Shown here: positions 1 through 64,000 of the stretch, one piece after another
Numbering within the stretch: position 1 is the first letter of the stretch
How the letters are laid out: every line of letters starts with the position of its first letter
NCBI GenBank assembly: GCA_001899145.1
Contig: MKVF01000004.1
Span: forward strand, 124,001-188,000
Direction: 5' to 3'
DNA from: Flavobacteriia bacterium 40-80
GTDB taxonomy: Bacteria > Bacteroidota > Bacteroidia > Flavobacteriales_D > Crocinitomicaceae
DNA: 64,000 nucleotides
Notes under the pieces: model-generated
Told to the model about the DNA's origin: nothing
Databases searched by the model: none
Seen by the model: only the letters and a program-made list of their open reading frames with translations
Position numbers and translations under genes: made by a program

Positions 1-1
1 A

Positions 2-109
2 AATTTAGATGAAAAAACAAAAGATATCCTTCATATCAAAACGCACTACGAAAAGCTTTTTACAGCAAAAGGAAGCATCATAAAATACTGTACATTCAAG
101 GTGCATTAG
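2..109 (+). CDS. trmB: tRNA (guanine-N7-)-methyltransferase, C-terminal end (partial)
   Basis: Only the last 35 codons lie in the window; the gene enters from the left edge. The reading frame starting at base 2 is open to a TAG at 107-109. The peptide contains ILHIKTHYEKLF and ends IIKYCTFKVH, which resembles the closing helix and strand of Bacteroidota TrmB proteins (pattern IKTxYEKxF...IKYLKFK). TrmB makes m7G46 in tRNAs using S-adenosylmethionine; the catalytic part is outside the window. The stop overlaps by four bases (TTAG) the stop of the convergent gene. The assignment rests on recall of the family's tail from a short stretch, so it is moderate. Confidence 0.6.
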   Translation, partial: NLDEKTKDILHIKTHYEKLFTAKGSIIKYCTFKVH

Positions 110-1344
110 TACGTCACACGTACCACAGCACCTTGATATACAGCTTTCGTTTCAAAATTTGCTTTTTCGGACAACCTAACCGTCCATACATAGCGCGTAT
201 TTGGAGCTACCAGTTCTCCAGTTCTTTTATCAATACCATTCCATGGATTAGAGGCCGTATTTGTCATGAAGATAACATCTCCTGTTCTTGGGTCGATGAT
301 CTGCATTTCAAAAAGCACATCCCGCTCATAAAGCGCATACGGTAAAAAAGTCTTGTTACGTTCGTCTCTGCTATCCACATTGAAGGCTGTAACAGCTAAC
401 AAGTTATAGTCCTCGCGTACCTGAACGGTATAAGCATCTTTTAATTCACAGCCATTCTCCATGCCTGAAAAGTTAACTTTTACGTCTCCTCTGCTGAAAG
501 CAGGAACCAGGATCTCTTTTTTCGTTCCCAGTGTCTGTCCGTTTAATTCCCATTTGTAGGCTGATAAATCTCCATTTGTCAACTTAACAGGAATAAAAGG
601 AAGCCCTTTTTCATAAACGACCTCATCAGCAATAAAGTTCAGCTTGGGAGCATCCACAACTTCAAGAGATTGCAAGAGTTTCCCATCCGCAGATTTCACT
701 TTATAAAATCCGGAAGCAAGGTCAGATGCGTTCAGCTCTTTGTATGCTCCTAACTGATAGGATGTATTCTCACCGACAATAAATACTGCAGCATCATTAT
801 TATTCAGCAATGATTTTCGTTCGGTTTTACAGATTACCTTATTCCAGTTCAAAGAAATTTTACTGATAGCAGACGTTGTTCCTTTATCAGGATTAACCGT
901 ATTTTTTACTCCCTGAACTTCTTCTTTCTGAGAATCAGGGACAGCTTGTAATTCAGCTAATTGAGAAGCAGGCTGCTTCTCCGTTTTTAATTCCGTAACG
1001 ATCTTATTCTGAATAGTTTCAGAATTTATCTGGTGCACAGCTTCTTTTTCCTGCGTATTATTGTTTACATCCGTTTTCGGCTGTTCTGTCGTTTCAGGAT
1101 TTTCTTTCGTTTTCTCAGAAGCAACAACCGGCTGCTGTGCTGCATCATCCGAATTAAAATAAATTACACCGCCGGCAATGGCCACCACAGCTACTGCAGC
1201 AGCAATCCACCACTTCACAGCAGACGAAGCTGTTCCGGCAGCAGCAGAAGCATCCAGACGGGAAGAAAGACTTTCCCAAGCTTTGGGATCGTACACTTCT
1301 TCGTGCTGTTCTACCTGCTGTTTTATAAAATCATCTAATTTCAT
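106..1344 (-). CDS. Membrane-anchored partner of the ECF sigma factor with a CHU_C-like C-terminal domain
   Basis: 412 residues. Residues 1-44 are a short cytoplasmic segment with a FxxxxW.SLSSRL pattern seen at the start of many Bacteroidota anti-sigma-like proteins. One transmembrane helix follows (about 45-63), then a Thr/Glu/Pro-rich linker (about 65-165), Ig-like beta domains, and residues 318-412 that resemble the gliding-motility-associated C-terminal domain (DPRTGDVIFMTN, NPWNGIDKRTGE, YVWTVRL). It starts 10 bp after the ECF sigma gene and is probably co-transcribed, so a role as its membrane regulator is inferred. No zinc-finger anti-sigma motif is visible. Its stop overlaps that of the convergent trmB. 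A structural envelope protein is the alternative. Confidence 0.65.
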   Translation of the reverse strand: MKLDDFIKQQVEQHEEVYDPKAWESLSSRLDASAAAGTASSAVKWWIAAAVAVVAIAGGVIYFNSDDAAQQPVVASEKTKENPETTEQPKTDVNNNTQEKEAVHQINSETIQNKIVTELKTEKQPASQLAELQAVPDSQKEEVQGVKNTVNPDKGTTSAISKISLNWNKVICKTERKSLLNNNDAAVFIVGENTSYQLGAYKELNASDLASGFYKVKSADGKLLQSLEVVDAPKLNFIADEVVYEKGLPFIPVKLTNGDLSAYKWELNGQTLGTKKEILVPAFSRGDVKVNFSGMENGCELKDAYTVQVREDYNLLAVTAFNVDSRDERNKTFLPYALYERDVLFEMQIIDPRTGDVIFMTNTASNPWNGIDKRTGELVAPNTRYVWTVRLSEKANFETKAVYQGAVVRVTY

Positions 1345-1354
1345 ATATACTGTT

Positions 1355-1921
1355 TCAATACATTTTTTTCAACTTATCCTTCAGTGCTTTCTGGAGATTT
1401 GCCTTTGCTTTTGCCAGATTCGATTTGGAAGTTCCTTCTGAAATCCCAAGTGTATCCGCTATTTCTTTATGTGAGTAATTTTCAATTACAAACATGTTGA
1501 AAACGGTACGGTATGCGGGACTCAACTCTGCAATCGCTTTCATCACCAGCTGTGAATTCATCTCGGTCAGATCTTCATCTCCAAATCCCGAAAGTGTATC
1601 ATCCACATCTCTGAAAACCGAATCATCATCGTAGAGGACAGGATCTTTTTTTGATTTACGGTAATGATCTATACATGTATTTACCATAATTCTTCTCACC
1701 CAGCCTTCAAACGAGCCTGCATCTTCATATCGTTCCAGCTTATCAAAGATCTTAATAAATCCGTCCTGCAATAATTCCTGAGCCGTATCGCGGTCAGAAG
1801 TATAGCGCAGACAAACCGTCAGCATTTTTGAATAAAAAAACTTAAATAATGCTTCCTGGCTTGCCCGCTCCTGGCGCAAACAACCCTGAATAATATTATC
1901 TAATTTCTCTTTTTTATCCAC
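1355..1921 (-). CDS. ECF-type RNA polymerase sigma-70 factor
   Basis: 188 residues, usual for the family. Region 2 spans roughly residues 25-95 (LLQDGFIKIFDKL, then FEGWVRRIMVNTCID, the -10 recognition helix). Region 4 spans about 130-182 with a helix-turn-helix (YSHKEIADTLGISEGTSKSN). It directs core RNA polymerase to a specific promoter set. The start is a GTG at 1921: a TAG lies three codons upstream in frame and the next internal Met (residue 33) would remove part of region 2. It is followed after 10 bp by a transmembrane protein that may hold it inactive. It belongs to the SigW/SigE-like Bacteroidota group; the signal it answers to is not shown. Confidence 0.93.
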   Translation of the reverse strand: MDKKEKLDNIIQGCLRQERASQEALFKFFYSKMLTVCLRYTSDRDTAQELLQDGFIKIFDKLERYEDAGSFEGWVRRIMVNTCIDHYRKSKKDPVLYDDDSVFRDVDDTLSGFGDEDLTEMNSQLVMKAIAELSPAYRTVFNMFVIENYSHKEIADTLGISEGTSKSNLAKAKANLQKALKDKLKKMY

Positions 1922-2000
1922 AAGTTTCTAATTTGAAAAACGTCCCGTTCTTTGAATGGTTGCCTGTTGTAAAAAAATAAAACTGTAAAATTGAATTTAT

Positions 2001-2030
2001 AAAAAAACCCGAGACAAGTCTCAGGTTTTT
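2001..2030 (-). terminator. Rho-independent terminator after trxA
   Basis: GAGAC-AA-GTCTC stem extended by AACC/GGTT and flanked by A-runs on the left and T-runs on the right, so it can end transcription on both strands. It lies just beyond the trxA stop (2052) in the trxA direction. Confidence 0.8.
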
Positions 2031-2051
2031 AAACTATAATGAGTTGAACTA

Positions 2052-2369
2052 TTAAATGATCGCGTCTAGTTTTGATGTTAGTTGTCCTTTCGGAACTGCT
2101 CCAACAGATTTGTCAACCACTTCTCCGTTTTTAACGAATAAGATCGTAGGAATATTTCTGATCCCAAACTGAGCTGCTACTCCCGGATTTTTATCAACGT
2201 CCACTTTTCCTACCAGTGCTTTACCGTTATATTCACCTGCCATCTCTTCAATGATTGGACCAACCATTCTGCAAGGCCCGCACCATTCAGCCCAAAAATC
2301 AACCACTACGGGTTTGTCTGATTTTAATACTAATTCCTCAAAATTTGCGTCTGTGATTTCTAATGCCAT
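2052..2369 (-). CDS. trxA: Thioredoxin
   Basis: 105 residues, the classic length. The redox motif WCGPC has cysteines at residues 30 and 33; the cis-proline loop is RNIPT (Pro74). It is the cytoplasmic disulfide reductase, reduced by thioredoxin reductase and passing electrons to enzymes such as ribonucleotide reductase. It sits 66 bp after the preceding gene of the menD run, with a small CCGG/CCGG hairpin (about 2386-2399) in its leader, and is closed by its own terminator. It could be read with the upstream genes or from its own promoter. Assignment is secure. Confidence 0.97.
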   Translation of the reverse strand: MALEITDANFEELVLKSDKPVVVDFWAEWCGPCRMVGPIIEEMAGEYNGKALVGKVDVDKNPGVAAQFGIRNIPTILFVKNGEVVDKSVGAVPKGQLTSKLDAII

Positions 2370-2435
2370 AATTTTTATTTTTTTCCGGTAAACCGGGATA
2401 TTTATACTTAGAATTATTTCTTAACAATTTTACGA

Positions 2436-2831
2436 TTAATTCTTCAATTTACTGTTGTCAATAAGAATTTTTTTGAAAATCTGCTGGTTATTTGTTCTCA
2501 GTAAATAAAAATATTCTCCGTCTTCCAGCTGGGAAGAATCAAACTTTAAAATATGCTGTCCTTCTGAAAATTCCTTTGATGCAACATTCATGACCGACTC
2601 AAAATTCAGTGTCACAATTTCAAAATCCACCCATTTCACATCGTTGCATCTGAAGCAAAAATCAATAATTCCGAAAGCGGGACGCTGCTCCACGGAAATC
2701 AGCTCACAGAACAACTTCGGATCAATATTGCCTTTGTTAAGGCGGCGAAGCAACGCCCGGTAAAGCAGCATCAAAAGAATAATCGCAATTGATACATACA
2801 GTATTCCCAACAATATTTTTACCAAATCCAT
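2436..2831 (-). CDS. Unknown single-pass membrane protein with a beta-sandwich-like tail
   Basis: 131 residues, not recognised. Residues 5-27 form one transmembrane helix followed at once by a basic cluster (RALLRRLNK), which by the positive-inside rule places the rest in the cytoplasm. The tail (about 75-127) has alternating strands and a GEYFYLLRTNNQQIFKKILI ending that recalls the T9SS Por-type sorting fold, although a cytoplasmic site would not fit secretion. It lies 3 bp after the DUF493 gene and is probably in the same operon. Function unknown. Confidence 0.7.
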   Translation of the reverse strand: MDLVKILLGILYVSIAIILLMLLYRALLRRLNKGNIDPKLFCELISVEQRPAFGIIDFCFRCNDVKWVDFEIVTLNFESVMNVASKEFSEGQHILKFDSSQLEDGEYFYLLRTNNQQIFKKILIDNSKLKN

Positions 2832-2834
2832 AAT

Positions 2835-3110
2835 TTACAATGAAATGATTCCTTCTATTTTACTTGCTTTACGATAAATATCCAGAATTGACTCGACATC
2901 TATCATCACCGTCTTAATGCTCACACTCGTGTATTTATTTGACTTGGATTCATGCATCTGGATATCCGCCGAATCGTCAAACATCGCGTAGATCATTCCT
3001 ATTTTTTCATTGTCCGTCGGAACGATGAACTTAAAAAAATAAACATCCGGCCAGGATTGTTCGCTTAACTTTTCTCTTAACCGTCCTAAAAGCGCTTCTA
3101 AATCTTCCAT
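2835..3110 (-). CDS. DUF493 (YbeD-like) family protein
   Basis: 91 residues, the family's usual size. The core FFKFIVPTDNEKIG and the later NKYTSVSIKTVMID and IEGIISL match the Bacteroidota branch of DUF493, a small ferredoxin-like fold related to the ACT-type regulatory domain. Its biochemical role is not settled. The ATG at 3110 overlaps the stop of the preceding gene by one base (TAATG), indicating translational coupling. The family call is from recall of its conserved motifs; no function beyond that is claimed. Confidence 0.75.
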   Translation of the reverse strand: MEDLEALLGRLREKLSEQSWPDVYFFKFIVPTDNEKIGMIYAMFDDSADIQMHESKSNKYTSVSIKTVMIDVESILDIYRKASKIEGIISL

Positions 3111-3679
3111 TAGTATTTCTTGCTTAACAAAAGTAATCTTTTCATTTCTTTCAGGAGCGTAAAGGGCAGTTTGTTTGTATTATTTTTAACATCCGCAAGC
3201 GTATGGATTTTTTTGTCAGAAGCTTCTTTAATCGCTTCGTGAATATCCATGGGATCCGGCTCTTTGGAGACAATCAGCTGCTCATCAATTTCCAGAAAGT
3301 CAAACAAATTAGCAAAAGTTTTTTCATTCTCGCACATTTCCTTCAATAAAAGGGAAAGTTCTTCTATCGAAAAAGTGGCAAAGAGTCTTTGCTTCAGGGT
3401 ATTTTTATTAATGTAATAGGCATTGAACAAATCCGCCAGTGACAAATGATCATACGGAACAAGCACTGGCAGCACACTACAGGGAACGACTTCTCCGGGA
3501 AATAAATCCCGCTGCATTTCCAACAGCTCTTCCAGGCGTTCTATCCGCTTCTGAAACATTTTCAAAACCGGGACTTTCTGAATGGCAAACTGCCGGATCT
3601 CAAAAACTTCTTCTATTATTCCTTCCCGGATCGCTTCCAGCTCTTCAGCGGTAAATTCTATAAATTCATCTTCATTCAT
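3110..3679 (-). CDS. Unknown acidic, helical protein
   Basis: 189 residues, not recognised. It is soluble with no signal peptide or membrane helix. The first 25 residues are very acidic; residues 22-62 are predicted to form a coiled coil (IRQFAIQKVPVLKMFQKRIE, ERLEELLEM); the rest is helical and Leu-rich and ends in KEMKRLLLLSKKY. The start overlaps the TerC gene's end by 8 bp and its stop overlaps the DUF493 start by one base, so all three are tightly coupled. A function linked to TerC or DUF493 is only a guess from position. Confidence 0.75.
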   Translation of the reverse strand: MNEDEFIEFTAEELEAIREGIIEEVFEIRQFAIQKVPVLKMFQKRIERLEELLEMQRDLFPGEVVPCSVLPVLVPYDHLSLADLFNAYYINKNTLKQRLFATFSIEELSLLLKEMCENEKTFANLFDFLEIDEQLIVSKEPDPMDIHEAIKEASDKKIHTLADVKNNTNKLPFTLLKEMKRLLLLSKKY

Positions 3680-4448
3680 GATGTTCCGAGCCCTTGTGCT
3701 TCGCTTTATTCTTACGCATCCGGATGTTTAACATTTCCACAAGCAAAGCGTAGCACATTGCAAAATAGATATAACCTTTCGGAATTTCCTGACCAAATGA
3801 TTCTGCGATCAGTATCACACCGATCGTAACTAAAAATGCCAGTGCCAGCATCTTGATAGTCGGGCGTTTGCTTATAAAACCGGCAATTGCACCGGAAAAA
3901 AGCATCATTACCACCATGGAAATAATTACGGCTCCGAAAATGATCACCATCGGGTGCTTGTGCGGATCGCCATGGCCGATTTCATTCGTCATACCAATAG
4001 CCGTGATAATCGAATCAAAGCTGAAAACGATATCGATCATGATGATCTGAAAAATCACGCTGCTCAGCTTTGATTTTCCTTTTACCTCATCATCATGGTG
4101 AACGCCTTTCACCGTTTCAGACATTTCCTTGGTACTTTTGTAGATCAGGAAAAGCCCTCCCAGCAAGAGCACCAGGCTCTGACCGGAAAACGGATGGTCA
4201 AGGAACACAAACAACGGCGTTGTCATTTTCATTATCAGCGACACCAGCGACAGCAGGATCAGCCGGACAATCAATGCCATTGACAAGCCCAGATTTCTGG
4301 CCAGCCGTCTTTTTTCTGCCGGAAGCTTATCAGAAATGATGGAAATAAAAATAATATTATCAATACCCAGTACGATTTCCAGAAGTGTAAGGACTACGAG
4401 GTAAAAAATCCCTTCAGATGTTGCTAAAATGGAAAAATATTCTCCCAT
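3672..4448 (-). CDS. TerC family integral membrane protein
   Basis: 258 residues with about seven transmembrane helices. The two hallmark acidic motifs are present: LLEIVLGIDNIIFISI near residue 25 and DIVFSFDSIITAIGM near residue 140; their Glu/Asp residues are thought to bind metal within the membrane. TerC/Alx proteins are associated with manganese export at alkaline pH, metal loading of exported proteins and tellurite resistance. It starts 31 bp after menD and overlaps the next gene by 8 bp. There is no ter operon here, so a housekeeping metal-export role is more likely than tellurite resistance. Confidence 0.92.
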   Translation of the reverse strand: MGEYFSILATSEGIFYLVVLTLLEIVLGIDNIIFISIISDKLPAEKRRLARNLGLSMALIVRLILLSLVSLIMKMTTPLFVFLDHPFSGQSLVLLLGGLFLIYKSTKEMSETVKGVHHDDEVKGKSKLSSVIFQIIMIDIVFSFDSIITAIGMTNEIGHGDPHKHPMVIIFGAVIISMVVMMLFSGAIAGFISKRPTIKMLALAFLVTIGVILIAESFGQEIPKGYIYFAMCYALLVEMLNIRMRKNKAKHKGSEHHE

Positions 4449-4479
4449 GAGGTTTTAAATTAAATTATGAAAATTTGTT

Positions 4480-6177
4480 TCAAATTTTAAGAAATTTCTT
4501 CAATTCTCTGCTGTTTTCAACATTATTTGTGAAAATTTCCATCACACATGCTCCCTGCTGCGGATCATACGTGTAAAATTCTTCCATCTGCTGCTCTATT
4601 TCTTCCAGACTGCCTGCCTTAAAATAGCGGATTCCGTAAGAAACACAGATACCTTCCGCTTTAAACTGGTGCCTGTAAACAAAATTTTCTTTCAGCTCAT
4701 CCGTCGTGTCCGGACCGGGAATAATATTGAAAATATCTCCACCGCCGTTATTGATAAGGAAAACACGGAGATTAGCCAGTTTCAAAGTACTCCAGAACGC
4801 ATTTGAATCGTAAAAGAAAGACATATCACCAACAATCAACGTGTGCCATTTTTCCTGCGTAATCCAGCTTGCTCCTGCGGCGGTACTGATGCTTCCGTCA
4901 ATTCCGCTCGTTCCGCGATTACACCAGTAGTTCAGGGAACGTACAGGGTTAAACAGCTGGCTGTACCGAATAACGGAACTGTTTGCCAGATGCAGATGTG
5001 AATCTTCCGGAACGCAGTCTAATAAAAGCTCAAAGACTTTCAGGTCACAGAACGTTTCCAGCTGAAGCAGGTATTCCTGCGCTTTTTCTTCCTGGATGAA
5101 ATCCATCTGCTTCCATTTCGCACCGAAATTAGAATTTGTTTCTGCAGGATATTTTTCCAGCACTTCAATAAAATCCGCTTCTTCTACCAGCAAGCTTCTG
5201 GTTAAAGCCTGATAAGTATCCATATACGGAAATTCATTTCCTATCTTCCAGTGATGCTTCGGCTGATAGGTGCGGAAAAATTGCTTTATTTTTTTGGAAA
5301 CAACCGCTCCTCCGATAGTAATCAGCAATTCCGGGGCAAAATCAGCTTTGTCTTCTTCTGAAATACCGTTCAAAGTCCGGTCGATACATTGTACAAAATC
5401 ACGGTCCGTCATATTGGAAGTGTTTTCGGCCATGATCACTATATTCGGAAGATTATTCAGATTTTTTAACGCCGCCAGCAAGCGGGGATTTGGAAGATGC
5501 TGTCCAACCAGCACCATTACTTTCTCTGCTGATTTCCAGATGGATTTCAATACAACCTCTTCTTCTGCAGGAATGTGCTGTCTCCCATCAACAATTACGG
5601 AAGGCAAAAGCTCTGCAATTGCTTCATTTATGGGTTCTTTTCCGTAAAGCGGTTCTGTAAACGGGAAATTAATATGAACCGGGCCTTTTATTTTACCGTT
5701 GCAGGCATGATAGGCAGCGGCTATTTCACGGGAATTATACCAGCTATCTGTGTCATTGTGGTGATTTTCGCGTAACTGCGTATAATAACGAATATGATTT
5801 TTTAAAACATCATCCTGGCGAATTGTCTGCCCGTCACCCTGATCTATCCAGTCGATCGGCCGGTCAGCAGAAATTACCATCAGCGGTACATTCTGATAAA
5901 ACGCTTCCGCTACGGCAGGATAATAATTCAGCACTGCCGAACCTGATGTACAGATGAGTATTACAGGTTTTTCAAGCTGCTGCGCCATTCCCAAAGCATG
6001 AAACGCCGCGCTACGTTCATCAGGGATCACGATCGTCTCAAAATACGGATGCTGGTTAAACGCTACAATTAAAGGCGCATTCCGAGATCCGGGCGAAATA
6101 ACAACATGCTTCACTTCAAGGTATTTCAAATGAGAAACTAACAACTGAACACCTTTTTTTGAACTGGATAAATTCAT
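4480..6177 (-). CDS. menD: 2-succinyl-5-enolpyruvyl-6-hydroxy-3-cyclohexene-1-carboxylate synthase
   Basis: 565 residues, typical for MenD. This thiamine-diphosphate enzyme joins isochorismate and 2-oxoglutarate in menaquinone synthesis. The N-terminal TPP-enzyme domain has VISPGSRNAPL (about residues 26-36) and DERSAAFHALG with the proton-relay Glu; the C-terminal TPP-binding motif runs from GDMSFFYDSNAFW to NNGGGDIF (about 460-500). It is the first gene of a leftward run and has a TACTTTTG box 19 bp upstream. Menaquinone is the quinone expected for the Act complex encoded at 44.5-53.1 kb. No other men gene is in the window. Confidence 0.96.
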   Translation of the reverse strand: MNLSSSKKGVQLLVSHLKYLEVKHVVISPGSRNAPLIVAFNQHPYFETIVIPDERSAAFHALGMAQQLEKPVILICTSGSAVLNYYPAVAEAFYQNVPLMVISADRPIDWIDQGDGQTIRQDDVLKNHIRYYTQLRENHHNDTDSWYNSREIAAAYHACNGKIKGPVHINFPFTEPLYGKEPINEAIAELLPSVIVDGRQHIPAEEEVVLKSIWKSAEKVMVLVGQHLPNPRLLAALKNLNNLPNIVIMAENTSNMTDRDFVQCIDRTLNGISEEDKADFAPELLITIGGAVVSKKIKQFFRTYQPKHHWKIGNEFPYMDTYQALTRSLLVEEADFIEVLEKYPAETNSNFGAKWKQMDFIQEEKAQEYLLQLETFCDLKVFELLLDCVPEDSHLHLANSSVIRYSQLFNPVRSLNYWCNRGTSGIDGSISTAAGASWITQEKWHTLIVGDMSFFYDSNAFWSTLKLANLRVFLINNGGGDIFNIIPGPDTTDELKENFVYRHQFKAEGICVSYGIRYFKAGSLEEIEQQMEEFYTYDPQQGACVMEIFTNNVENSRELKKFLKI

Positions 6178-6195
6178 ACTTCTTCTTGTGAACTA

Positions 6196-6203
6196 CAAAA
6201 GTA
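6196..6203 (-). promoter_or_regulatory. Predicted -7 box before menD
   Basis: On the minus strand TACTTTTG fits the Bacteroidota consensus TAnnTTTG and ends 19 bp before the menD ATG. No clear TTG element is seen 19-22 bp further upstream, so this is a moderate prediction. Confidence 0.45.
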
Positions 6204-6287
6204 AATATTAGAATTTGAAAAGAGGGCAGGACATTGAGATTTTACGATTTTGGGCTACATGAGATATTTAATTCACTCATTTACAAT

Positions 6288-6317
6288 TTGATTCTTTGTA
6301 AAATTATTTTAAATTTG
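6288..6317 (+). promoter_or_regulatory. Bacteroidota-type promoter before a broken helicase gene
   Basis: TTG at 6288-6290, a 19-bp spacer, and TAAATTTG at 6310-6317 match the TTG/TAnnTTTG consensus well. It points rightward into the helicase fragment at 6416, suggesting that the original gene's promoter is still present. Confidence 0.55.
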
Positions 6318-6415
6318 GAAAAGTAAAAACTTTACATAGTCAGCAGATGATTGTGTGATAAAGTTATAGAAAAATATATAAATAATTAAGTTGTGAAATT
6401 TTAAACAAGACACTA

Positions 6416-6511
6416 TTGAAATTGACTGAATACCCCAAAAACATAAAATTCAAATACAGTTGGAGAAAATACCAACAACGGGTTCTTGACTATTTAATAG
6501 ACGGAAATTGA
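6416..6511 (+). pseudogene. 5' fragment of a DEAD/DEAH-box helicase gene
   Basis: A 31-codon frame beginning at a TTG and ending in TGA reads KLTEYPKNIKFKYSW then RKYQQRVLDYL. This matches my recollection of the first 30 residues of a Bacteroidota/Firmicutes helicase family in which the next segment is the Walker A (VAPPGSGKT). Here the frame stops before that motif and no helicase sequence follows. A promoter lies upstream. It looks like the stump of a deleted or rearranged gene. The stretch is short, so a homology search is needed for certainty. Confidence 0.55.
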
Positions 6512-6566
6512 AGACGAAAAAATAATATTTACAGGACTGATTTTAACAATGCTAACAATATTGACA

Positions 6567-6806
6567 ATGGGATTATTTGAGTTTTTTAAACCAAAATCTA
6601 ACAGCAGGCAATTTGTGAGCGAAACTGCATTTAACGATAACCGTGACAGACAAATGCAAATGACACCGCAGACACTTGAGCAACTAAGAAGTTTAAACGT
6701 AACGACTGATAAAGAATTAAAACTTGAATATTTTTTCTACACAAACACGGCAGACAAAGCGAAACAATTAGAAATGATCATTTATTATAAACTTCATACA
6801 GCATGA
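6567..6806 (+). pseudogene. Truncated RraB-like (ribonuclease E inhibitor family) protein
   Basis: The frame is open from 6549, but the family's usual start is MGLFEFF at 6567. Residues such as MTPQTLEQLRSLNV and LKLEYFFYTNTADKAKQL resemble the N-terminal half of Bacteroidota RraB-family proteins, which continue for roughly 60 more residues. Here the similarity ends abruptly after KQL and the frame closes with an unrelated MIIYYKLHTA tail at 6806. The family assignment is from recall. The stop overlaps the next gene's first possible ATG (ATGA). Probably a non-functional remnant; expression as a short peptide cannot be excluded. Confidence 0.55.
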
Positions 6807-9055
6807 AAATGAAGAAAAGAACATATATTTTGCCTGTATTACTTATGATAATGAGTATTTGGGCTCAGGCACAAACTGCGAATTACACTTGGGCTCAACA
6901 TTTTGGTAAAGCAGGAGGAACCTCATCCACCGGTACGGATCTGCTGGCAACAGATCGTGCGGGGAATGTGTATGTATCAGGGAATTATGGAGGCACAGGC
7001 ATTACGTTTGGAACAACTAACATCAGCGGTACAGGAGGCATTAATGGCTTTATTGCCAAACTCGACCCGAACGGAAACCCGATATGGGCAAAGAGCACTC
7101 ATGAGATCCAAGCCGGATGGGACGGTGACGGAAATCCAGACAAAATAGCAATAGATTCATCCGGCAACGTTTACCTCTGTGGTTTTTTTCAGACAGGGGC
7201 AACATTGAACAACGTTCCGCTCACGGGAAATAACAATTATTTTTTAGCAAAGCTGGATCCGATGGGAAATGTTTCCTGGATTCGCACGACTACAATCCAG
7301 GAAATATATAAATCCTTAAATGCAATCCATATAGATGCACAACAGCATATCTGTATGACCGGTTTGTTCCAGAATACGATCGGGTTTGGCCAGGGCTTCA
7401 CGCTTACCAATGTTTCAAATCCTGCCGGAGTGGATGCGTTTTTGACAAAGTACGATAGCGGAGGAAATATAATCAGCGCAAAGGAGCTGGGTGTGATTAA
7501 CCCTGTATGGTCAAACCAGAATTATCCTTTTGAACAATTTCAGTATGATAACGAAGATAATCTCTACCGTTTTGTTAAACAAAATGCGGTCCTTGCAAAG
7601 TATGACGCAAGCGGTAATCTGATGAATACAGATACGATTTCAGCAACATCGGGTACCTTAGCTATCAGATCATTTGCCGTAGATAAAGATAAAAGTATCC
7701 TGTTTAGCGGCTCTTTTACGAATGGACCGCTTATTATGGGCAGTGACACGATCTATAACAATGTAAACAATACCGACTATGATGCTATTGTATTAAAACT
7801 GAATACTGCAAACAGTTTATTATGGTGCTATCAATTTCCAACCAACCAAAGTACTAATTATTATACAATGGTAAGGACAGATGATATAGGCAATGTTTAT
7901 GCGTTGGGCAGAGAAGGCTCATCCTTAGGTATAAGCAGGATACCGGTAACCAAGCTGACCCGTAACGGAGACCTTATCTGGAACAATTTTATCACGAATA
8001 CCAATCCGCCACATTTTACGATTTGGGGGTATCAATTTCAGCAAAATACCATTGTTCCGGCGCGTAACGGCGGGAATGTGCTGGTGCTGGGCGGATTTAA
8101 CGGAAATAGTAACCCAAATGCGCCTTCGCAGGGTTACATTTTCTTTGATTCTTTACTCAACTTTACAATTCCCGCCACTCCCCAGAGAGGCGATATCTTT
8201 TTAGCCCAACTGGGCACCTGCAATACCGCAAATCCCGTTATTACAAGCTCTGTAAATGCTTTTTGTGAGGGTGACAGCGTGCTCGTTTCCGCTTCTTCGG
8301 CGCCTCACTGGTTGTGGTCAACGAATGATACCACCAGCAATATTTCTGTAAAGGACTCTGCAACATATTTTATGTATGCGGTAGAGTCTTCAGGCTGTTT
8401 TGCAAAATCCAATGAACTTCATTTTACATTGTATCCGACCTCATCCAATACGATTATAGCAACAGACTGTGACAGCTATACTTTCAATGGTCAGCTATTC
8501 ACGTCAAGTGGTATTTATAGGGACACTTTAATAAATACCAATGGTTGTGATAGCATTGTTACGCTTAATCTCACCCTTAATACCGTCAATACAGGCACTA
8601 CTCAAAATGGAGCTACGCTCACAGCTACTAACGCTGCAGGCGGCGTAACTTACCAGTGGATTAATTGTAATAGTGGTGTTTTAATTCCTGGTGCAACCAA
8701 CCAAAGTTATACAGCAACATCAAATGGAAGCTATGCGGTAATAATAACCAAGGCAGAATGTCGGGATACGAGTGTTTGTATCAATGTAGCAACTGCAGGT
8801 ACACAAGAAAGTGAAGTGCAAGGTCAAATAATCCTTTATCCGAATCCTGTAAGCAATCAGTTAAAGATAGATATCGGAAACATAGGCGATTTAATAATCA
8901 ACAATATAAAAATAGTAAACACTTTATCTCAAATAGTGCTTGAACAAAAGTCAAATGTCCAATGGGTAAATGTTTCAGCACTTGTTGGCGGGATTTATTT
9001 TATCACAATTGAAACTAATAAAGGCAGTTATACAGGAAAATTCTTAAAGCAATGA
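6803..9055 (+). CDS. T9SS-secreted protein with SBBP beta-propeller repeats
   Basis: About 748-750 residues. A signal peptide (KKRTYILPVLLMIMSIWAQA) favours the ATG at 6809 over 6803. Residues 25-470 hold about six propeller-type repeats of the form AKLDPNGNPIWAKS. A Cys-containing Ig-like domain follows (about 475-545), then a repeat with GCDSIVTLNLTLN, another Ig-like domain, and a type A T9SS sorting domain (from YPNPVSNQLKID to the closing GKFLKQ). It should be exported by Sec, cross the outer membrane by T9SS and be surface-bound or released. Ligand unknown. It follows two gene remnants and stands alone, consistent with an accessory region. Confidence 0.88.
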   Translation: MKMKKRTYILPVLLMIMSIWAQAQTANYTWAQHFGKAGGTSSTGTDLLATDRAGNVYVSGNYGGTGITFGTTNISGTGGINGFIAKLDPNGNPIWAKSTHEIQAGWDGDGNPDKIAIDSSGNVYLCGFFQTGATLNNVPLTGNNNYFLAKLDPMGNVSWIRTTTIQEIYKSLNAIHIDAQQHICMTGLFQNTIGFGQGFTLTNVSNPAGVDAFLTKYDSGGNIISAKELGVINPVWSNQNYPFEQFQYDNEDNLYRFVKQNAVLAKYDASGNLMNTDTISATSGTLAIRSFAVDKDKSILFSGSFTNGPLIMGSDTIYNNVNNTDYDAIVLKLNTANSLLWCYQFPTNQSTNYYTMVRTDDIGNVYALGREGSSLGISRIPVTKLTRNGDLIWNNFITNTNPPHFTIWGYQFQQNTIVPARNGGNVLVLGGFNGNSNPNAPSQGYIFFDSLLNFTIPATPQRGDIFLAQLGTCNTANPVITSSVNAFCEGDSVLVSASSAPHWLWSTNDTTSNISVKDSATYFMYAVESSGCFAKSNELHFTLYPTSSNTIIATDCDSYTFNGQLFTSSGIYRDTLINTNGCDSIVTLNLTLNTVNTGTTQNGATLTATNAAGGVTYQWINCNSGVLIPGATNQSYTATSNGSYAVIITKAECRDTSVCINVATAGTQESEVQGQIILYPNPVSNQLKIDIGNIGDLIINNIKIVNTLSQIVLEQKSNVQWVNVSALVGGIYFITIETNKGSYTGKFLKQ

Positions 9056-9096
9056 TTCGCTTTTGACAATCAAAAAAAATGAAAAAGTAAAAATAT

Positions 9097-9127
9097 TTGC
9101 AAATTGTTGTTGTATATATTATATTTG
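9097..9127 (+). promoter_or_regulatory. Promoter of the VOC-MarR pair
   Basis: TTG at 9097-9099, a 20-bp spacer, and TATATTTG at 9120-9127: a close match to the Bacteroidota consensus. The VOC gene's ATG lies 19 bp downstream of the box. Confidence 0.65.
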
Positions 9128-9145
9128 TCACTATAAAAATATATT

Positions 9146-9511
9146 ATGAGAAAATTAGAATTTGCATCTCTTCAAGTAAGAGATTTAGAGATTTCAAAGG
9201 AATTCTACACGAACAAATTAGGATTTGAAGTATCTGAAATGTCAAATCCCTATGCCTGTGTTTTTAAATACAACAAAGGCGAAGCGAGCTTTGCGATAAG
9301 AACACCTATGACGGACATAGACGACAAAGAACTTGGTATTGGTGTTCAACTTTGGTTTGCTATTGAGGGCACCATTGAAGATTTGCAGACAAACCTGACA
9401 GCAAAAGGAATTGCAATTGTGGGTACAATCAACAACACACCATTTGGAAAAACTGTAATTGTGAAAGACCCTGACGGCTATACTTTAACTTTCTTACAAC
9501 CAAATGTTTAA
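9146..9511 (+). CDS. VOC (glyoxalase/bleomycin-resistance fold) family protein
   Basis: 121 residues with the paired beta-alpha-beta-beta-beta modules of the vicinal oxygen chelate fold: LEFASLQVRDLEISKEFYTN at the start and the closing VKDPDGYTLTFLQP typical of this group. Members bind a metal ion or small molecules and include glyoxalase I and drug-binding proteins; the substrate here is unknown. It has its own promoter and is followed within 1 bp (or overlapped by 8 bp) by a MarR regulator, so the two probably form an operon, perhaps for detoxification. Confidence 0.88.
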   Translation: MRKLEFASLQVRDLEISKEFYTNKLGFEVSEMSNPYACVFKYNKGEASFAIRTPMTDIDDKELGIGVQLWFAIEGTIEDLQTNLTAKGIAIVGTINNTPFGKTVIVKDPDGYTLTFLQPNV

Positions 9512-9512
9512 A

Positions 9513-9971
9513 ATGAAAGAAATTGAATTTAAGTTTAAAAGTCCAAATGACAGCCCGGGTTATTTGCTCGGGCAGGTAACCATGCTGTGGCAACGTAAAC
9601 TGAAAAAGGTTTTAGACCCGTTGAACCTGACACAGACACAGTTTGTTCTATTGGCTGCATTAGGCTGGCTTTCAAAAAAGAATAATGCTGTTACACAGGT
9701 TGATATTGCTAATCAGAGCAACGCCGACAGAATGATGGTATCAAAAGTATTGCGGACTTTACAAGACAAGAAGTTCATCAGCAGACAAGAACACCCAACT
9801 GATACAAGAGCCAAAGTAATTACATTGACAAATGAAGGTGCAAAAGTTCTGCAAAAAGCATTGACAACGGTTGAAAATGCCGATATAGATTTCTTTTCAG
9901 TTTTAGGAAACAAATTATCCTCATTTAATCAGGATATGGTAAAGTTGACAGAACAAAACAAAGGCGAATAA
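9513..9971 (+). CDS. MarR family transcriptional regulator
   Basis: 152 residues from the ATG at 9513; an upstream ATG at 9504 would add three residues and overlap the VOC gene. The winged-helix domain is clear: VTQVDIANQSNADRMMVSKV (recognition helix region) and the wing DTRAKVITLTNEG. MarR proteins usually repress their own operon and release DNA on binding a small ligand. Sitting directly behind the VOC gene, it may regulate that gene and itself. No obvious palindromic operator was found at the promoter. Confidence 0.92.
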   Translation: MKEIEFKFKSPNDSPGYLLGQVTMLWQRKLKKVLDPLNLTQTQFVLLAALGWLSKKNNAVTQVDIANQSNADRMMVSKVLRTLQDKKFISRQEHPTDTRAKVITLTNEGAKVLQKALTTVENADIDFFSVLGNKLSSFNQDMVKLTEQNKGE

Positions 9972-10017
9972 AGCACATATAACTTCCACTAACAAGCGTC
10001 TATAGAACTGATGTGCT
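9972..10017. repeat. Imperfect inverted repeat after the MarR gene
   Basis: AGCACAT (9972-9978) is repeated inverted as ATGTGCT (10011-10017) around a 32-base centre that contains AACTTCCACTAACAAGCG. It starts next to the MarR stop codon. It could be a weak transcription end or a recombination-site relic; neither is shown. Confidence 0.35.
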
Positions 10018-10125
10018 ACGCGTCACAGATTATCTCCGTACCTTTATATAGCGTTAATTAACATCACAATAAGGTAATCCATCCGGTCCCGATTTAAACT
10101 TTCCTGTTAAATCGTTATAATTCCC

Positions 10126-10133
10126 TATCTTTG
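10126..10133 (+). promoter_or_regulatory. -7 box of the ABC-F gene
   Basis: TATCTTTG fits TAnnTTTG; the start codon is 22 bp downstream. The -33 region reads GTTAAATC, an imperfect TTG element. Confidence 0.55.
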
Positions 10134-10151
10134 CACAAAATTTCTATCTGA

Positions 10152-11777
<1,626 letters not shown>

Positions 11778-11798
11778 AAGCTTTTAAAAAAGATATAC

Positions 11799-11825
11799 AA
11801 AACCTCGGGGAACCGGGGTTTTGTT
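11799..11825 (+). terminator. Terminator after the ABC-F gene
   Basis: AAAACC-CGG stem, GGAA loop region, CCG-GGTTTT and a T-rich tail, starting 22 bp after the stop codon. Confidence 0.85.
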
Positions 11826-11916
11826 TTCACTGAACTAAAATCTCAACCAAAACAACTCACAGTAACTCTGTCAGCCACTTCTCTTTTCTGAAAGTCATTT
11901 TGTCAGATTTTTCCGC

Positions 11917-11932
11917 TTGGCACATCGCTTGA
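11917..11932 (+). promoter_or_regulatory. Sigma-54-like promoter of htpG
   Basis: TTGGCAC-ATCGC-TTGA has the sigma-54 layout TGGCAC-N5-TTGC: the GG at 11919-11920 is exactly 10 bases from the -12 dinucleotide (GA instead of GC). The expected start (about 11944) leaves a leader of about 19 bases before the ATG at 11963. Upstream, TGTCAG occurs at 11869-11874 and 11901-11906, possible activator half-sites. Confidence 0.6.
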
Positions 11933-11962
11933 CGGGAACTATCGGAATTTAAAAATGAATAC

Positions 11963-13852
11963 ATGAAAACAGGTCAAATTAACGTTCAAACGGAAAATAT
12001 CTTTCCGATCATTAAACGCTTTTTATATTCTGATCACGAAATATTTTTAAGAGAATTAGTATCAAATGCTGTCGATGCCTGCCAGAAGCTGAAAGTATTG
12101 TCTTCTACAGGTGAATATAAAGGCGAGTTGGGCGAACTAAGAGTGGATGTTAAGCTGGATAAGGAAGCTAAGACGATCACTATCGCTGATAACGGTATCG
12201 GTATGACAGCGGATGAGATTGACAAGTATATTAACCAGATTGCCTTTTCCGGTGCAGAAGAATTTGTAAGCCAGTATAAAGGCAAGGAAGGTGCGGAAAA
12301 TATCATCGGGCACTTCGGACTTGGCTTCTACTCTGCTTTCATGGTAGCCGAAAAAGTGCAAATCCGGACGCTTTCACGTAACGAAGGTGCACAGGCAGTT
12401 CAATGGGAATCCAACGGTTCCCCGGAATTCACCATTACAGAGATCGAAAAATCAACCCGTGGAACAGAAATTATTCTGTATGTAGCGGAAGATGCTTTGG
12501 AATTCCTTGAGAAAGCACGTCTTCAGGAAATCCTGACAAAATACTGCAAGTTCCTTCCAATTCCGATTTTCTTCGGAAACAAGACCGAATATATTGATTC
12601 TCCGGAAGGAGAAAAAGACGATAATGGCAACATCAAGCGTGTAGCAGTTGAAGTTCCTAACCAGATTAATAATACGAACCCTGCGTGGACAAAAGCTCCT
12701 CTGGATCTGACAGAAGAGGACTACAAGGCATTTTATCGCGAATTGTACCCGATGTCATTCGAAGAGCCGCTGTTCCATATCCACCTGAATGTCGATTATC
12801 CGTTCAACCTGACCGGAATTCTTTACTTTCCGAAAATCAACGAGCGAGTTGAAGTTCAGCGAAACAAGATCAATCTGTACAGTAACCAGGTATTCATCAC
12901 AGACAGCGTAGAGCAGATCGTACCTGAATTTTTAACGCTATTACACGGTGTCATCGACTCACCGGATATACCATTGAACGTTTCCCGTTCATACCTTCAA
13001 AGTGACAGCAACGTAAAGAAAATTTCAGCGCACATCACTAAAAAAGTAGCCGACAAATTAGCTGAAATGTTCAAAAAAGACCGTTCTGATTTTGAAGCGA
13101 AATGGAACGATCTAAAGGTTTTTGTGGAATACGGCTCATTGACAGATGATAAATTTGCAGAAAAAGCAAAAACATTCACTTTACTGAAATCCATTGAGGG
13201 TAAATTCTATACCACAGAAGAATACCTTGAAAAAGTAAAACCGCTTCAGACAGACAAGGATAATAAGTTAGTATTACTTTATACCAATGATGAAGAAAGC
13301 CAGTTCGGTTATGTTAAAGCAGCTAAAGACCGTGGATACGACATCTTACTTATTGATGGACCTCTGGCTCCTCACTGGATCTCCAAATTTGAGCAGGACA
13401 ATCAGGATGTAATGCTGACACGTGTTGACGCTGATAGTATTGATAATCTTATCAAAAAATCAGAAGAAATCCCTTCTAAGCTTTCCAAAGAAGAGGAAGA
13501 TACAGTGAAAACGGTTTTTGAAAGTGTTGTAAACAAAGACAAGTTCAATATTGAAATCAAAAGTATGCAGTCTTCTGATGCTCCGATCATTATTACACAG
13601 CCGGAATTTATCCGCCGTATGATGGAACAGCAAAAATTAGGAGGAAATGCATTTTTTGGCGCATTCCCGGAAACTTACAAGGTGATGGTCAATGCAAACC
13701 ACCCGAAAATTGAAGCTTTAGCGAAAGAAACAGATAATGCTTCCAAATCTGAAAAAGCGAAGCAGCTGACGGATTTAGCATTGCTTTCCCAGGGATTACT
13801 TAAAGGTGAAGCTTTGGATCAGTTTATTGAAAGAAGCATCAGCCTGGTTTAA
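11963..13852 (+). CDS. htpG: Molecular chaperone HtpG (Hsp90)
   Basis: 629 residues, matching bacterial Hsp90 (E. coli 624). The N-terminal GHKL ATPase domain has the conserved ELVSNAVDAC helix, DNGIGMTADEI and GHFGLGFYSAFMVA lid motifs. The middle domain carries the catalytic Arg region (NVSRSYLQSD). The C-terminal dimerisation domain is complete. It folds and protects client proteins under stress using ATP. It is preceded by a sigma-54-like promoter and followed by a perfect hairpin terminator, so it is a single-gene transcript. Identification is secure. Confidence 0.97.
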   Translation: MKTGQINVQTENIFPIIKRFLYSDHEIFLRELVSNAVDACQKLKVLSSTGEYKGELGELRVDVKLDKEAKTITIADNGIGMTADEIDKYINQIAFSGAEEFVSQYKGKEGAENIIGHFGLGFYSAFMVAEKVQIRTLSRNEGAQAVQWESNGSPEFTITEIEKSTRGTEIILYVAEDALEFLEKARLQEILTKYCKFLPIPIFFGNKTEYIDSPEGEKDDNGNIKRVAVEVPNQINNTNPAWTKAPLDLTEEDYKAFYRELYPMSFEEPLFHIHLNVDYPFNLTGILYFPKINERVEVQRNKINLYSNQVFITDSVEQIVPEFLTLLHGVIDSPDIPLNVSRSYLQSDSNVKKISAHITKKVADKLAEMFKKDRSDFEAKWNDLKVFVEYGSLTDDKFAEKAKTFTLLKSIEGKFYTTEEYLEKVKPLQTDKDNKLVLLYTNDEESQFGYVKAAKDRGYDILLIDGPLAPHWISKFEQDNQDVMLTRVDADSIDNLIKKSEEIPSKLSKEEEDTVKTVFESVVNKDKFNIEIKSMQSSDAPIIITQPEFIRRMMEQQKLGGNAFFGAFPETYKVMVNANHPKIEALAKETDNASKSEKAKQLTDLALLSQGLLKGEALDQFIERSISLV

Positions 13853-13870
13853 GTATAAACAGATAATAAA

Positions 13871-13902
13871 AAGAACGCAGGGATTATTTCTCTGCGTTCT
13901 TT
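13871..13902 (+). terminator. Terminator after htpG
   Basis: AAGAACGCAG pairs perfectly with CTGCGTTCTT around a short loop, 18 bp after the stop codon and followed by a short T/A run. Confidence 0.85.
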
Positions 13903-13922
13903 AAAATATAAAAATACACACA

Positions 13923-14714
13923 TTGAATAAATTCGCTTTTGCTTTTATTGGTTTCATGGTCACCGGATTCAAGCTTTACGGTGCCTTTTTAGGATTTATT
14001 GTCGGCTATCTTTTTGAAATCATTCAGACACCGGCTAAAGGTAACAATCAGCAAGGTCAGGGACAACGCCAGTCACAGAGTAATTACGGTTATGATCCTT
14101 ACCAGGCACTTTTCGGTTATCAGTCTGCTCCGCAAAATGACTTTATCTCCATATTACTGGTGCTCTCTGCAGCTGTTATGAAAGCAGACGGGAAAGTGCT
14201 TAAATCAGAATTAAATTACCTCAAAGATTTCTTTCAACGGCAATTCGGAAATCGTTTTACAAACCAACATTTAGTCTATCTGAGAGATTTATTAAATCAA
14301 CAGCAGATAAACATCAGTGAAATTTGCAGCCAGCTACGTTACAGAACAACCGAAGAGGTACGTATTCAATTAATTCACTATCTGTTCGGAATTGCCAAAG
14401 CAGACGATCATGTTTCCGATAATGAAATCAACGTTATCTATCGGATCGCAAGACAGCTGCACGTAAGTGATGCTGATTTTCAGAGCATCAAAAACATGTT
14501 CCATCGCAATCCTCAGTCGGATTACCTGATCTTGGGCATTGATGCCAACGCTTCTGAAGAAGAAGTAAAAAAAGCATACCGGAAAATGGCTGTAAAATAC
14601 CATCCGGACAAAGTACAGGATATGGGAGAAGAGCATCAGAAAGCAGCTAAAGAAAAATTCCAGCAGATTCAGGAAGCCTACGAAAACATCAAGAAGGCAC
14701 GAGGAATAAAATAA
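13923..14714 (+). CDS. TerB-like membrane protein with C-terminal DnaJ domain
   Basis: 263 residues with the DjlA layout. Residues 3-37 are hydrophobic with glycines (membrane anchor), 38-60 are a Gln/Asn-rich linker, 65-180 a TerB-like helical domain ([34 protein letters not shown]), and 195-260 a J domain with the HPD motif (KYHPDK). It should recruit and stimulate DnaK at the membrane. The start is a TTG at 13923; an ATG at 13956 would cut into the membrane segment. No DnaK gene is in the window. It follows htpG, another chaperone, but after a terminator. Confidence 0.85.
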
Positions 14715-14741
14715 AAGCTCCCTCAGATGAAGGAGCCTTTT
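14712..14741 (+). terminator. Terminator after the TerB/DnaJ gene
   Basis: AAAGCTCC and GGAGCCTTTT pair around a loop just after the stop codon, ending in TTTTG. Confidence 0.75.
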
Positions 14742-14771
14742 GTCTGGTTTAATTGAAAAGGCAGGTGAAGC

Positions 14772-15077
14772 TTACAATCCGACGACGTGTCTTACTTCTA
14801 TTTCGGAGATCTTTTTCTGCTCTCCTGTTCTGGAGACGAACGTTCTGTTGACAAGTTTGCCTGTTACTACGATTTTCTTGCCTTTACCTCCGAAATCAGC
14901 GATAAACTGCGCCAGATTTCCAAAGCAAAACAGCTGATACCACTGGAAGTTCACTTTCCCTTTTACGCTTGTCGTTGTTACCATATTAAAGCGGGCGACC
15001 TTACTTCCGTTATTCAAATCAGACACGTTCAGACGTTCTCCCATATTACCGATTAATGTTACCTGATTGTTATTCAT
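14772..15077 (-). CDS. Short single-stranded DNA-binding protein, copy 3
   Basis: 101 residues: one OB fold only. It opens NNNQVTLIGNMGERLNV and carries the conserved aromatic strand FQWYQLFCFGNLAQFI. The acidic C-terminal tip (DDDIPF type) that recruits partner proteins in housekeeping SSB is absent; the protein ends RHVVGL. It is the last of three tandem paralogues, 13 bp after the second. It probably binds single-stranded DNA during recombination or uptake, but lacks the usual docking tail. A housekeeping ssb is presumably elsewhere. Confidence 0.88.
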   Translation of the reverse strand: MNNNQVTLIGNMGERLNVSDLNNGSKVARFNMVTTTSVKGKVNFQWYQLFCFGNLAQFIADFGGKGKKIVVTGKLVNRTFVSRTGEQKKISEIEVRHVVGL

Positions 15078-15090
15078 AAGCTGTCAGTTT

Positions 15091-15405
15091 TTATAATAAA
15101 ACCAAATCATTGACTTCTACTTCCGTAATAAAACGTTTCTCTCCGTTTTGTCCTTTATAAAAGCGGGAAATCAGCCGTCCTTCTATCGCAAGGTTCAATC
15201 CTTTTGTGCCGAATTCTTCAATAACAGACACCCAACGTCCCCAGGCATGTACCCGGTGCCACTGACTTTTTTTCTTAACATTTCCTTCTGCATCTAAATA
15301 TGTTTCTTCTGTTTTCAGAGAAAAATTCGCGATTTTTCTTCCATTTTCCAGACTCATCACTTTTGGTTCCGAGCTGATTTTCCCGATTAAATTTACATGG
15401 TTCAT
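15091..15405 (-). CDS. Short single-stranded DNA-binding protein, copy 2
   Basis: 104 residues, one OB fold. The start MNHVNLIGKISSEPKV and the strand SQWHRVHAWGRWVSVI match the SSB family; the later RFITEVEVNDLVLL closes the fold and no acidic tail follows. It lies 12 bp after copy 1 and 13 bp before copy 3, so the three are one transcription unit. Sequence identity among the copies is low apart from the fold pattern, suggesting old duplication and divergence rather than recent copying. Confidence 0.88.
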   Translation of the reverse strand: MNHVNLIGKISSEPKVMSLENGRKIANFSLKTEETYLDAEGNVKKKSQWHRVHAWGRWVSVIEEFGTKGLNLAIEGRLISRFYKGQNGEKRFITEVEVNDLVLL

Positions 15406-15417
15406 AGTCTTCAGGTT

Positions 15418-15768
15418 TTAAGCGTTAGTATTTGATTTAACATTCAAAAGAAAAAAGTCATCCACGTGGATATCGGTAACATAACGTTTATTCCCGTCTT
15501 TACTTTCAAACTGGCGATTGATGATTCTTCCTTCAATTGCCACTTCCATTCCTTTCTGAGCCTGCTTAACGAAACGTTCCGCATCTCTTCCGAAAAGAAC
15601 AAGACTCATCCATTGCGTGTCCTCTACCCAATTTCCTTTTTTGTCTTTATAGTTTTGGTTTACCGCAATGGAAAATCTTGAATAAGAAGTCCCGTTAGAT
15701 GCATTTTGTAATTCCGGCGCCATTCCGATACGTCCGATTAAATTCACTTTGTTTTTAATTGTTGCCAT
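15418..15768 (-). CDS. Short single-stranded DNA-binding protein, copy 1
   Basis: 116 residues, first gene of the leftward SSB trio. It has NKVNLIGRIGMAPELQ and the DNA-contact strand TQWMSLVLFGRDAERFV, with an ending FFLLNVKSNTNA that lacks the acidic partner-binding tip. It is closest of the three to ordinary SSB. Upstream, the minus strand has a TTG and a GAAGTTTG box about 17 bp apart, a weak promoter. Likely acts on single-stranded DNA; a specific pathway is not shown by neighbours. Confidence 0.9.
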   Translation of the reverse strand: MATIKNKVNLIGRIGMAPELQNASNGTSYSRFSIAVNQNYKDKKGNWVEDTQWMSLVLFGRDAERFVKQAQKGMEVAIEGRIINRQFESKDGNKRYVTDIHVDDFFLLNVKSNTNA

Positions 15769-16289
15769 AAGCTTTCGATTTTTGATGAACGATTATGGTA
15801 CAAACTTCGGTCAGTGGTAAAATCAAAATCGTTTATTAACCGTTTACTTTCGATTATTATTCACTTATATCCGATTAAATTCGAATATTACAAATTAAAT
15901 ATCTGATTATAAATAATATATAAAATTTTAATGTGATTGGAATAGAATATCTAAAATTTGAAAAGTTTAAGATTCTCCTTCCTAAGAATGAATTTTTGCT
16001 AATAGATTAAAATCAAAAATGCGGGATTTAAGTTCAGAAGAATGACCTTGCAAATCTCTTCTTCATTTTTATGTGAACGATCAAGATCCGGTAGAATTTA
16101 AAAGCAGAAAAGATATGAAACAAAAAGAGGTTTGCCTAAGGCAAACCTCTTAATAGTAATAAATTAGATGTAATCTAATAAAACCTAACTGTAAATTAAA
16201 CAACAATTCAAAAATCTATATTCCTATAAGATCTTGATACAAATTTAGGTACTTAAAAGATGAAAAATTAGAGGGCTGGCCCTCTAATT
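15769..16289. other. Noncoding stretch between the SSB genes and gldH
   Basis: About 520 AT-rich bases without a plausible gene. The left 80 bases hold the likely SSB promoter region. At 16118-16247 there is a small-RNA candidate on the minus strand. At 16264-16291 lies the gldH terminator. Nothing recognisable was seen in 15850-16110. Confidence 0.6.
16118..16234 (-). ncRNA. Candidate small RNA D
   Basis: On the minus strand a TAAATTTG box (16240-16247) is followed by about 85 noncoding bases containing GTTAGGT and then a perfect 13-base inverted repeat (16126-16152, AAGAGGTTTGCCT and its complement around one base), followed by TTTTTG. This is the layout of a short independent transcript. 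No TTG element is clear upstream. It could instead be a second, backup terminator of the gldH operon. Confidence 0.4.
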
Positions 16290-16291
16290 TT
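16264..16291 (-). terminator. Terminator of the gldH operon
   Basis: Perfect 13-bp arms AAAATTAGAGGGC / GCCCTCTAATTTT around two bases. It overlaps the gldH stop codon (16290-16292) by two bases, so the hairpin begins within the stop. The A/T ends allow action on both strands. Confidence 0.85.
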
Positions 16292-16769
16292 AGCTTTTTT
16301 TAGATTTAATAATCTTTAAACCAACATCCGAAATATGTGAAAGCCGTTTTTGAGTAGTTGCCTGCTCTATAACAAATTTATATTTTCCAGCCTGAGGGAA
16401 TTTTCTCCCTGAAAAAATCATTTCGCTTTCCACTAATGAACCTGACTTTTTCCCTAACCATTCACCATTTTCATTTGAAATAAAAAACTGGTGCGCTTCT
16501 TTATACTCTTTTTTATCCGGCAATGTCGAATGCAGGTAGATCCACGCATTATTATAATCGTAATCCGTATCTACCCGAAGAAAGAAAATAATATCATAAA
16601 GCACTGAAGTATCCGTTATTTCCACTTCAAATTTCTGTTGATCCTTCGCCTCCCAGACATTATTTTTGAAATTTCTTACTTCCGAAAAATAAGGTCCTTT
16701 TTCACAGGAAACAAGCAGTAAAAGCATTCCTGCAGCCATGAAATTAACTAGTCTGCTGCCCCGAATCAT
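16290..16769 (-). CDS. gldH: Gliding motility lipoprotein GldH
   Basis: 159 residues from the ATG at 16769. This start gives a proper lipoprotein signal (MIRGSR, hydrophobic core, LLVS-C with Cys22); the frame is open further upstream to 16859 but that adds 30 basic residues before the signal. The mature part (EVRNFKNNVWEAKDQQKFEV, FFLRVDTDYDYNNAWIYLHS) fits the GldH family, which is needed for gliding and T9SS function in Flavobacteria. Its start lies inside the 3' end of ricT, overlapping by 26 bp. The rest of the gld genes are elsewhere. Confidence 0.87.
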   Translation of the reverse strand: MIRGSRLVNFMAAGMLLLLVSCEKGPYFSEVRNFKNNVWEAKDQQKFEVEITDTSVLYDIIFFLRVDTDYDYNNAWIYLHSTLPDKKEYKEAHQFFISNENGEWLGKKSGSLVESEMIFSGRKFPQAGKYKFVIEQATTQKRLSHISDVGLKIIKSKKS

Positions 16770-18174
16770 TCTGTTTCCCTTTATTATTGTTATTTCTTCT
16801 CCTGTTGTTATTATTCGGACGGTGTCTCGGCTTGTTCTCTTTCGGAACATTTTGATCATTCCCTCCGTTTGTCATATTATCGGCCTGTGGCTGATTTTTT
16901 CCGGGTTCTCTTCGCTGTGGACGTTCTCTGTTCTCTCCCTGTTGTACATTTCTGGGTGTGTTGGAACGCTCACCTCTGTTAGAATTAGAATTGTTAGGTC
17001 TGTCCGGACGGGATCTTTGCTGACGGTTATCAGCTGAAGGGCGTTTCTTCTTGCCTTTCTTCGACCCGCTCGTAAGCGCCTGAGCCAACCTGTTAAAGCT
17101 TTCGTCTTCTTCTACTCCGATGAAATTCACTTTCTCAATTGAAACTGCCGATTGTGTTTCTGCCGCAAATTCAATAAGATCCTTCACTAATTTACCTTTA
17201 CGGTTAATCTCAAGAATTTTTTCAACTCTGTCAGGAGCTAAAGCCACCAGTGAATTGGAACTTTCAATAGAATACCACATCAATTTTTTAAAGATGTCTG
17301 TTTTCACGTGAGACGCATCTCCTTTTTCTGTTTTTAAACGGGCATCCACACTCGGGAAGGTTCTGATGCCTTCCAAATACATATCCAGCTCATAATTCAG
17401 GCAGCATTTTAATTTACCGCACTGACCGGCTAATTTCTGCGGATTCAGAGATAATTGCTGATATCTGGCCGCAGATGTTGAAACAGATCTGAAATCGGTC
17501 AGCCACGTAGAGCAGCATAATTCACGTCCACAGGAACCGATTCCGCCTAAGCGGGCAGCTTCCTGGCGTGCACCGATCTGACGCATTTCAATTTTAATCC
17601 GGAACGCGTCTGCCATATCTTTAATCAGCTGACGGAAATCAACACGGTCTTCCGCTGTATAATAGAAAGTCGCTTTTGTAAGATCTCCCTGGTATTCAAC
17701 ATCGGAAATCTTCATATCCAGCTTAATTCTCGAAGCAAGCTCACGACTTTTATACATCAGCTCGGTTTCTCTTTCTCTTCCCGTCTTCCATTTATCAATA
17801 TCTTCCTGATTGGCAATCCGGAGAATTTTCCTGAAATCCGTAATCTTAATATCGGAATATTTCTTTTCCTGCTGAATTTTAACCAGCTCTCCCGTAAGTG
17901 AGACAACTCCCACATCATAGCCGGGAACGGCTTCAATTACTACAATATCTCCCGAATATAAAGTCAGTTCCTTTGTATTACGGTACAAACTTTTTCTTCC
18001 GTTCTTAAAACGTACTTCAACTAATTCGTATGTTTTTTGTCCAAACGGTAAACTCATATTGGAAAGCCAGTCAAAGACTTCCAATTTATTACAACCTCCA
18101 GAACTACAGGTACCTTTGTTCCCGCATCCTCTGGGTGTACCGCCATCATGGGAACCACAATTAGAGCATGCCAT
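16744..18174 (-). CDS. ricT: PSP1-domain protein RicT/YaaT-like
   Basis: 476 residues. The PSP1 core (about 45-300) includes VDFRQLIKDMADAFRIKIEM and cysteines in CGRELCCSTWL and CGKLKCCLNYEL, thought to hold iron-sulfur clusters in the RicAFT complex of Bacillus. An N-terminal cluster (CSNCGSHDGG...CGNKGTCSSGGC) adds more cysteines. Residues about 375-476 are a disordered Asn/Arg/Gln-rich tail suited to RNA binding. RicT in Bacillus affects RNA processing with RNase Y; the role in Bacteroidota is less clear. It precedes gldH with a 26-bp overlap and follows the C1 peptidase by 26 bp. Confidence 0.87.
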   Translation of the reverse strand: MACSNCGSHDGGTPRGCGNKGTCSSGGCNKLEVFDWLSNMSLPFGQKTYELVEVRFKNGRKSLYRNTKELTLYSGDIVVIEAVPGYDVGVVSLTGELVKIQQEKKYSDIKITDFRKILRIANQEDIDKWKTGRERETELMYKSRELASRIKLDMKISDVEYQGDLTKATFYYTAEDRVDFRQLIKDMADAFRIKIEMRQIGARQEAARLGGIGSCGRELCCSTWLTDFRSVSTSAARYQQLSLNPQKLAGQCGKLKCCLNYELDMYLEGIRTFPSVDARLKTEKGDASHVKTDIFKKLMWYSIESSNSLVALAPDRVEKILEINRKGKLVKDLIEFAAETQSAVSIEKVNFIGVEEDESFNRLAQALTSGSKKGKKKRPSADNRQQRSRPDRPNNSNSNRGERSNTPRNVQQGENRERPQRREPGKNQPQADNMTNGGNDQNVPKENKPRHRPNNNNRRRNNNNKGKQNDSGQQTS

Positions 18175-18200
18175 ATTTATCTTTTAAAGAGGTTCGACTA

Positions 18201-19409
18201 TTATTTTAATTTGCTCATGATAGTACCGGGAACTCCTTTCTTATGCAGATAAACATTTATCGTTTTAAGTTTAAAATAGTTCTCTGATACAAACAAATAT
18301 CCTTTAGGATAATTGGATGTTCCCCATGAGTTTTTTACCAAGAAGTACTGCTTTTCATTTTGATCTTTATAAAGACCAACAATGTGCATACCATGGTCGT
18401 CAGTGGTTGTTTTGTTATCATATCCCAACTGACGTAATTCCGGTGTCACCACCACTTCTTCTACCGGCTCAAGAAACGCATTCGATGTTTTGTCCGCTCC
18501 GGCATCTGAAAAGTTTTTATTGTCTTTCCCAACAACTTTAATTGTATTGAGATCTTTCGGAACAATCGCAATTCCGTTTTTAAAGCTGAATCCTTTCTCA
18601 GATACATCCGCTCCCCAGGCCACCGTATATCCGTTTTTCAAAGCTTCTGCTGTCGCTGTAAACAAATCATCCAGAGAGACATTATAAGATGTTCCGCTCA
18701 GCCAGTTATCCTGAATTTCAAGAATACAGGATTTATTAAGATCGTAATTTGTAAATGAGGTCAATGAAATATAATCATCCAGATTCAGATTCAGCGATTC
18801 GAAAAACGACTGCGGTGTATATTTTTTCCCTTTATAGGTGAATTCTTTCGGTTCCGGGCCAATATAGGCATCCAGCACACTGTTAACAGCTACTCTCCAG
18901 TAAGTGGAAATCCCTTTTCCTTTCGAATTTTCAACGGATTTCACAACACCTTTGACAATTCCGTCCAATACCTCAAACATCTCGGAATGGTCATAGGAGT
19001 CCGCTTCTCCGGGAAGACCTTTATAAACATCTTTCGGAACAATTCCGAATTTTCTCATTACATAAGGAATATCATGAAACGCGCCGCCCTGGGCAAAATT
19101 GATCTTACCATCATAACGCACATATTTGTCTGCTTTTGCTTCGTATGCTTTCCGCACGATAAACATCTCGGATAAAGTCGGGACATCTTTCATCCCCTTA
19201 CGGATCAGCTCCGCTTCAAAAAAAGAAATACCGGAAAAGCTCCAGCAAGTACCGGTCATTCCCTGGCTAAGCACCGGCGTGTCATCCAGATGAGCGACTT
19301 TTGTAAATTCATACTTTGATTCTTCTGTATTTGTTACTTTATCCTGTGCAAAAACAGTTGTACAGATAAACACAAAAGCTACACCTAACGCTTTATAATT
19401 AAATTGCAT
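18201..19409 (-). CDS. Secreted C1 family cysteine peptidase (PepC/bleomycin hydrolase-like)
   Basis: 402 residues. A signal peptide (GVAFVFICTTVFAQ) puts it outside the cytoplasm, unlike classical PepC. Papain-type catalytic residues are present: the oxyanion Gln and the Cys in SQGMTGTCWSFSG (about residue 50), the His in DDHGMHIVGLY (about 340) and the Asn in VKNSWGTS (about 360). Papain-fold aminopeptidases of this group trim peptides. It starts 3 bp after the CCDC81-HU/SPOR gene and is in the same operon as ricT and gldH. Confidence 0.9.
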   Translation of the reverse strand: MQFNYKALGVAFVFICTTVFAQDKVTNTEESKYEFTKVAHLDDTPVLSQGMTGTCWSFSGISFFEAELIRKGMKDVPTLSEMFIVRKAYEAKADKYVRYDGKINFAQGGAFHDIPYVMRKFGIVPKDVYKGLPGEADSYDHSEMFEVLDGIVKGVVKSVENSKGKGISTYWRVAVNSVLDAYIGPEPKEFTYKGKKYTPQSFFESLNLNLDDYISLTSFTNYDLNKSCILEIQDNWLSGTSYNVSLDDLFTATAEALKNGYTVAWGADVSEKGFSFKNGIAIVPKDLNTIKVVGKDNKNFSDAGADKTSNAFLEPVEEVVVTPELRQLGYDNKTTTDDHGMHIVGLYKDQNEKQYFLVKNSWGTSNYPKGYLFVSENYFKLKTINVYLHKKGVPGTIMSKLK

Positions 19410-19412
19410 AAT

Positions 19413-20513
19413 TTACTTTATTAATAACCAATAATTTGAAACTCCTTTTTCCCGGAGCTCCGATTTCACCTGCTGTAACTCCTCTTCATTGGAGGCAACG
19501 CCCACCGCAACACGGTATAAGCCATTCACACAGTCCACTACTAAGGCATTCACTCCCTGAACCTTCATACTTTCTACAAAATCGGCTGCATTGGATTCCA
19601 CTTTAAAGCAATTCCCGATTAAGTAATATCGGGCTTCATTAATAGAAACTTCCTGTTTTGCGGCAACTGTTTCTTCCTTATTTACGACGATTGTTTTGTA
19701 GGTTACCTCATCCACTTCATAGGAATATACCTCATCAACATTTGCATTTTTCACAACACTGTCCACATTCTTTAATAGAATTGGTTTGCCTTCTTCAACA
19801 GGAACTTTCTCCAGTTCAAATTCTATGTTTTTATGAGGTTTGAACGGATTAAAATCATGTACGGAAAGTATTCCTGATTGTAAAAAATCAGTTTTTACAG
19901 GAATCCAAAAGGAATAAAAAGCGATCGGAAGCAATGCAGCAGCAGCCACATAGCGAATCCATGATCTTTTTTCTTTCGAAGCAAAATCAATTTCCAGTAC
20001 TTCTGCCGTGTTTTCCGATTCCGTATTTTCAGCCTTTACAGCATTAAAATCAATGAAGTCAATTGCCCGAGTTTCTACCTCCGGTTTTTCCACTTCCGCC
20101 TGTAGCATCACATTTAATGTCGGTAAGCCATAAGAGGACAGCAGCAGGTTTGTAAATTTATCCTGTTCAAAACGAACCTGCCCGGAATTATCCAGGTATA
20201 AAAAGCCAATATGTTCGATCGCGATCCGTTTTCCTTCCGCAAGCTCGCTTTTCCATCCGGAAACAATCGCCGTAATTTCACCGGCAGCGCGCTCGTATGG
20301 TTGTGAGGTTTCCTTTGCATACGCTCCTGTAAGTAATCCATCACTTGTAAGCAATTGCTTATTAAACAGGACAGATTTATAAGGAGGCATCATCTTCCCG
20401 GTCTTAAAGTCTAAAACAGCCGGAACTCTCTTACTGATGAATCCACCAAAATCAGGCACGACAACACACGCATGCTTAAGAATTAACTGTGATATTACTT
20501 TTTCTAACACCAT
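19413..20513 (-). CDS. CCDC81-like HU domain and SPOR domain membrane protein
   Basis: 366 residues from ATG 20513. The N-terminal region (VLEKVISQLILKHACVVVPD, FGGFISKRVPA) matches the prokaryotic CCDC81/HU-like pair. A transmembrane helix lies near 190-210 (YVAAAALLPIAFYSFWI), and the C-terminal 75 residues are a SPOR domain (RYYLIGNCFKVESNAADFVE), which binds septal peptidoglycan stripped of stem peptides. The protein may link cytoplasmic nucleic acid or filaments to the division-site wall. The frame runs to 20534, but the promoter box TATTTTTG (20518-20525) lies inside that extension, so 20513 is the better start. First gene of the operon. Confidence 0.88.
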   Translation of the reverse strand: MVLEKVISQLILKHACVVVPDFGGFISKRVPAVLDFKTGKMMPPYKSVLFNKQLLTSDGLLTGAYAKETSQPYERAAGEITAIVSGWKSELAEGKRIAIEHIGFLYLDNSGQVRFEQDKFTNLLLSSYGLPTLNVMLQAEVEKPEVETRAIDFIDFNAVKAENTESENTAEVLEIDFASKEKRSWIRYVAAAALLPIAFYSFWIPVKTDFLQSGILSVHDFNPFKPHKNIEFELEKVPVEEGKPILLKNVDSVVKNANVDEVYSYEVDEVTYKTIVVNKEETVAAKQEVSINEARYYLIGNCFKVESNAADFVESMKVQGVNALVVDCVNGLYRVAVGVASNEEELQQVKSELREKGVSNYWLLIK

Positions 20514-20517
20514 TGTG

Positions 20518-20548
20518 CAAAAATACATAAACAAAATACAACAAACAA
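20518..20548 (-). promoter_or_regulatory. Promoter of the CCDC81-pepC-ricT-gldH operon
   Basis: On the minus strand TTG (20546-20548), a 20-bp spacer and TATTTTTG (20518-20525) match the consensus closely. The ATG begins 5 bases after the box, so the message would have almost no leader. Confidence 0.7.
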
Positions 20549-20916
20549 GTGTACTGAAAAAACGGAAAAACGTTACTACAAATCCGTATTTTTATACAAC
20601 AACCTATCTTCGATCATTCCGGTATACGGGTCATTTTTGTTAAAAACCGGTCTTGTTTTTTATAAAGTCGTTAGTAAATTCCTAAAAAATTACTTTTATG
20701 ATTATTGAAATGTTAAAATCGGAGAAAGTACTGAAATAAGACCTTATCTTTGCTACAAGTAGTTGGACAACCATTACGGTTGTTTTAATTAGTTTTCATA
20801 AGTAGTAGTAGTTAGGTTAGGTTAGTTCAGAATGCAGGCGGAAGTCTGCATTCTGTTTTTATATATCTTTACATCAGGTAAAAGCATGACAGCCTAAATT
20901 GAAATAACGTTCCAAA
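20535..20916. other. Divergent intergenic region
   Basis: About 380 bases between two divergent genes. It holds the leftward operon promoter at its left edge and a rightward small-RNA candidate with promoter and terminator (20745-20866) at its right. Bases 20550-20740 show nothing recognisable. Confidence 0.6.
20757..20866 (+). ncRNA. Candidate small RNA A
   Basis: A TATCTTTG box at 20745-20752 predicts a start near 20757. The transcript has hairpin ACAACC-ATTAC-GGTTGT (20767-20772 and 20778-20783), a single-stranded stretch with TAGTAGTAGTTAGGTTAGG, and a 10-bp perfect stem CAGAATGCAG/CTGCATTCTG (20828-20837, 20846-20855) followed by TTTTT. No reading frame of note. It may be a free small RNA or a terminated leader of the nuclease gene at 20917. 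Confidence 0.6.
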
Positions 20917-23727
20917 ATGAAAACTTTCGTTTCTCAGATCACTGATTTTATTCTCGCCCAAAACAAGCCTGTTCATGAATGGGTAATTATTGTCCCTTCC
21001 CAACGTTCCGTAAGATATATTCAGAAATCATTATTTGAAAAAACGGAAAAACCGCTGCTTTCTCCGAAAATTATCACCATTAATCGTTTTTTCGAAACTG
21101 TTTCTCCCCGAATGGTCCTCGATAAAACACGTCTTTTAATGAAGCTCTACGAAATTCACCACTCCTTTTCTACTTCGGAGAACAAGTCTTTTGATGAATT
21201 TTACAACTGGGGGAAAACGCTGTTAAGTGATTTCGATGAAATTGACCGTTATAGAATTGATTCAAAAAATCTGTTCAAAAACCTGAGAGACATCAAGGAG
21301 ATCGAAAACTGGAGCTTTAATTCGGAGCAGCTGACAGAAACACAGCTGAAATTTATAAAGTTCTGGGAAGAGCTGGGCATTTATTATAACGAATTTCAAA
21401 AACAGCTTTTTGCCTCTAATTCTTCTTACATGGGAAAAGCGCTTCGGGAAATCACTGAAAATATCGACTGGATTTTAAAAAAATACCCCGCTGAAAAGTT
21501 TCTGTTCGCGGGATTTAATGCGCATTCACCGGCGGAGCTCAGCATTATTAAACAATTGATGGTGTTGGGAAAAGCCGATATTCTGTTTGACGGCGACGAA
21601 TATTATATGCACAATGGCCTGCATGAAGCAGGAGCTTTTATTCGGAAAAACCTGGATACGCTGGGAATCCCGATGAAACTGGCTGAATTTAAAAACAATC
21701 TTTCTCAAAAATCATTAGAAATTAATGTCATTGCCTGTGCTCAGACAACAGGACAAGTGAAAGCAGCGGCGAGCATTCTGGAAAAAATGCCCGAAGAGCA
21801 CATTTCAGAAACGTTAATACTGCTGGCAGAAGAAGACCTGCTGGTTCCTCTTTTAAAAAATATTCCCGCAAAAGTAGGCAAAGCAAATATTACCCTCGGG
21901 TTGTCATTAGATAACAGCATCCTCAAAACGTGGATTGAGCTGATCTTTAAGGTACAGAAAGGTCTCCAAAATAAACCGGCGGCTTATCATAAAGATATTT
22001 TTGAAATCTGCTTCCATCCTTTTATCGAAGAGATCCTAACAGAAGAAGAGAAACAGGAGCTGATCCTGTTTGAAACAAACTTCAAAAAGAACAACCTCAT
22101 TTACGCCAGCCCGGGCTCATTGAAATTACCAGGAAAAATCAAATCCGTTTTTGAATTGATCTACACCAAATGGGAAAATAACTGGCTCTTTGCGATCGAA
22201 AAGATCAGAGATATCAACAGCCGGATCTATCACTATCTGAAAAAGGAAAACGAGTACGAAAAAGCGCTTCTTGAAACGTTCGACAGTGGTATTATTGACC
22301 TGCAAAACTGTGCTTCCGAAGGAATCCCTGAAATGGGGCTCGGAACATTTAAAAACCTGTTTACGCAACATTACGCGTCTCTTACTATCTCTTACTTCGG
22401 GAATCCGATCGACGGACTGCAGATCATGGGATTACTGGAAACAAGAATGCTGGACTTCAAACGGATCATCTGCATTGGCATCAATGAAAAGAACATGCCA
22501 CCAAACAATCAGATAAATTCTCTGATACCAATGGATTTAAGAAGCTATTTCGGCTTACCGACCGTTCGTGAGAAACAGGGAATTTTTGCACATCACTTTT
22601 ATCGTTTACTGCATGAAACCGAAGAATTACACCTCACCTATTCTACGAATATGGAAGGAATGAATTCTTCCGAAAAATCGCGTTACATCATGCAGCTGGA
22701 GCTGGAGTTAACGAAAACCAATCCGAACATCCGGTTTAATTACAGCGATTATACCATTGATAACAATGAAGTATTGATCAACGATACTGTCATTGAGAAA
22801 AATGAGTATAACCTGGAATTGATAAAAAACTACCTCGAACAGGGCGCTTCCGCATCAGCGTTGGGAAGTTACTATACTTGCCCGCTGGATTTTTTCTATA
22901 AATACATTCTCAGGTTCGGAGAGGAAATCCGTATTGAAGAAGACATTGAAGCTTCAACGTTCGGAAGCCTTATTCATGAAACACTGGAAACACTTTATGA
23001 ACCACTGGCAAATAACACGTTGAAAGATAAAGATACGATTCTCAAAAGATTCGATGGTGAGCAATTGAAATTTTTCAGAAAGCACGCGGATTATGAATTA
23101 ACACAGCACTTTGAAAAGCATTTTAAAAGCAAAGAGGCCTTTTCTTCGGGAAAAAACCGCTTAAACTTTGAAATGGCAAGCCGTCTGATCCGCAACTTTT
23201 TCGATTACGAAAAAAAGCATCTGGAAACAACGGAAGAAGTGATTTATATCGAAGCGCTGGAACAAAAACTGACTGCAGAAATACCTTACATTTCACTGGG
23301 AAACTCCGAAGAAACCATTACACTCCGGCTGAAAGGAATTATCGATCGGATCGATTACCACACTAACGGTTATCATATCATTGACTACAAATCAGGAAAG
23401 GTAGAATATAACAAGCTGAAAATAAAGGAAGTTTCAGAAGAAGCTCTTTACAAGGCATGTGTAAATTATAAATATTTTCTGCAATATTATTTTTACTTAT
23501 ACCTGTTCTATAAAAATCATGGATTTTGCCCTCAGACGGTTACTTTCGTTTCTTTTGTAAACCTGAAAGAAGTGGAGAGTATCCATAATGACGGCCAGAT
23601 CTTCGAGGCTATGGTGGAGTTATTTCCTAAAGTAATGCAACGTATTGTTAGTGATCTTTGTAATCGGCAGGAGCCTTTCATACATAAAGAAAAAAATGGT
23701 TACAGTTACTGTAATTTCTGTGTATAA
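20917..23727 (+). CDS. AddB-like PD-(D/E)XK nuclease
   Basis: 936 residues. The N-terminal two thirds resemble an inactivated superfamily 1 helicase as in AddB (WVIIVPSQRSVRYI at the Walker A place but no Lys). The C-terminal nuclease domain has GSLIHETLETLYEP (His), then GIIDRID and IIDYKSGK (Asp823, Lys825). Cysteines in SYYTCPLDF and the final YCNFCV fit the four-cysteine iron-sulfur staple of AddB. It would work with an AddA/RecB-like helicase in double-strand break repair; that partner is not in the window. Convergent with the next gene, with 46 bp between them and no clear terminator. Confidence 0.85.
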   Translation: MKTFVSQITDFILAQNKPVHEWVIIVPSQRSVRYIQKSLFEKTEKPLLSPKIITINRFFETVSPRMVLDKTRLLMKLYEIHHSFSTSENKSFDEFYNWGKTLLSDFDEIDRYRIDSKNLFKNLRDIKEIENWSFNSEQLTETQLKFIKFWEELGIYYNEFQKQLFASNSSYMGKALREITENIDWILKKYPAEKFLFAGFNAHSPAELSIIKQLMVLGKADILFDGDEYYMHNGLHEAGAFIRKNLDTLGIPMKLAEFKNNLSQKSLEINVIACAQTTGQVKAAASILEKMPEEHISETLILLAEEDLLVPLLKNIPAKVGKANITLGLSLDNSILKTWIELIFKVQKGLQNKPAAYHKDIFEICFHPFIEEILTEEEKQELILFETNFKKNNLIYASPGSLKLPGKIKSVFELIYTKWENNWLFAIEKIRDINSRIYHYLKKENEYEKALLETFDSGIIDLQNCASEGIPEMGLGTFKNLFTQHYASLTISYFGNPIDGLQIMGLLETRMLDFKRIICIGINEKNMPPNNQINSLIPMDLRSYFGLPTVREKQGIFAHHFYRLLHETEELHLTYSTNMEGMNSSEKSRYIMQLELELTKTNPNIRFNYSDYTIDNNEVLINDTVIEKNEYNLELIKNYLEQGASASALGSYYTCPLDFFYKYILRFGEEIRIEEDIEASTFGSLIHETLETLYEPLANNTLKDKDTILKRFDGEQLKFFRKHADYELTQHFEKHFKSKEAFSSGKNRLNFEMASRLIRNFFDYEKKHLETTEEVIYIEALEQKLTAEIPYISLGNSEETITLRLKGIIDRIDYHTNGYHIIDYKSGKVEYNKLKIKEVSEEALYKACVNYKYFLQYYFYLYLFYKNHGFCPQTVTFVSFVNLKEVESIHNDGQIFEAMVELFPKVMQRIVSDLCNRQEPFIHKEKNGYSYCNFCV

Positions 23728-23773
23728 TAAAATTAGCGCAAAACCGAAATTTATATTGTCAAATCAAAAGTTA

Positions 23774-25351
23774 TTATCCTCCGTTGGGCAGGTAATTCTT
23801 TCTTCCCGAAGTCAGCTCCTGACGGAATTTTTCCTGGGCGATCTGTTCAATGGACTTTTTATCAATTTTAGATTCCAGCCAGGCAATAATATCCAGGTAC
23901 ATAAACGGGCGCTGCTCAAACTTTGATTCACTCAGCTTCTTTAAACGGCTCAAAAGCTGCTTAAAGCTTTTCGTTACTTCTGAAGGCAACAGTTTCGGAA
24001 CATTCCGGATATAGTTCAGTACCTCCCTTTGAACTCCTTGTAAATCACCATTTTTACTCAGATAACGATAAACCGATTTCAACTGATATTCAACCAGCAT
24101 ATCATTCCCCAGCTCATAATGAGCGATCAATATAAGAATATGAGCAAAAGATAAAATATCTTCCCGCAGCGACTGATTTTTGAGTGCAAGCACCTGATTC
24201 AGATAATGAATGGCTTTTTTAAAGTCACCTGTTCCAAAATACAAGCAAGCGATCTTGTAATAAAGAACTATGATCCGGTGCGTATCTATCTTTGTTTCAG
24301 CAGCATCCAGAAAATCCGTTATTTCGCCTATGCAGCGAAGCCCCCGGCTGTATTCTCCCTGAAGAAACCTCAAATTCAGCAGGTTAGTATAGGTATATTG
24401 CTGATGCAGCAACTGAATATTTTCACTTTCTTTCTCTGATGGTTTCAATTGCTCAAAATAATCAAATGCTGCCTGCATCCGTTTGTAATTTCTTAGGTAA
24501 AATAAAACTAAAATAAGGTTGTGAATACTCTTAAAGAACAGCTCCTTATTCTGTTCTGCCTGAAATTTATTTTCCTTAAACAAATCAACCGTTTTCTGTG
24601 CATATTTGAAGCACATCAGGAAATCCTGCTGAATATAGTAATAACGAAAATAGGCACTATACAAATGGAATTTTTCTGTGAAGCTCAGTTTTTTATAATC
24701 AATATCCGGGAGCTTGGACTGAAAAAAATCACGGACAAACATGAAATCTTTTTCATCTCTGACAAAGCCAACTTTCAGATACAGGGAATAGAGCTGTAAA
24801 GACAGATTGGACAAACTTACCAAACCGTTCACCCGCTCTTCTATTTTGAGGCTTTTAGCTGACAGCTCATCTGCCCGCGCACCTATGCTCCTCGTCACGT
24901 ACTGCGATTCAATGAATTTAATTTTTTCGATGATCAGCAAATTCTGAATGGAATTATCCAGCTTTATGGCAAGAAACTTCGCCTTTTCCAGGAGCTTCAA
25001 CGACTGAAGATACAATCCCCTCATATACAAAAGCTCTGCATTCTCTATATGCTCGTTTACCTCAAATTCAAGGATTTTATTCGAAGAGTTCAAACGGATG
25101 GAAGTCAGCAGCTGCCTGTATAAATGTGCCTTAAGATTTGCAAGCTGTACCTTTTTAATCTGAGGATTCTTCTTGATGATCTCCTCATCAGAAGCATCAG
25201 GGAACTTTTCTAAAAAGTCAAACAGCACAAGGAATTTTAATTCCTCCGGATTGGATGTGGTTCTTTTGGCGAACAGCTTAAAACTTCGTTTTTCTGCCTT
25301 GGAAAGTGATAAAATCAGCTTATTTAAACCCTCTGAAACTGTACTAGACAT
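23774..25351 (-). CDS. Unknown helical-repeat (TPR-like) protein
   Basis: 525 residues, not assignable to a named family. It is soluble, with no signal peptide, and almost wholly helical. Paired helices recur, for example ENAELLYMRGLYLQSLKLLE and YYKIACLYFGTGDFKKAIHY, a TPR-like pattern. It starts SEGLNKLILSLSKAEKRSFK, rich in Lys, and ends with QEKFRQELTSGRKNYLPNGG. Such solenoids usually bind other proteins. It stands alone between the nuclease gene and a small-RNA candidate. Confidence 0.75.
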   Translation of the reverse strand: MSSTVSEGLNKLILSLSKAEKRSFKLFAKRTTSNPEELKFLVLFDFLEKFPDASDEEIIKKNPQIKKVQLANLKAHLYRQLLTSIRLNSSNKILEFEVNEHIENAELLYMRGLYLQSLKLLEKAKFLAIKLDNSIQNLLIIEKIKFIESQYVTRSIGARADELSAKSLKIEERVNGLVSLSNLSLQLYSLYLKVGFVRDEKDFMFVRDFFQSKLPDIDYKKLSFTEKFHLYSAYFRYYYIQQDFLMCFKYAQKTVDLFKENKFQAEQNKELFFKSIHNLILVLFYLRNYKRMQAAFDYFEQLKPSEKESENIQLLHQQYTYTNLLNLRFLQGEYSRGLRCIGEITDFLDAAETKIDTHRIIVLYYKIACLYFGTGDFKKAIHYLNQVLALKNQSLREDILSFAHILILIAHYELGNDMLVEYQLKSVYRYLSKNGDLQGVQREVLNYIRNVPKLLPSEVTKSFKQLLSRLKKLSESKFEQRPFMYLDIIAWLESKIDKKSIEQIAQEKFRQELTSGRKNYLPNGG

Positions 25352-25452
25352 CGTAAAAAAAGTATAGTGAAAAATGAATTAAGCTATTTAAAATAAGTAT
25401 GTTAAAAAATATTTTTAAATTTTGAATATCGTAAAATACAATTTTTTTTGTT

Positions 25453-25482
25453 TTGCATATCCACTATGAACGCATAACTTTG
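25453..25482 (+). promoter_or_regulatory. Promoter of small-RNA candidate B
   Basis: TTG (25453-25455), 19-bp spacer, TAACTTTG (25475-25482): a very good match to the Bacteroidota consensus, with no protein gene downstream on this strand. Confidence 0.7.
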
Positions 25483-25486
25483 TCGT

Positions 25487-25582
25487 ACACTTTGGATGAA
25501 TAAAAAATCATAAAGACAGAGTAGGGGTACTCGATTTTGATTAGTAGTGGGAAGGCAGCCGAATGGTTGCCTTCCTTTTTTA
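25487..25582 (+). ncRNA. Candidate small RNA B
   Basis: About 95 noncoding bases from a strong promoter to a strong terminator. A GAGTA-GGGG-TACTC hairpin (25519-25532) is followed by TTTGATTAGTAGT and then an 11-bp stem with a GAAT loop (25550-25575, one G-U pair) and a T-run. The gene beyond (paaZ) is on the other strand and ends at 25591, so this cannot be a leader of a coding transcript. Layout parallels candidate A. Confidence 0.7.
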
Positions 25583-25590
25583 TTTTTTGG

Positions 25591-27642
25591 CTATTTTGAC
25601 TGATCCAGCTTTTTCACCATTGTCAGGATCGTTGCAATAGCAACTGTCTCTCCCGTTTCATCATAAACATCTACCAGGAATTTCACAATTCCTTTCGCGA
25701 TATCATCTTCTGAACGTTTTTCCTGATCGATTTTTTCCTTTACTGTAAAACGGACACCTATTGTTGCTCCAGGATAAACAGGTTTCACGAAACGAGCTTC
25801 TTCCAGTCCGTAATTTAATAATACAGGACCTTTTTTCGGATCCACGAACAAACCTGCCGCTTTAGATAAAATGAAATATCCGTGCGCTACACGTCTTTCG
25901 AAAATGGTTCCTTCCAAAGAAGTTGCATCCATGTGTGCATAGAAATTATCTCCTGAAACATTCGCAAAATTCACGATGTCGGCATCTGTCACAGTATGCT
26001 TGTGCGTAAATACTGTATCCCCGATTTTCAATTCTTCAAAATACTGTCTGAAAACATGCGGATTGGCTTCCGGCATCGCCGCGCCCACTTGAAACTGCTT
26101 GGTTATCGCGGTAATTGTCGTAGGATGCCCCTGAATAGCTGTACGCTGCATATAATGTAAAACACCGCGCTTTCCACCCATTTCCTCACCTCCTCCTGCT
26201 CTTCCCGGACCTCCGTGAACAAGCAACGGCATTGGAGAACCATGTCCTGTGCTTTCTTTTGCACAATCTTTATTCAATACCAGGATGCGGCCGTGCATTG
26301 ACGCTGCTCCCAACACATATTCTGTCGCTTCCTTGTCACTCGGAGTGACAATAGAGGATACAAGCGATCCTTTCCCCATTTTAGCCAGCTCAATCGCGTC
26401 TTCTATGTTTTTATACGGCATAATAGTAGAAACAGGTCCAAATGCTTCGATCTCATGCACGTCTGTTTTTCGGAACGGATCATCATTGAAGAATAGAACC
26501 GGAGAGAAAAATGCTCCTTTTGAACGGTCTGCTCCGATCACCTCAAAGCTTTCCATATCTCCGAAAACAACTTCCTGGGTCTTTTTCAACGCCTCCACTG
26601 CTTCCAGCACTGCTTTCACCTGTCCTGCAGATGCTAAAGCTCCCATTCGCACACCTTCCGCTTTCGGATGGCCAATAGTTGTAGAAGCCAGGCGCTTGGA
26701 AACAGCTATTTTAACATCGTTCACCAGTTCTTCCGGAACCATGATACGACGAACCGCCGTACACTTCTGCCCTGCCTTGATTGTGATTTCTTTTGTCACT
26801 TCTTTTACGAATAGATCAAACTCTTCTGTTCCCGGCTTCGCTTCTTTTCCAAGAATCATCGCATTTAAAGAATCCGCCTCCAGGTTAAACGGAACATTTT
26901 CCCGTGCAATTACAGGTTTTGATTTCAGCATCAAACCGGTTGAAGCGCTTCCTGTAAATGTTACCACATCCTGAGAAGTCACGGAATCAATCAATTCTCT
27001 GGCAGAACCAGAGATCAATTGTAAAGAGCCTTCCGGCAGGATCTTTGAGTCAACGATATCTTTTACTACGGCTTCTGTTAAAAACCCCGTTATAGAAGAG
27101 GGCTTTACCACCGCAGGAACGCCCGCCAGTAAATTAACCGCGATCTTTTCCAGCATTCCCCAGACAGGGAAGTTAAATGCGTTAATATGAATTGCAACAC
27201 CTTCTTTCGGTACCATAATATGGTGTCCTATAAAGGAACCGTTCTTTGATAGTGGTGCTGCCTGTCCGTCCACGTAATAAGGCAGATCCGGGAACTGCTT
27301 TCTCAAAGAAGCATTGGCGAATAAATTTCCTATACCGCCTTCAATATCAATCCAGGAATCCACACGGGTAGCTCCTGTCCTGTAGCTTATTTCGTAATAC
27401 TTTTCTTTTCTCTCCAACAGGTATAAAGCCAGTGCTTTCAGCATCCTTCCTCTTTCCTGGAAGGTCATTTTTCTCAGCACTTTGGCTCCTTCTGTTCTGC
27501 CATATTGCAAAACAGCCTCAAAGTCAATCCCTTTAGAGGATGCCTCACCGATTACATCTCCTGTAACTGCGTCATAAACCGTCGTCTCCGCTCCTTCTCC
27601 CGCAACCCACCGGCCTAATACATAATTCTTAATAGTGTCCAT
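25591..27642 (-). CDS. paaZ: Bifunctional oxepin-CoA hydrolase / semialdehyde dehydrogenase PaaZ
   Basis: 683 residues, as expected. Residues 1-520 are an aldehyde dehydrogenase (VTFTGSAS, catalytic Cys in KAGQKCTAVRR near 295, Glu in NLEADSLN). Residues 530-680 are a MaoC-type hotdog hydratase (VNFANVSGDNFYAHMDATS, RRVAHGYFILSKAAG). In aerobic phenylacetate breakdown PaaZ opens the oxepin-CoA ring and oxidises the resulting aldehyde. No other paa gene is nearby, so the rest of the pathway is elsewhere or the enzyme has another substrate. Monocistronic. Confidence 0.93.
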   Translation of the reverse strand: MDTIKNYVLGRWVAGEGAETTVYDAVTGDVIGEASSKGIDFEAVLQYGRTEGAKVLRKMTFQERGRMLKALALYLLERKEKYYEISYRTGATRVDSWIDIEGGIGNLFANASLRKQFPDLPYYVDGQAAPLSKNGSFIGHHIMVPKEGVAIHINAFNFPVWGMLEKIAVNLLAGVPAVVKPSSITGFLTEAVVKDIVDSKILPEGSLQLISGSARELIDSVTSQDVVTFTGSASTGLMLKSKPVIARENVPFNLEADSLNAMILGKEAKPGTEEFDLFVKEVTKEITIKAGQKCTAVRRIMVPEELVNDVKIAVSKRLASTTIGHPKAEGVRMGALASAGQVKAVLEAVEALKKTQEVVFGDMESFEVIGADRSKGAFFSPVLFFNDDPFRKTDVHEIEAFGPVSTIMPYKNIEDAIELAKMGKGSLVSSIVTPSDKEATEYVLGAASMHGRILVLNKDCAKESTGHGSPMPLLVHGGPGRAGGGEEMGGKRGVLHYMQRTAIQGHPTTITAITKQFQVGAAMPEANPHVFRQYFEELKIGDTVFTHKHTVTDADIVNFANVSGDNFYAHMDATSLEGTIFERRVAHGYFILSKAAGLFVDPKKGPVLLNYGLEEARFVKPVYPGATIGVRFTVKEKIDQEKRSEDDIAKGIVKFLVDVYDETGETVAIATILTMVKKLDQSK

Positions 27643-27774
27643 ACTATGATTTCAATTTTAGCGTCTTAAAATTATAAATTAAGTTCGAACACAGGAAAGC
27701 GGAAGTCAAAAAAAGAACTCGTACCGCATTTTACAGCTTAAATTGCACACTTCAATAAAATTTAAAATTAAAGT

Positions 27775-27807
27775 TTGCTTTTATTAAATCCCTTTTTACT
27801 ATGTTTG
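27775..27807 (+). promoter_or_regulatory. Promoter of the ExbB/ExbD/TonB operon
   Basis: TTG (27775-27777), 22-bp spacer, TATGTTTG (27800-27807). The start codon is 45 bp downstream of the box. Confidence 0.65.
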
Positions 27808-27851
27808 AAGCATAAAATGTAAAACTAAACGAAAAATTAAAAGTATTAATT

Positions 27852-28679
27852 ATGAGTAAAGAAGTTAAAACAGCGACTGCAAGCAACAAAACAGCGGGTG
27901 GATTTTCTGCACTTTTGTCTGCTATTTCCATCGTTATTGCATTGATCATCGGTATCATTATTTACAAATTCATCTTGGGTAACCCGGCAAACTTTATCGA
28001 TAACAATCCGGAAGGTGAACCACTAAAAGGAAATTTCCTTGGTGTAGTTTACAAAGGTGGGGTAATCGTACCTGTCCTTATCGCCGTGAACCTTATCGTT
28101 ATCATCTTCATGTTTGAGCGTTTCCTGACATTGGCAAAAATCAAAGGGCAAGGAAAATTAGACGCTTTCATTGAAAAAGTAAAACACTTACTTGCAAACG
28201 GAAACGTGGATGCTGCTTTAACTGAGTGCAACAAACAAAAAGGATCTTTAGCAAACGTAGTTCGTGCTGGTTTATTAAAATACAAATTGTTACAGGACGA
28301 TACTTCTCTGGATAAAGAGAAAAAAATCGAAGCAGTTAAGCAAGAGTTGGAAGAAGCTATCACATTAGAAGGTCCGATGATGTCTAAAAACCTGGTGATC
28401 TTATCAACAATTGCTTCCGTATCCGTATTGATCGGTCTTGTAGGAACAGTATTGGGGATGATCCGTGCATTCGCGGCGATGTCTCACGGTACTCCGGACA
28501 CAGCACAGTTAGCAACAGGTATCTCTGAGGCTTTGATCAACACGGCTCTTGGTATCTTCGGTTCATTGATCGCGATCATCTTCTACAACCTCTTCTCTAC
28601 AAAAGTTGACCAGATGACACATGCAATGGACGAAGCAAGCTTCACTATTGTTCAGGATTTCTCTAAATCTGTAAGATAA
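27852..28679 (+). CDS. exbB: MotA/TolQ/ExbB proton channel family protein
   Basis: 275 residues with an N-terminal membrane helix (LLSAISIVIALIIGIIIYKF), a second near 75-95, a cytoplasmic helical segment, and two long helices (LVILSTIASVSVLIGLVGTV, then GIFGSLIAIIFYNLF) forming the conserved channel core. It builds the pentameric ExbB channel around ExbD that turns proton flow into work on TonB. It leads an operon exbB-exbD-exbD-tonB and is preceded by a strong promoter. Confidence 0.95.
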   Translation: MSKEVKTATASNKTAGGFSALLSAISIVIALIIGIIIYKFILGNPANFIDNNPEGEPLKGNFLGVVYKGGVIVPVLIAVNLIVIIFMFERFLTLAKIKGQGKLDAFIEKVKHLLANGNVDAALTECNKQKGSLANVVRAGLLKYKLLQDDTSLDKEKKIEAVKQELEEAITLEGPMMSKNLVILSTIASVSVLIGLVGTVLGMIRAFAAMSHGTPDTAQLATGISEALINTALGIFGSLIAIIFYNLFSTKVDQMTHAMDEASFTIVQDFSKSVR

Positions 28680-28714
28680 TTAGTATTCGTTCTATAAAAA
28701 AATAAATAGAAAGT

Positions 28715-29416
28715 ATGGCAAAAATCAGTAAACCAAAATCAGCACCTGCTATCGACATGACGCCGATGGTGGACCTTGCTTTCCTCTTGGTTACGTTCTT
28801 CATGCTTTCTGCTAATTTCCGTCAGGACGAAGTAGTTGTTATTGATATTCCTGCTAGTATCTCCGAAGAATTAATGCCTAAAGATTTTTTACAGATCTCT
28901 GTAAGCAAGCAAGGCAAAGTATTTATCGGATTTTCAGGAAATGAGGAGGTTAAGAAAGGTATCCTTGCAGATCTGATGGAGAAGACAAAGATCCAGCTGA
29001 CAACAGAGCAGGCTGCCAATTTTGTTGCTGCAACAGAATTAGGATCTTCTTTCAGAGACTTACCTCAGTATTTGTCTTTAACTTCTGAGCAACGTAAACA
29101 ATTAGCAGATTCAGAAGACATGAATGCAATACCTGTTGATTCCACAAGAAACGAATTGAAAACGTGGGTCAAAACGGTTTATGAGCATTTGAATAACGAC
29201 GGAAAAGCACGTTTTGAAAAAATGGTAGCAGAAAATCCGGGATTGGATAAAAAGCAATTAGCTCAGGATATGAAACCTAAATTCATTCTGAAAGCGGATA
29301 AAGATGCTCCTTACCATTATGTTCAGGATGTGGTGAACACTTTTAAAGATTTAGACATGGATACGAAATTCTCGTTCATCACGAGCATGGAAGCGGATCC
29401 GAGAAAAGAGAAATAA
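28715..29416 (+). CDS. exbD: ExbD/TolR-type biopolymer transport protein, first copy
   Basis: 233 residues, longer than the usual 140. The single helix carries the proton-binding Asp (IDMTPMVDLAFLLVTFFMLS). The periplasmic part has a central insert (about 90-180) before the usual end (HYVQDVVNTFKDLDMDTKFS). It pairs with ExbB. The gene starts 35 bp after exbB and 12 bp before the second exbD, with which it shares 30 identical bases over the membrane helix. Confidence 0.95.
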   Translation: MAKISKPKSAPAIDMTPMVDLAFLLVTFFMLSANFRQDEVVVIDIPASISEELMPKDFLQISVSKQGKVFIGFSGNEEVKKGILADLMEKTKIQLTTEQAANFVAATELGSSFRDLPQYLSLTSEQRKQLADSEDMNAIPVDSTRNELKTWVKTVYEHLNNDGKARFEKMVAENPGLDKKQLAQDMKPKFILKADKDAPYHYVQDVVNTFKDLDMDTKFSFITSMEADPRKEK

Positions 29417-29428
29417 TAAAAGAACAAT

Positions 29429-30061
29429 ATGGCTCAAATACAAGATACCGGTAACGACAGCGGCAAAGGCAAAAAAAGACCGAAGCGCGGCATGCCGAAT
29501 GTGGACATGACGCCGATGGTGGACCTTGCTTTCTTGTTGCTTACGTTCTTCGTAATGACAACGACTTTCTCCAAAGCGAAAGTAATGAAAGTAGTGTATC
29601 CTGCGAAGCCGAAGAATGAGAAAATTATCCCGGACAATGCGAAGATTAATAATGCATTAACCTTTCTGCTGACAAAAGACCATATCTATTACTATGATGG
29701 TGAGTTCTTTACAGAAGGGAATAAAAAAGGAGAACCTGCAACAAAATTAACTGAAATTGAGCTGTCAGGTGTCCGAAAATTGTTAGCTGACCGCAACAAA
29801 TTTGTGATCGACAAAAAGAAAATTTATGCAGATCAGCTGTACAAAAAAGAAATCGCGGATACCACTTATGTCAAATTAATGACAGAAGCGCAGAAAGACC
29901 AGAAAGCAGTTAAAGTGTTGATCAAAACTGACGACAAAGCGCTTACAAAAGCATTTATCGATATGATAGATGAATGTATGATTGCTGACATTGGTACCTA
30001 CACTCACGTAGATATCAATCAAGACGAGTTAAATTTATTAAATGCAACTGTAAACAAGTAA
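29429..30061 (+). CDS. exbD: ExbD/TolR-type biopolymer transport protein, second copy
   Basis: 210 residues. It opens with a basic segment (GKGKKRPKRGMPN) and the membrane helix VDMTPMVDLAFLLLTFFVMT with the conserved Asp. The periplasmic domain has an insert and ends TYTHVDINQDELNLLNAT. Two different ExbD subunits in one operon are common in Bacteroidota and may form a mixed dimer inside the ExbB ring. The stop is 4 bp before the TonB gene. Confidence 0.95.
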   Translation: MAQIQDTGNDSGKGKKRPKRGMPNVDMTPMVDLAFLLLTFFVMTTTFSKAKVMKVVYPAKPKNEKIIPDNAKINNALTFLLTKDHIYYYDGEFFTEGNKKGEPATKLTEIELSGVRKLLADRNKFVIDKKKIYADQLYKKEIADTTYVKLMTEAQKDQKAVKVLIKTDDKALTKAFIDMIDECMIADIGTYTHVDINQDELNLLNATVNK

Positions 30062-30065
30062 AGTT

Positions 30066-30992
30066 ATGGCAGCAGAAGCAACAACAGAAGTAGCTGTACA
30101 ACAATCAGGACTGACTCCTGATGTAGCTATCTTTCTCGTCCTAATGGTTATTATCGCAACCATTTCATTGTATGAGTATTTCTCATCTATAAAATGGCAG
30201 CAAGTGACATCTGCTTCGAGGAATAATATTGTCTTCGAAGACAAGAACAAAACGTACGGAGCTTACGAAATCCGTAATAATTACAACCGTAATTTGTTGT
30301 TGATTATTCTGGGACTGATACTATTTATCGGTTTATCCTACGGAGGCAGGCTTGCTTACGATAAATTTTTCGCCAAAGAGGCAGCGGCTGATGAGGGAGA
30401 CTTAGAACAGGTCGTAATTGACTATTATGAAGAACCGGAAGAAGAGGAAGAAGTAATTGAAGAAGAAATTCCGGAAGAAGAAATAATTCCACTGGAGGAT
30501 CAAACTGCTTTTTTACCTCCTGTAGTAACGAATGATATCGTGGATACTCCTCCCCCAACAAATGCTGAGTTAACAAATTCAAATGTTGGTAAGGAAGATG
30601 TAAAAGGTAATGCTGATTACTCAACAGAGCGTGTTCCGCCACCACCACCACCGGTAGAGAGAAAAGTGGAAGAAATCGAAACCGTAGTTGACGAACAGGC
30701 TGAATTCCCTGGAGGAAGAGCTGCTTTGATAAAATATCTGAGCGAGCGGATCCAGTATCCGGATATTGCAAGAGAATTGGGATTATCAGGAAAAACCGTT
30801 CTTAAATTCGTTGTGAATACTGACGGAACAATTACAGACGTGAAAATCGCAAAAGGAATGCGGGATTGCAGCGAATGTGACAAAGAAGCTGTCCGTGTAG
30901 TAAAAAATATGCCGAAATGGGCTCCGGGTAAAAAAGGAGGTAAAGCTGTTAGGTCTTATTTTGTGCTTCCTGTACAATTCGCAATTGAATAG
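30066..30992 (+). CDS. tonB: Energy transducer TonB
   Basis: 308 residues. An N-terminal hydrophobic stretch (about 17-37) precedes a cytoplasmic-like loop (NNIVFEDKNKTYGAYEIRNN), a typical Bacteroidota motif, and the main helix (LLLIILGLILFIGLSYGG). Then come an acidic Glu-rich and Pro-rich spanning region (EEPEEEEEVIEE, PPPPPPVERK) and the C-terminal TonB domain (FPGGRAALIKYLSERIQYP, GTITDVKIAKGM, FVLPVQFAIE). It transmits energy from ExbB/ExbD to outer-membrane receptors. Last of the four-gene set; a terminator follows. Confidence 0.95.
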   Translation: MAAEATTEVAVQQSGLTPDVAIFLVLMVIIATISLYEYFSSIKWQQVTSASRNNIVFEDKNKTYGAYEIRNNYNRNLLLIILGLILFIGLSYGGRLAYDKFFAKEAAADEGDLEQVVIDYYEEPEEEEEVIEEEIPEEEIIPLEDQTAFLPPVVTNDIVDTPPPTNAELTNSNVGKEDVKGNADYSTERVPPPPPPVERKVEEIETVVDEQAEFPGGRAALIKYLSERIQYPDIARELGLSGKTVLKFVVNTDGTITDVKIAKGMRDCSECDKEAVRVVKNMPKWAPGKKGGKAVRSYFVLPVQFAIE

Positions 30993-31022
30993 TCAAATAA
31001 TCAATCATTTTAATACTTCAAT

Positions 31023-31053
31023 ACCCCGATATAGAAATATTTCGGGGTTTTGT
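31023..31053 (+). terminator. Terminator after tonB
   Basis: ACCCCGA / TCGGGGT stem with an inner ATA/TAT and GAAA loop, followed by TTTGTTATTTTT. Its T-tract overlaps the promoter box of the next gene. Confidence 0.8.
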
Positions 31054-31061
31054 TATTTTTG
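31054..31061 (+). promoter_or_regulatory. -7 box of the small membrane protein gene
   Basis: TATTTTTG fits TAnnTTTG and ends 6 bases before the ATG at 31067, so the transcript would begin at or next to the start codon. No clear TTG element is visible upstream. Confidence 0.45.
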
Positions 31062-31066
31062 TAGGT

Positions 31067-31261
31067 ATGGATTACAAAAAAATCAATAGCATCTTCAGCT
31101 TGTTCATGATCTTCGCCATTCTCATCTGGCTCTACTTTTTAATTTTTACAGATGTATTCAACAACATGCTTCCTCCACTTCAAAAATATATTTTTACTGC
31201 TGTGCTGGCTTTGTACAGCATCTACAGAGGTATCAGAATGTATATTCAACTAAAAAAATAA
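31067..31261 (+). CDS. Small two-helix membrane protein, unknown function
   Basis: 64 residues: MDYKKIN, a first helix (FSLFMIFAILIWLYFLIF), a short loop (TDVFNNMLPPLQKY), and a second helix (IFTAVLALYSIYRGIRM) ending YIQLKK. No family recognised beyond being typical of small proteins in this position next to Bacteroidota TonB clusters. It ends 2 bp before the PstS-like gene and is probably co-transcribed with it. Confidence 0.7.
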   Translation: MDYKKINSIFSLFMIFAILIWLYFLIFTDVFNNMLPPLQKYIFTAVLALYSIYRGIRMYIQLKK

Positions 31262-31263
31262 AT

Positions 31264-32169
31264 ATGAAAAAGATCGCTGCATATTTCATTGGTTTAACTG
31301 TTCTCTTCCAATTATTTTCCGGTTGCGGATCCACTCCTCAGGCGAAAGAAGAGATAGCGGATATTTATATTGATGAGTCATTCAAACCATTGTTTGAAAC
31401 AAGTATTCCTACCTTCGAAAGCCAGATCCAGTCCGGAAGAGTAATTCCTCACTATGTTTCCGAGCTGGAAGCAATAGAAGCATTTAAAAACAATCAGACA
31501 AAAACGATCTGTATCACCCGGGAGTTTACTCCGGAAGAAACAAAATACCTTGCCGGTAAAAATGTAGAATTTACAACGGATCATATCGGAACAGACGCGT
31601 TAGCGCTGATCGTAAATCCGGCATGCCCGGACAGTGCTTTCACATTGGATGAATTAAAAGCTATTTTTACGGGAAAAGACAGCCTCTGGAAATCCTCCGG
31701 AAAAAAGATCAACATTGTGTTTGACCAGTCCAATTCCTCCAATTTCTATTATATCTACAACCTGATAGAAAAACAAAACCTGAGTCCGAATATTTCAGCA
31801 GTCAAGTCAAATGAAGAGGTGATCGAGCTTGTCAGAAAGAACAGCAACGTGCTCGGAATTATCGGTGCTAACTGGATCAATGATACACGAGACTCTACCC
31901 TGCTGAAATTCAAAGACGGAATAAAAGTATGTGATATCGCTTATAACAAATACTCTGAATATTTTCAGCCTTATCCTGCATATATCTATAACGATGTTTA
32001 TCCTATGACACGTAAATTCTACCTGATCAATAAAGGAAGCCGGGTATCATTATATTCGCAATTCGTCCGTTTTATGACAGGACAACGGGGCCAGATGATC
32101 ATCTACAAATCCAATCTGATTCCTTCAACAATGGTTGCAAGAGAGATTGAGATTGTTCAGGAAAAATAA
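31264..32169 (+). CDS. PstS-like substrate-binding lipoprotein
   Basis: 301 residues. A lipoprotein signal ends at LFSGC (Cys21). The mature protein has the phosphate-binding-protein fold: an early DESFKPLFETSIPTFE and later DELKAIFTGKDSLWKS, LGIIGANWIN and PMTRKFYLINKGS, all features of the PstS family. There is no Pst permease in the window, so it may serve a role other than ABC import, such as scaffolding or signalling with the TonB system. It is followed 86 bp later by a TPR protein. Confidence 0.85.
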   Translation: MKKIAAYFIGLTVLFQLFSGCGSTPQAKEEIADIYIDESFKPLFETSIPTFESQIQSGRVIPHYVSELEAIEAFKNNQTKTICITREFTPEETKYLAGKNVEFTTDHIGTDALALIVNPACPDSAFTLDELKAIFTGKDSLWKSSGKKINIVFDQSNSSNFYYIYNLIEKQNLSPNISAVKSNEEVIELVRKNSNVLGIIGANWINDTRDSTLLKFKDGIKVCDIAYNKYSEYFQPYPAYIYNDVYPMTRKFYLINKGSRVSLYSQFVRFMTGQRGQMIIYKSNLIPSTMVAREIEIVQEK

Positions 32170-32255
32170 ATGATTAATTTTAGAACTGATTTTGAAAAAA
32201 AACATTTTTGGCAAACAAATTGTAAACTGATTAAAGTATAAATAAAATAAATACA

Positions 32256-33872
32256 ATGAAAAAAGCAGTCTATTTCGTAGCTTGTACAATTATTTCAGGT
32301 TTTACCTTTGCTCAGACACTGGAAAGCGCAAAAGAAAAAACAGCTTATGAACGTTACGATGAAGCAACAAAAGATTTTACTACTCTGATTAGTAAAAATC
32401 CTTCTTCAGCTGAGAACTATTTTTATCTGGCAGAAAACTACCTACAATCTGAAAAGCTGGACTCTGCTTCAATTTATTGGAATAAAGCGTATGAAACAAG
32501 TCCTGAAAACGCACTGTCTTTAGTGGCGAAAGGAAAGGTTTTGTGGCTTAAAGGAAACAAGGGAGAAGCCTTTGCTCAATTCGAAGCTGCAATCAAGGCT
32601 TCCAAGAAAAAAAACGGTGAAGTGTTTCGCCAGATCGGATCCATCTTAACGGAAGCTCCCGTAAAAGATCTGGATAAAGCTATTTCTTACCTCAGAACTG
32701 CCGTAGAAGTTGATCCTCAGAACGTAGAAGGTTATTTGTTGTTGGGCGACGCTATCTTAGAGAAAGACCCTAAGAACGGTACGGATGCGATCCGCGAGTA
32801 TAATAATGCTGAAAAAATCCAGCAATCTCCAAGAACCATCGTTCGTAAAGCGAAGTTATATCAACGCGCCCGCAACTATAAATTAGCAGACGAAATGTAT
32901 GTTCAGGCTCAAACTCTGGATGCTAAATATGCTCCGGCATATAAAGCACATGCTGAATTACAGGGATTGTTCGGAAAATACGACCTGGCAATTGAAAACT
33001 GGAAAAAATACCTGGCACTGAATGATAACAACTATGCACGTTACAAATATGCCGCTGCATTATACAGCTCTCAGAAATACTGTGACGCGCTAAAAGAAGC
33101 ACAGGATTTAAAAGCGAAGAACTATACTTCCATTTATGTGGAACGTATTGATATCTATTCCACCTACGAATGTCTGGAAAGTTCCGCTGATAAAAATGAT
33201 CCCGCTAAATTTGAAGCAGGTTTCAAAAAAATCAATGACTTCATCAGTAAATACAGCGCTAAAAATGAAGCGATCGGAATGGATTACAAATATCAGGCAA
33301 TGTATTTGTCCAAGCTGGGGAAAACAGACGAAGCGATTGCGGCTTATTACAAAGCAGCTGAAGATTCGACTGTAGCTCAGGAAGTATTGAGCGGACTGGC
33401 AAAAACATTCACCAAAGCGGAGAAATACGATGAGGCGATCAAAGCTTACAACAAAATTATTGAGAAAGATTCAAATGCCCTTTCCTTAGCTGACTACTTT
33501 GAACTGGGTAGAATTTACTTCCTGGCGAAGGATTATGCAAACTCAGATAAAGCAAATGCGCACGTATTGAAATTATCTCCGACTTACAGCTTCTCTCATT
33601 TCTGGAGAGGTCGTGCAAATGTGTACATGGATTTAGACAAAACAACCTGGGCAGCAAAGCCACACTATGAAGGTTATCTGAATAACACCTCTGATGAGCA
33701 GAAAATTCAGTATAAAAATATGACGCTGGAAGCCTATAAATATCTGGGAGACTATTATATCAATTCCCCGGAAAAAAATATAGAGAAAGCAAAAGAGATC
33801 TGGACGAAGATCATTGAACTGGAGCCAGAGAATGAGAGCAACAAGAAAATTCTCGACAAGCTGAATAAATAA
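32256..33872 (+). CDS. Exported TPR-repeat protein
   Basis: 538 residues with a signal peptide (AVYFVACTIISGFTFAQ). The rest is tetratricopeptide repeats, for example SSAENYFYLAENYLQSEKLD, YARYKYAAALYSSQKY, KYDEAIKAYNKIIEKD and LADYFELGRIYFLAKDYANS. It is periplasmic and likely a protein-binding scaffold. Its place directly after ExbB/ExbD/TonB and the PstS-like lipoprotein suggests work at the envelope. A long hairpin terminator follows. Confidence 0.87.
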   Translation: MKKAVYFVACTIISGFTFAQTLESAKEKTAYERYDEATKDFTTLISKNPSSAENYFYLAENYLQSEKLDSASIYWNKAYETSPENALSLVAKGKVLWLKGNKGEAFAQFEAAIKASKKKNGEVFRQIGSILTEAPVKDLDKAISYLRTAVEVDPQNVEGYLLLGDAILEKDPKNGTDAIREYNNAEKIQQSPRTIVRKAKLYQRARNYKLADEMYVQAQTLDAKYAPAYKAHAELQGLFGKYDLAIENWKKYLALNDNNYARYKYAAALYSSQKYCDALKEAQDLKAKNYTSIYVERIDIYSTYECLESSADKNDPAKFEAGFKKINDFISKYSAKNEAIGMDYKYQAMYLSKLGKTDEAIAAYYKAAEDSTVAQEVLSGLAKTFTKAEKYDEAIKAYNKIIEKDSNALSLADYFELGRIYFLAKDYANSDKANAHVLKLSPTYSFSHFWRGRANVYMDLDKTTWAAKPHYEGYLNNTSDEQKIQYKNMTLEAYKYLGDYYINSPEKNIEKAKEIWTKIIELEPENESNKKILDKLNK

Positions 33873-33883
33873 AAAAATCTCAT

Positions 33884-33923
33884 AAAATAAGAATCCTCCG
33901 GCCAATCGGAGGATTCTTATTTT
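33884..33923 (+). terminator. Terminator after the TPR gene
   Basis: A 17-bp perfect stem, AAAATAAGAATCCTCCG and its complement, around the loop GCCAAT. It is effective on both strands. Confidence 0.9.
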
Positions 33924-33956
33924 ATATACATATCCATTTTTACTTTGCTGATGTAA

Positions 33957-33964
33957 TACCTTTG
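33957..33964 (+). promoter_or_regulatory. Possible -7 box of the hybrid kinase gene
   Basis: TACCTTTG fits TAnnTTTG but lacks a clear TTG partner; it would give a leader of about 150 bases before the ATG at 34122. Confidence 0.35.
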
Positions 33965-34121
33965 ACGTGCACTGATCCCACCTTATCCGCTTCTATTTAT
34001 AGGGAAATATCTTTAAATTTCACATGTTCGGGTAATAATAAAATATCAGCGAAAAACAGCTATCGTATCAAAAATACCGCTATTTTAGCAAGAACTTAGC
34101 AGGTAGAACAACAAACACAAT

Positions 34122-36539
34122 ATGAAGGATTCTCCACTTATACCTAATAAAACTTCATACAGAAGCGTTATTGTGAAGGTCTTCTTTTTCATGGTTGCAC
34201 TTACACTTTCTCTGATATGGATTTTCAGTGTAAATGAAAAAGGGTACAACCGTATCTCAGAAGTAATCTCTGATTATTTTAAACCGGATGAAAAATTAGT
34301 TCACCTGAATCAGCTCAGAGACGAGGTAACGAATCTTTTAAACTTACAACAATACGAAATCTATTTAGACCACCAGAAGCCTTCTGAAAAATTTAAAAAA
34401 GAATCGGAGACCATCGATAACCATCTGGATACCTTGCAGCTGCTTATGGCGGATGAGCCTTCCCAGATTGAAAAAATCATGGAAATAGACTCGTTGCTGG
34501 AATCACGGAAAAAACTATTCGCGTCTTATCTTAAAATCAGATATAATTATTCACTGGATATCAATTTCCAGGATAAATTCGGAGATATCAATAACATTCT
34601 GACCAAAAAAGTAATCACAGCAGATACCACTACTGTCATTATTGCTCCGGAAAAGAAAAAGTTTAAATTATTCCAGTCCAAAAAGAAAAAAGCGCAACAA
34701 CAGGCAAATGTTCAGGAAGAACAGAAAATAGAAGTCAAAATCGATACTGTGCAGATCGTAAAGCGGGACAGTGTCCTTAATAAAATCCAGACTTCCATTG
34801 ATGAAATAAAAGTAGATCAGGAAAAAAATAAGATCCAGATGAAGAATCGTGAAATCTTACTGATCAATACCAACGAGCTTATCGTTAGTGAAATTCTGAC
34901 GATCATTAAAAACCTGGAGGATAAGCAGCGTATTATCGCATCGCAAAACAACAGGGCATCCGAAAAATTAGCACTTGATGCTATCGAAACCACCAAAACC
35001 ATACTTATCATCATAAGTTTAGTTTCCATTGCTCTGGCAATTTATATTATCTGGGACTTCATAAAGATCGTAAAAATCAAAAATGAATTAGAAATTGCGA
35101 AAAAAGAGGCAGAATTTCACAGTCAGGCCAAACAAAATTTCCTGGCAAACATGAGCCACGAAATCCGGACACCTTTGCAATCGATCGTCGGTTACTCTGA
35201 AATTCTGAATAAAAAATTTAAAGACCCGGGAATCAGCACGATCAACAGCTCTTCCAAACACCTGCTGCATATCGTTAATGAGATCCTTGATTACGGGAAA
35301 ATCATATCGGGAAAATATTCTTTCAATGAGCAGCCTTTTAATGTTCAGGAAATTTTCGATGAAGCCTGGACCATCAGCATGCTGAATCCGAAAGCAAAAA
35401 AGCTGGAATTAGTTCAGGATTACCAGTTTGAACAGCTTTATCTGCTGGGAGATGATTTTCGTCTGAAACAGATCCTTCTCAATCTCATCAACAATGCTAT
35501 AAAATATACAGAGGAAGGAACAGTTTCCCTCGAAGCCAAAACCACATTAAATAACGAGGAAGCGATATTGGAGTTTACAATCACCGATACAGGAATAGGC
35601 ATTCCTAAATCTAAGCTGGATTCAATCTTTGATGAGTATCAGCAGGCGGATAACTCTCATTTATCTAAAGGCACCGGGCTCGGCTTATCTATCGTTAAAG
35701 AGCTTGTGGAAGGCCAGAAAGGAGAAATATCCGTCATTTCGGAAGAACGTCAGGGCTCTGCATTTACTGTTCGCATTCCTTATCAAAAATCTTCTGCAGC
35801 CAGCTTAAAAGACGAAGAATCAGACGAAGAGGATTATGCGTTCATTGACGGAAACATCTGTTTTGTCGAGGATGACAGCATTATCCAGAATTTAATCAAA
35901 GAGTTTGTCAGTGATTTCATCAAAGATTATAAAATTTTCAATGATGCGGAAGAATTCCTGCAAAGCAGCATCGAAAATATTGACTGTCTGGTCAGTGACA
36001 TCCGGCTTACCGGAATGAGCGGAATTGAGCTCATCAAAACACTTCGCCGGAATGGTTTTGATAAACCTGTAATTGCTGTAACAGCACAGGTTCTTAAAGA
36101 AGAGCATGATGAGATTTATGCAGCAGGGTTTAATGGAATACTTGTGAAGCCATTTACAAAAAAATCCCTTCAGGAAACACTTGCCAAGCACAACGAAAAA
36201 CATTTAAAATACATCCGGCATAACTCCTTGAATTTCTCCGGATTAAAGAAAATGGTCGAAGATTCCTCCTCTTTTGAACAAATCATCAAGAAATTTATTC
36301 GTGATACAAAAAATGAGGTTGCGTATTTAAGATCGCTGAATCATGAACAGTCAATGGATGAGATCCATCTATTGGTTCATCGCATTTCAGGGCGTTTATT
36401 ACAGATCGGAAGCGAACGCTTAGGGGAAAAATGGCGACAACTGGAATACCTTATCATTAACGATCCTGACAACGTCACCCAGAAAGTCTTAAATGAATAT
36501 TTTGATGAGCTGACGCATGAGTTGGATGCTTACAGATAA
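34122..36539 (+). CDS. Hybrid sensor histidine kinase with receiver and HPt domains
   Basis: 805 residues. Two transmembrane helices (about 16-37 and 290-312) frame a coiled-coil-rich periplasmic sensor of unknown ligand. HisKA has the phospho-His in NMSHEIRTPLQ (His346). HATPase_c shows NLINNAIKYTEEG, DTGIGIPKS and GTGLGLSIVKEL. The receiver domain (about 580-690) has Asp626 in VSDIRLTGMSG. The C-terminal HPt domain has His753 in LVHRISGRLLQIG. All phosphorelay stations are present in one chain. It faces a sigma-54 response regulator gene across 72 bp, a plausible partner. Confidence 0.94.
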   Translation: MKDSPLIPNKTSYRSVIVKVFFFMVALTLSLIWIFSVNEKGYNRISEVISDYFKPDEKLVHLNQLRDEVTNLLNLQQYEIYLDHQKPSEKFKKESETIDNHLDTLQLLMADEPSQIEKIMEIDSLLESRKKLFASYLKIRYNYSLDINFQDKFGDINNILTKKVITADTTTVIIAPEKKKFKLFQSKKKKAQQQANVQEEQKIEVKIDTVQIVKRDSVLNKIQTSIDEIKVDQEKNKIQMKNREILLINTNELIVSEILTIIKNLEDKQRIIASQNNRASEKLALDAIETTKTILIIISLVSIALAIYIIWDFIKIVKIKNELEIAKKEAEFHSQAKQNFLANMSHEIRTPLQSIVGYSEILNKKFKDPGISTINSSSKHLLHIVNEILDYGKIISGKYSFNEQPFNVQEIFDEAWTISMLNPKAKKLELVQDYQFEQLYLLGDDFRLKQILLNLINNAIKYTEEGTVSLEAKTTLNNEEAILEFTITDTGIGIPKSKLDSIFDEYQQADNSHLSKGTGLGLSIVKELVEGQKGEISVISEERQGSAFTVRIPYQKSSAASLKDEESDEEDYAFIDGNICFVEDDSIIQNLIKEFVSDFIKDYKIFNDAEEFLQSSIENIDCLVSDIRLTGMSGIELIKTLRRNGFDKPVIAVTAQVLKEEHDEIYAAGFNGILVKPFTKKSLQETLAKHNEKHLKYIRHNSLNFSGLKKMVEDSSSFEQIIKKFIRDTKNEVAYLRSLNHEQSMDEIHLLVHRISGRLLQIGSERLGEKWRQLEYLIINDPDNVTQKVLNEYFDELTHELDAYR

Positions 36540-36611
36540 AAAATATTCCGGAACTAAAAGATTATCACCAAGTTTTTAAATTTTTCGATCGGTACAACCT
36601 GATTAAGGAAA

Positions 36612-37976
36612 TCAAATATCCAGCTTGTACTTCTCAATCTTCAGATACAGTGTTTTCCGGTCGATATTAAGCATCTTTGCCGCTTTCGATTTATTGAAAT
36701 TGCTTTTCTCTAAAGCTTCTATAATTTTTGCCCGTTCATTATCTCTCTGAATAGCTTTTAAATCTGTCTCCGAATCAAAAACAGCTGAGTCGGGACGGAA
36801 AGAAAGCAGCTCTTCCGGCAGAACCTCTATGGTTAAAGTATCTGAAGAAGCCATCAACACCATTTTCTTAACTGTATTTTTGAGCTCTCTCAGATTACCC
36901 GGCCATGAATAGCTGCTGATCTTCTCTGTAACAAAAGGATGAACTTTTGTTACCGACTTATTCAGCTCTTTATTCGCTGATTGAAGAAATGCTTCAACAA
37001 AAGCCGGAATATCTTCTTTTCGTTCCCTTAAAGAAGGCATTTTAATCTGAAATTCATTAATCCGGTGATAAATATCCTCTCTGAAATCTCCTTCCGATAC
37101 AGAAGAAGTTAGATTCTCGTTTGTAGCGGTAATCAGACGGACATTTACTTTAATATTTTTGGAGCTTCCTATCGGCTGGATTGTCTTTTCCTGCAATGCT
37201 CTTAAAAGCTTTATCTGGACTTCATACGATAAATTTCCGATCTCATCCAGAAACAGGGTGCCACCGTCTGCGACCTCAAAACAACCTTTCTTATCCTGAG
37301 CAGCGCCTGTGAACGATCCTTTTACATGACCAAACAGCTCACTTGCGGCTAGTTCTTTTGACAATGCGCCACAATCAATTGCTACAAACGGTCCTTTGCT
37401 TCTGCTGCTCAGATCATGGATCAATCGCGCAATGTGTTCTTTTCCTGTTCCGCTTTCTCCCGTGATCAGTACAGACATGTCCGTCGGTGCGACAATATCA
37501 ACATTTTTATACAGCTGATTTGCCTTTTCTCCTACTCCACGGACAAAATCAACAGACTTGCCATCGGACACGGAAATATTCTTTTGCTCCGTTTTTAACT
37601 GTCTTCCTTTTTCCTTCAGATGGAAATCAATAAGCATCAGCAATTCTTCCTGATTGATTGGCTTTGTCACATAATCCTTCACTCCGAGTTTCATCAACTG
37701 CACAGCAGTCCTTACATCGTTGAAGCTGGTAATCACAATAACCGGAACCATCATAAATTCAGGATTAGTCCTCAGAAAATTATCTGCTGTCCCGTCCGGT
37801 AAGCGATAATCCAGTAAGATCAAATCGAAAGCGCTGATGGAAGGTTTCAAAGTTGAAAAATCTTTCAGGCTGCTTACGTGCTGAACATCGTACCCTTTCC
37901 GGGAAAGATAGCTCACCATAATCATGCTAAAAGTAGTATCATCCTCTATAAACAGAATCCTACCCACAACTTCCAT
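36612..37976 (-). CDS. Sigma-54-dependent response regulator (NtrC family)
   Basis: 454 residues. Receiver domain 5-122 (Asp56 in LILLDYRLP, acidic pair ED at 11-12). AAA+ domain about 145-385 with Walker A GESGTGKE (173-180), the sigma-54 contact loop GSFTGA (220-225, Ser instead of the usual Ala) and Walker B GGTLFLDEIG. The C-terminal Fis-type helix-turn-helix is NFNKSKAAKMLNIDRKTLYL. When phosphorylated it should form a ring and remodel RNA polymerase-sigma-54. It is convergent with the hybrid kinase. Targets are unknown; a sigma-54-like site precedes htpG in this window. Confidence 0.95.
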   Translation of the reverse strand: MEVVGRILFIEDDTTFSMIMVSYLSRKGYDVQHVSSLKDFSTLKPSISAFDLILLDYRLPDGTADNFLRTNPEFMMVPVIVITSFNDVRTAVQLMKLGVKDYVTKPINQEELLMLIDFHLKEKGRQLKTEQKNISVSDGKSVDFVRGVGEKANQLYKNVDIVAPTDMSVLITGESGTGKEHIARLIHDLSSRSKGPFVAIDCGALSKELAASELFGHVKGSFTGAAQDKKGCFEVADGGTLFLDEIGNLSYEVQIKLLRALQEKTIQPIGSSKNIKVNVRLITATNENLTSSVSEGDFREDIYHRINEFQIKMPSLRERKEDIPAFVEAFLQSANKELNKSVTKVHPFVTEKISSYSWPGNLRELKNTVKKMVLMASSDTLTIEVLPEELLSFRPDSAVFDSETDLKAIQRDNERAKIIEALEKSNFNKSKAAKMLNIDRKTLYLKIEKYKLDI

Positions 37977-38021
37977 TTTTGTTCATAAATATACGAATTC
38001 TGAAAGTAGATGAAATATAAT

Positions 38022-38147
38022 AAAAATTAAAAGTAAAAGACCGTCTAAAAGACAGCCTTTTACTTTTTGAGAATTTACCTAACCACTTATACTTACTTTT
38101 CTGAACTTCCAAAATTCCTGTTTCATTATGAGTTGGGGAATTTTTCA
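38022..38147 (-). ncRNA. Candidate small RNA C
   Basis: On the minus strand TAGATTTG (38153-38160) has a TTA 20 bases upstream in place of TTG. The transcript would run through GTGGTTAGGTAAATTC to an 18-position stem with two mismatches (38029-38046 and 38050-38067), followed by AATTTTTATT. It may instead be the distant end of the protease transcript, which has no strong terminator of its own. Confidence 0.4.
38029..38068 (-). terminator. Terminator between the protease and response-regulator genes
   Basis: AAAAGTAAAAG...GTCT and AGAC...CTTTTACTTTT form a long stem with an AAA loop; T-rich on both sides. Confidence 0.8.
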
Positions 38148-38361
38148 ATTTACAAATCTAAACTCCCCAACCCTAATTACTAATTTAATTAATCGTGTTT
38201 ATTATTGGTTTAGTTGTGTCTAATTTATCAGTTGTATAAGAAGCTAACAAATTCATGCCACAGAACATCAAATAAACAACATACTAAATTCCAAATGCTT
38301 ATTATTTTAACAAATAATCAGCTCCCCACTTTTTTGTAGAACTATTCCACATAGTGTGGGA

Positions 38362-40641
38362 TTATTCCACAACAATCTTCTTCACAACATTTCCTTTCTC
38401 GGTGCTGATATTAACCAGGTAAACGCCTTTCTCCAACTGATGTGAGAAATATACATTTGGGCTTCCGTTAGTAAAAGAAAGGGTTTTCACCAGCTGACCA
38501 TTTATCGAATAGATCTTTAAATCGTAAATCAAATTACTTCCACCGGATTTAATATTGAGCGATTCTTTTGAAGGATTCGGAAAGATCTGAAATTCATTCT
38601 CCGAAATTTTATCGACAGATAATGAAGACAGACAAAAATCTATTACAATTTCGGAACCGAAATTAGCGTCTCCTGAATCTAATTCTTTCAGAATAGCTCC
38701 GGTATTATCCCTGATCTTCAGGTAACCGGATGCATGTTCAAAGCTGGTCCATCCATCACCTCCCGAATCATTTATCAAAAGCTTATAGCATCCTACAGGA
38801 AGGCATTTTGAATACATAAAAGGAGAATGAACGCCATTTGCGACATAGTTCCGCTGATCCCATACTGTCGCCACATTTGCCGCATCCACAATTTTCCAGC
38901 TCGTTTCAGAAGTATAAAAATCGTAGCCAAATTCAATATTCACATATTCATCGACTTCTGAATAATTAAATACGGAAGATAACAGATTATTAGATGCGCT
39001 GTTATCAGCACCGCCGTTCACTTCCAGGATTTCAGCCTCAAATGTCACTGAACCTCCGGACAACGAAGGAAAGGGAAAGAAAATCGTGTCTGATTGATAT
39101 TGTACTAAATTTCCCGTCCAGTCTATCATCTGCTCATTCCCGTTAAACTTGTAGCTGATCCGGGCAGAAGTAACATTCACATTCCCGTTATTATAAATTA
39201 TCAGATAAGGCTGAATAACATCACAGATTTCACTTGTCAGCCACTGAACATTTGCCAGCGCTAAATCCAAAACGGGTGTACCCGGATTCTGATAAACGCC
39301 GTCCACATAAACAGCCCCTGTATTTCCCGGATCCAGCCAGTATTTTAATTGCAGGCTGGAATCGCTCAAAGTAGCCCAGGAATAACCGAATCTGCCGAAC
39401 AGATCATATCCGGAACCCGGATTCATACCGCTACAGCTTGCAGAACCTCCGGTCAAAGCACCGATAATTCTTTTATTCTGATCAAATAAAGGTGAGCCGG
39501 AAGATCCCTGTTCCGTTGTTCCATACGTCCATTGGTCGATCCGCCATACCTGGCAATCACTGGCTCCGTTAAAATTCACTTCTGTTTTATATGGATTTAA
39601 AAGTGCCTTTGAAATCTTTTTTATATCCTGTTTCGGATGATGGATCACTGTAGCTTCATTTACTGTTTCCTGATCCGAGTTATCCCATCCGTTGTAAAAT
39701 ACATTCCAGGAATTATCAGGTGTCGAATTCAGCTTTACCAGTGTAAAATCAGAGATATTACTGGATGCTTTCAATTCCGTTCCGGTAATAATATTTGTAG
39801 TAATGCCATTATTATCAGTGGAATTAGTTTGCGCACAAATCGCGTTGGCAGGAGTTCTTTCCCAGTTAAACCTTAGCACCCAGGTACTGGTTGAAGTCCC
39901 GCAGTGTCTTGCTGTCAGATAATAAGGAATAATTGTTCCCGAAGTATTATTTACCAGTGAGCCGGAACATGCCAGCCCTCCACTGATTGTCAACGCAACT
40001 CCGTTTTTCTGGTCTTCAAAACCGTTACCTAAAGGGCAGTTAACATCATAATTACACGAGCCGGAACCTCCGAAAGCCTTTGCAAAATAAGAGTCAACAT
40101 CTCTGAAACCGTGAATTATTTTAGAGAGTATAATTTTAGATGTTCCCCGGTTATACTTCGGTTCAAAAATTTCTATAATGACGTTATCGGACTTCAGAAT
40201 ATCTGTTCCCAAAACATTTTCTCTGTTGTTATTCAAAAAAGAATATGCTCCTGTAAAATATTTATGCTCAGCATCATATATGTACATTAAGCTTCCTTTT
40301 TCCAAGTGAAAAGTACCGAAAATAAAGTTTAAAGAAACCGCGCCGTTACTACTAACCAGATAGCGGTATAAAATACTTCCGTCATCCAGCCTGTTTATTT
40401 CCGCAGACTTTAGAATATCAAGTTCTACCGAAAGCTCTTCACCAAAGCGATATGATTTCTCTATGGATTCCGGATAGTATTTAGCAATAGAAACCTCATT
40501 ATCAATTTTCGGGCATTTGAATCCGGATGACGGAATCTTTAAATCCAGATTCCAGGAGAACGGATTACCGTTTTGCAGTAGCTGCGCATTGACCCAGCTA
40601 CAAAAAAACAATATTAAAACTACGGGTAAGGCTTTTTTCAT
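38362..40641 (-). CDS. T9SS-secreted trypsin-like serine protease
   Basis: 759 residues from the ATG at 40641 (a TTG one codon upstream also opens the frame). Signal peptide KKALPVVLILFFCSWVNAQ. A propeptide (about 20-190) precedes a lysyl-endopeptidase-like catalytic domain with His in YYLTARHCGTS, Asp in SDFTLVKLNS and Ser in GTTEQGSSGSPLF. A CARDB-like Ig domain (about 450-560), a jelly-roll-like domain with GDGWTSFEHASGYLKI, and a type A T9SS sorting domain (IFPNPSKESLNI to VVKKIVVE) follow. Several cysteines suggest disulfides. Its ATG overlaps the stop of the redoxin gene (TGATG), so the two are coupled. Confidence 0.9.
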   Translation of the reverse strand: MKKALPVVLILFFCSWVNAQLLQNGNPFSWNLDLKIPSSGFKCPKIDNEVSIAKYYPESIEKSYRFGEELSVELDILKSAEINRLDDGSILYRYLVSSNGAVSLNFIFGTFHLEKGSLMYIYDAEHKYFTGAYSFLNNNRENVLGTDILKSDNVIIEIFEPKYNRGTSKIILSKIIHGFRDVDSYFAKAFGGSGSCNYDVNCPLGNGFEDQKNGVALTISGGLACSGSLVNNTSGTIIPYYLTARHCGTSTSTWVLRFNWERTPANAICAQTNSTDNNGITTNIITGTELKASSNISDFTLVKLNSTPDNSWNVFYNGWDNSDQETVNEATVIHHPKQDIKKISKALLNPYKTEVNFNGASDCQVWRIDQWTYGTTEQGSSGSPLFDQNKRIIGALTGGSASCSGMNPGSGYDLFGRFGYSWATLSDSSLQLKYWLDPGNTGAVYVDGVYQNPGTPVLDLALANVQWLTSEICDVIQPYLIIYNNGNVNVTSARISYKFNGNEQMIDWTGNLVQYQSDTIFFPFPSLSGGSVTFEAEILEVNGGADNSASNNLLSSVFNYSEVDEYVNIEFGYDFYTSETSWKIVDAANVATVWDQRNYVANGVHSPFMYSKCLPVGCYKLLINDSGGDGWTSFEHASGYLKIRDNTGAILKELDSGDANFGSEIVIDFCLSSLSVDKISENEFQIFPNPSKESLNIKSGGSNLIYDLKIYSINGQLVKTLSFTNGSPNVYFSHQLEKGVYLVNISTEKGNVVKKIVVE

Positions 40642-41267
40642 CAATGAGCAACTCTTTTAATGCTACAACCACGGTTCTGAGTAGAAGTATAAGGAAGTTT
40701 TTTTGATTTTTTCACGGCGTCCAGAACAGGAAGAATATAGTGCTCATCCGTTTTTCTTTTAGGATCCCATGTATTATCAATCCCTCCTTTGTAAATTAAT
40801 TTTCCTGATTTATCCAATAGAAAAAGATGAGGGGTTGTACCCGCTCCCAAATAATCTGCCAACTCAGAGTTTTTATCATAGAGGTAAGGAGAAAGATACT
40901 CTTTTTCTTTTGCACGGCTCACCATATCCTCAAAACCATCTCCTGCTGTTCTTTTTGCTTCGTTCGAATTGACAAGAATCATCTTAACTCCTGCCGCTTC
41001 GGCTGCCTTATACAATGAGGAGTAGTCCTTTTCCCAACCGGAGAAGTCACCACCACCAATAACAAAAGGACAGGTATTACATGAAAAAACAATTAATAGC
41101 CCGTTGTTTCCTGATAGGGTCTCCAGCTTTTTGTATTTCCCGTCAATATCCTGTAATTCAAACTTCGATAATTCCGGCGTTTGCCCGATCTCAAATGAAG
41201 CGAGCTCCTTCTGAGCAAAAAGAGAACAAAAGGAGAAAGAAAAGAATAATAAAATAAAATTTCTCAT
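40641..41267 (-). CDS. Exported thioredoxin-fold (AhpC/TSA-type) protein
   Basis: 208 residues with a signal peptide (NFILLFFSFSFCSLFAQ). The redoxin core has FSCNTCPFVIGG, a CxxC pair like the thiol-disulfide oxidoreductases that serve the periplasm, and the strands GNNGLLIVF, TPHLFLLDKSGKLIYKGGID. It may oxidise or repair disulfides of exported proteins; the overlapping downstream secreted protease, with its cysteines, is a plausible client. A terminator from the convergent-free upstream side separates it from coxA. Confidence 0.88.
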   Translation of the reverse strand: MRNFILLFFSFSFCSLFAQKELASFEIGQTPELSKFELQDIDGKYKKLETLSGNNGLLIVFSCNTCPFVIGGGDFSGWEKDYSSLYKAAEAAGVKMILVNSNEAKRTAGDGFEDMVSRAKEKEYLSPYLYDKNSELADYLGAGTTPHLFLLDKSGKLIYKGGIDNTWDPKRKTDEHYILPVLDAVKKSKKLPYTSTQNRGCSIKRVAH

Positions 41268-41355
41268 GAATAAATAATTTTCAATTTCTAAAGTAAAAAA
41301 ATAATCCCGTATTAACGTTCAAAAATTAATAAAGTGTAACAACTAATGAGCAAAA

Positions 41356-41382
41356 AAAAATCCACCTTACTGGTGGATTTTT
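41356..41382 (-). terminator. Terminator of the act-cox operon
   Basis: AAAAATCCACC / GGTGGATTTTT stem with a TTACT loop, 18 bp beyond the coxA stop; on the minus strand it ends in nine T. Confidence 0.88.
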
Positions 41383-41399
41383 ATAATATACTCAATATT

Positions 41400-43211
41400 T
41401 TAATGTTCTTCTTCGCCCTCTTTCAAAGGAACAGTCTGAGGAATGAAGTCTTCATCAGCTCCCGGTTTAGAATAATCATAAGACCATCTGTGAACTTCCG
41501 GAAGCTCACCCGGCCAGTTACCATGCATATGTTCAACAGGAGTAGTCCATTCAAGAGAGTTCGCTCTCCAAGGATTCTGAGGTGCTTTCGGTCCTCTGAA
41601 AATACTATAGAAGAAATTGAACAGGAATACCAGCTGTCCTAACGCTGCAATAATCGCAAATACTGTGATTACTTTATTCAGGTCAAAAATCAAATTAAAT
41701 GCTCCCTGGTCAAATTCATTATATACGGAATAGTCATAATAACGGCGTGGAGCACCTGCCAGTCCTACAAAGTGCATTGGTAAAAATACTCCGTAAGCTC
41801 CCACGATCGTAATCCAGAAGTGAACATATCCCAAACGTGTATTCATCATTTTTCCGAACATTTTAGGGAACCAGTGATAAACACCGGCAAACATTCCGAA
41901 TACTGCAGATAATCCCATTACCACGTGGAAGTGAGCCACAACGAAATAAGTATCATGAACATTGATATCCAGAGCAGAATCCGCTAAAATAATACCTGTT
42001 ACACCTCCTGTAATGAAAGAAGAAACCATTCCGATAGAAAATGTCATTGCAGGCGTAAAGATGATAGACCCTTTCCACAAGGTTGTCAGATAGTTAAATA
42101 CTTTTACCGCAGAAGGAATCGCAATCAGCAATGTTGTAAATACGAACACGGAGCCAAGGAACGGATTCATTCCCGTAACAAACATGTGGTGTGCCCATAC
42201 AATGAATGATAAGAAACCAATCGCCATAATAGAACCGATCATCGCTTTATAACCGAAGATAGGTTTTCTGGAGTTCGTAGCGATTACTTCAGAAGAGATC
42301 CCCAAAGAAGGCAATAATACGATATATACTTCCGGGTGCCCTAAGAACCAGAATAAATGCTGGTACAAAATAGGTGAACCTCCATGGTTCTCCAGCATCT
42401 CGCCGTTTACTATAATATCGGATAAATAGAAAGATGTTCCAAGTGCTTTATCCATTATCAGCAATAATACTGCGGAAACCAAAACCGGGAAAGATAATAA
42501 TCCTAAAACAGCTGTGATAAAAAATGCCCAAACCGATAACGGCAGACGAGACATTTTCATTCCTTTTGTTCTCAGGTTAATTACAGTTACCATATAATTG
42601 ATCCCTCCAAGTAAGCTTGAAGCAACAAACAATACCATTGAAATCAGCCAAAGAGTCATTCCCAGTCCGGAACCTTCCACTGCCTGAGGTAAAGCAGACA
42701 ACGGCGGATATACGGTCCAGCCTGACATTGCAGGCCCTGTTTCAATAAACAGAGATGCAAGCATGATTACTGAGGAAACAAAGAACATCCAGTAAGAAAG
42801 CATGTTCATAAATCCGGAAGCCATATCTCTCGCTCCGATCTGAAGCGGAATCAACAAGTTAGAGAATGTACCTGATAAACCACCTGTCAAGAGGAAGAAT
42901 ACCATGATCGTTCCGTGGATCGTTACCAATCCCAGATACATATTTTCCTTCAAAATTCCGTTTGGAGCCCAAGTCTCTCCCAGGAAAAAAGACAAGAAAT
43001 CAGAACTTTCTCCCGGCCATGCCAGCTGAATCCTGAAAAGGATAGACAATAACATTGCGACCAACCCCATTACAACAGCAGTAATCAAATACTGCTTTGA
43101 AATCATTTTATGGTCGTAGCTGAAAATATATTTGGATACAAATCCTTCCTCGTGATGATCATGTCCGTGTGAATCATGATGATTATGAGCATCGTGTGTA
43201 ATCGCAGCCAT
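41400..43211 (-). CDS. coxA: Cytochrome c oxidase subunit I
   Basis: 603 residues, about 12 transmembrane helices. Heme and copper ligands are visible: TIHGTIMVFFLL (low-spin heme His), WFLGHPEVYIVLLP (Cu-B His with the crosslinked Tyr), WAHHMFVTGMN (two Cu-B His) and VVAHFHVVMG (two heme His). It reduces oxygen to water and pumps protons. The first 25 residues are strikingly His-rich (THDAHNHHDSHGHDHHEEG). Last gene of the act-cox operon, 16 bp after coxB. Confidence 0.97.
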   Translation of the reverse strand: MAAITHDAHNHHDSHGHDHHEEGFVSKYIFSYDHKMISKQYLITAVVMGLVAMLLSILFRIQLAWPGESSDFLSFFLGETWAPNGILKENMYLGLVTIHGTIMVFFLLTGGLSGTFSNLLIPLQIGARDMASGFMNMLSYWMFFVSSVIMLASLFIETGPAMSGWTVYPPLSALPQAVEGSGLGMTLWLISMVLFVASSLLGGINYMVTVINLRTKGMKMSRLPLSVWAFFITAVLGLLSFPVLVSAVLLLIMDKALGTSFYLSDIIVNGEMLENHGGSPILYQHLFWFLGHPEVYIVLLPSLGISSEVIATNSRKPIFGYKAMIGSIMAIGFLSFIVWAHHMFVTGMNPFLGSVFVFTTLLIAIPSAVKVFNYLTTLWKGSIIFTPAMTFSIGMVSSFITGGVTGIILADSALDINVHDTYFVVAHFHVVMGLSAVFGMFAGVYHWFPKMFGKMMNTRLGYVHFWITIVGAYGVFLPMHFVGLAGAPRRYYDYSVYNEFDQGAFNLIFDLNKVITVFAIIAALGQLVFLFNFFYSIFRGPKAPQNPWRANSLEWTTPVEHMHGNWPGELPEVHRWSYDYSKPGADEDFIPQTVPLKEGEEEH

Positions 43212-43227
43212 TTTTTTTATTTTAAGA

Positions 43228-44496
43228 TTATTTATTTATTAAAACTATAGTATCAGCAACTTCAATAGGTTTTCCGGAAGTAAGCGGATCCGAAGATGTA
43301 TCTGTCCCTTTTTCCTGTACAAGGAAAGTTGAACCGAAAGTTTTCTTGGTTTTCATCCATGTATCAAACTCTTCCTGAGTCTGAACAACCACCATCATCT
43401 TCATTTTGTAGTGTGCTGATCCGCAAATCTTATTACACATCAGAACGTAATTGAAATTATCATCTTTCTTAATTTTTCTCATTTCAGCAGTTGTATATAC
43501 CGGCTTAAATTTAAAACGTGTTGTTAAGCCCGGTACAGTATTCATCTGAACTCTAAAATGCGGAAAATAAGCAGAGTGGATAACATCTTTTGCTCTGAAT
43601 GTCATCTCATAATTTTTGTTGACAATCAAATGGAGCGTATCTGTTTCGATAACATCGTCATACGCGAATTTATCCTTAGAAGCATCGTGACGGCCTTTCA
43701 TCTGGTATAATAAACGTAACAAACGTGTCTTTCTGTCTAAATCTGTTTCCAGCTTTTCTCTGTCCTTAGGGATCATCATTAAATTTTTATCATTTAATTT
43801 CTGTTCCATCAGTTTAATTCCTAAAACGGAACCGTCATCCGTACCATATTCCATCAGACGAATAGCGCTATCCAATGTTGCGGTGGTAACAAGACCCAAT
43901 TGATTCTGATCTGTTGTCAGTTTGTAGTCGTGCCCTCCAAGAACATTGTCATCTCCTGAGTAGCGAGCTGTCCATTTGAATTGTTCAGAAAACAGCTCAA
44001 CATGAATTGCTTCCTTAGGTGAAGCAGACGTGATATCGTTCCATGTTTTAAGACCAAATATGATGATAAAAGCAAGAACTACGGCAGGAACAACAGTCCA
44101 GATCATCTCCAGCTTATTATTATGAGGATAATAATAGGCCTTTACTCCTTTTTTTCTTCTGTAAACTCTCGCAAAAACAAACAATAAGGTGTTTGTCAGA
44201 AAGAATACCGTTATTATGATTATGAAATTTATATCCAACAACCAGTCGATCGCTTTACCATGTTCTGATGCTGCAGGAGGAAGACATCTTCCGTATGTAA
44301 TCATCAGGTAAATAAAAGATCCGAAGAAAGCAATCATAAATAATATGAACAGCTTACTGGCCAGATTATTATCTTTCTCGGAAATCTCCTCCTCTTTACG
44401 ATTCGAAAGCTTTTTTCCTAATTCGTATGTTCTCATTAACAGTGCAATTGCAACCGCACCTAAAATGATCACTATCAATATTAATAACTTACTCAT
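43228..44496 (-). CDS. coxB: Cytochrome c oxidase subunit II
   Basis: 422 residues, longer than the usual 250-350. Four hydrophobic helices (about 3-22, 48-69, 88-110, 132-152) precede the cupredoxin domain. The Cu-A site is complete: His in DVIHSAYFPHFRVQ, then CNKICGSAHYKM with two Cys, His and Met. Between the last helix and the Cu-A region lies an insert of about 70 charged residues (about 190-265). It accepts electrons from the Act complex or a cytochrome c and passes them to subunit I. Follows actF by 26 bp. Confidence 0.95.
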   Translation of the reverse strand: MSKLLILIVIILGAVAIALLMRTYELGKKLSNRKEEEISEKDNNLASKLFILFMIAFFGSFIYLMITYGRCLPPAASEHGKAIDWLLDINFIIIITVFFLTNTLLFVFARVYRRKKGVKAYYYPHNNKLEMIWTVVPAVVLAFIIIFGLKTWNDITSASPKEAIHVELFSEQFKWTARYSGDDNVLGGHDYKLTTDQNQLGLVTTATLDSAIRLMEYGTDDGSVLGIKLMEQKLNDKNLMMIPKDREKLETDLDRKTRLLRLLYQMKGRHDASKDKFAYDDVIETDTLHLIVNKNYEMTFRAKDVIHSAYFPHFRVQMNTVPGLTTRFKFKPVYTTAEMRKIKKDDNFNYVLMCNKICGSAHYKMKMMVVVQTQEEFDTWMKTKKTFGSTFLVQEKGTDTSSDPLTSGKPIEVADTIVLINK

Positions 44497-44522
44497 CTTT
44501 TTTTATCTTTTGTTATATCAAA

Positions 44523-45731
44523 TTAAATGTCATGATGTAAACTCTCATCCAAATAAGGGTGATTTTTAACCATTAACGGCGCTTTAGTCAGGTTAATTAA
44601 GATAATACGAATGAACAGACCAAACACAGCCAGCATCATTCCGATCTCCATTAATCCCAGCTTAGCATTTTCTCCCATTGAACCGGCCATCACCATTACA
44701 TAAAGATCAACCCAGTGTCCGAAGAAGATTAACAATCCCACAAACACCATTACTCCGGCGTTACGTTTTGCATCTCTTGACATTAATAATAACATAGGGA
44801 AAGCGAAGTTCACGAAGAACATTCCGAAATAAAGCAATTTAAAGTGTTCTATTCTTGTTATGAAGTAAGTTACCTCTTCCGGTATATTAGCATACCATAT
44901 CAACATGAATTGAGAGAACCATATATAAGACCAAAGGAAAGATGTTGCAAATGTCCATTTCGCTAAATCATGAACGTGAGAATCATTCACATGCGGTAAA
45001 TAGCCTTTACCTCTCAGGTAAATTGTAAGTGTTACCAAAGTAACCATTGCCGTACACCACATTCCTGCAAATACATACCATCCGAACAAAGTAGAGTACC
45101 AGTGAACATCAATTGACATAATCCAGTCCCAGGCAGAAGTAGAACTGAAAACTGCAAAGAATACAAGGAAAGTAGCCCCTTTTTTGTAGTTCTTGAAGTG
45201 AATGTCCGTGCCTCCTACTGCGTCTTCCTGTAAGGAACGTTTTCTGTAACCTCTTAAGAACAGGATATAAGTAAGGATATAACCAGCTGTTCTTATCCAG
45301 AAAAACATTTTATTCAGATAAAAAGATTTCTTGTCAATCAACGCATCATAATGAGCACTTGAAGGATCTGTATGGCTGGAATCCATCCATAAGTAAATAT
45401 GAGCACCATCCAGAAATGTAATAATCAGTAATGCTAAAAGCAGAATACCTGCACCGTATGGTAAATAAAGTGCTACGGATTCAATTATACGCTTAACAGC
45501 TACATACCATCCTGTCTCGGTTGCATATTGTAATGCAAGGAAAAATAACGCTCCTAAACCAATGGCAAAGAAATAAAAACCATCAATCAACATATTCGCT
45601 AAAAAGCGTTGTGCGAAATGATTTTCTCCGTGAGATAACTCACAGGCAATTCCCAAGCCTGTAAAAACTACGCCAACTGCAATTAATATAATCGTAAATA
45701 AATTGGCTTTTTTAGATATTTTAAACTCCAT
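44523..45731 (-). CDS. actF: Alternative Complex III subunit ActF
   Basis: 402 residues with about ten membrane helices and no heme motif. In Act complexes ActF is a companion of ActC, a quinol-side membrane subunit. Typical stretches are AQRFLANMLIDGFYFFAIGL and SSTSAWDWIMSIDVHWYSTL, the latter a hallmark of this family. It lies between actE and coxB, as in other Bacteroidota operons. Identification relies mainly on these motifs and operon order. Confidence 0.93.
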   Translation of the reverse strand: MEFKISKKANLFTIILIAVGVVFTGLGIACELSHGENHFAQRFLANMLIDGFYFFAIGLGALFFLALQYATETGWYVAVKRIIESVALYLPYGAGILLLALLIITFLDGAHIYLWMDSSHTDPSSAHYDALIDKKSFYLNKMFFWIRTAGYILTYILFLRGYRKRSLQEDAVGGTDIHFKNYKKGATFLVFFAVFSSTSAWDWIMSIDVHWYSTLFGWYVFAGMWCTAMVTLVTLTIYLRGKGYLPHVNDSHVHDLAKWTFATSFLWSYIWFSQFMLIWYANIPEEVTYFITRIEHFKLLYFGMFFVNFAFPMLLLMSRDAKRNAGVMVFVGLLIFFGHWVDLYVMVMAGSMGENAKLGLMEIGMMLAVFGLFIRIILINLTKAPLMVKNHPYLDESLHHDI

Positions 45732-45752
45732 CTTAATTCGCTTTTTATTTTA

Positions 45753-46484
45753 TTATTTTACAGTTGTTGAATCTGCAGCTACAGTTTCTGCAGCATCAGA
45801 CCCGTAATTAGGATTTTGTAATTTTTTGATATAATGAATCACTGTCCATATCTCTTTTTTATTCAATAAAGAACGATGTGATCCCATCATACCTTTACCG
45901 TAATAAATTGAATAGAACATCTGACCATCCGCAATTGCAAGAGCGCCAAAATTAGCGGCACCAGAATATGCTCCGCTTTTTACCATCGGGCCTTCTCCAT
46001 CTCCTTTTTCACCGTGGCAATGAGCACACTTGGAAGAATAAATTGTTTTACCGCTGGAAAAAAGAGCCTCGCTGTTCGCCGGAGTCAATGCAATCGGGTT
46101 TTTATCTTCCGCTGCTGCTCTATACTCCACCTCAGGATCTTCTGTTATTAATAGATCATCGGCGTACAAACCGTGTGTTTTGGCAAAAGCTATTGTCGCT
46201 TTACGTTGATACGGCAACATCAATTCCACTTCTTTTGAATCTGTTCCATAGTAAGGAATTGTAAAAGCCGGAGGAGTCAGTGCGGATTGTGAACGTGCAA
46301 CATCTGCATGAACTCTACCTCTAAGCTCACCGTAATCGACATAAGGTTCAATTGCAGGTGAACGATACATGTCCGGCATATATTCAACACCGGAACTATC
46401 CGGATCACTCGAACATGAAGCGACAAGCATACATGTTAAAGCTGCACCAAATAAACTTGTAATAGATTTATAAACTTTATTCAT
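45753..46484 (-). CDS. actE: Alternative Complex III monoheme cytochrome c ActE
   Basis: 243 residues. A lipoprotein signal ends at LVASC (Cys24), so it is anchored in the membrane outer face. The cytochrome c domain has one heme site CAHCH (in YSSKCAHCHGEKGDGEGP) and a Met ligand region (YYGKGMMGSHRS). In the Act complex it is the electron exit toward cytochrome oxidase. Located 22 bp after actD. Confidence 0.95.
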   Translation of the reverse strand: MNKVYKSITSLFGAALTCMLVASCSSDPDSSGVEYMPDMYRSPAIEPYVDYGELRGRVHADVARSQSALTPPAFTIPYYGTDSKEVELMLPYQRKATIAFAKTHGLYADDLLITEDPEVEYRAAAEDKNPIALTPANSEALFSSGKTIYSSKCAHCHGEKGDGEGPMVKSGAYSGAANFGALAIADGQMFYSIYYGKGMMGSHRSLLNKKEIWTVIHYIKKLQNPNYGSDAAETVAADSTTVK

Positions 46485-46506
46485 TGCTTTGCAATTTACC
46501 TTTTCT

Positions 46507-47040
46507 TTAAATTTCTCTTTGGTCTAATTCAACAATCCCCGTAGATCTTAACAAATCATGAATCTCTTCTGCGGAAAATTTTCCATTTTCAGAAAGGCGA
46601 ACTTCCATAACGAATTTGTCATCGGTAGTTCTCGGATCCGGATTAGAAGACGGCATTCCCGGCAATGTTTTATTTCTCAGGAAATAAGTTAATGCCATTC
46701 CGTGAGCAGCGCACAAAACCGTGAACTCAAACGAAATAGGAACAAATGCCAGCATGTTCTCAAGATATGTATTATTTGGCTTACCTCCAATATTCATTGG
46801 CCAGTCAACAATCATGAAATAACGCATCCCCAAGGTCGCAACACATAAGCCTGTCAGACCGTAGATAAATGCCATTATCCCCAACCTTGTATTTTTAACA
46901 CCAATAATAGGATCAATTCCGTGGATTGGAAAAGGTGAAAATACTTCAGATACCTTTATTCCTTTAGCGACTAATTTCTTTGCGCCTTTTTTCAGCACAT
47001 CGTCATCGTCGTACATTGCATAAAATACTTTATCTGCCAT
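46507..47040 (-). CDS. actD: Alternative Complex III subunit ActD (DUF3341)
   Basis: 177 residues. Two transmembrane helices (about 53-75 and 95-118) are flanked by cytoplasmic ends. The beginning YAMYDDDDVLKKGAKKLVAK and the motif SPFPIHGIDPIIG are typical of DUF3341. It has no cofactor and stabilises the membrane arm. It begins 8 bp after actC. Confidence 0.95.
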   Translation of the reverse strand: MADKVFYAMYDDDDVLKKGAKKLVAKGIKVSEVFSPFPIHGIDPIIGVKNTRLGIMAFIYGLTGLCVATLGMRYFMIVDWPMNIGGKPNNTYLENMLAFVPISFEFTVLCAAHGMALTYFLRNKTLPGMPSSNPDPRTTDDKFVMEVRLSENGKFSAEEIHDLLRSTGIVELDQREI

Positions 47041-47048
47041 GGTTCTAA

Positions 47049-48476
47049 TTAATGATTGTTAGTATTATGATGAGAATCTTCGTGTTCGTCATCGTGATGA
47101 TGATCATCTGGTAAGTTTTTGTAATATTCTCCAGAAGATTTCAAAATTGTTTTTAACTCAGCAATCGGTAATACCGGGAAGTAACGGGCAAACAACAAGA
47201 AAAATACAAAGAATAATCCGATTGTCCCCAGGTAAATTGAGATATCAATATGACTCGGGTAGTGCATGCTCCAAGCTGCCGGCAAGTAATCTCTGTGGAT
47301 AGAAGTCACGATAATTACATAACGCTCGAACCACATACCGATGTTCACTACAATAGAGATAAAGAAGGTAAATAACATTGATCTTCTCAGTTTTCTTACC
47401 CACATCAGCTGTGGAGAAACCACATTGCATGTCATCATTGACCAGTACGCCCACCAGTAAGGACCTGTCGAACGGTTAAGGAAAGCGTATCCTTCATATT
47501 CCACACCGGAATACCAGGAAATAAATAATTCTGTAATATAAGCAACACCCACAATCGAACCGGTAACCATGATTACGATGTTCATGTATTCAATATGTCG
47601 TGTATGGATATATGCTTCCAGATTCATCGCCTTTCTCATGATCAGCATTAAGGTCTGCACCATCGCAAAACCTGAAAAAACGGCCCCTGCAACGAAGTAT
47701 GGCGGGAAAATTGTGGTATGCCATCCCGGAATAACGGAAGTAGCAAAGTCAAAAGATACAATCGAGTGCACCGAGAATACCAACGGGGTAGCAAGACCTG
47801 CCAACACTAAGGATACCAATTCAAATCTGTTCCATTGCTTAGCTCTTCCTGACCAGCCGAAAGAAAGGATAGAATACATTCTTTTCGCTACCGGTTTTTT
47901 CGCTCTGTCTCTGATTGTAGCGAAGTCAGGAATCAATCCTATGTACCAGAATACTACTGAAACGGATAAATATGTCGAGATTGCGAATACGTCCCACAAT
48001 AACGGAGAGTTAAAGTTCACCCACAAAGATCCAAATTGATTCGGAAGAGGGAATACCCAATAACCTACCCATAAGCGGCCCATGTGAATCAACGGATAAG
48101 TACCCGCCATGAATACCGCAAAGATCGTCATCGCCTCTGCAGAACGGTTAATCGCCATCCTCCATTTCTGACGGAATAATAATAATACAGCTGAGATCAA
48201 TGTACCGGCGTGACCAATACCTACCCACCATACGAAGTTGGTGATATCCCACGCCCAACCGATCGTTTTATTTAATCCCCAGACACCGATACCGGTTCCT
48301 AATAAGTACAGGATACTTCCCACACCATAAAGACCAATAATCAGTGCAATAGTAAATAGGACATACCATGTTTTTGGCGCTTTATCCTCAATTGGCTTAC
48401 AAACGTCGTTAGTGATATCACCGTACGTTTTGTGACCAAGTATTAACGGTTCTCTAATTGCTGCTTCCTTATGCAT
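47049..48476 (-). CDS. actC: Alternative Complex III quinol-binding subunit ActC (NrfD family)
   Basis: 475 residues, about ten transmembrane helices, NrfD/PsrC type. Typical motifs are WVGIGHAGTLISAVLLLFRQ and FATSVIPGWHTTIFPPYFVA. It binds menaquinol and is proposed to couple its oxidation to proton movement. The C-terminus is very rich in His and Asp/Glu (DDHHHDDEHEDSHHNTNNH), outside the family core. Starts 22 bp after actB. Confidence 0.96.
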   Translation of the reverse strand: MHKEAAIREPLILGHKTYGDITNDVCKPIEDKAPKTWYVLFTIALIIGLYGVGSILYLLGTGIGVWGLNKTIGWAWDITNFVWWVGIGHAGTLISAVLLLFRQKWRMAINRSAEAMTIFAVFMAGTYPLIHMGRLWVGYWVFPLPNQFGSLWVNFNSPLLWDVFAISTYLSVSVVFWYIGLIPDFATIRDRAKKPVAKRMYSILSFGWSGRAKQWNRFELVSLVLAGLATPLVFSVHSIVSFDFATSVIPGWHTTIFPPYFVAGAVFSGFAMVQTLMLIMRKAMNLEAYIHTRHIEYMNIVIMVTGSIVGVAYITELFISWYSGVEYEGYAFLNRSTGPYWWAYWSMMTCNVVSPQLMWVRKLRRSMLFTFFISIVVNIGMWFERYVIIVTSIHRDYLPAAWSMHYPSHIDISIYLGTIGLFFVFFLLFARYFPVLPIAELKTILKSSGEYYKNLPDDHHHDDEHEDSHHNTNNH

Positions 48477-48498
48477 TGCAAATTAATTTATCGAGTTA

Positions 48499-51400
48499 TT
48501 AATGATGTTTTTTAGTTTCGTGACCTTCAGCTTCATGATGAGCAACTGGTTTATCTACCTGAACCTTCGCTAACTCAGCATTTTCATCATTTCTCACTTT
48601 AGTTTTGTACCAGACATTCGGTTTTACGCCGATCTCTTCCAATACCTGATAGGAGCGTTTCTCTTCCGAGCTCTTACGAACCATGGAGTTGATATCATTC
48701 CAGTCACCCACGATGATTGCTCCTGAAGGACATACTTCAGCACAAGCAGTCGTTACATCTCCATCCTGAACCGGACGGCCTTCTGTTTTAGCAACCAGCT
48801 TACCAGCCTGGATTTTTTGAACACAGAAAGAGCATTTTTCCATTACACCTCGGGTACGAACTGTAACATCCGGATTCAATACCATTCTTCCTAAATCATC
48901 CTGTGCAGGATTCACTTGTGTAAATTTCTTGTAAGAAGGATAATTAAACCAGTTAAAGCGACGTACTTTATAAGGACAGTTGTTCGCACAGTAACGCGTA
49001 CCGATACATCTGTTGTAAGCCATCTGGTTCAAACCTTCATTACTGTGATTAGTAGCCGCTACCGGACACACTGTCTCACATGGAGCATGGTTACAGTGCT
49101 GACACATCATCGGCATGTGAACCACTTTAGGATTCAGTGATGCTAATTCCGCTTCATCATAATCAAAGTTTTTTCTGTCTTTTTTCAAGCCCGTAGCAAC
49201 TTCCTGCTCTGAGGAGTAGTAACGGTCGATACGTAACCACGCCATCTCACGTCCTTTTCTAACCTCATGCTTACCTACAACCGGAACATTGTTCTCAGCC
49301 TGGCAGGCAACCAAACAGGAACCACAACCATAACACTGGTTCAGGTCAATGGTCATTGCCCATCTGTGCCCGATTTTTTCTACCGGATGAGCTTCCCACA
49401 GGTCAAATTCACTTACAGGAACTTCTCCGTGGTGAGTTACCAGCATATTTGAAGGATTATAAGCTTCTTTACCTGTAGATTTATAAATATCTAACGTTGT
49501 TTCTTTAATAATGGAATGACGTCCCATCACCGTATGGTGGATTTGCGTCGCTGCGATCGCGTAAAGCGGCTTGTCTGATTTCTTAACATCAGAAGCAGTG
49601 TAATAATTGAATGTTCCGTTATTGTAAGATGTATATTTAAATGCATTCTTACCAACAGGAAGCTTATTACCGTTTTCATCCAGCTCGAAACCTCCGTATT
49701 CTTTAGTTACATAAGCAGCAGCACCAACGGATTCACCGTTTTCACCACGTCCGTAACCTAAAGCGATTCCTACTGTATCTAATGTTTGACCCGGCGAAGG
49801 AACCACAGGTAATTCCAGCTCAACTCCGTTTACGTTAACCGTTGCCAGATTCAAACCATGACGCTCATCATACGTTGTAGCGTAGCCCAGCTTTTTCATC
49901 TGAACCGGGTTCATGGTAATGTAATTATCCCATGTCACTTTCGTAATTGGATCCGGCATTTCCTGTAACCATGGGTTACCAACCTGAAGACCTGTTCCGA
50001 TTGCTGCTTTTTGATATAGCTCGATCTCAAAACCTCCTTTAGCAGGCTGAGTGTATTTCAAGTTTGATAACGCCGCGTCGTTAAATTCTGCTGAGGCAAT
50101 CTGTTTTTCCGTATCTATACAGCTGTTGTGAACCAATAAGTCAAAACGAACTGTATTCGCTGCATTTGACTCGTATGTATCACGGATAAAACGGTATGCA
50201 ACTTTTGAATCTTTCCCGCCACGAATAACAGACTCATCCGACCAAACCAATAATGATTCAACTACTGAAGCTGCATTAAACAACGGACGGATAGTTGGTT
50301 GCGCGATAGAGTAATGATTTGCTTTAGGAGCATAATCATTCCATGCTTCCAACGCATGAAGATCCGGAGTGATATATTTACATTTTGAAGCTGTTTCATC
50401 CTCATAAGCAGAGAAAGAAACAGAAAGACTGATGCCTTCTAAAGCTTTGGAAAATTCTTTTCCGTTCGGCAGAGTATAAACAGGATTCGCTCCGTAGAAG
50501 AATATCGCATCTGTTTTCTTGCCTGCTATCAGATCTTTCGCGAAATTGTACATCTTCTCATCTTCAGAAGCGAACAAGTTCACCGGGTTGTTAATATTAA
50601 TTGTCGTAGAATAAGCGCCGATTACACTGTTCAGCTTATTTGCAAGGACCTGAACCGTAACATCATTTGCTCCTGCAACCACAACAGACTCACCTCTTGT
50701 TTTCTTTAATTCTTCAACTGCTCTGTCTGCGATAGCCGCAACATCTTTTTGCAAATCAGAAGGTACGCTTGTTCTAACACCAAACTTACCTAATATATAA
50801 GATAGTACTTTCGCTTGTTCGGACGGTTTGATCATCGCTCTGTAATCAGAAGCGGTACCTGTCACCGACATATTGGATTCAAACTGGAAGTGTTTGGACA
50901 TCCATGCAGCATCCGGGTTTCTTGTTTCGCCGTACTGCGCCTGGTATTCAACCGACATCAGCCATGAGCCTAAGAAGTCTGCTCCTACGGAAACAATTGT
51001 TTTCGCTTTGGAGAAGTCATAATCCGGAATTACATTTTTCCCGAAAGACAGCTCGTTAGCTTTTCTGATTCCCGCGTAAGAAACGGCATCATATTGAATA
51101 TGCTCAAAATTTCCTTCTGTTCCGTAAGTGGCTTTGAATTTTTCAATTGCAGCTTTTAATGCCGGAGAGATAATTGTATTTGTTACAAAAACAATTTTTC
51201 CGCCTTTTGCTTTAATTGAAGCTAATTCACTTTTAATCGGAGCATCTATATCAGCAGACCAGTTTGCCTTTTCAGCACCTTTGAATTTTGGTCCTTTCAG
51301 CTTTGTACTATCATATAAAGAAAGTACAGAAGCTACTATCTGAGGATTTACATTCCCTTTAGTAAAACCGAAGTCAGGATTTCCTTTCACAAAAATAGGA

Positions 51401-51744
51401 CGTCCTTCTCTTGTTTTCACCAGAATGCTGGCATACGAAGCACCGTCATAATAAGTGGAAGCGTACCACGTAGGCATACCCGGTGTTACGTTTTCCGGCT
51501 TAATTACATAAGGGATTGCTTTTGTAACCGGAGCTTCACAAGATGCCAATGTAGCAGCAGCCACAGAGAATCCTAAGAATTTCAAGAAATCTCTTCGGCC
51601 AGTAGAAGCTTCGTTTAACGATTCGTCTCCCAAAAATTCATCAACGGACATAGACTGTGGAAACTCTTGATCTCTTCCTTCAAGATAAGCAGGTGTTTCC
51701 TTTAATTCATCTATACCTTTCCAATATTTTTTTGTCGTTCCCAT
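48499..51744 (-). CDS. actB: Alternative Complex III iron-sulfur/molybdopterin-like subunit ActB
   Basis: 1081 residues. Near the N-terminus a twin-arginine motif (RRDFLKFLGFS, Arg50-51) is followed by LASC (Cys69), a possible lipid anchor. Residues about 70-750 form a molybdopterin-oxidoreductase-like domain believed to lack the cofactor. The C-terminal ferredoxin part (about 790-1000) has CYGCGSCLVAC, CQHCNHAPCETVC, RYCANNCPY and CSFCVQKI...CAEVCPSG, for four iron-sulfur clusters. It carries electrons between ActC and the hemes. The C-terminal tail is His-rich (AHHEAEGHETKKHH). Confidence 0.96.
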   Translation of the reverse strand: MGTTKKYWKGIDELKETPAYLEGRDQEFPQSMSVDEFLGDESLNEASTGRRDFLKFLGFSVAAATLASCEAPVTKAIPYVIKPENVTPGMPTWYASTYYDGASYASILVKTREGRPIFVKGNPDFGFTKGNVNPQIVASVLSLYDSTKLKGPKFKGAEKANWSADIDAPIKSELASIKAKGGKIVFVTNTIISPALKAAIEKFKATYGTEGNFEHIQYDAVSYAGIRKANELSFGKNVIPDYDFSKAKTIVSVGADFLGSWLMSVEYQAQYGETRNPDAAWMSKHFQFESNMSVTGTASDYRAMIKPSEQAKVLSYILGKFGVRTSVPSDLQKDVAAIADRAVEELKKTRGESVVVAGANDVTVQVLANKLNSVIGAYSTTININNPVNLFASEDEKMYNFAKDLIAGKKTDAIFFYGANPVYTLPNGKEFSKALEGISLSVSFSAYEDETASKCKYITPDLHALEAWNDYAPKANHYSIAQPTIRPLFNAASVVESLLVWSDESVIRGGKDSKVAYRFIRDTYESNAANTVRFDLLVHNSCIDTEKQIASAEFNDAALSNLKYTQPAKGGFEIELYQKAAIGTGLQVGNPWLQEMPDPITKVTWDNYITMNPVQMKKLGYATTYDERHGLNLATVNVNGVELELPVVPSPGQTLDTVGIALGYGRGENGESVGAAAYVTKEYGGFELDENGNKLPVGKNAFKYTSYNNGTFNYYTASDVKKSDKPLYAIAATQIHHTVMGRHSIIKETTLDIYKSTGKEAYNPSNMLVTHHGEVPVSEFDLWEAHPVEKIGHRWAMTIDLNQCYGCGSCLVACQAENNVPVVGKHEVRKGREMAWLRIDRYYSSEQEVATGLKKDRKNFDYDEAELASLNPKVVHMPMMCQHCNHAPCETVCPVAATNHSNEGLNQMAYNRCIGTRYCANNCPYKVRRFNWFNYPSYKKFTQVNPAQDDLGRMVLNPDVTVRTRGVMEKCSFCVQKIQAGKLVAKTEGRPVQDGDVTTACAEVCPSGAIIVGDWNDINSMVRKSSEEKRSYQVLEEIGVKPNVWYKTKVRNDENAELAKVQVDKPVAHHEAEGHETKKHH

Positions 51745-51771
51745 AGATTTTCGACTTCTTCTTTTTAATAA

Positions 51772-53088
51772 TTAATAGTGACATTTAGCACATTCCCAAC
51801 CACCTAATTCTCTTACAGTAACTTTACCGTCTTTCAGATACTTATCATAAAGCGTACGATCATTGTTCATCAAACGTCTGTGAATCTCATCGTAATATCC
51901 TGATTTTTTATCTGAAAGAGGACCGTCTGTAATTCCTTTCTCACTGTGGCACTCAATACACCACCCCATTGTCAGTGTTGGTTTTGTCAGCGGAATATTC
52001 CCCTCTATTTTATTTAACTCTTCAACCGGAACAATACGAGCTGTTTGCTGTTGTTTTGTCATGTCTCCGTGACATTGTTTACAATCAACACCTCCTACAA
52101 CGACGTGCTGCTGGTGGCTGAAGTAAACATGATCAGGAAGAACGTGAACTTTATTCCATACCAATGGTTTTGTTTTGCCTGTATATTCAGAACCATCCCA
52201 GCCTGCTGCTTCGTAGATTTTTTTAATCTTAGCTTCCTGCTCAGGTGTGTTTCCTGAAATTTGCTTGTGACAATTCATACATACATTCACAGTTGGAATT
52301 CCTGCAGTTCTGGACTTATCAGCCGAGTTATGACAGTATTTACAGTCAATACCGTTAATTCCTGCGTGAACAGAGTGAGGAAAGTCAATTGGCTGTGATG
52401 GCTGGTAAGCCTCCATCACGTTAATATTTCCTAAGGCCTGAATACCCATGATCAATAATGCAAGGGTCACAACAAGACCTGTGATCCCCACATAAATCTT
52501 GTTTTTCCACATCCACTGTCTGACCTCCGCTCCATAAGAAGGATAGTCATTGACGTTTCCACCTTCTTTTTCAGCTACTGCCTGGGAAAGTTGTCTTCTG
52601 ACACCTCCCAGCGTTAATATAATTGTTACAAAAATCAAACCTGCAACGATCCACAACCATGTATTTCCGGACTCCTGCTCAACAGTAACATCCGTACTTC
52701 CTCCAGGTCCCTCAGCTACTTTTGTAGCAGGATCCTGCTGTGCATCCACATAGTTAAAGATTGCATCAATATCCTCTTTTGTCAGATCAGGGAATTGATT
52801 CATGCTGGTCGGCTTTATCTTAGAAACCTGCTCAGCATAAGGATCTGTCGCTGCAGCTTTCTGCCAGTTATTAACCCACGCATAAATAGAACCTTCTTTT
52901 GCTCCTTCGCTTGCCCATTTTTCCCTTACGTTGTAAAGCTTAGGACCTGTTCCGTCCTTGAAGATCTGGTGACACGTTGAACACTTGTTCTTGAATAAAG
53001 TTTCCCCTTGAGAGTAAACGTCAAAAGATGCAGCTGTTAACATTACTGTTACCGCTACAACACACCAATTTGTAAATTTTCTAATCAT
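51772..53088 (-). CDS. actA: Alternative Complex III multiheme cytochrome c ActA with extra N-terminal heme domain
   Basis: 438 residues with six CxxCH sites. After a signal peptide (about 1-27) comes a monoheme cytochrome c domain (CSTCH, 36-40). Two transmembrane helices follow (about 142-160 and 197-219). The C-terminal half carries five more: CKYCH, CMNCH, CKQCH, CIECH and CAKCH, the classic ActA pentaheme. It would hand electrons from ActB toward cytochrome oxidase. First gene of the operon, with a TAATTTTG box 66 bp upstream. Confidence 0.95.
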   Translation of the reverse strand: MIRKFTNWCVVAVTVMLTAASFDVYSQGETLFKNKCSTCHQIFKDGTGPKLYNVREKWASEGAKEGSIYAWVNNWQKAAATDPYAEQVSKIKPTSMNQFPDLTKEDIDAIFNYVDAQQDPATKVAEGPGGSTDVTVEQESGNTWLWIVAGLIFVTIILTLGGVRRQLSQAVAEKEGGNVNDYPSYGAEVRQWMWKNKIYVGITGLVVTLALLIMGIQALGNINVMEAYQPSQPIDFPHSVHAGINGIDCKYCHNSADKSRTAGIPTVNVCMNCHKQISGNTPEQEAKIKKIYEAAGWDGSEYTGKTKPLVWNKVHVLPDHVYFSHQQHVVVGGVDCKQCHGDMTKQQQTARIVPVEELNKIEGNIPLTKPTLTMGWCIECHSEKGITDGPLSDKKSGYYDEIHRRLMNNDRTLYDKYLKDGKVTVRELGGWECAKCHY

Positions 53089-53154
53089 TTGATTATAAAT
53101 ATCTTATTTAAATGCTTAAATAACGTTGTTAAATTATCTGAAATCCAACGATGG

Positions 53155-53162
53155 CAAAATTA
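53155..53162 (-). promoter_or_regulatory. -7 box of the act-cox operon
   Basis: TAATTTTG on the minus strand fits TAnnTTTG and lies 66 bp before the actA ATG, leaving a leader of about 60 bases. No clear TTG element is seen. Confidence 0.5.
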
Positions 53163-53309
53163 ATATAATCACTAAATGAAATGACAGTTTCATGACAAAA
53201 ATGAGGCCCTTCCTCCTAATTTATAATCTTTCTAAATAAAAATAAAACAGAACTTTGGAAGGGTATTTGAGATATCTTTATCCGGGTTAAAAAATAAAAC
53301 AGAAACCGG

Positions 53310-53711
53310 ATGAAATTAAATCTTTTTATTATCGGATTATTATCTTCAATCACTTCGGTAGTTACAGCTCAAACAGGCTCTGTGACTATTCATAAAGACC
53401 AGCGGCTGGACCAGAAAATAGCGGATTACGGCTTAATCGTTCCTCCAAACACAACTCCTCAGATTGACGGCTACCGGGTTCAGCTGACTTTCGAGCAGTC
53501 ACGGGAAGCTATCGAAACCGCCAAAGCAAAATTTTCGGGTGCTTTTCCGGAGATTGACACTTATGTCATTTATAAAGCTCCTAATTTCTTTTTAAAAGCC
53601 GGAGATTTCCGTACGTACAATGAAGCGGAAAAAGTAAAGTCGAAAATTGAAATTGACTTCCCTACAAGCAATGTAGTCAGGGAAAAGATTAACCTGCCGA
53701 AAATCAAATAG
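53310..53711 (+). CDS. Exported SPOR-domain protein
   Basis: 133 residues. Signal peptide (LNLFIIGLLSSITSVVTAQ), a short spacer, and a C-terminal SPOR domain (about 50-130; IDGYRVQLTFEQSREAIETA and FLKAGDFRTYNEAEKVKSKI). SPOR domains bind denuded peptidoglycan at division sites. It is alone between the divergent respiratory operon and a terminator. Second SPOR protein of the window. Confidence 0.9.
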   Translation: MKLNLFIIGLLSSITSVVTAQTGSVTIHKDQRLDQKIADYGLIVPPNTTPQIDGYRVQLTFEQSREAIETAKAKFSGAFPEIDTYVIYKAPNFFLKAGDFRTYNEAEKVKSKIEIDFPTSNVVREKINLPKIK

Positions 53712-53741
53712 AATCAGCAAATAAAGACTTCATAAAAAAGT

Positions 53742-53772
53742 AAAAGGTGTCGAAACGGACACCTTTTGTTTT
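53742..53772 (+). terminator. Terminator after the SPOR gene
   Basis: AAAAGGTGTC / GACACCTTTT stem, GAAACG loop, followed by GTTTTTT. Confidence 0.9.
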
Positions 53773-53807
53773 TTCACTCTTAAATCAAATTCATTTTACA
53801 TCACTCA

Positions 53808-54830
53808 CTACCACGCCTGTGCTTTCAGCGGAACAACACTTCCATTCTTATCAATGAATAATTTCCCCGAAGCTGCATCGGCCATGTGCCCGATGACCGT
53901 CATATGCGGATTTCCTTTGATCTTATCATAATCCGACAGGGCAATTGTGAACAACAGCTCGTAATCATCACCTCCGTTCAACGCTGCCGTTACCGGATCA
54001 ATATTAAAATCAATAGCCGCCATGGATGTCTTGGCATCTATCGGAATTTTTTCATCGTAAACGGAACATCCCAAGCCGGATGCTTCGCAGATCTGGAAAA
54101 GATCAGATGCCAGGCCATCAGACAGATCGATCATCGCGGTAGGCTTTACTTTCAGCTCTTCCAAAAACCGCAGAATGTCTTTTCTGGCTTCCGGCTTTAA
54201 CTGCCGTTCCAGCAGGTAGTCATTTCCTTCCAGATCAGGCTGGATACCCGGATTTGCTTTAAATACTTCTTTTTCCCGCTCCAAAATCTGCAAGCCCATA
54301 TAAGGAGCTCCCAGATCTCCCGTCACAACAATCAGGTCATTTTCTTTTGCCGTATCTCTATAAACGATCTGTTCCTTTTTTGCTGTTCCCACTGTCGTAA
54401 TACTGATCTGCATTCCTGAAACGGAAGGATTTGTATCTCCTCCCACCAAGTCCAGCGTATAAACATCGCAGGCTGTATGGATTCCTTCATACAGCTCTTC
54501 TAAAACCTCTATGGGAAAACGGTTGGAAACAGCTACGGAAATGACGATCTGCTGCGGAACAACATTCATCGCGATAACGTCTGAAATTGCCGCTACAACA
54601 CATTTATATCCTAAATGCTTAAACGGAGTGTACATCAAATTAAAATGGACTCCTTCTAAAAAAGAGTCTGTTGAGATCACCATCGCGTGTGTATCTGAAA
54701 TGCTGATCACAGCCGCGTCGTCTCCGATGCCTTTCAGTGTGGAGCTCTGACGATTTATAAAATTAGACGTCAGCTTCTGAATCAGCCTGAACTCACCCGT
54801 CCCTTCTATTTCTGTTCTTTTTTCACTCAT
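53808..54830 (-). CDS. thiL: Thiamine-monophosphate kinase
   Basis: 340 residues, family length. ATP/substrate motifs: GIGDDAAVI (about 37-45), STDSFLEGVHF (54-64), LVGGDTNPS and AALNGGDDYELLFTI. It phosphorylates thiamine monophosphate to thiamine diphosphate, the cofactor used by MenD elsewhere in this window. Last gene of the Mrp-NifU-HMA-hydrolase-ThiL operon; it starts 3 bp after the hydrolase gene. No TPP riboswitch was found. Confidence 0.95.
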   Translation of the reverse strand: MSEKRTEIEGTGEFRLIQKLTSNFINRQSSTLKGIGDDAAVISISDTHAMVISTDSFLEGVHFNLMYTPFKHLGYKCVVAAISDVIAMNVVPQQIVISVAVSNRFPIEVLEELYEGIHTACDVYTLDLVGGDTNPSVSGMQISITTVGTAKKEQIVYRDTAKENDLIVVTGDLGAPYMGLQILEREKEVFKANPGIQPDLEGNDYLLERQLKPEARKDILRFLEELKVKPTAMIDLSDGLASDLFQICEASGLGCSVYDEKIPIDAKTSMAAIDFNIDPVTAALNGGDDYELLFTIALSDYDKIKGNPHMTVIGHMADAASGKLFIDKNGSVVPLKAQAW

Positions 54831-54833
54831 GAA

Positions 54834-55598
54834 TCAACGTAAACAAAATGATAACACTGCATTGATAAAAGCCTCCGGCTGCTCCGCATGAACCCAGTGT
54901 CCTGCATCTTCGATAATATCCAGCTGGGCATCAATAAAAACATCTTCTATTGAACTCCAGTCTTCCTCTAAAATATAATTGGAAAGCGCTCCTTTTATGA
55001 ACAGCGTCGGAATGCTTATCGACTTATCCGGCTGAAACGCTTCCAGGATAGACGGCATTTCTTTCTCCAACAGGGAGACATTCATTCTCCACGCCAGCTT
55101 CCCTTTCTCCTTCCAGTATAAATTTTTCAGTAAAAATTGTCTGACACTATAAGAGGAAATCGATTTTTTAAGATCTTCATCTGCCTGGCTTCTTGCGGTA
55201 TACTTATCCAGATTCAGCGATTTTATACCTGCAATAATATCTGAGTGGTGCGGCGGATACGCTTTCATACCCATATCCACAATAATCAGCTTCTCGATCA
55301 GCTCCTCGTGCTGACCGGCAAAAAACATTGCTGTCTTCCCTCCCATCGAGTGTCCCATCAAGATGAAATCTTTCAATTCCAGGTCCTGGCAAAGCTCAAA
55401 TAAATCAGCAGCCATATCCTCGTAGGTATGTGTTTCAGTCCAGTCCGAATGGCCATGATTCCGCTGGTCCACTAAAATCACCTGATAGTATTCCGCCAGC
55501 TTGAGCGCGTGTGTCTGCCAGTTATCCGAACAGCCGAATAAACCATGTAAGATCACAAAAGGTTTTCCTTCACCTAAAATACGGTAATGTAATTTCAT
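54834..55598 (-). CDS. Alpha/beta hydrolase, YbfF-like esterase
   Basis: 254 residues. Hydrolase-fold motifs: oxyanion region LHGLFGCSDNW (18-28), nucleophile elbow GHSMGGK (about 92-98, catalytic Ser), a late Asp region and catalytic His near the end (EDAGHWVHAEQP). It most resembles the YbfF type of esterase that acts on acyl thioesters or short esters. It sits 3 bp from neighbours on both sides, so it is in the operon. The substrate is unknown. Confidence 0.88.
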   Translation of the reverse strand: MKLHYRILGEGKPFVILHGLFGCSDNWQTHALKLAEYYQVILVDQRNHGHSDWTETHTYEDMAADLFELCQDLELKDFILMGHSMGGKTAMFFAGQHEELIEKLIIVDMGMKAYPPHHSDIIAGIKSLNLDKYTARSQADEDLKKSISSYSVRQFLLKNLYWKEKGKLAWRMNVSLLEKEMPSILEAFQPDKSISIPTLFIKGALSNYILEEDWSSIEDVFIDAQLDIIEDAGHWVHAEQPEAFINAVLSFCLR

Positions 55599-55601
55599 GA
55601 A

Positions 55602-55991
55602 TTACTTTTCGATTTTTTCAGAATGCGGATTTTCAATAGTGTATTTGTGCTCTTCCATTGTGGTTAATGCAAGAATAATCTCGTCTTCGGAAATCTGATT
55701 TTCATCGTAATATACTTTGATACCGTTGAATTCCCTGTTCTCCTCAAAATCGTATTCCACTTTGGAAATTCCTCCGTTACCGTACAATTCTTTACGGATA
55801 GAAGAACCGCAACCTTTCACACAGCTCATTCCGGCAATTTCAGCGCTCAAAACAGAAGTCGGAACCACTGATTTATGATTATCTGCCTGCTCCTGAACTG
55901 TTGTGTCTTCATTCGTTGCCTGTCCTGCTTTGTTGCCTGTACAAGCAGCAAAGAAGAATGCTAATCCTGCTAATAAAATTACGTTTTTCAT
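55602..55991 (-). CDS. Lipoprotein with heavy-metal-associated (HMA-like) domain
   Basis: 129 residues. Lipoprotein signal ending FFAAC (Cys17). The mature part includes a ferredoxin-like HMA domain (about 48-115) with IAGMSCVKGCGSSIRKEL, a CxxxC variant of the usual CxxC metal site, and GGISKVEYDFEEN. It may bind copper or another soft metal at the periplasmic face. It lies between NifU-like and hydrolase genes with 3-bp gaps; a link to iron-sulfur metabolism is suggested by position only. Confidence 0.8.
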   Translation of the reverse strand: MKNVILLAGLAFFFAACTGNKAGQATNEDTTVQEQADNHKSVVPTSVLSAEIAGMSCVKGCGSSIRKELYGNGGISKVEYDFEENREFNGIKVYYDENQISEDEIILALTTMEEHKYTIENPHSEKIEK

Positions 55992-55994
55992 ATT

Positions 55995-56246
55995 TTAAAA
56001 TATATCAGTTACCGGTTCAACTCCTGCTACTTCCGGAACCACGCGCTTAATCGCTTCTTCGATTCCGGCACGAATGGTCATCAGTGACATGCTGCAATCG
56101 CTGCATGCTCCCAAAAGGCGGATCTTAACAATATGTTCGTCCGTAAAGTCCACCACCTCCACATTTCCGCCGTCAGCTTCTAAATGCGGACGAATCGCTT
56201 CCAATGAAGATTCAATTCTTGCCAATAATTCTTCTCTGTTATGCAT
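55995..56246 (-). CDS. NifU C-terminal domain protein (iron-sulfur scaffold)
   Basis: 83 residues. The NifU/Nfu core is complete: IRPHLEADGGNVEVVDF and GACSDCSMSLMTIRAGIEEA, with the CxxC that holds a transferable 4Fe-4S cluster. It overlaps the start of its upstream neighbour mrp by 8 bp. Paired Mrp and Nfu proteins suggest an iron-sulfur carrier unit that could supply the cluster-rich Act complex. Confidence 0.93.
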   Translation of the reverse strand: MHNREELLARIESSLEAIRPHLEADGGNVEVVDFTDEHIVKIRLLGACSDCSMSLMTIRAGIEEAIKRVVPEVAGVEPVTDIF

Positions 56247-57327
56247 GTTGTGCCTTTTTAATTCTGCTTATCCTTGCCAGATTTACGTTTTCAATGAAGC
56301 GGTCCACCATTTCATCAATGTAAGAAGCCAGTAAGCTGTTTTCCTGAAAAACCGCCGGACGGCCGGCATCACCTGCTTCACGAATGCTCTGAACCAGCGG
56401 TAAATGTCCTAAAAACGGCACATTCATACCATTTGCAAGATTCTTCGCCCCGTCTCTTCCAAAAATAAAGTATTTATTATCCGGTAATTCTTCCGGTGTA
56501 AACCAGGCCATATTTTCGACAATACCAATAATAGGAACGTTTATCGTATCCAACTTGAACATATTGATTCCTTTGCGGGCATCTGTCAGGGCTACTTCCT
56601 GCGGTGTGCTGACAATCACTGCTCCATCCAGAGGAACGGTTTGTACCAGCGACAAATGGATATCTCCTGTTCCCGGAGGCAAATCAATCAGCAGGTAGTC
56701 CAGTTCGTCCCAATGCGCATCCGTCAGCATCTGTGTCATGGCTTTAGCAGCCATCGGGCCGCGCCAGACAACAGCGTTATCCTGTTCTGTAAAAAATCCG
56801 ATGGAAAGAATATATATTCCATAGCTCAGTACAGGCCGGATCATCGGTTTTCCTTCGTATTCGATCATTGTCGGGCGTTCTCCGACGACATCAAACATGG
56901 TCGGCATGGACGGTCCGTAAATGTCCGCATCTACAATCCCGACTTTATAACCTTTCTTTACCAGTCCGCCTGCAAGATTTGCCGTAACCGTAGATTTACC
57001 TACGCCGCCTTTTCCGGAAGCCACGGCAATTATATTTTTAATCTCAGGAAGAATTTTTCTCCGTGCCTGCGAAGCATCAGCGGGAAGTGACTTTACCGTC
57101 AAATCAATCTCCATATCAGAAAACCGGCCTTTTAAGGTATTTGTCACCAGCTCCTGCATTTTTTTTCGTGCGTGCAATGCCGGATTAGAAGTGGAAACAG
57201 TCAATGAAATTCTGTTTTCCTCCAATACAAGATCATCTACAAAATTCAAAGAAACGATATCTTTTTTTAAATCAGGATCGTTCACTGTCCCCAACAGCTC
57301 AAGTATTTTTTCTCTTTCTGGAATCAT
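56239..57327 (-). CDS. Mrp/NBP35-type P-loop ATPase, iron-sulfur carrier
   Basis: 362 residues. An N-terminal MIP18/DUF59 domain (1-95; GTVNDPDLKKDIVSLNFV) precedes the Mrp ATPase with deviant Walker A SGKGGVGKST (about 108-117), DADIYGPSMPTM and LIDLPPGTGD. Mrp proteins bind and deliver iron-sulfur clusters. The CxxC pair of some homologues near the end is not visible here. It is the first gene of the operon, overlapping the NifU-like gene by 8 bp. Confidence 0.94.
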   Translation of the reverse strand: MIPEREKILELLGTVNDPDLKKDIVSLNFVDDLVLEENRISLTVSTSNPALHARKKMQELVTNTLKGRFSDMEIDLTVKSLPADASQARRKILPEIKNIIAVASGKGGVGKSTVTANLAGGLVKKGYKVGIVDADIYGPSMPTMFDVVGERPTMIEYEGKPMIRPVLSYGIYILSIGFFTEQDNAVVWRGPMAAKAMTQMLTDAHWDELDYLLIDLPPGTGDIHLSLVQTVPLDGAVIVSTPQEVALTDARKGINMFKLDTINVPIIGIVENMAWFTPEELPDNKYFIFGRDGAKNLANGMNVPFLGHLPLVQSIREAGDAGRPAVFQENSLLASYIDEMVDRFIENVNLARISRIKKAQHA

Positions 57328-57411
57328 CTTCTGAAAATAGTCCTACAAAAATAGGAATATTTAATGAAAGAAAGGACAGATTAAAATGATTAAAGCACCT
57401 CCTGCAGAAGG

Positions 57412-57930
57412 TTAATTTTCCTTAACACTGAGAATTGTCTGGAGCATTCTTTCAAAATATGCAGGGGCAACACCTTCCTCCAGGGTAGAAATCATGAAAA
57501 AAATACCATTTACTTTAATTTTTCTCATGATATAATAAAACTCATTTTCTTCATCTTTATTCAGATGAAAAACAAACAGATCAGGTGCACGTTTTTCTAC
57601 TGCGGAAGAGAAAAAATCAACAGAAAGCATTGCGTCAATAGTATCATCAAAAAGCTGCTCATCTCCTCCCAGCTCTTCAACCAGAAACTGAAAATCTTCT
57701 CCCTTTTTTAAGTGCCAGATGAAGCCGTCCAGCTCATTTTTTACCTGGATCTTATAGTTTCCGATCACCTCATCTTCTACGGGAAAACGTACTGTTAAGG
57801 GCAAGCCGTAAGTCCGCAGATCTTTTTCTATACTGTTTATGTCAGTGTATTCTATTATTTTTTCATTCTCCCGGTCGGAACAGGAGAGTTGTGTAAACAA
57901 CAGTACCAATAATAAAAAAAAGGATCTCAA
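57412..57930 (-). CDS. Unknown lipoprotein
   Basis: 172 residues with lipoprotein signal SFFLLLVLLFTQLSC (Cys17). The frame starts at a TTG (57930); an in-frame stop lies three codons upstream and there is no ATG, so TTG is the only possible start. The mature part is acidic, with alternating strands (PLTVRFPVEDEVIGNYKIQV, FYYIMRKIKVNGIFFMISTL). No family recognised. Monocistronic, 84 bp upstream of mrp in the same direction. Confidence 0.7.
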   Translation of the reverse strand: MRSFFLLLVLLFTQLSCSDRENEKIIEYTDINSIEKDLRTYGLPLTVRFPVEDEVIGNYKIQVKNELDGFIWHLKKGEDFQFLVEELGGDEQLFDDTIDAMLSVDFFSSAVEKRAPDLFVFHLNKDEENEFYYIMRKIKVNGIFFMISTLEEGVAPAYFERMLQTILSVKEN

Positions 57931-58104
57931 TTTACTTTATGTTAAAGGTTAAACGCTATTAGTGAGCAATTGATTTTTTTTTAAATCACAGACTTTCACG
58001 GTTTCTGGTAATTATTTAACGATCTTCCAACATTTAAAGTCCTCCTAAATTAATACAAGTTACGCAATGAATAGTTAATTTCGTAATGTTTAATCAAAAA
58101 TAGT

Positions 58105-59400
58105 ATGAAATACGATCGCATACCTCAGGAGCTTTTCATCAAAAACAGGGAAAAGTTCGTCAAAAATATGAAAGAAAACACATTAGCGGTTTTCAATTCG
58201 AATGATATTTATCCTGTTTCTGCAGACAGTACGCTACCTTTCGCACAGCACAGAGATATTTTCTATCTGACAGGAGCTGATCAGGAAGAAAGCATCCTGG
58301 TATTATTCCCGGACGCTTCTGATGAAAAGCATCGTGAAATTCTGTTTTTACGTGAAACATCCGAGCATATCGCTATCTGGGAAGGTGAAAAGCTGACAAA
58401 AGAAGCAGCTTTTGAAGTTTCCGGCATAAAAACCGTTTACTGGACGCATCAGTTTGAAATGATCTTCCGCCAGTTGATGGCAGAAGCCGAAGGTATTTAT
58501 CTGAATACCAACGAGCATTTACGCCATTCTGTTGAGATGGAAACCCGTGAAGACCGCTTTATTAAAAAAGTGAAAGCGCAATATCCTGCTCACCAGGTAT
58601 ATAAAAGCGCTCCTATTCTTCACCGGATTCGTTCCGTCAAAGAAAAAGAGGAGCTGGATCTGATGCAAACGGCATGCGACATTACCAAAAAAGGATTTGA
58701 ACGCGTTTTGAAGTTTACCAGGTCAGGTGTCTGGGAATACGAGCTGGAAGCAGAATTTATCCACGAGTTTATACGTAACAGATCAAAAGGTTTTGCTTAC
58801 ACTCCGATCATTGCTTCCGGAGCAAGTGCCTGCGTATTACATTATATTGAAAATAACAAGCAATGTAAAGACGGAGATGTGATCCTGCTGGACGTAGCTG
58901 CGGAATATGCCAATTATTCATCTGACCTGTCGCGGAGCATTCCGGTGAACGGAAGGTTCACTGACCGCCAAAAGGAGGTTTATAATGCAGTCCTTCATGT
59001 CAAAAAAGAAGCGGAGAAGCTATTGGTTCCGGGAATAATACTTGCGGAGTATCAAAAGGAAGTAGGAAGGATTATGGAAGCGGAGCTGATCAAATTAAAG
59101 CTGATCGACAGCACCGATATTAAGAATCAGGATCCAAACTGGCCGGCATACAAAAAATACTTTATGCACGGAACCTCCCATTTCCTCGGTTTGGATACGC
59201 ACGATGTGGGATTGTGGAATGAGCCGATCAAGGCGAATATGGTATTTACCTGCGAACCGGGAATTTATATCCGTGAAGAAGGTTTGGGAATCCGTATTGA
59301 AGACAATCTGGTAATACGGGAAGACGGGCCGGCATTCAACCTGATGCGCGACATTCCTATCGAAGCGGATCATATCGAAGAAATCATGAATTCAAAATAA
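58105..59400 (+). CDS. Xaa-Pro aminopeptidase (M24B)
   Basis: 431 residues. An N-terminal aminopeptidase P domain (about 1-140; FAQHRDIFYLTGADQEESIL) is followed by the pita-bread domain. Metal ligands are visible: the two Asp in ILLDVAAEYANYSSDLSRSI, His in HGTSHFLGLDTHDVG, Glu in FTCEPGIYI and Glu in GIRIEDNLVI. It removes N-terminal residues preceding proline, in the cytoplasm. A hairpin terminator follows. Confidence 0.94.
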   Translation: MKYDRIPQELFIKNREKFVKNMKENTLAVFNSNDIYPVSADSTLPFAQHRDIFYLTGADQEESILVLFPDASDEKHREILFLRETSEHIAIWEGEKLTKEAAFEVSGIKTVYWTHQFEMIFRQLMAEAEGIYLNTNEHLRHSVEMETREDRFIKKVKAQYPAHQVYKSAPILHRIRSVKEKEELDLMQTACDITKKGFERVLKFTRSGVWEYELEAEFIHEFIRNRSKGFAYTPIIASGASACVLHYIENNKQCKDGDVILLDVAAEYANYSSDLSRSIPVNGRFTDRQKEVYNAVLHVKKEAEKLLVPGIILAEYQKEVGRIMEAELIKLKLIDSTDIKNQDPNWPAYKKYFMHGTSHFLGLDTHDVGLWNEPIKANMVFTCEPGIYIREEGLGIRIEDNLVIREDGPAFNLMRDIPIEADHIEEIMNSK

Positions 59401-59413
59401 TATCATTCAAAAT

Positions 59414-59447
59414 GCCACAGGTTTATCATTAGAGCCTGTGGCTTTTT
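59414..59447 (+). terminator. Terminator after the aminopeptidase gene
   Basis: GCCACAGG / CCTGTGGC stem (59414-59421, 59435-59442) followed by TTTTT. A GTG in this hairpin opens the next frame but is not the likely start. Confidence 0.85.
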
Positions 59448-59458
59448 CATTTCAAAAA

Positions 59459-60211
59459 ATGCTGAACTACGAAATTATCGGAAAGGGATATCCTGTTGTT
59501 TTTCTACACGGTTTTCTGGAATCTACCCAAATGTGGACTCCGTTAATGTTGGAGCAGATGCCATTCCAATCCGTTTTAATTGATCTTCCCGGGCATGGGA
59601 AATCAGATTTGAACAATATTGATGCGGATTTACGCCTGTATGGTCTGGAAGTTTTCAAAGTCCTGGAAACAGAAGGAATTTTCGAATTCGGATTGGTAGG
59701 TCATTCAATGGGAGGATATATTGCGCTGGAGATGGCGAAGCATTCTTCCGATATAGAAAAACTGGTGCTTTTAAACTCTTGTTTCTGGCAGGATTCACCT
59801 GCAAAACAAAAAGAACGCCAGCGTGTTTTACAGATATTGGAAAAGAATAAGAACCGGTACCTTCTGGAAGCTATTCCAGGAATGTTCGTTGATCCCGCTG
59901 CCCATTCCGTATTTATTGAAGAAATGGTTAAGATCGCTGAGCAAATGCCTTTGGAAGCTATTCTTACAGCAACAAAAGCCATGATGAACCGGACAAGCTC
60001 GGAAGGTATTGCTGATTGCCTGGGAACAAATCTGAAGATCATTCAGGGAGAGCTGGACACCTCTGTTCCGATGAACCTGATGCTGGAAAAAACAACTAAA
60101 AAACCATTCGACCTTTCTGTTTTAAAAGGCGTAGGGCACATGTCCCATAAAGAGGCAGCGGAAGATGTGAAAACTTTACTAATGGATTTTTATAAGGAAG
60201 AAATCGGGTAA
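59459..60211 (+). CDS. Alpha/beta hydrolase
   Basis: 250 residues from the ATG at 59459; a GTG at 59438 lies in the preceding terminator hairpin and is rejected. Fold motifs: VVFLHGFLESTQMW, DLPGHGKSD, nucleophile GHSMGGYIALEM (Ser), and His in GVGHMSHKEA. It belongs to a broad esterase/lipase-like family. The substrate is not predictable. Its stop is one base away from that of the convergent lipase gene. Confidence 0.88.
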   Translation: MLNYEIIGKGYPVVFLHGFLESTQMWTPLMLEQMPFQSVLIDLPGHGKSDLNNIDADLRLYGLEVFKVLETEGIFEFGLVGHSMGGYIALEMAKHSSDIEKLVLLNSCFWQDSPAKQKERQRVLQILEKNKNRYLLEAIPGMFVDPAAHSVFIEEMVKIAEQMPLEAILTATKAMMNRTSSEGIADCLGTNLKIIQGELDTSVPMNLMLEKTTKKPFDLSVLKGVGHMSHKEAAEDVKTLLMDFYKEEIG

Positions 60212-60212
60212 T

Positions 60213-61409
60213 TTACCTCTTCACTTTCTCCGGCATCACAAAATACTTCTGCCCTAACTGATCATAGGCTTCCGGAAAATAAGCTTTCAGTACTGCCGTA
60301 TAATAATTATAGGGTTTGTGCTGCAAAAATTTACTTGGCTGTTTGTAAAGATCTTTATCTTCAAATATTCCGTGTTCATCCCGTTTGTAAATCCGCATCA
60401 GCGAATCACTCTGCAAAATGGAAGAATCTTTAAGCTCTAACGGATATTCCGTGGGTGAAAGCATTATTCTATTTCCGGTGTGCACATAATTTACATCCTC
60501 ATAAAATGCAGGCATGACAATTTCTCCCAGCTCTTTTATCAATTGCTTTTCTATATTCTGCGACATCTTTCTCACCATCAGGTTGACCTTGTCCTTAAAA
60601 AGGTACAATCCGCCTTCCAAGGCTGTTTTCTGAATGGAGAATTCTTCCCGGTTCAGGATAATATCCGATAAATTTTCTTTCCAGAAAGTACTGTCATTAT
60701 AGCTTACGGGCAACCTCGGAACGAAATCTGCAGGATTGTGGATCAGGTAGCTCATACCCGGTTCACAGAACTTTTCATTGTACTCCTTAACAAACGAAGG
60801 ATTACCAATCATGGGATTTGCAAAAGCGTAAACCTTAAAGTTATTCTTTGCGCTCAGCTCTTTTTCCGGCAAATATGCCAGATAAGCACGTACTATCTGT
60901 GCCAGTGCCCCTCCCTGAGAATGACCCGTAATACAGATATTATAAATTCCTTCTTTGTTTAATCCTTTTATTTGCTTCAACAGATCATCCTTAAAAAAAC
61001 AGACTGCCAGCATATAACCCGCATGAATATGGCTCTCCCTGTTTTCCCCAACCTGGTATTCAAATTCTTTACCGTTAATAAGAATTTTACTCTTCACAGG
61101 AATCATAGAAGCATAAAGATTTTCCAGCCAGCTGGATTGCTTTGAGGTAGAACCCCGGAAATGAATCACGCCTTTATTTCCACTCGTATAAATCTGAAAT
61201 TTATTATCCATTCCGTAAACCGGAGAGGTATATACTTTTTTATAACCGGCGGGAAGAATTTCAATGTCACTGCCATACAGATCCAGATAGGTAAAACTAT
61301 TGCAGATCTGGATCATTGCACGTGCTTCATTGGCATCAAATCCGCTTTTAAGCTGGGCAGTCACGGAACATGTGGCGATAAGCACAAAGAAAAAAATCAG
61401 CAGCTTCAT
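60213..61409 (-). CDS. Exported class 3 lipase-family protein
   Basis: 398 residues with a signal peptide (KLLIFFFVLIATCSVTAQ). The class 3 lipase core has the nucleophile elbow GHSQGGALAQIV (about 163-174), the preceding VIHFRGSTSKQSSW region, a downstream Asp (NPADFVPRLP) and a His that may complete the triad. It should act on lipids or esters in the periplasm or outside. It stands alone; no partner gene. Confidence 0.88.
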   Translation of the reverse strand: MKLLIFFFVLIATCSVTAQLKSGFDANEARAMIQICNSFTYLDLYGSDIEILPAGYKKVYTSPVYGMDNKFQIYTSGNKGVIHFRGSTSKQSSWLENLYASMIPVKSKILINGKEFEYQVGENRESHIHAGYMLAVCFFKDDLLKQIKGLNKEGIYNICITGHSQGGALAQIVRAYLAYLPEKELSAKNNFKVYAFANPMIGNPSFVKEYNEKFCEPGMSYLIHNPADFVPRLPVSYNDSTFWKENLSDIILNREEFSIQKTALEGGLYLFKDKVNLMVRKMSQNIEKQLIKELGEIVMPAFYEDVNYVHTGNRIMLSPTEYPLELKDSSILQSDSLMRIYKRDEHGIFEDKDLYKQPSKFLQHKPYNYYTAVLKAYFPEAYDQLGQKYFVMPEKVKR

Positions 61410-61565
61410 GGTTTTATAATAAGAAAGATGTGTAAAGTTACGAATTTACCGTTATTTGAGAAATTGTTCAGGAACCTGAAATCGAATCCTGAGAACAGTA
61501 AATATTGCTATCAGAAATTGTCATAAGATCCTTGCGTCTGAATACCTTAGCTTCTTAAAGTCTTT

Positions 61566-64000
61566 CTAAAAATTGTATTTCATGGTACGGTCGTCCAGAA
61601 CGGCAAAAGAGATCTTGAAGCTGTGATGGATCTGGATGTCTCTTCCTTTGGAAAGAACGTAATAAGCACCGATCCGGAGTAGTCGCCGGGAAAATTTAAT
61701 ATTGCGTTCCAAACCTGCCAGCACCTCACCATGCCACCAGTGTCCGTCCTGTAAATAGGCAAATCCCGCTCCTCCAACCAAGCCGATCCGTGTCTTTTTC
61801 ATGAACGGAATTTTATTGATAATCGCTCCGTTATCATGGTACAGAACATGTGCTTCAATGATTCTTCTGATAGTAGGTATCAGTGTGTCTAATTTCTGGA
61901 AGGAGTACATCGGGTTGGAAAACCAGATCGGATCACTCCGGCGAAGGTATTTCTTATCCGCATCCCGCAAATCTTTTGAGCTTAAAAACTCGCCGGATTT
62001 AATATGATAGCTTAATGTTCCGATAGAGCTCAGGCTGATCTGCTGGCGGATTCCAAAACGGATGTAGTCGAAATCGACATCACTACCGAACAGCTTAGGG
62101 ATTCCCCGCTCATAATAGACATAGAAAATCGGCCATTTTGAACCTAAAATCACCTTCCGGTAAGGTTCTCTCATATACTTCTGAAAGGGTGTATAAGACA
62201 GCTGCAAACTAGCGACTCCTGCCTGATACGTATGAAATTCGGTAGGGTCATCGTTGTTCAGCGATTTGTCCAGCCAGTTGATAAATTTATATCCTTCCAG
62301 CGGGCGGCGCTCTGAGAAATTATAGGTAAAAGTAGAATAAAAGCCATTAAACCATTCGTAATTATGAGTTAGCTGTATTCCCGTCACTTCAATGAAATTG
62401 GAACGTTTAAAGATCTGTGTGATGGCATCATAGCTCCGTATGGCGTCAAAATCATGAAAAAAGCTCATGCGGATATATGCAGACTTAAAGGGATTATAAC
62501 GGAAGCTGGAAGATGTCCTTCCTTTCACATCATTGTTCAGAAAACCGTATGAAACTTCTCCGAACAGATCAATGTATTTTTCATTTTTCCATTTCTTGAA
62601 ATAATAAACTCCCGGTGCGTAGCGAGGCCCGGCAATATAGATCGGACGAAGGCTTGCCGCAATGGAATTGATGGTCCATTGTGTTCTTTTTTCACGGTTT
62701 CGGAAATCAACTCCGTACCAAAGGACTTTCAAAAAGGTAACCCTGTTGAATACACTGTCAATAGAATCCAGGTATTCCTTCCGGCTGTGCGCAAATTTGA
62801 TGGAATCGTTATACTGAATAAACTTTATTTCTTCCGGTGTCAGCTTGATCTGGCGCTTTTCATTCCAGTAAGTTGAATCACGCTCGTACGCTTCTTGTTC
62901 TGTGATTGCAACTTCACTGTTAAAGAATTTCTTTTCAAAGCTCTTGTCAAACTGGTAGTTGGAATAAGCCACCTGTGTTTTGATTTTCCGGACGTAATTA
63001 TTGTATTTTATTCCGTAATCAAATTCCTGCTTTGCCAGGTAGTTGATTCCCTTTTCATTGTATCCGTATTCCTGATAGACACCGAAATAATCGTATTTCA
63101 GCAGGTTCCCCTTTTGCAGCTTCAGATCCAGCTTCTGGATAATGAAGAGCGAGTCTATAACATAAATATATCCTTCCAGCGTTGATGTTGACGTCGATCG
63201 GGCAGTCACCTTTATTTTGTAAATTGTTTTATCTCCTTCTTCGTATTTCGACTCCAGCTTGTATTTGTAGGCCAGGATTCCAGGATTGGAAACGGGAGAA
63301 AGTATTGCTGTCTGATGGATATCAGGAAGCTCGATTGTGTTCTGAAAAAAATTGAAGTCTGACCTTACAGTTGTCTGGTAATACATATTGTCACTCGTAC
63401 CGCGTAAAGTATAAGCATTACGGATCTCCTTGACTTTGTTTACCGGGGCATAATTTTTCTCCAGCTGCACTTCAAGAAGGTTTAATTTCTGGTTTTGTCC
63501 GGCCTTACTTTCATCGAACAAGTCTTCTTCGATTTTGGTATCTTCTTCTTTCTTCTTATTGTTCTTTGGAGTAATGTCTTCATCTATTGTTTTAATATAA
63601 ACATTCACCTGATGCGCATAATTCCACGGGCTGATCGTATCTCGCCTCTGAACGACTTTCTTGATCACTTCCCGCCCGACATTTGATTTTTTGGCGCTGA
63701 TTATAATATCGTCTGTTTCTCCCGAAAGTATCGGCAATAATTGCACCTGGATGGCCTGATCCGAATACGACACCGGCACAAACACTTCCTTGTCTTCATA
63801 GCCCCAAAGCGAAAAAATCAGATAGATTTCGCCCGGTTGAAAACGCAGCTCGAAATTTCCTTTCGCATCTGTCTTATAGGGAGTATCCTCACTGAATTTA
63901 ACGTAGATCTCAACACCTGAAAGTGGGTGATTATTCTCATCGACAACCGTCCCTTTTACGGCGTACTGACCAAAAAGAACCGAGGAGCAGCTCCATAGAA
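61566..64000 (-). CDS. DUF5686 outer-membrane protein with carboxypeptidase-like regulatory domain (5' end cut off)
   Basis: The frame is open from 61566 to the window edge (about 811 residues); a GTG at 63785 is internal. The visible start (SCSSVLFGQYAVKGTVVDEN, then NHPLSGVEIYVKF) is a signal-peptide end plus a CarboxypepD_reg-like beta-sandwich, so only a few N-terminal residues are missing. The remainder matches DUF5686: an early Asp-rich linker, then alternating amphipathic strands ending in aromatic residues, closing SFAVLDDRTMKYNF, as in outer-membrane beta-barrels. Such proteins are common in Bacteroidota and of unknown function. Confidence 0.88.
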   Translation of the reverse strand, partial: LWSCSSVLFGQYAVKGTVVDENNHPLSGVEIYVKFSEDTPYKTDAKGNFELRFQPGEIYLIFSLWGYEDKEVFVPVSYSDQAIQVQLLPILSGETDDIIISAKKSNVGREVIKKVVQRRDTISPWNYAHQVNVYIKTIDEDITPKNNKKKEEDTKIEEDLFDESKAGQNQKLNLLEVQLEKNYAPVNKVKEIRNAYTLRGTSDNMYYQTTVRSDFNFFQNTIELPDIHQTAILSPVSNPGILAYKYKLESKYEEGDKTIYKIKVTARSTSTSTLEGYIYVIDSLFIIQKLDLKLQKGNLLKYDYFGVYQEYGYNEKGINYLAKQEFDYGIKYNNYVRKIKTQVAYSNYQFDKSFEKKFFNSEVAITEQEAYERDSTYWNEKRQIKLTPEEIKFIQYNDSIKFAHSRKEYLDSIDSVFNRVTFLKVLWYGVDFRNREKRTQWTINSIAASLRPIYIAGPRYAPGVYYFKKWKNEKYIDLFGEVSYGFLNNDVKGRTSSSFRYNPFKSAYIRMSFFHDFDAIRSYDAITQIFKRSNFIEVTGIQLTHNYEWFNGFYSTFTYNFSERRPLEGYKFINWLDKSLNNDDPTEFHTYQAGVASLQLSYTPFQKYMREPYRKVILGSKWPIFYVYYERGIPKLFGSDVDFDYIRFGIRQQISLSSIGTLSYHIKSGEFLSSKDLRDADKKYLRRSDPIWFSNPMYSFQKLDTLIPTIRRIIEAHVLYHDNGAIINKIPFMKKTRIGLVGGAGFAYLQDGHWWHGEVLAGLERNIKFSRRLLRIGAYYVLSKGRDIQIHHSFKISFAVLDDRTMKYNF

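Follow-up and report, generated by a model that had tools for sequence, protein, structure and literature searches.

Divergent pairs of a regulator gene and a small RNA (sRNA) gene, such as OxyR-OxyS, SgrR-SgrS, and GcvA-GcvB, are a known arrangement in enterobacteria, as set out in the relevant part of one account (PMC4423775). Within Bacteroidota, the portion of PMC11697453 that deals with FopS/GibS of Bacteroides (RF04319) describes an sRNA with a single-stranded stretch, a terminator, and a primary-sigma promoter. Rfp18 of Flavobacterium psychrophilum is presented in part of PMC9723704 as a structured, conserved, and independent sRNA of Flavobacteriales. A search of the open-access literature found nothing on sRNAs of Fluviicola or on small RNAs of Crocinitomicaceae. 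Here we describe a unit in a 64-kb stretch of DNA (the window) that, judging from comparisons among genomes, is very probably a real and conserved sRNA gene that is new to Rfam. It is divergently oriented to a gene for a TPR-like protein, its probable dedicated regulator.

The unit lies on the forward strand. Its promoter (25453-25482), read from the sequence, consists of a TTG at 25453-25455, a gap of 19 nt, and the -7 box TAACTTTG at 25475-25482. The predicted small RNA spans 25487-25582, with both ends placed from the positions of the promoter and terminator. Along its length are a GAGTA-GGGG-TACTC hairpin (25519-25532), recognized by sequence, fold, and conservation, then the conserved linker block TGATTAGTAGT (25538-25548; CGATTAATAGC type in relatives), which is the proposed site of pairing or binding, and finally an intrinsic terminator (25549-25582) composed of a 12-pair stem-loop (25549-25576) and a T-rich tail. 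A sequence-only reading of this DNA had already proposed the promoter, the GAGTA hairpin, the linker, and the T-run terminator, and inspection of the sequence together with a terminator scan placed all four exactly there. Two of its details needed correction. The terminator stem, given as 11 bp, has 12 pairs in the scan when G-T is allowed, and the linker TTAGTAGT (25541-25548), though correctly located, is the core of the longer block TGATTAGTAGT that is kept in relatives. Both neighbouring genes had been described as leftward, and they are: the TPR-like gene (525 aa) occupies 23774-25351 on the reverse strand, and a complete PaaZ gene (phenylacetic acid degradation bifunctional protein; 888.8 bits, cut-off 562.8) occupies 25591-27642, also on the reverse strand.

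The promoter pattern TTG-N18..21-TAnnTTTG is not rare on its own, with seven matches over both strands of the window. The linker core TTAGTAGT occurs three times against 1.21 expected, and at least three occurrences were reached by 11 of 100 shuffles, while GAGTAGGGGTACTC with up to three mismatches has one occurrence against 1.9 expected, that single match being exact. Folding of the 96 nt from 25487 to 25582 beats 200 of 200 dinucleotide shuffles (z -3.63), a value owed largely to the terminator. Neither the promoter pattern nor the linker pattern is uncommon by itself. It is conservation in relatives that sets the unit above chance. Rfam 15 at gathering score returned no matches in the window or in seven orthologous loci, and ARAGORN found nothing in the window.

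A 161-bp DNA query searched against 59 genomes matched the window's own genome and a 28-bp stretch in G016 (E 5.1e-4). TPR-like orthologues, 47-56% identical to the protein encoded in the window, served as a guide to the unit in relatives, and in seven of these a hairpin, a linker of the CGATTAATAGC type, and a terminator are present in the DNA upstream of the TPR-like gene. We built a model, R1, from six hairpin-plus-linker sequences without the terminator. Run on 200 genomes of the window's family, it gave 27 matches at E <= 1.8e-6 in 26 genomes, six of them the training genomes; by genus, the positive genomes comprise one from g1, six from g10, 14 from g11, two from g14, and three from g16. 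The unit is single in 25 of the 26; G145 is the exception, with two matches that lie on different contigs. The best match below this strong set has an E of 0.0012. Two genomes of g4 (G003 and G024), with R1 E-values of only 0.039 and 0.014, carry the same linker in the same place with a different hairpin. The loci of these two genomes and of the 26 strong ones make up the 28 loci analysed below, 14 of which come from one genus; core and terminator were found in six genera (g1, g4, g10, g11, g14, and g16).

A second model, R2, built from 27 sequences including those of g4, was run on 399 genomes of the order. Its 26 clear matches there (E <= 1.2e-5) all come from the window's family, most being its own training sequences, and four further matches are weak. 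On 395 genomes of the class it returned the window's own genome, G010, and two weak matches. R2 had no confirmed match outside the window's family in the order and class genomes sampled. Viewed by eye, the weak matches outside the family (G232, G247, G050, G775, and G700) and one inside it (G004) have no clear terminator behind the core; the one in G700 has an inverted repeat there. The weak R1 matches L090-L093 within the family have no adjoining TPR gene, and nine further R1 matches (E 0.035 to 0.73) look like chance.

An exact pattern run over a collection of named genomes found 16 records: seven Fluviicola, one Taishania, one Crocinitomicaceae, three Flavobacteriia, three Flavobacteriales, and one labelled Glaciecola. 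Since Fluviicola and Taishania belong to Crocinitomicaceae, we name this as the family of the RNA. A protein search for named relatives returned none. The last of these records (L103; CP034120.1, titled Glaciecola amylolytica) has both the RNA and the TPR gene, with promoter and terminator stretches the same as those of the Fluviicola-type genome G118, and looks mislabelled.

The unit had also been grouped with three other candidates in the window (A, C, and D) as a family of short transcripts. This was not borne out: in the window R1 finds the unit and one match at 4210 with an E of 0.73, and the genome as a whole holds a single R1 match. A loose TTTG...TAGTAGT pattern occurs at 46 places in the same genome, against 229 in a reversed control. 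Among the places viewed by eye (reverse-strand loci unturned, 16 places left out), two have the look of an sRNA gene, this unit and another near 20745. The latter (20745-20865, forward strand) has a similar layout, with a TATCTTTG box, a small hairpin, a AGTAGTAGTAG linker, and a 12-pair terminator at 20828-20855, is without a match to R1, and lies upstream of an AddB-like gene (20917-23727, forward strand). It could be a second sRNA, or else a leader of the AddB-like gene.

Each of the 28 genome loci has a terminator following the core, against 33 of 600 random 60-mers, and the promoter pattern is present in 20 of the 28, against 34 of 600 shuffles. When the 16 named loci are added, which come partly from the same genomes, the terminator is found in 44 of 44 rows and the promoter pattern in 32 of 44. 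The expectation that both hairpins are conserved in relatives holds for the first hairpin and the linker; the terminator recurs as a structure and not as a sequence. In a structure-fitted alignment of 27 rows (13 distinct), 95 of 95 cells pair, several rows doing so via G-U. Covariation is thin, because the three pairs that changed on both sides each rest on single g4 cells with fitted placement. The hairpin letters GAGTAGGGGT are identical in every row of alignment A5 but the two from g4.

Averaged over the linker block, the probability of being unpaired ranges from 0.43 to 0.88 across 11 folds; the value exceeds 0.5 in seven folds, and the block is more paired than unpaired in four. A hexamer within the linker (25540-25545 in the window) is self-complementary, with G-U allowed, in 27 of the 28 loci, reading ATTAAT in 18, GTTAAC in five, and ATTAGT in four; the ATTAAC of the remaining locus is not self-complementary. 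Kissing or dimer formation through this hexamer is conceivable, on thin grounds. The window's copy of the unit also contains a five-codon ATG frame, MNKKS, and frames run through the core in some relatives, as might be expected of a short mRNA for a tiny peptide. No start codon or reading frame common to the 28 loci was seen, however, and the core measures between 37 and 44 nt, with differences that are not in threes, so we give a coding role hardly any credence.

The only adjacency kept throughout the loci is that of the RNA and the divergent TPR-like gene (~525 aa), which is present at 26 of 26 strong-match loci and at 15 of the 16 named loci, the sixteenth being incomplete. Other neighbours vary, and some are shared. 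The gene behind the TPR gene is AddB-like in the window; no AddB-like gene was found beside the TPR gene in seven relatives, which have other genes there. Behind the RNA lie PaaZ, epimerase-like, or other genes (named by eye). One locus, L095, resembles the window in the AddB-like gene beside its TPR gene and Fluviicola in the epimerase-like gene that lies behind the RNA. The eight TPR proteins that accompany the RNA form one clade (support 99/98) in a tree of 19.

These neighbourhoods bear on whether the element acts in cis, as a leader, attenuator, or antisense RNA of an adjoining gene. Two named loci (L094 and L099) do have a same-strand gene starting about 140 nt past the core, and in one of nine loci the linker pairs with the 5' region of the TPR gene beyond all 40 shuffles. 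The other eight loci stay within their shuffles and show no special pairing, and linker pairing in cis with the TPR gene was rejected as a candidate. Past the terminator, different loci have different kinds of gene, and in the window and several relatives that gene lies on the other strand; nor does the RNA overlap the start of the TPR mRNA. We therefore consider a cis-acting element improbable. The claim of the sequence-only reading that this is a free-standing sRNA gene, neither a leader nor a 3' end, is supported by the recurrence of core and terminator in six genera with differing genes behind the terminator.

The intergenic DNA of all 28 loci contains a 13-bp site, O2 (TTGRNYATCGTAA; consensus TTG(G/A)N(C/T)ATCGTAA). 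In the window it reads TTGAATATCGTAA (25422-25434, forward strand) and stands 40 bp ahead of the -7 box, as the proposed operator of the RNA gene. A -7-type box follows O2 at 40 bp in 26 loci and at 41 bp in two, with no other offset within 34 to 47. Both patterns were drawn up with the sequences in view, and the box was broadened manually (e.g., to CAnnTTTG, GACATTTG, CATCTTCG, TAATTTAG, and TAATTTGG). In 27 of the 28, the TPR start lies 72-74 bp from O2. A second site, O1 (CTAGACATCGTAA; 25344-25356, forward strand), resembles O2 and overlaps the start codon of the TPR-like gene (25349-25351). Its agreement with TTGGACATCGTAA is 10-12 of 13 letters in all 28 loci, although three of these letters are the start codon itself, O1 having been read off at that codon in overlap with coding DNA. 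The two sites are 77-79 bp apart in 27 loci and 88 bp apart, about one helical turn more, in one. This layout occurs once in the window.

With conserved sites in the intergenic region, and with the hairpin and linker hexamer palindromic or nearly so, the whole element might be thought to work as DNA, GAGTA-N4-TACTC and the hexamer being operators and the transcript incidental. In several loci, however, the hairpin is kept through G-U pairs, which break the symmetry of the DNA, and the terminator follows the core without exception. The core also lies anywhere between 68 and 172 bp from O2, while the -7 box is fixed at 40-41. An operator function of the core is thus very improbable.

Twelve more distant TPR relatives were scanned for the site and box, with offsets of 39-41 offered and 200 shuffles each. 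The best pair was reached by at most four of 200 shuffles in eight of them. Those of L045 (77 of 200 shuffles), L048 (15), L052 (17), and L053 (165) were not significant; L045 has a clear pair at 39 bp outside the scanned stretch. The divergent partner is 2-isopropylmalate synthase (leuA), above cut-off, in L044 and L046, and FabH, also above cut-off, in L050-L052. Small frames with a weak likeness to leuB take this place in L043 and L047, and faintly so in L048, and no family was assigned by search to the partners in L045 and L049. In L042, from G045 of another family of the order, a 114-nt stretch at about 3140-3270 with hairpins and a terminator-like end is divergent from the TPR-like gene; its sequence differs from the RNA unit and has no R1 match, and the layout of site, 40 bp, and box is similar. 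That one site keeps its distance from the promoters of different genes points to a regulator working at it, the simplest candidate being the adjoining TPR-like protein; in the six genera of the window's family, the gene in this slot is the small RNA. We tentatively raise the possibility that an old regulator, whose output was once an enzyme, came to control an RNA instead. The RNA would relay the regulator's signal, perhaps one tied to branched-chain or acyl metabolism, to further messages.

The TPR-like protein has weak TPR repeats in Pfam and no DNA-binding family at E <= 0.001. NCBIfam BT_2802_fam scores 128.9 bits against a cut-off of 550, and nothing linking BT2802 with ribose in Bacteroides was found in the open-access literature. 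The predicted model is all-helical (mean pLDDT 87), and a fold search with the whole protein returned ordinary TPR proteins. For residues 1-93 modelled alone (pLDDT 82.5), the best alignment is to sigma-E region 4 (Z 5.9, rmsd 3.0, 66 residues). The HTH proteins DesR, SP_1288, and FixJ come near the top with Z of about 5-6 (under 8), and unrelated rows are close behind. Foldseek gave no match to these residues at E <= 0.001, and a sequence search of solved structures gave a single weak match (E 0.0062). The modelled N-terminus may thus be HTH-like, a weak likeness that we take as a lead and not as a result. The conserved sites O1 and O2 would fit a neighbour that binds DNA.

Our preferred reading, which we hold with modest confidence, is that of a free-standing, conserved sRNA gene controlled by the product of the divergent TPR-like gene through O1 and O2, the RNA pairing with messages via its linker. 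Anatomy, conservation, fixed adjacency, site, and spacing are supported by the sequences compared; we infer that the RNA is transcribed, that the TPR-like protein binds and activates, and that the RNA base-pairs with target messages. The TPR-like protein would bind O2 at the RNA promoter and O1 at the start of its own gene, thereby setting the level of the RNA and controlling its own gene, and activation of the RNA is probable because of the position of O2. The transcript would end at the intrinsic terminator and act post-transcriptionally on other messages. Pairing through the linker (CGAUUAAUAGC type) is the most likely means, and the hairpin would serve as a stabiliser or a protein handle.

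Complements of the linker were sought as candidate targets. A 12-mer complement occurs at 17 places in 14 genomes; 12 of these are the sRNA genes and five are scattered. At L122 (G029) and L123 (G010), around 1501 on the reverse strand, an ATG follows a perfect 12-nt complement after 10-11 nt; these are possible single-species targets, not conserved across genomes. A 10-mer complement has 26 places in three genomes, against 16 in a reversed control, and blastn at 1e-8, by which diverged genes could be missed, found none common to the genomes but the sRNA's own.

The lack of a conserved target in these complement searches is also what would be expected if the RNA is real but binds protein, as a decoy or scaffold for an RRM or TPR-like protein, with no pairing to messages. 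Consistent with this, the letter identity of the hairpin GAGTAGGGGT (all but the two g4 rows of A5) exceeds the needs of pairing. Part of PMC11697453 reports that RRM proteins bind sRNAs in Bacteroides, and RRM_1 proteins are encoded in 25 of the 26 genomes with the GGGG hairpin and in neither of the two with the changed hairpin (G003 and G024). However, they are also found in 22 of 32 genomes without the RNA, and the contrast in g4 between hairpin and RRM comes from one lineage only. RRM proteins are thus possible partners of the RNA, not specific ones, and we regard a purely protein-binding role as rather unlikely; we retain the pairing RNA under control of its neighbour as the preferred reading.

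Compared with the Bacteroidota sRNAs, the RNA is like FopS/GibS, as characterized in that part of PMC11697453, in its single-stranded stretch, terminator, and primary-sigma promoter. FopS itself was rejected as its identity (16.9 bits, E 3.3; gathering score 56 bits). FopS is multicopy, whereas the present unit is single in nearly all strong-match genomes, and here a hairpin precedes the linker. By description only, it also resembles Rfp18, as portrayed in the part of PMC9723704 noted above, in being structured, conserved, and independent, but in the genomes sampled R2 gave no confirmed match beyond the window's family. Because comparison supplies its conserved core, a defined site, and a candidate for its regulator, the control, protein partner, and targets of the RNA are testable in Fluviicola and Taishania. 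If the change of partner is true, a small RNA now occupies the promoter slot that metabolic genes had under the same regulator.

In contrast to the enterobacterial pairs, no Hfq was found in eight of eight genomes searched. The neighbour also differs from OxyR, SgrR, and GcvA in being TPR-like, with no Pfam DNA-binding family at the threshold used. As in OxyR-OxyS, SgrR-SgrS, and GcvA-GcvB, to the extent that PMC4423775 covers them in the part cited, the sRNA gene is divergent from the gene of a candidate regulator, with a shared site region between the two. The locus is thus best read, on comparative grounds, as a putative regulator-sRNA pair arranged like OxyR-OxyS, the likeness being one of arrangement.
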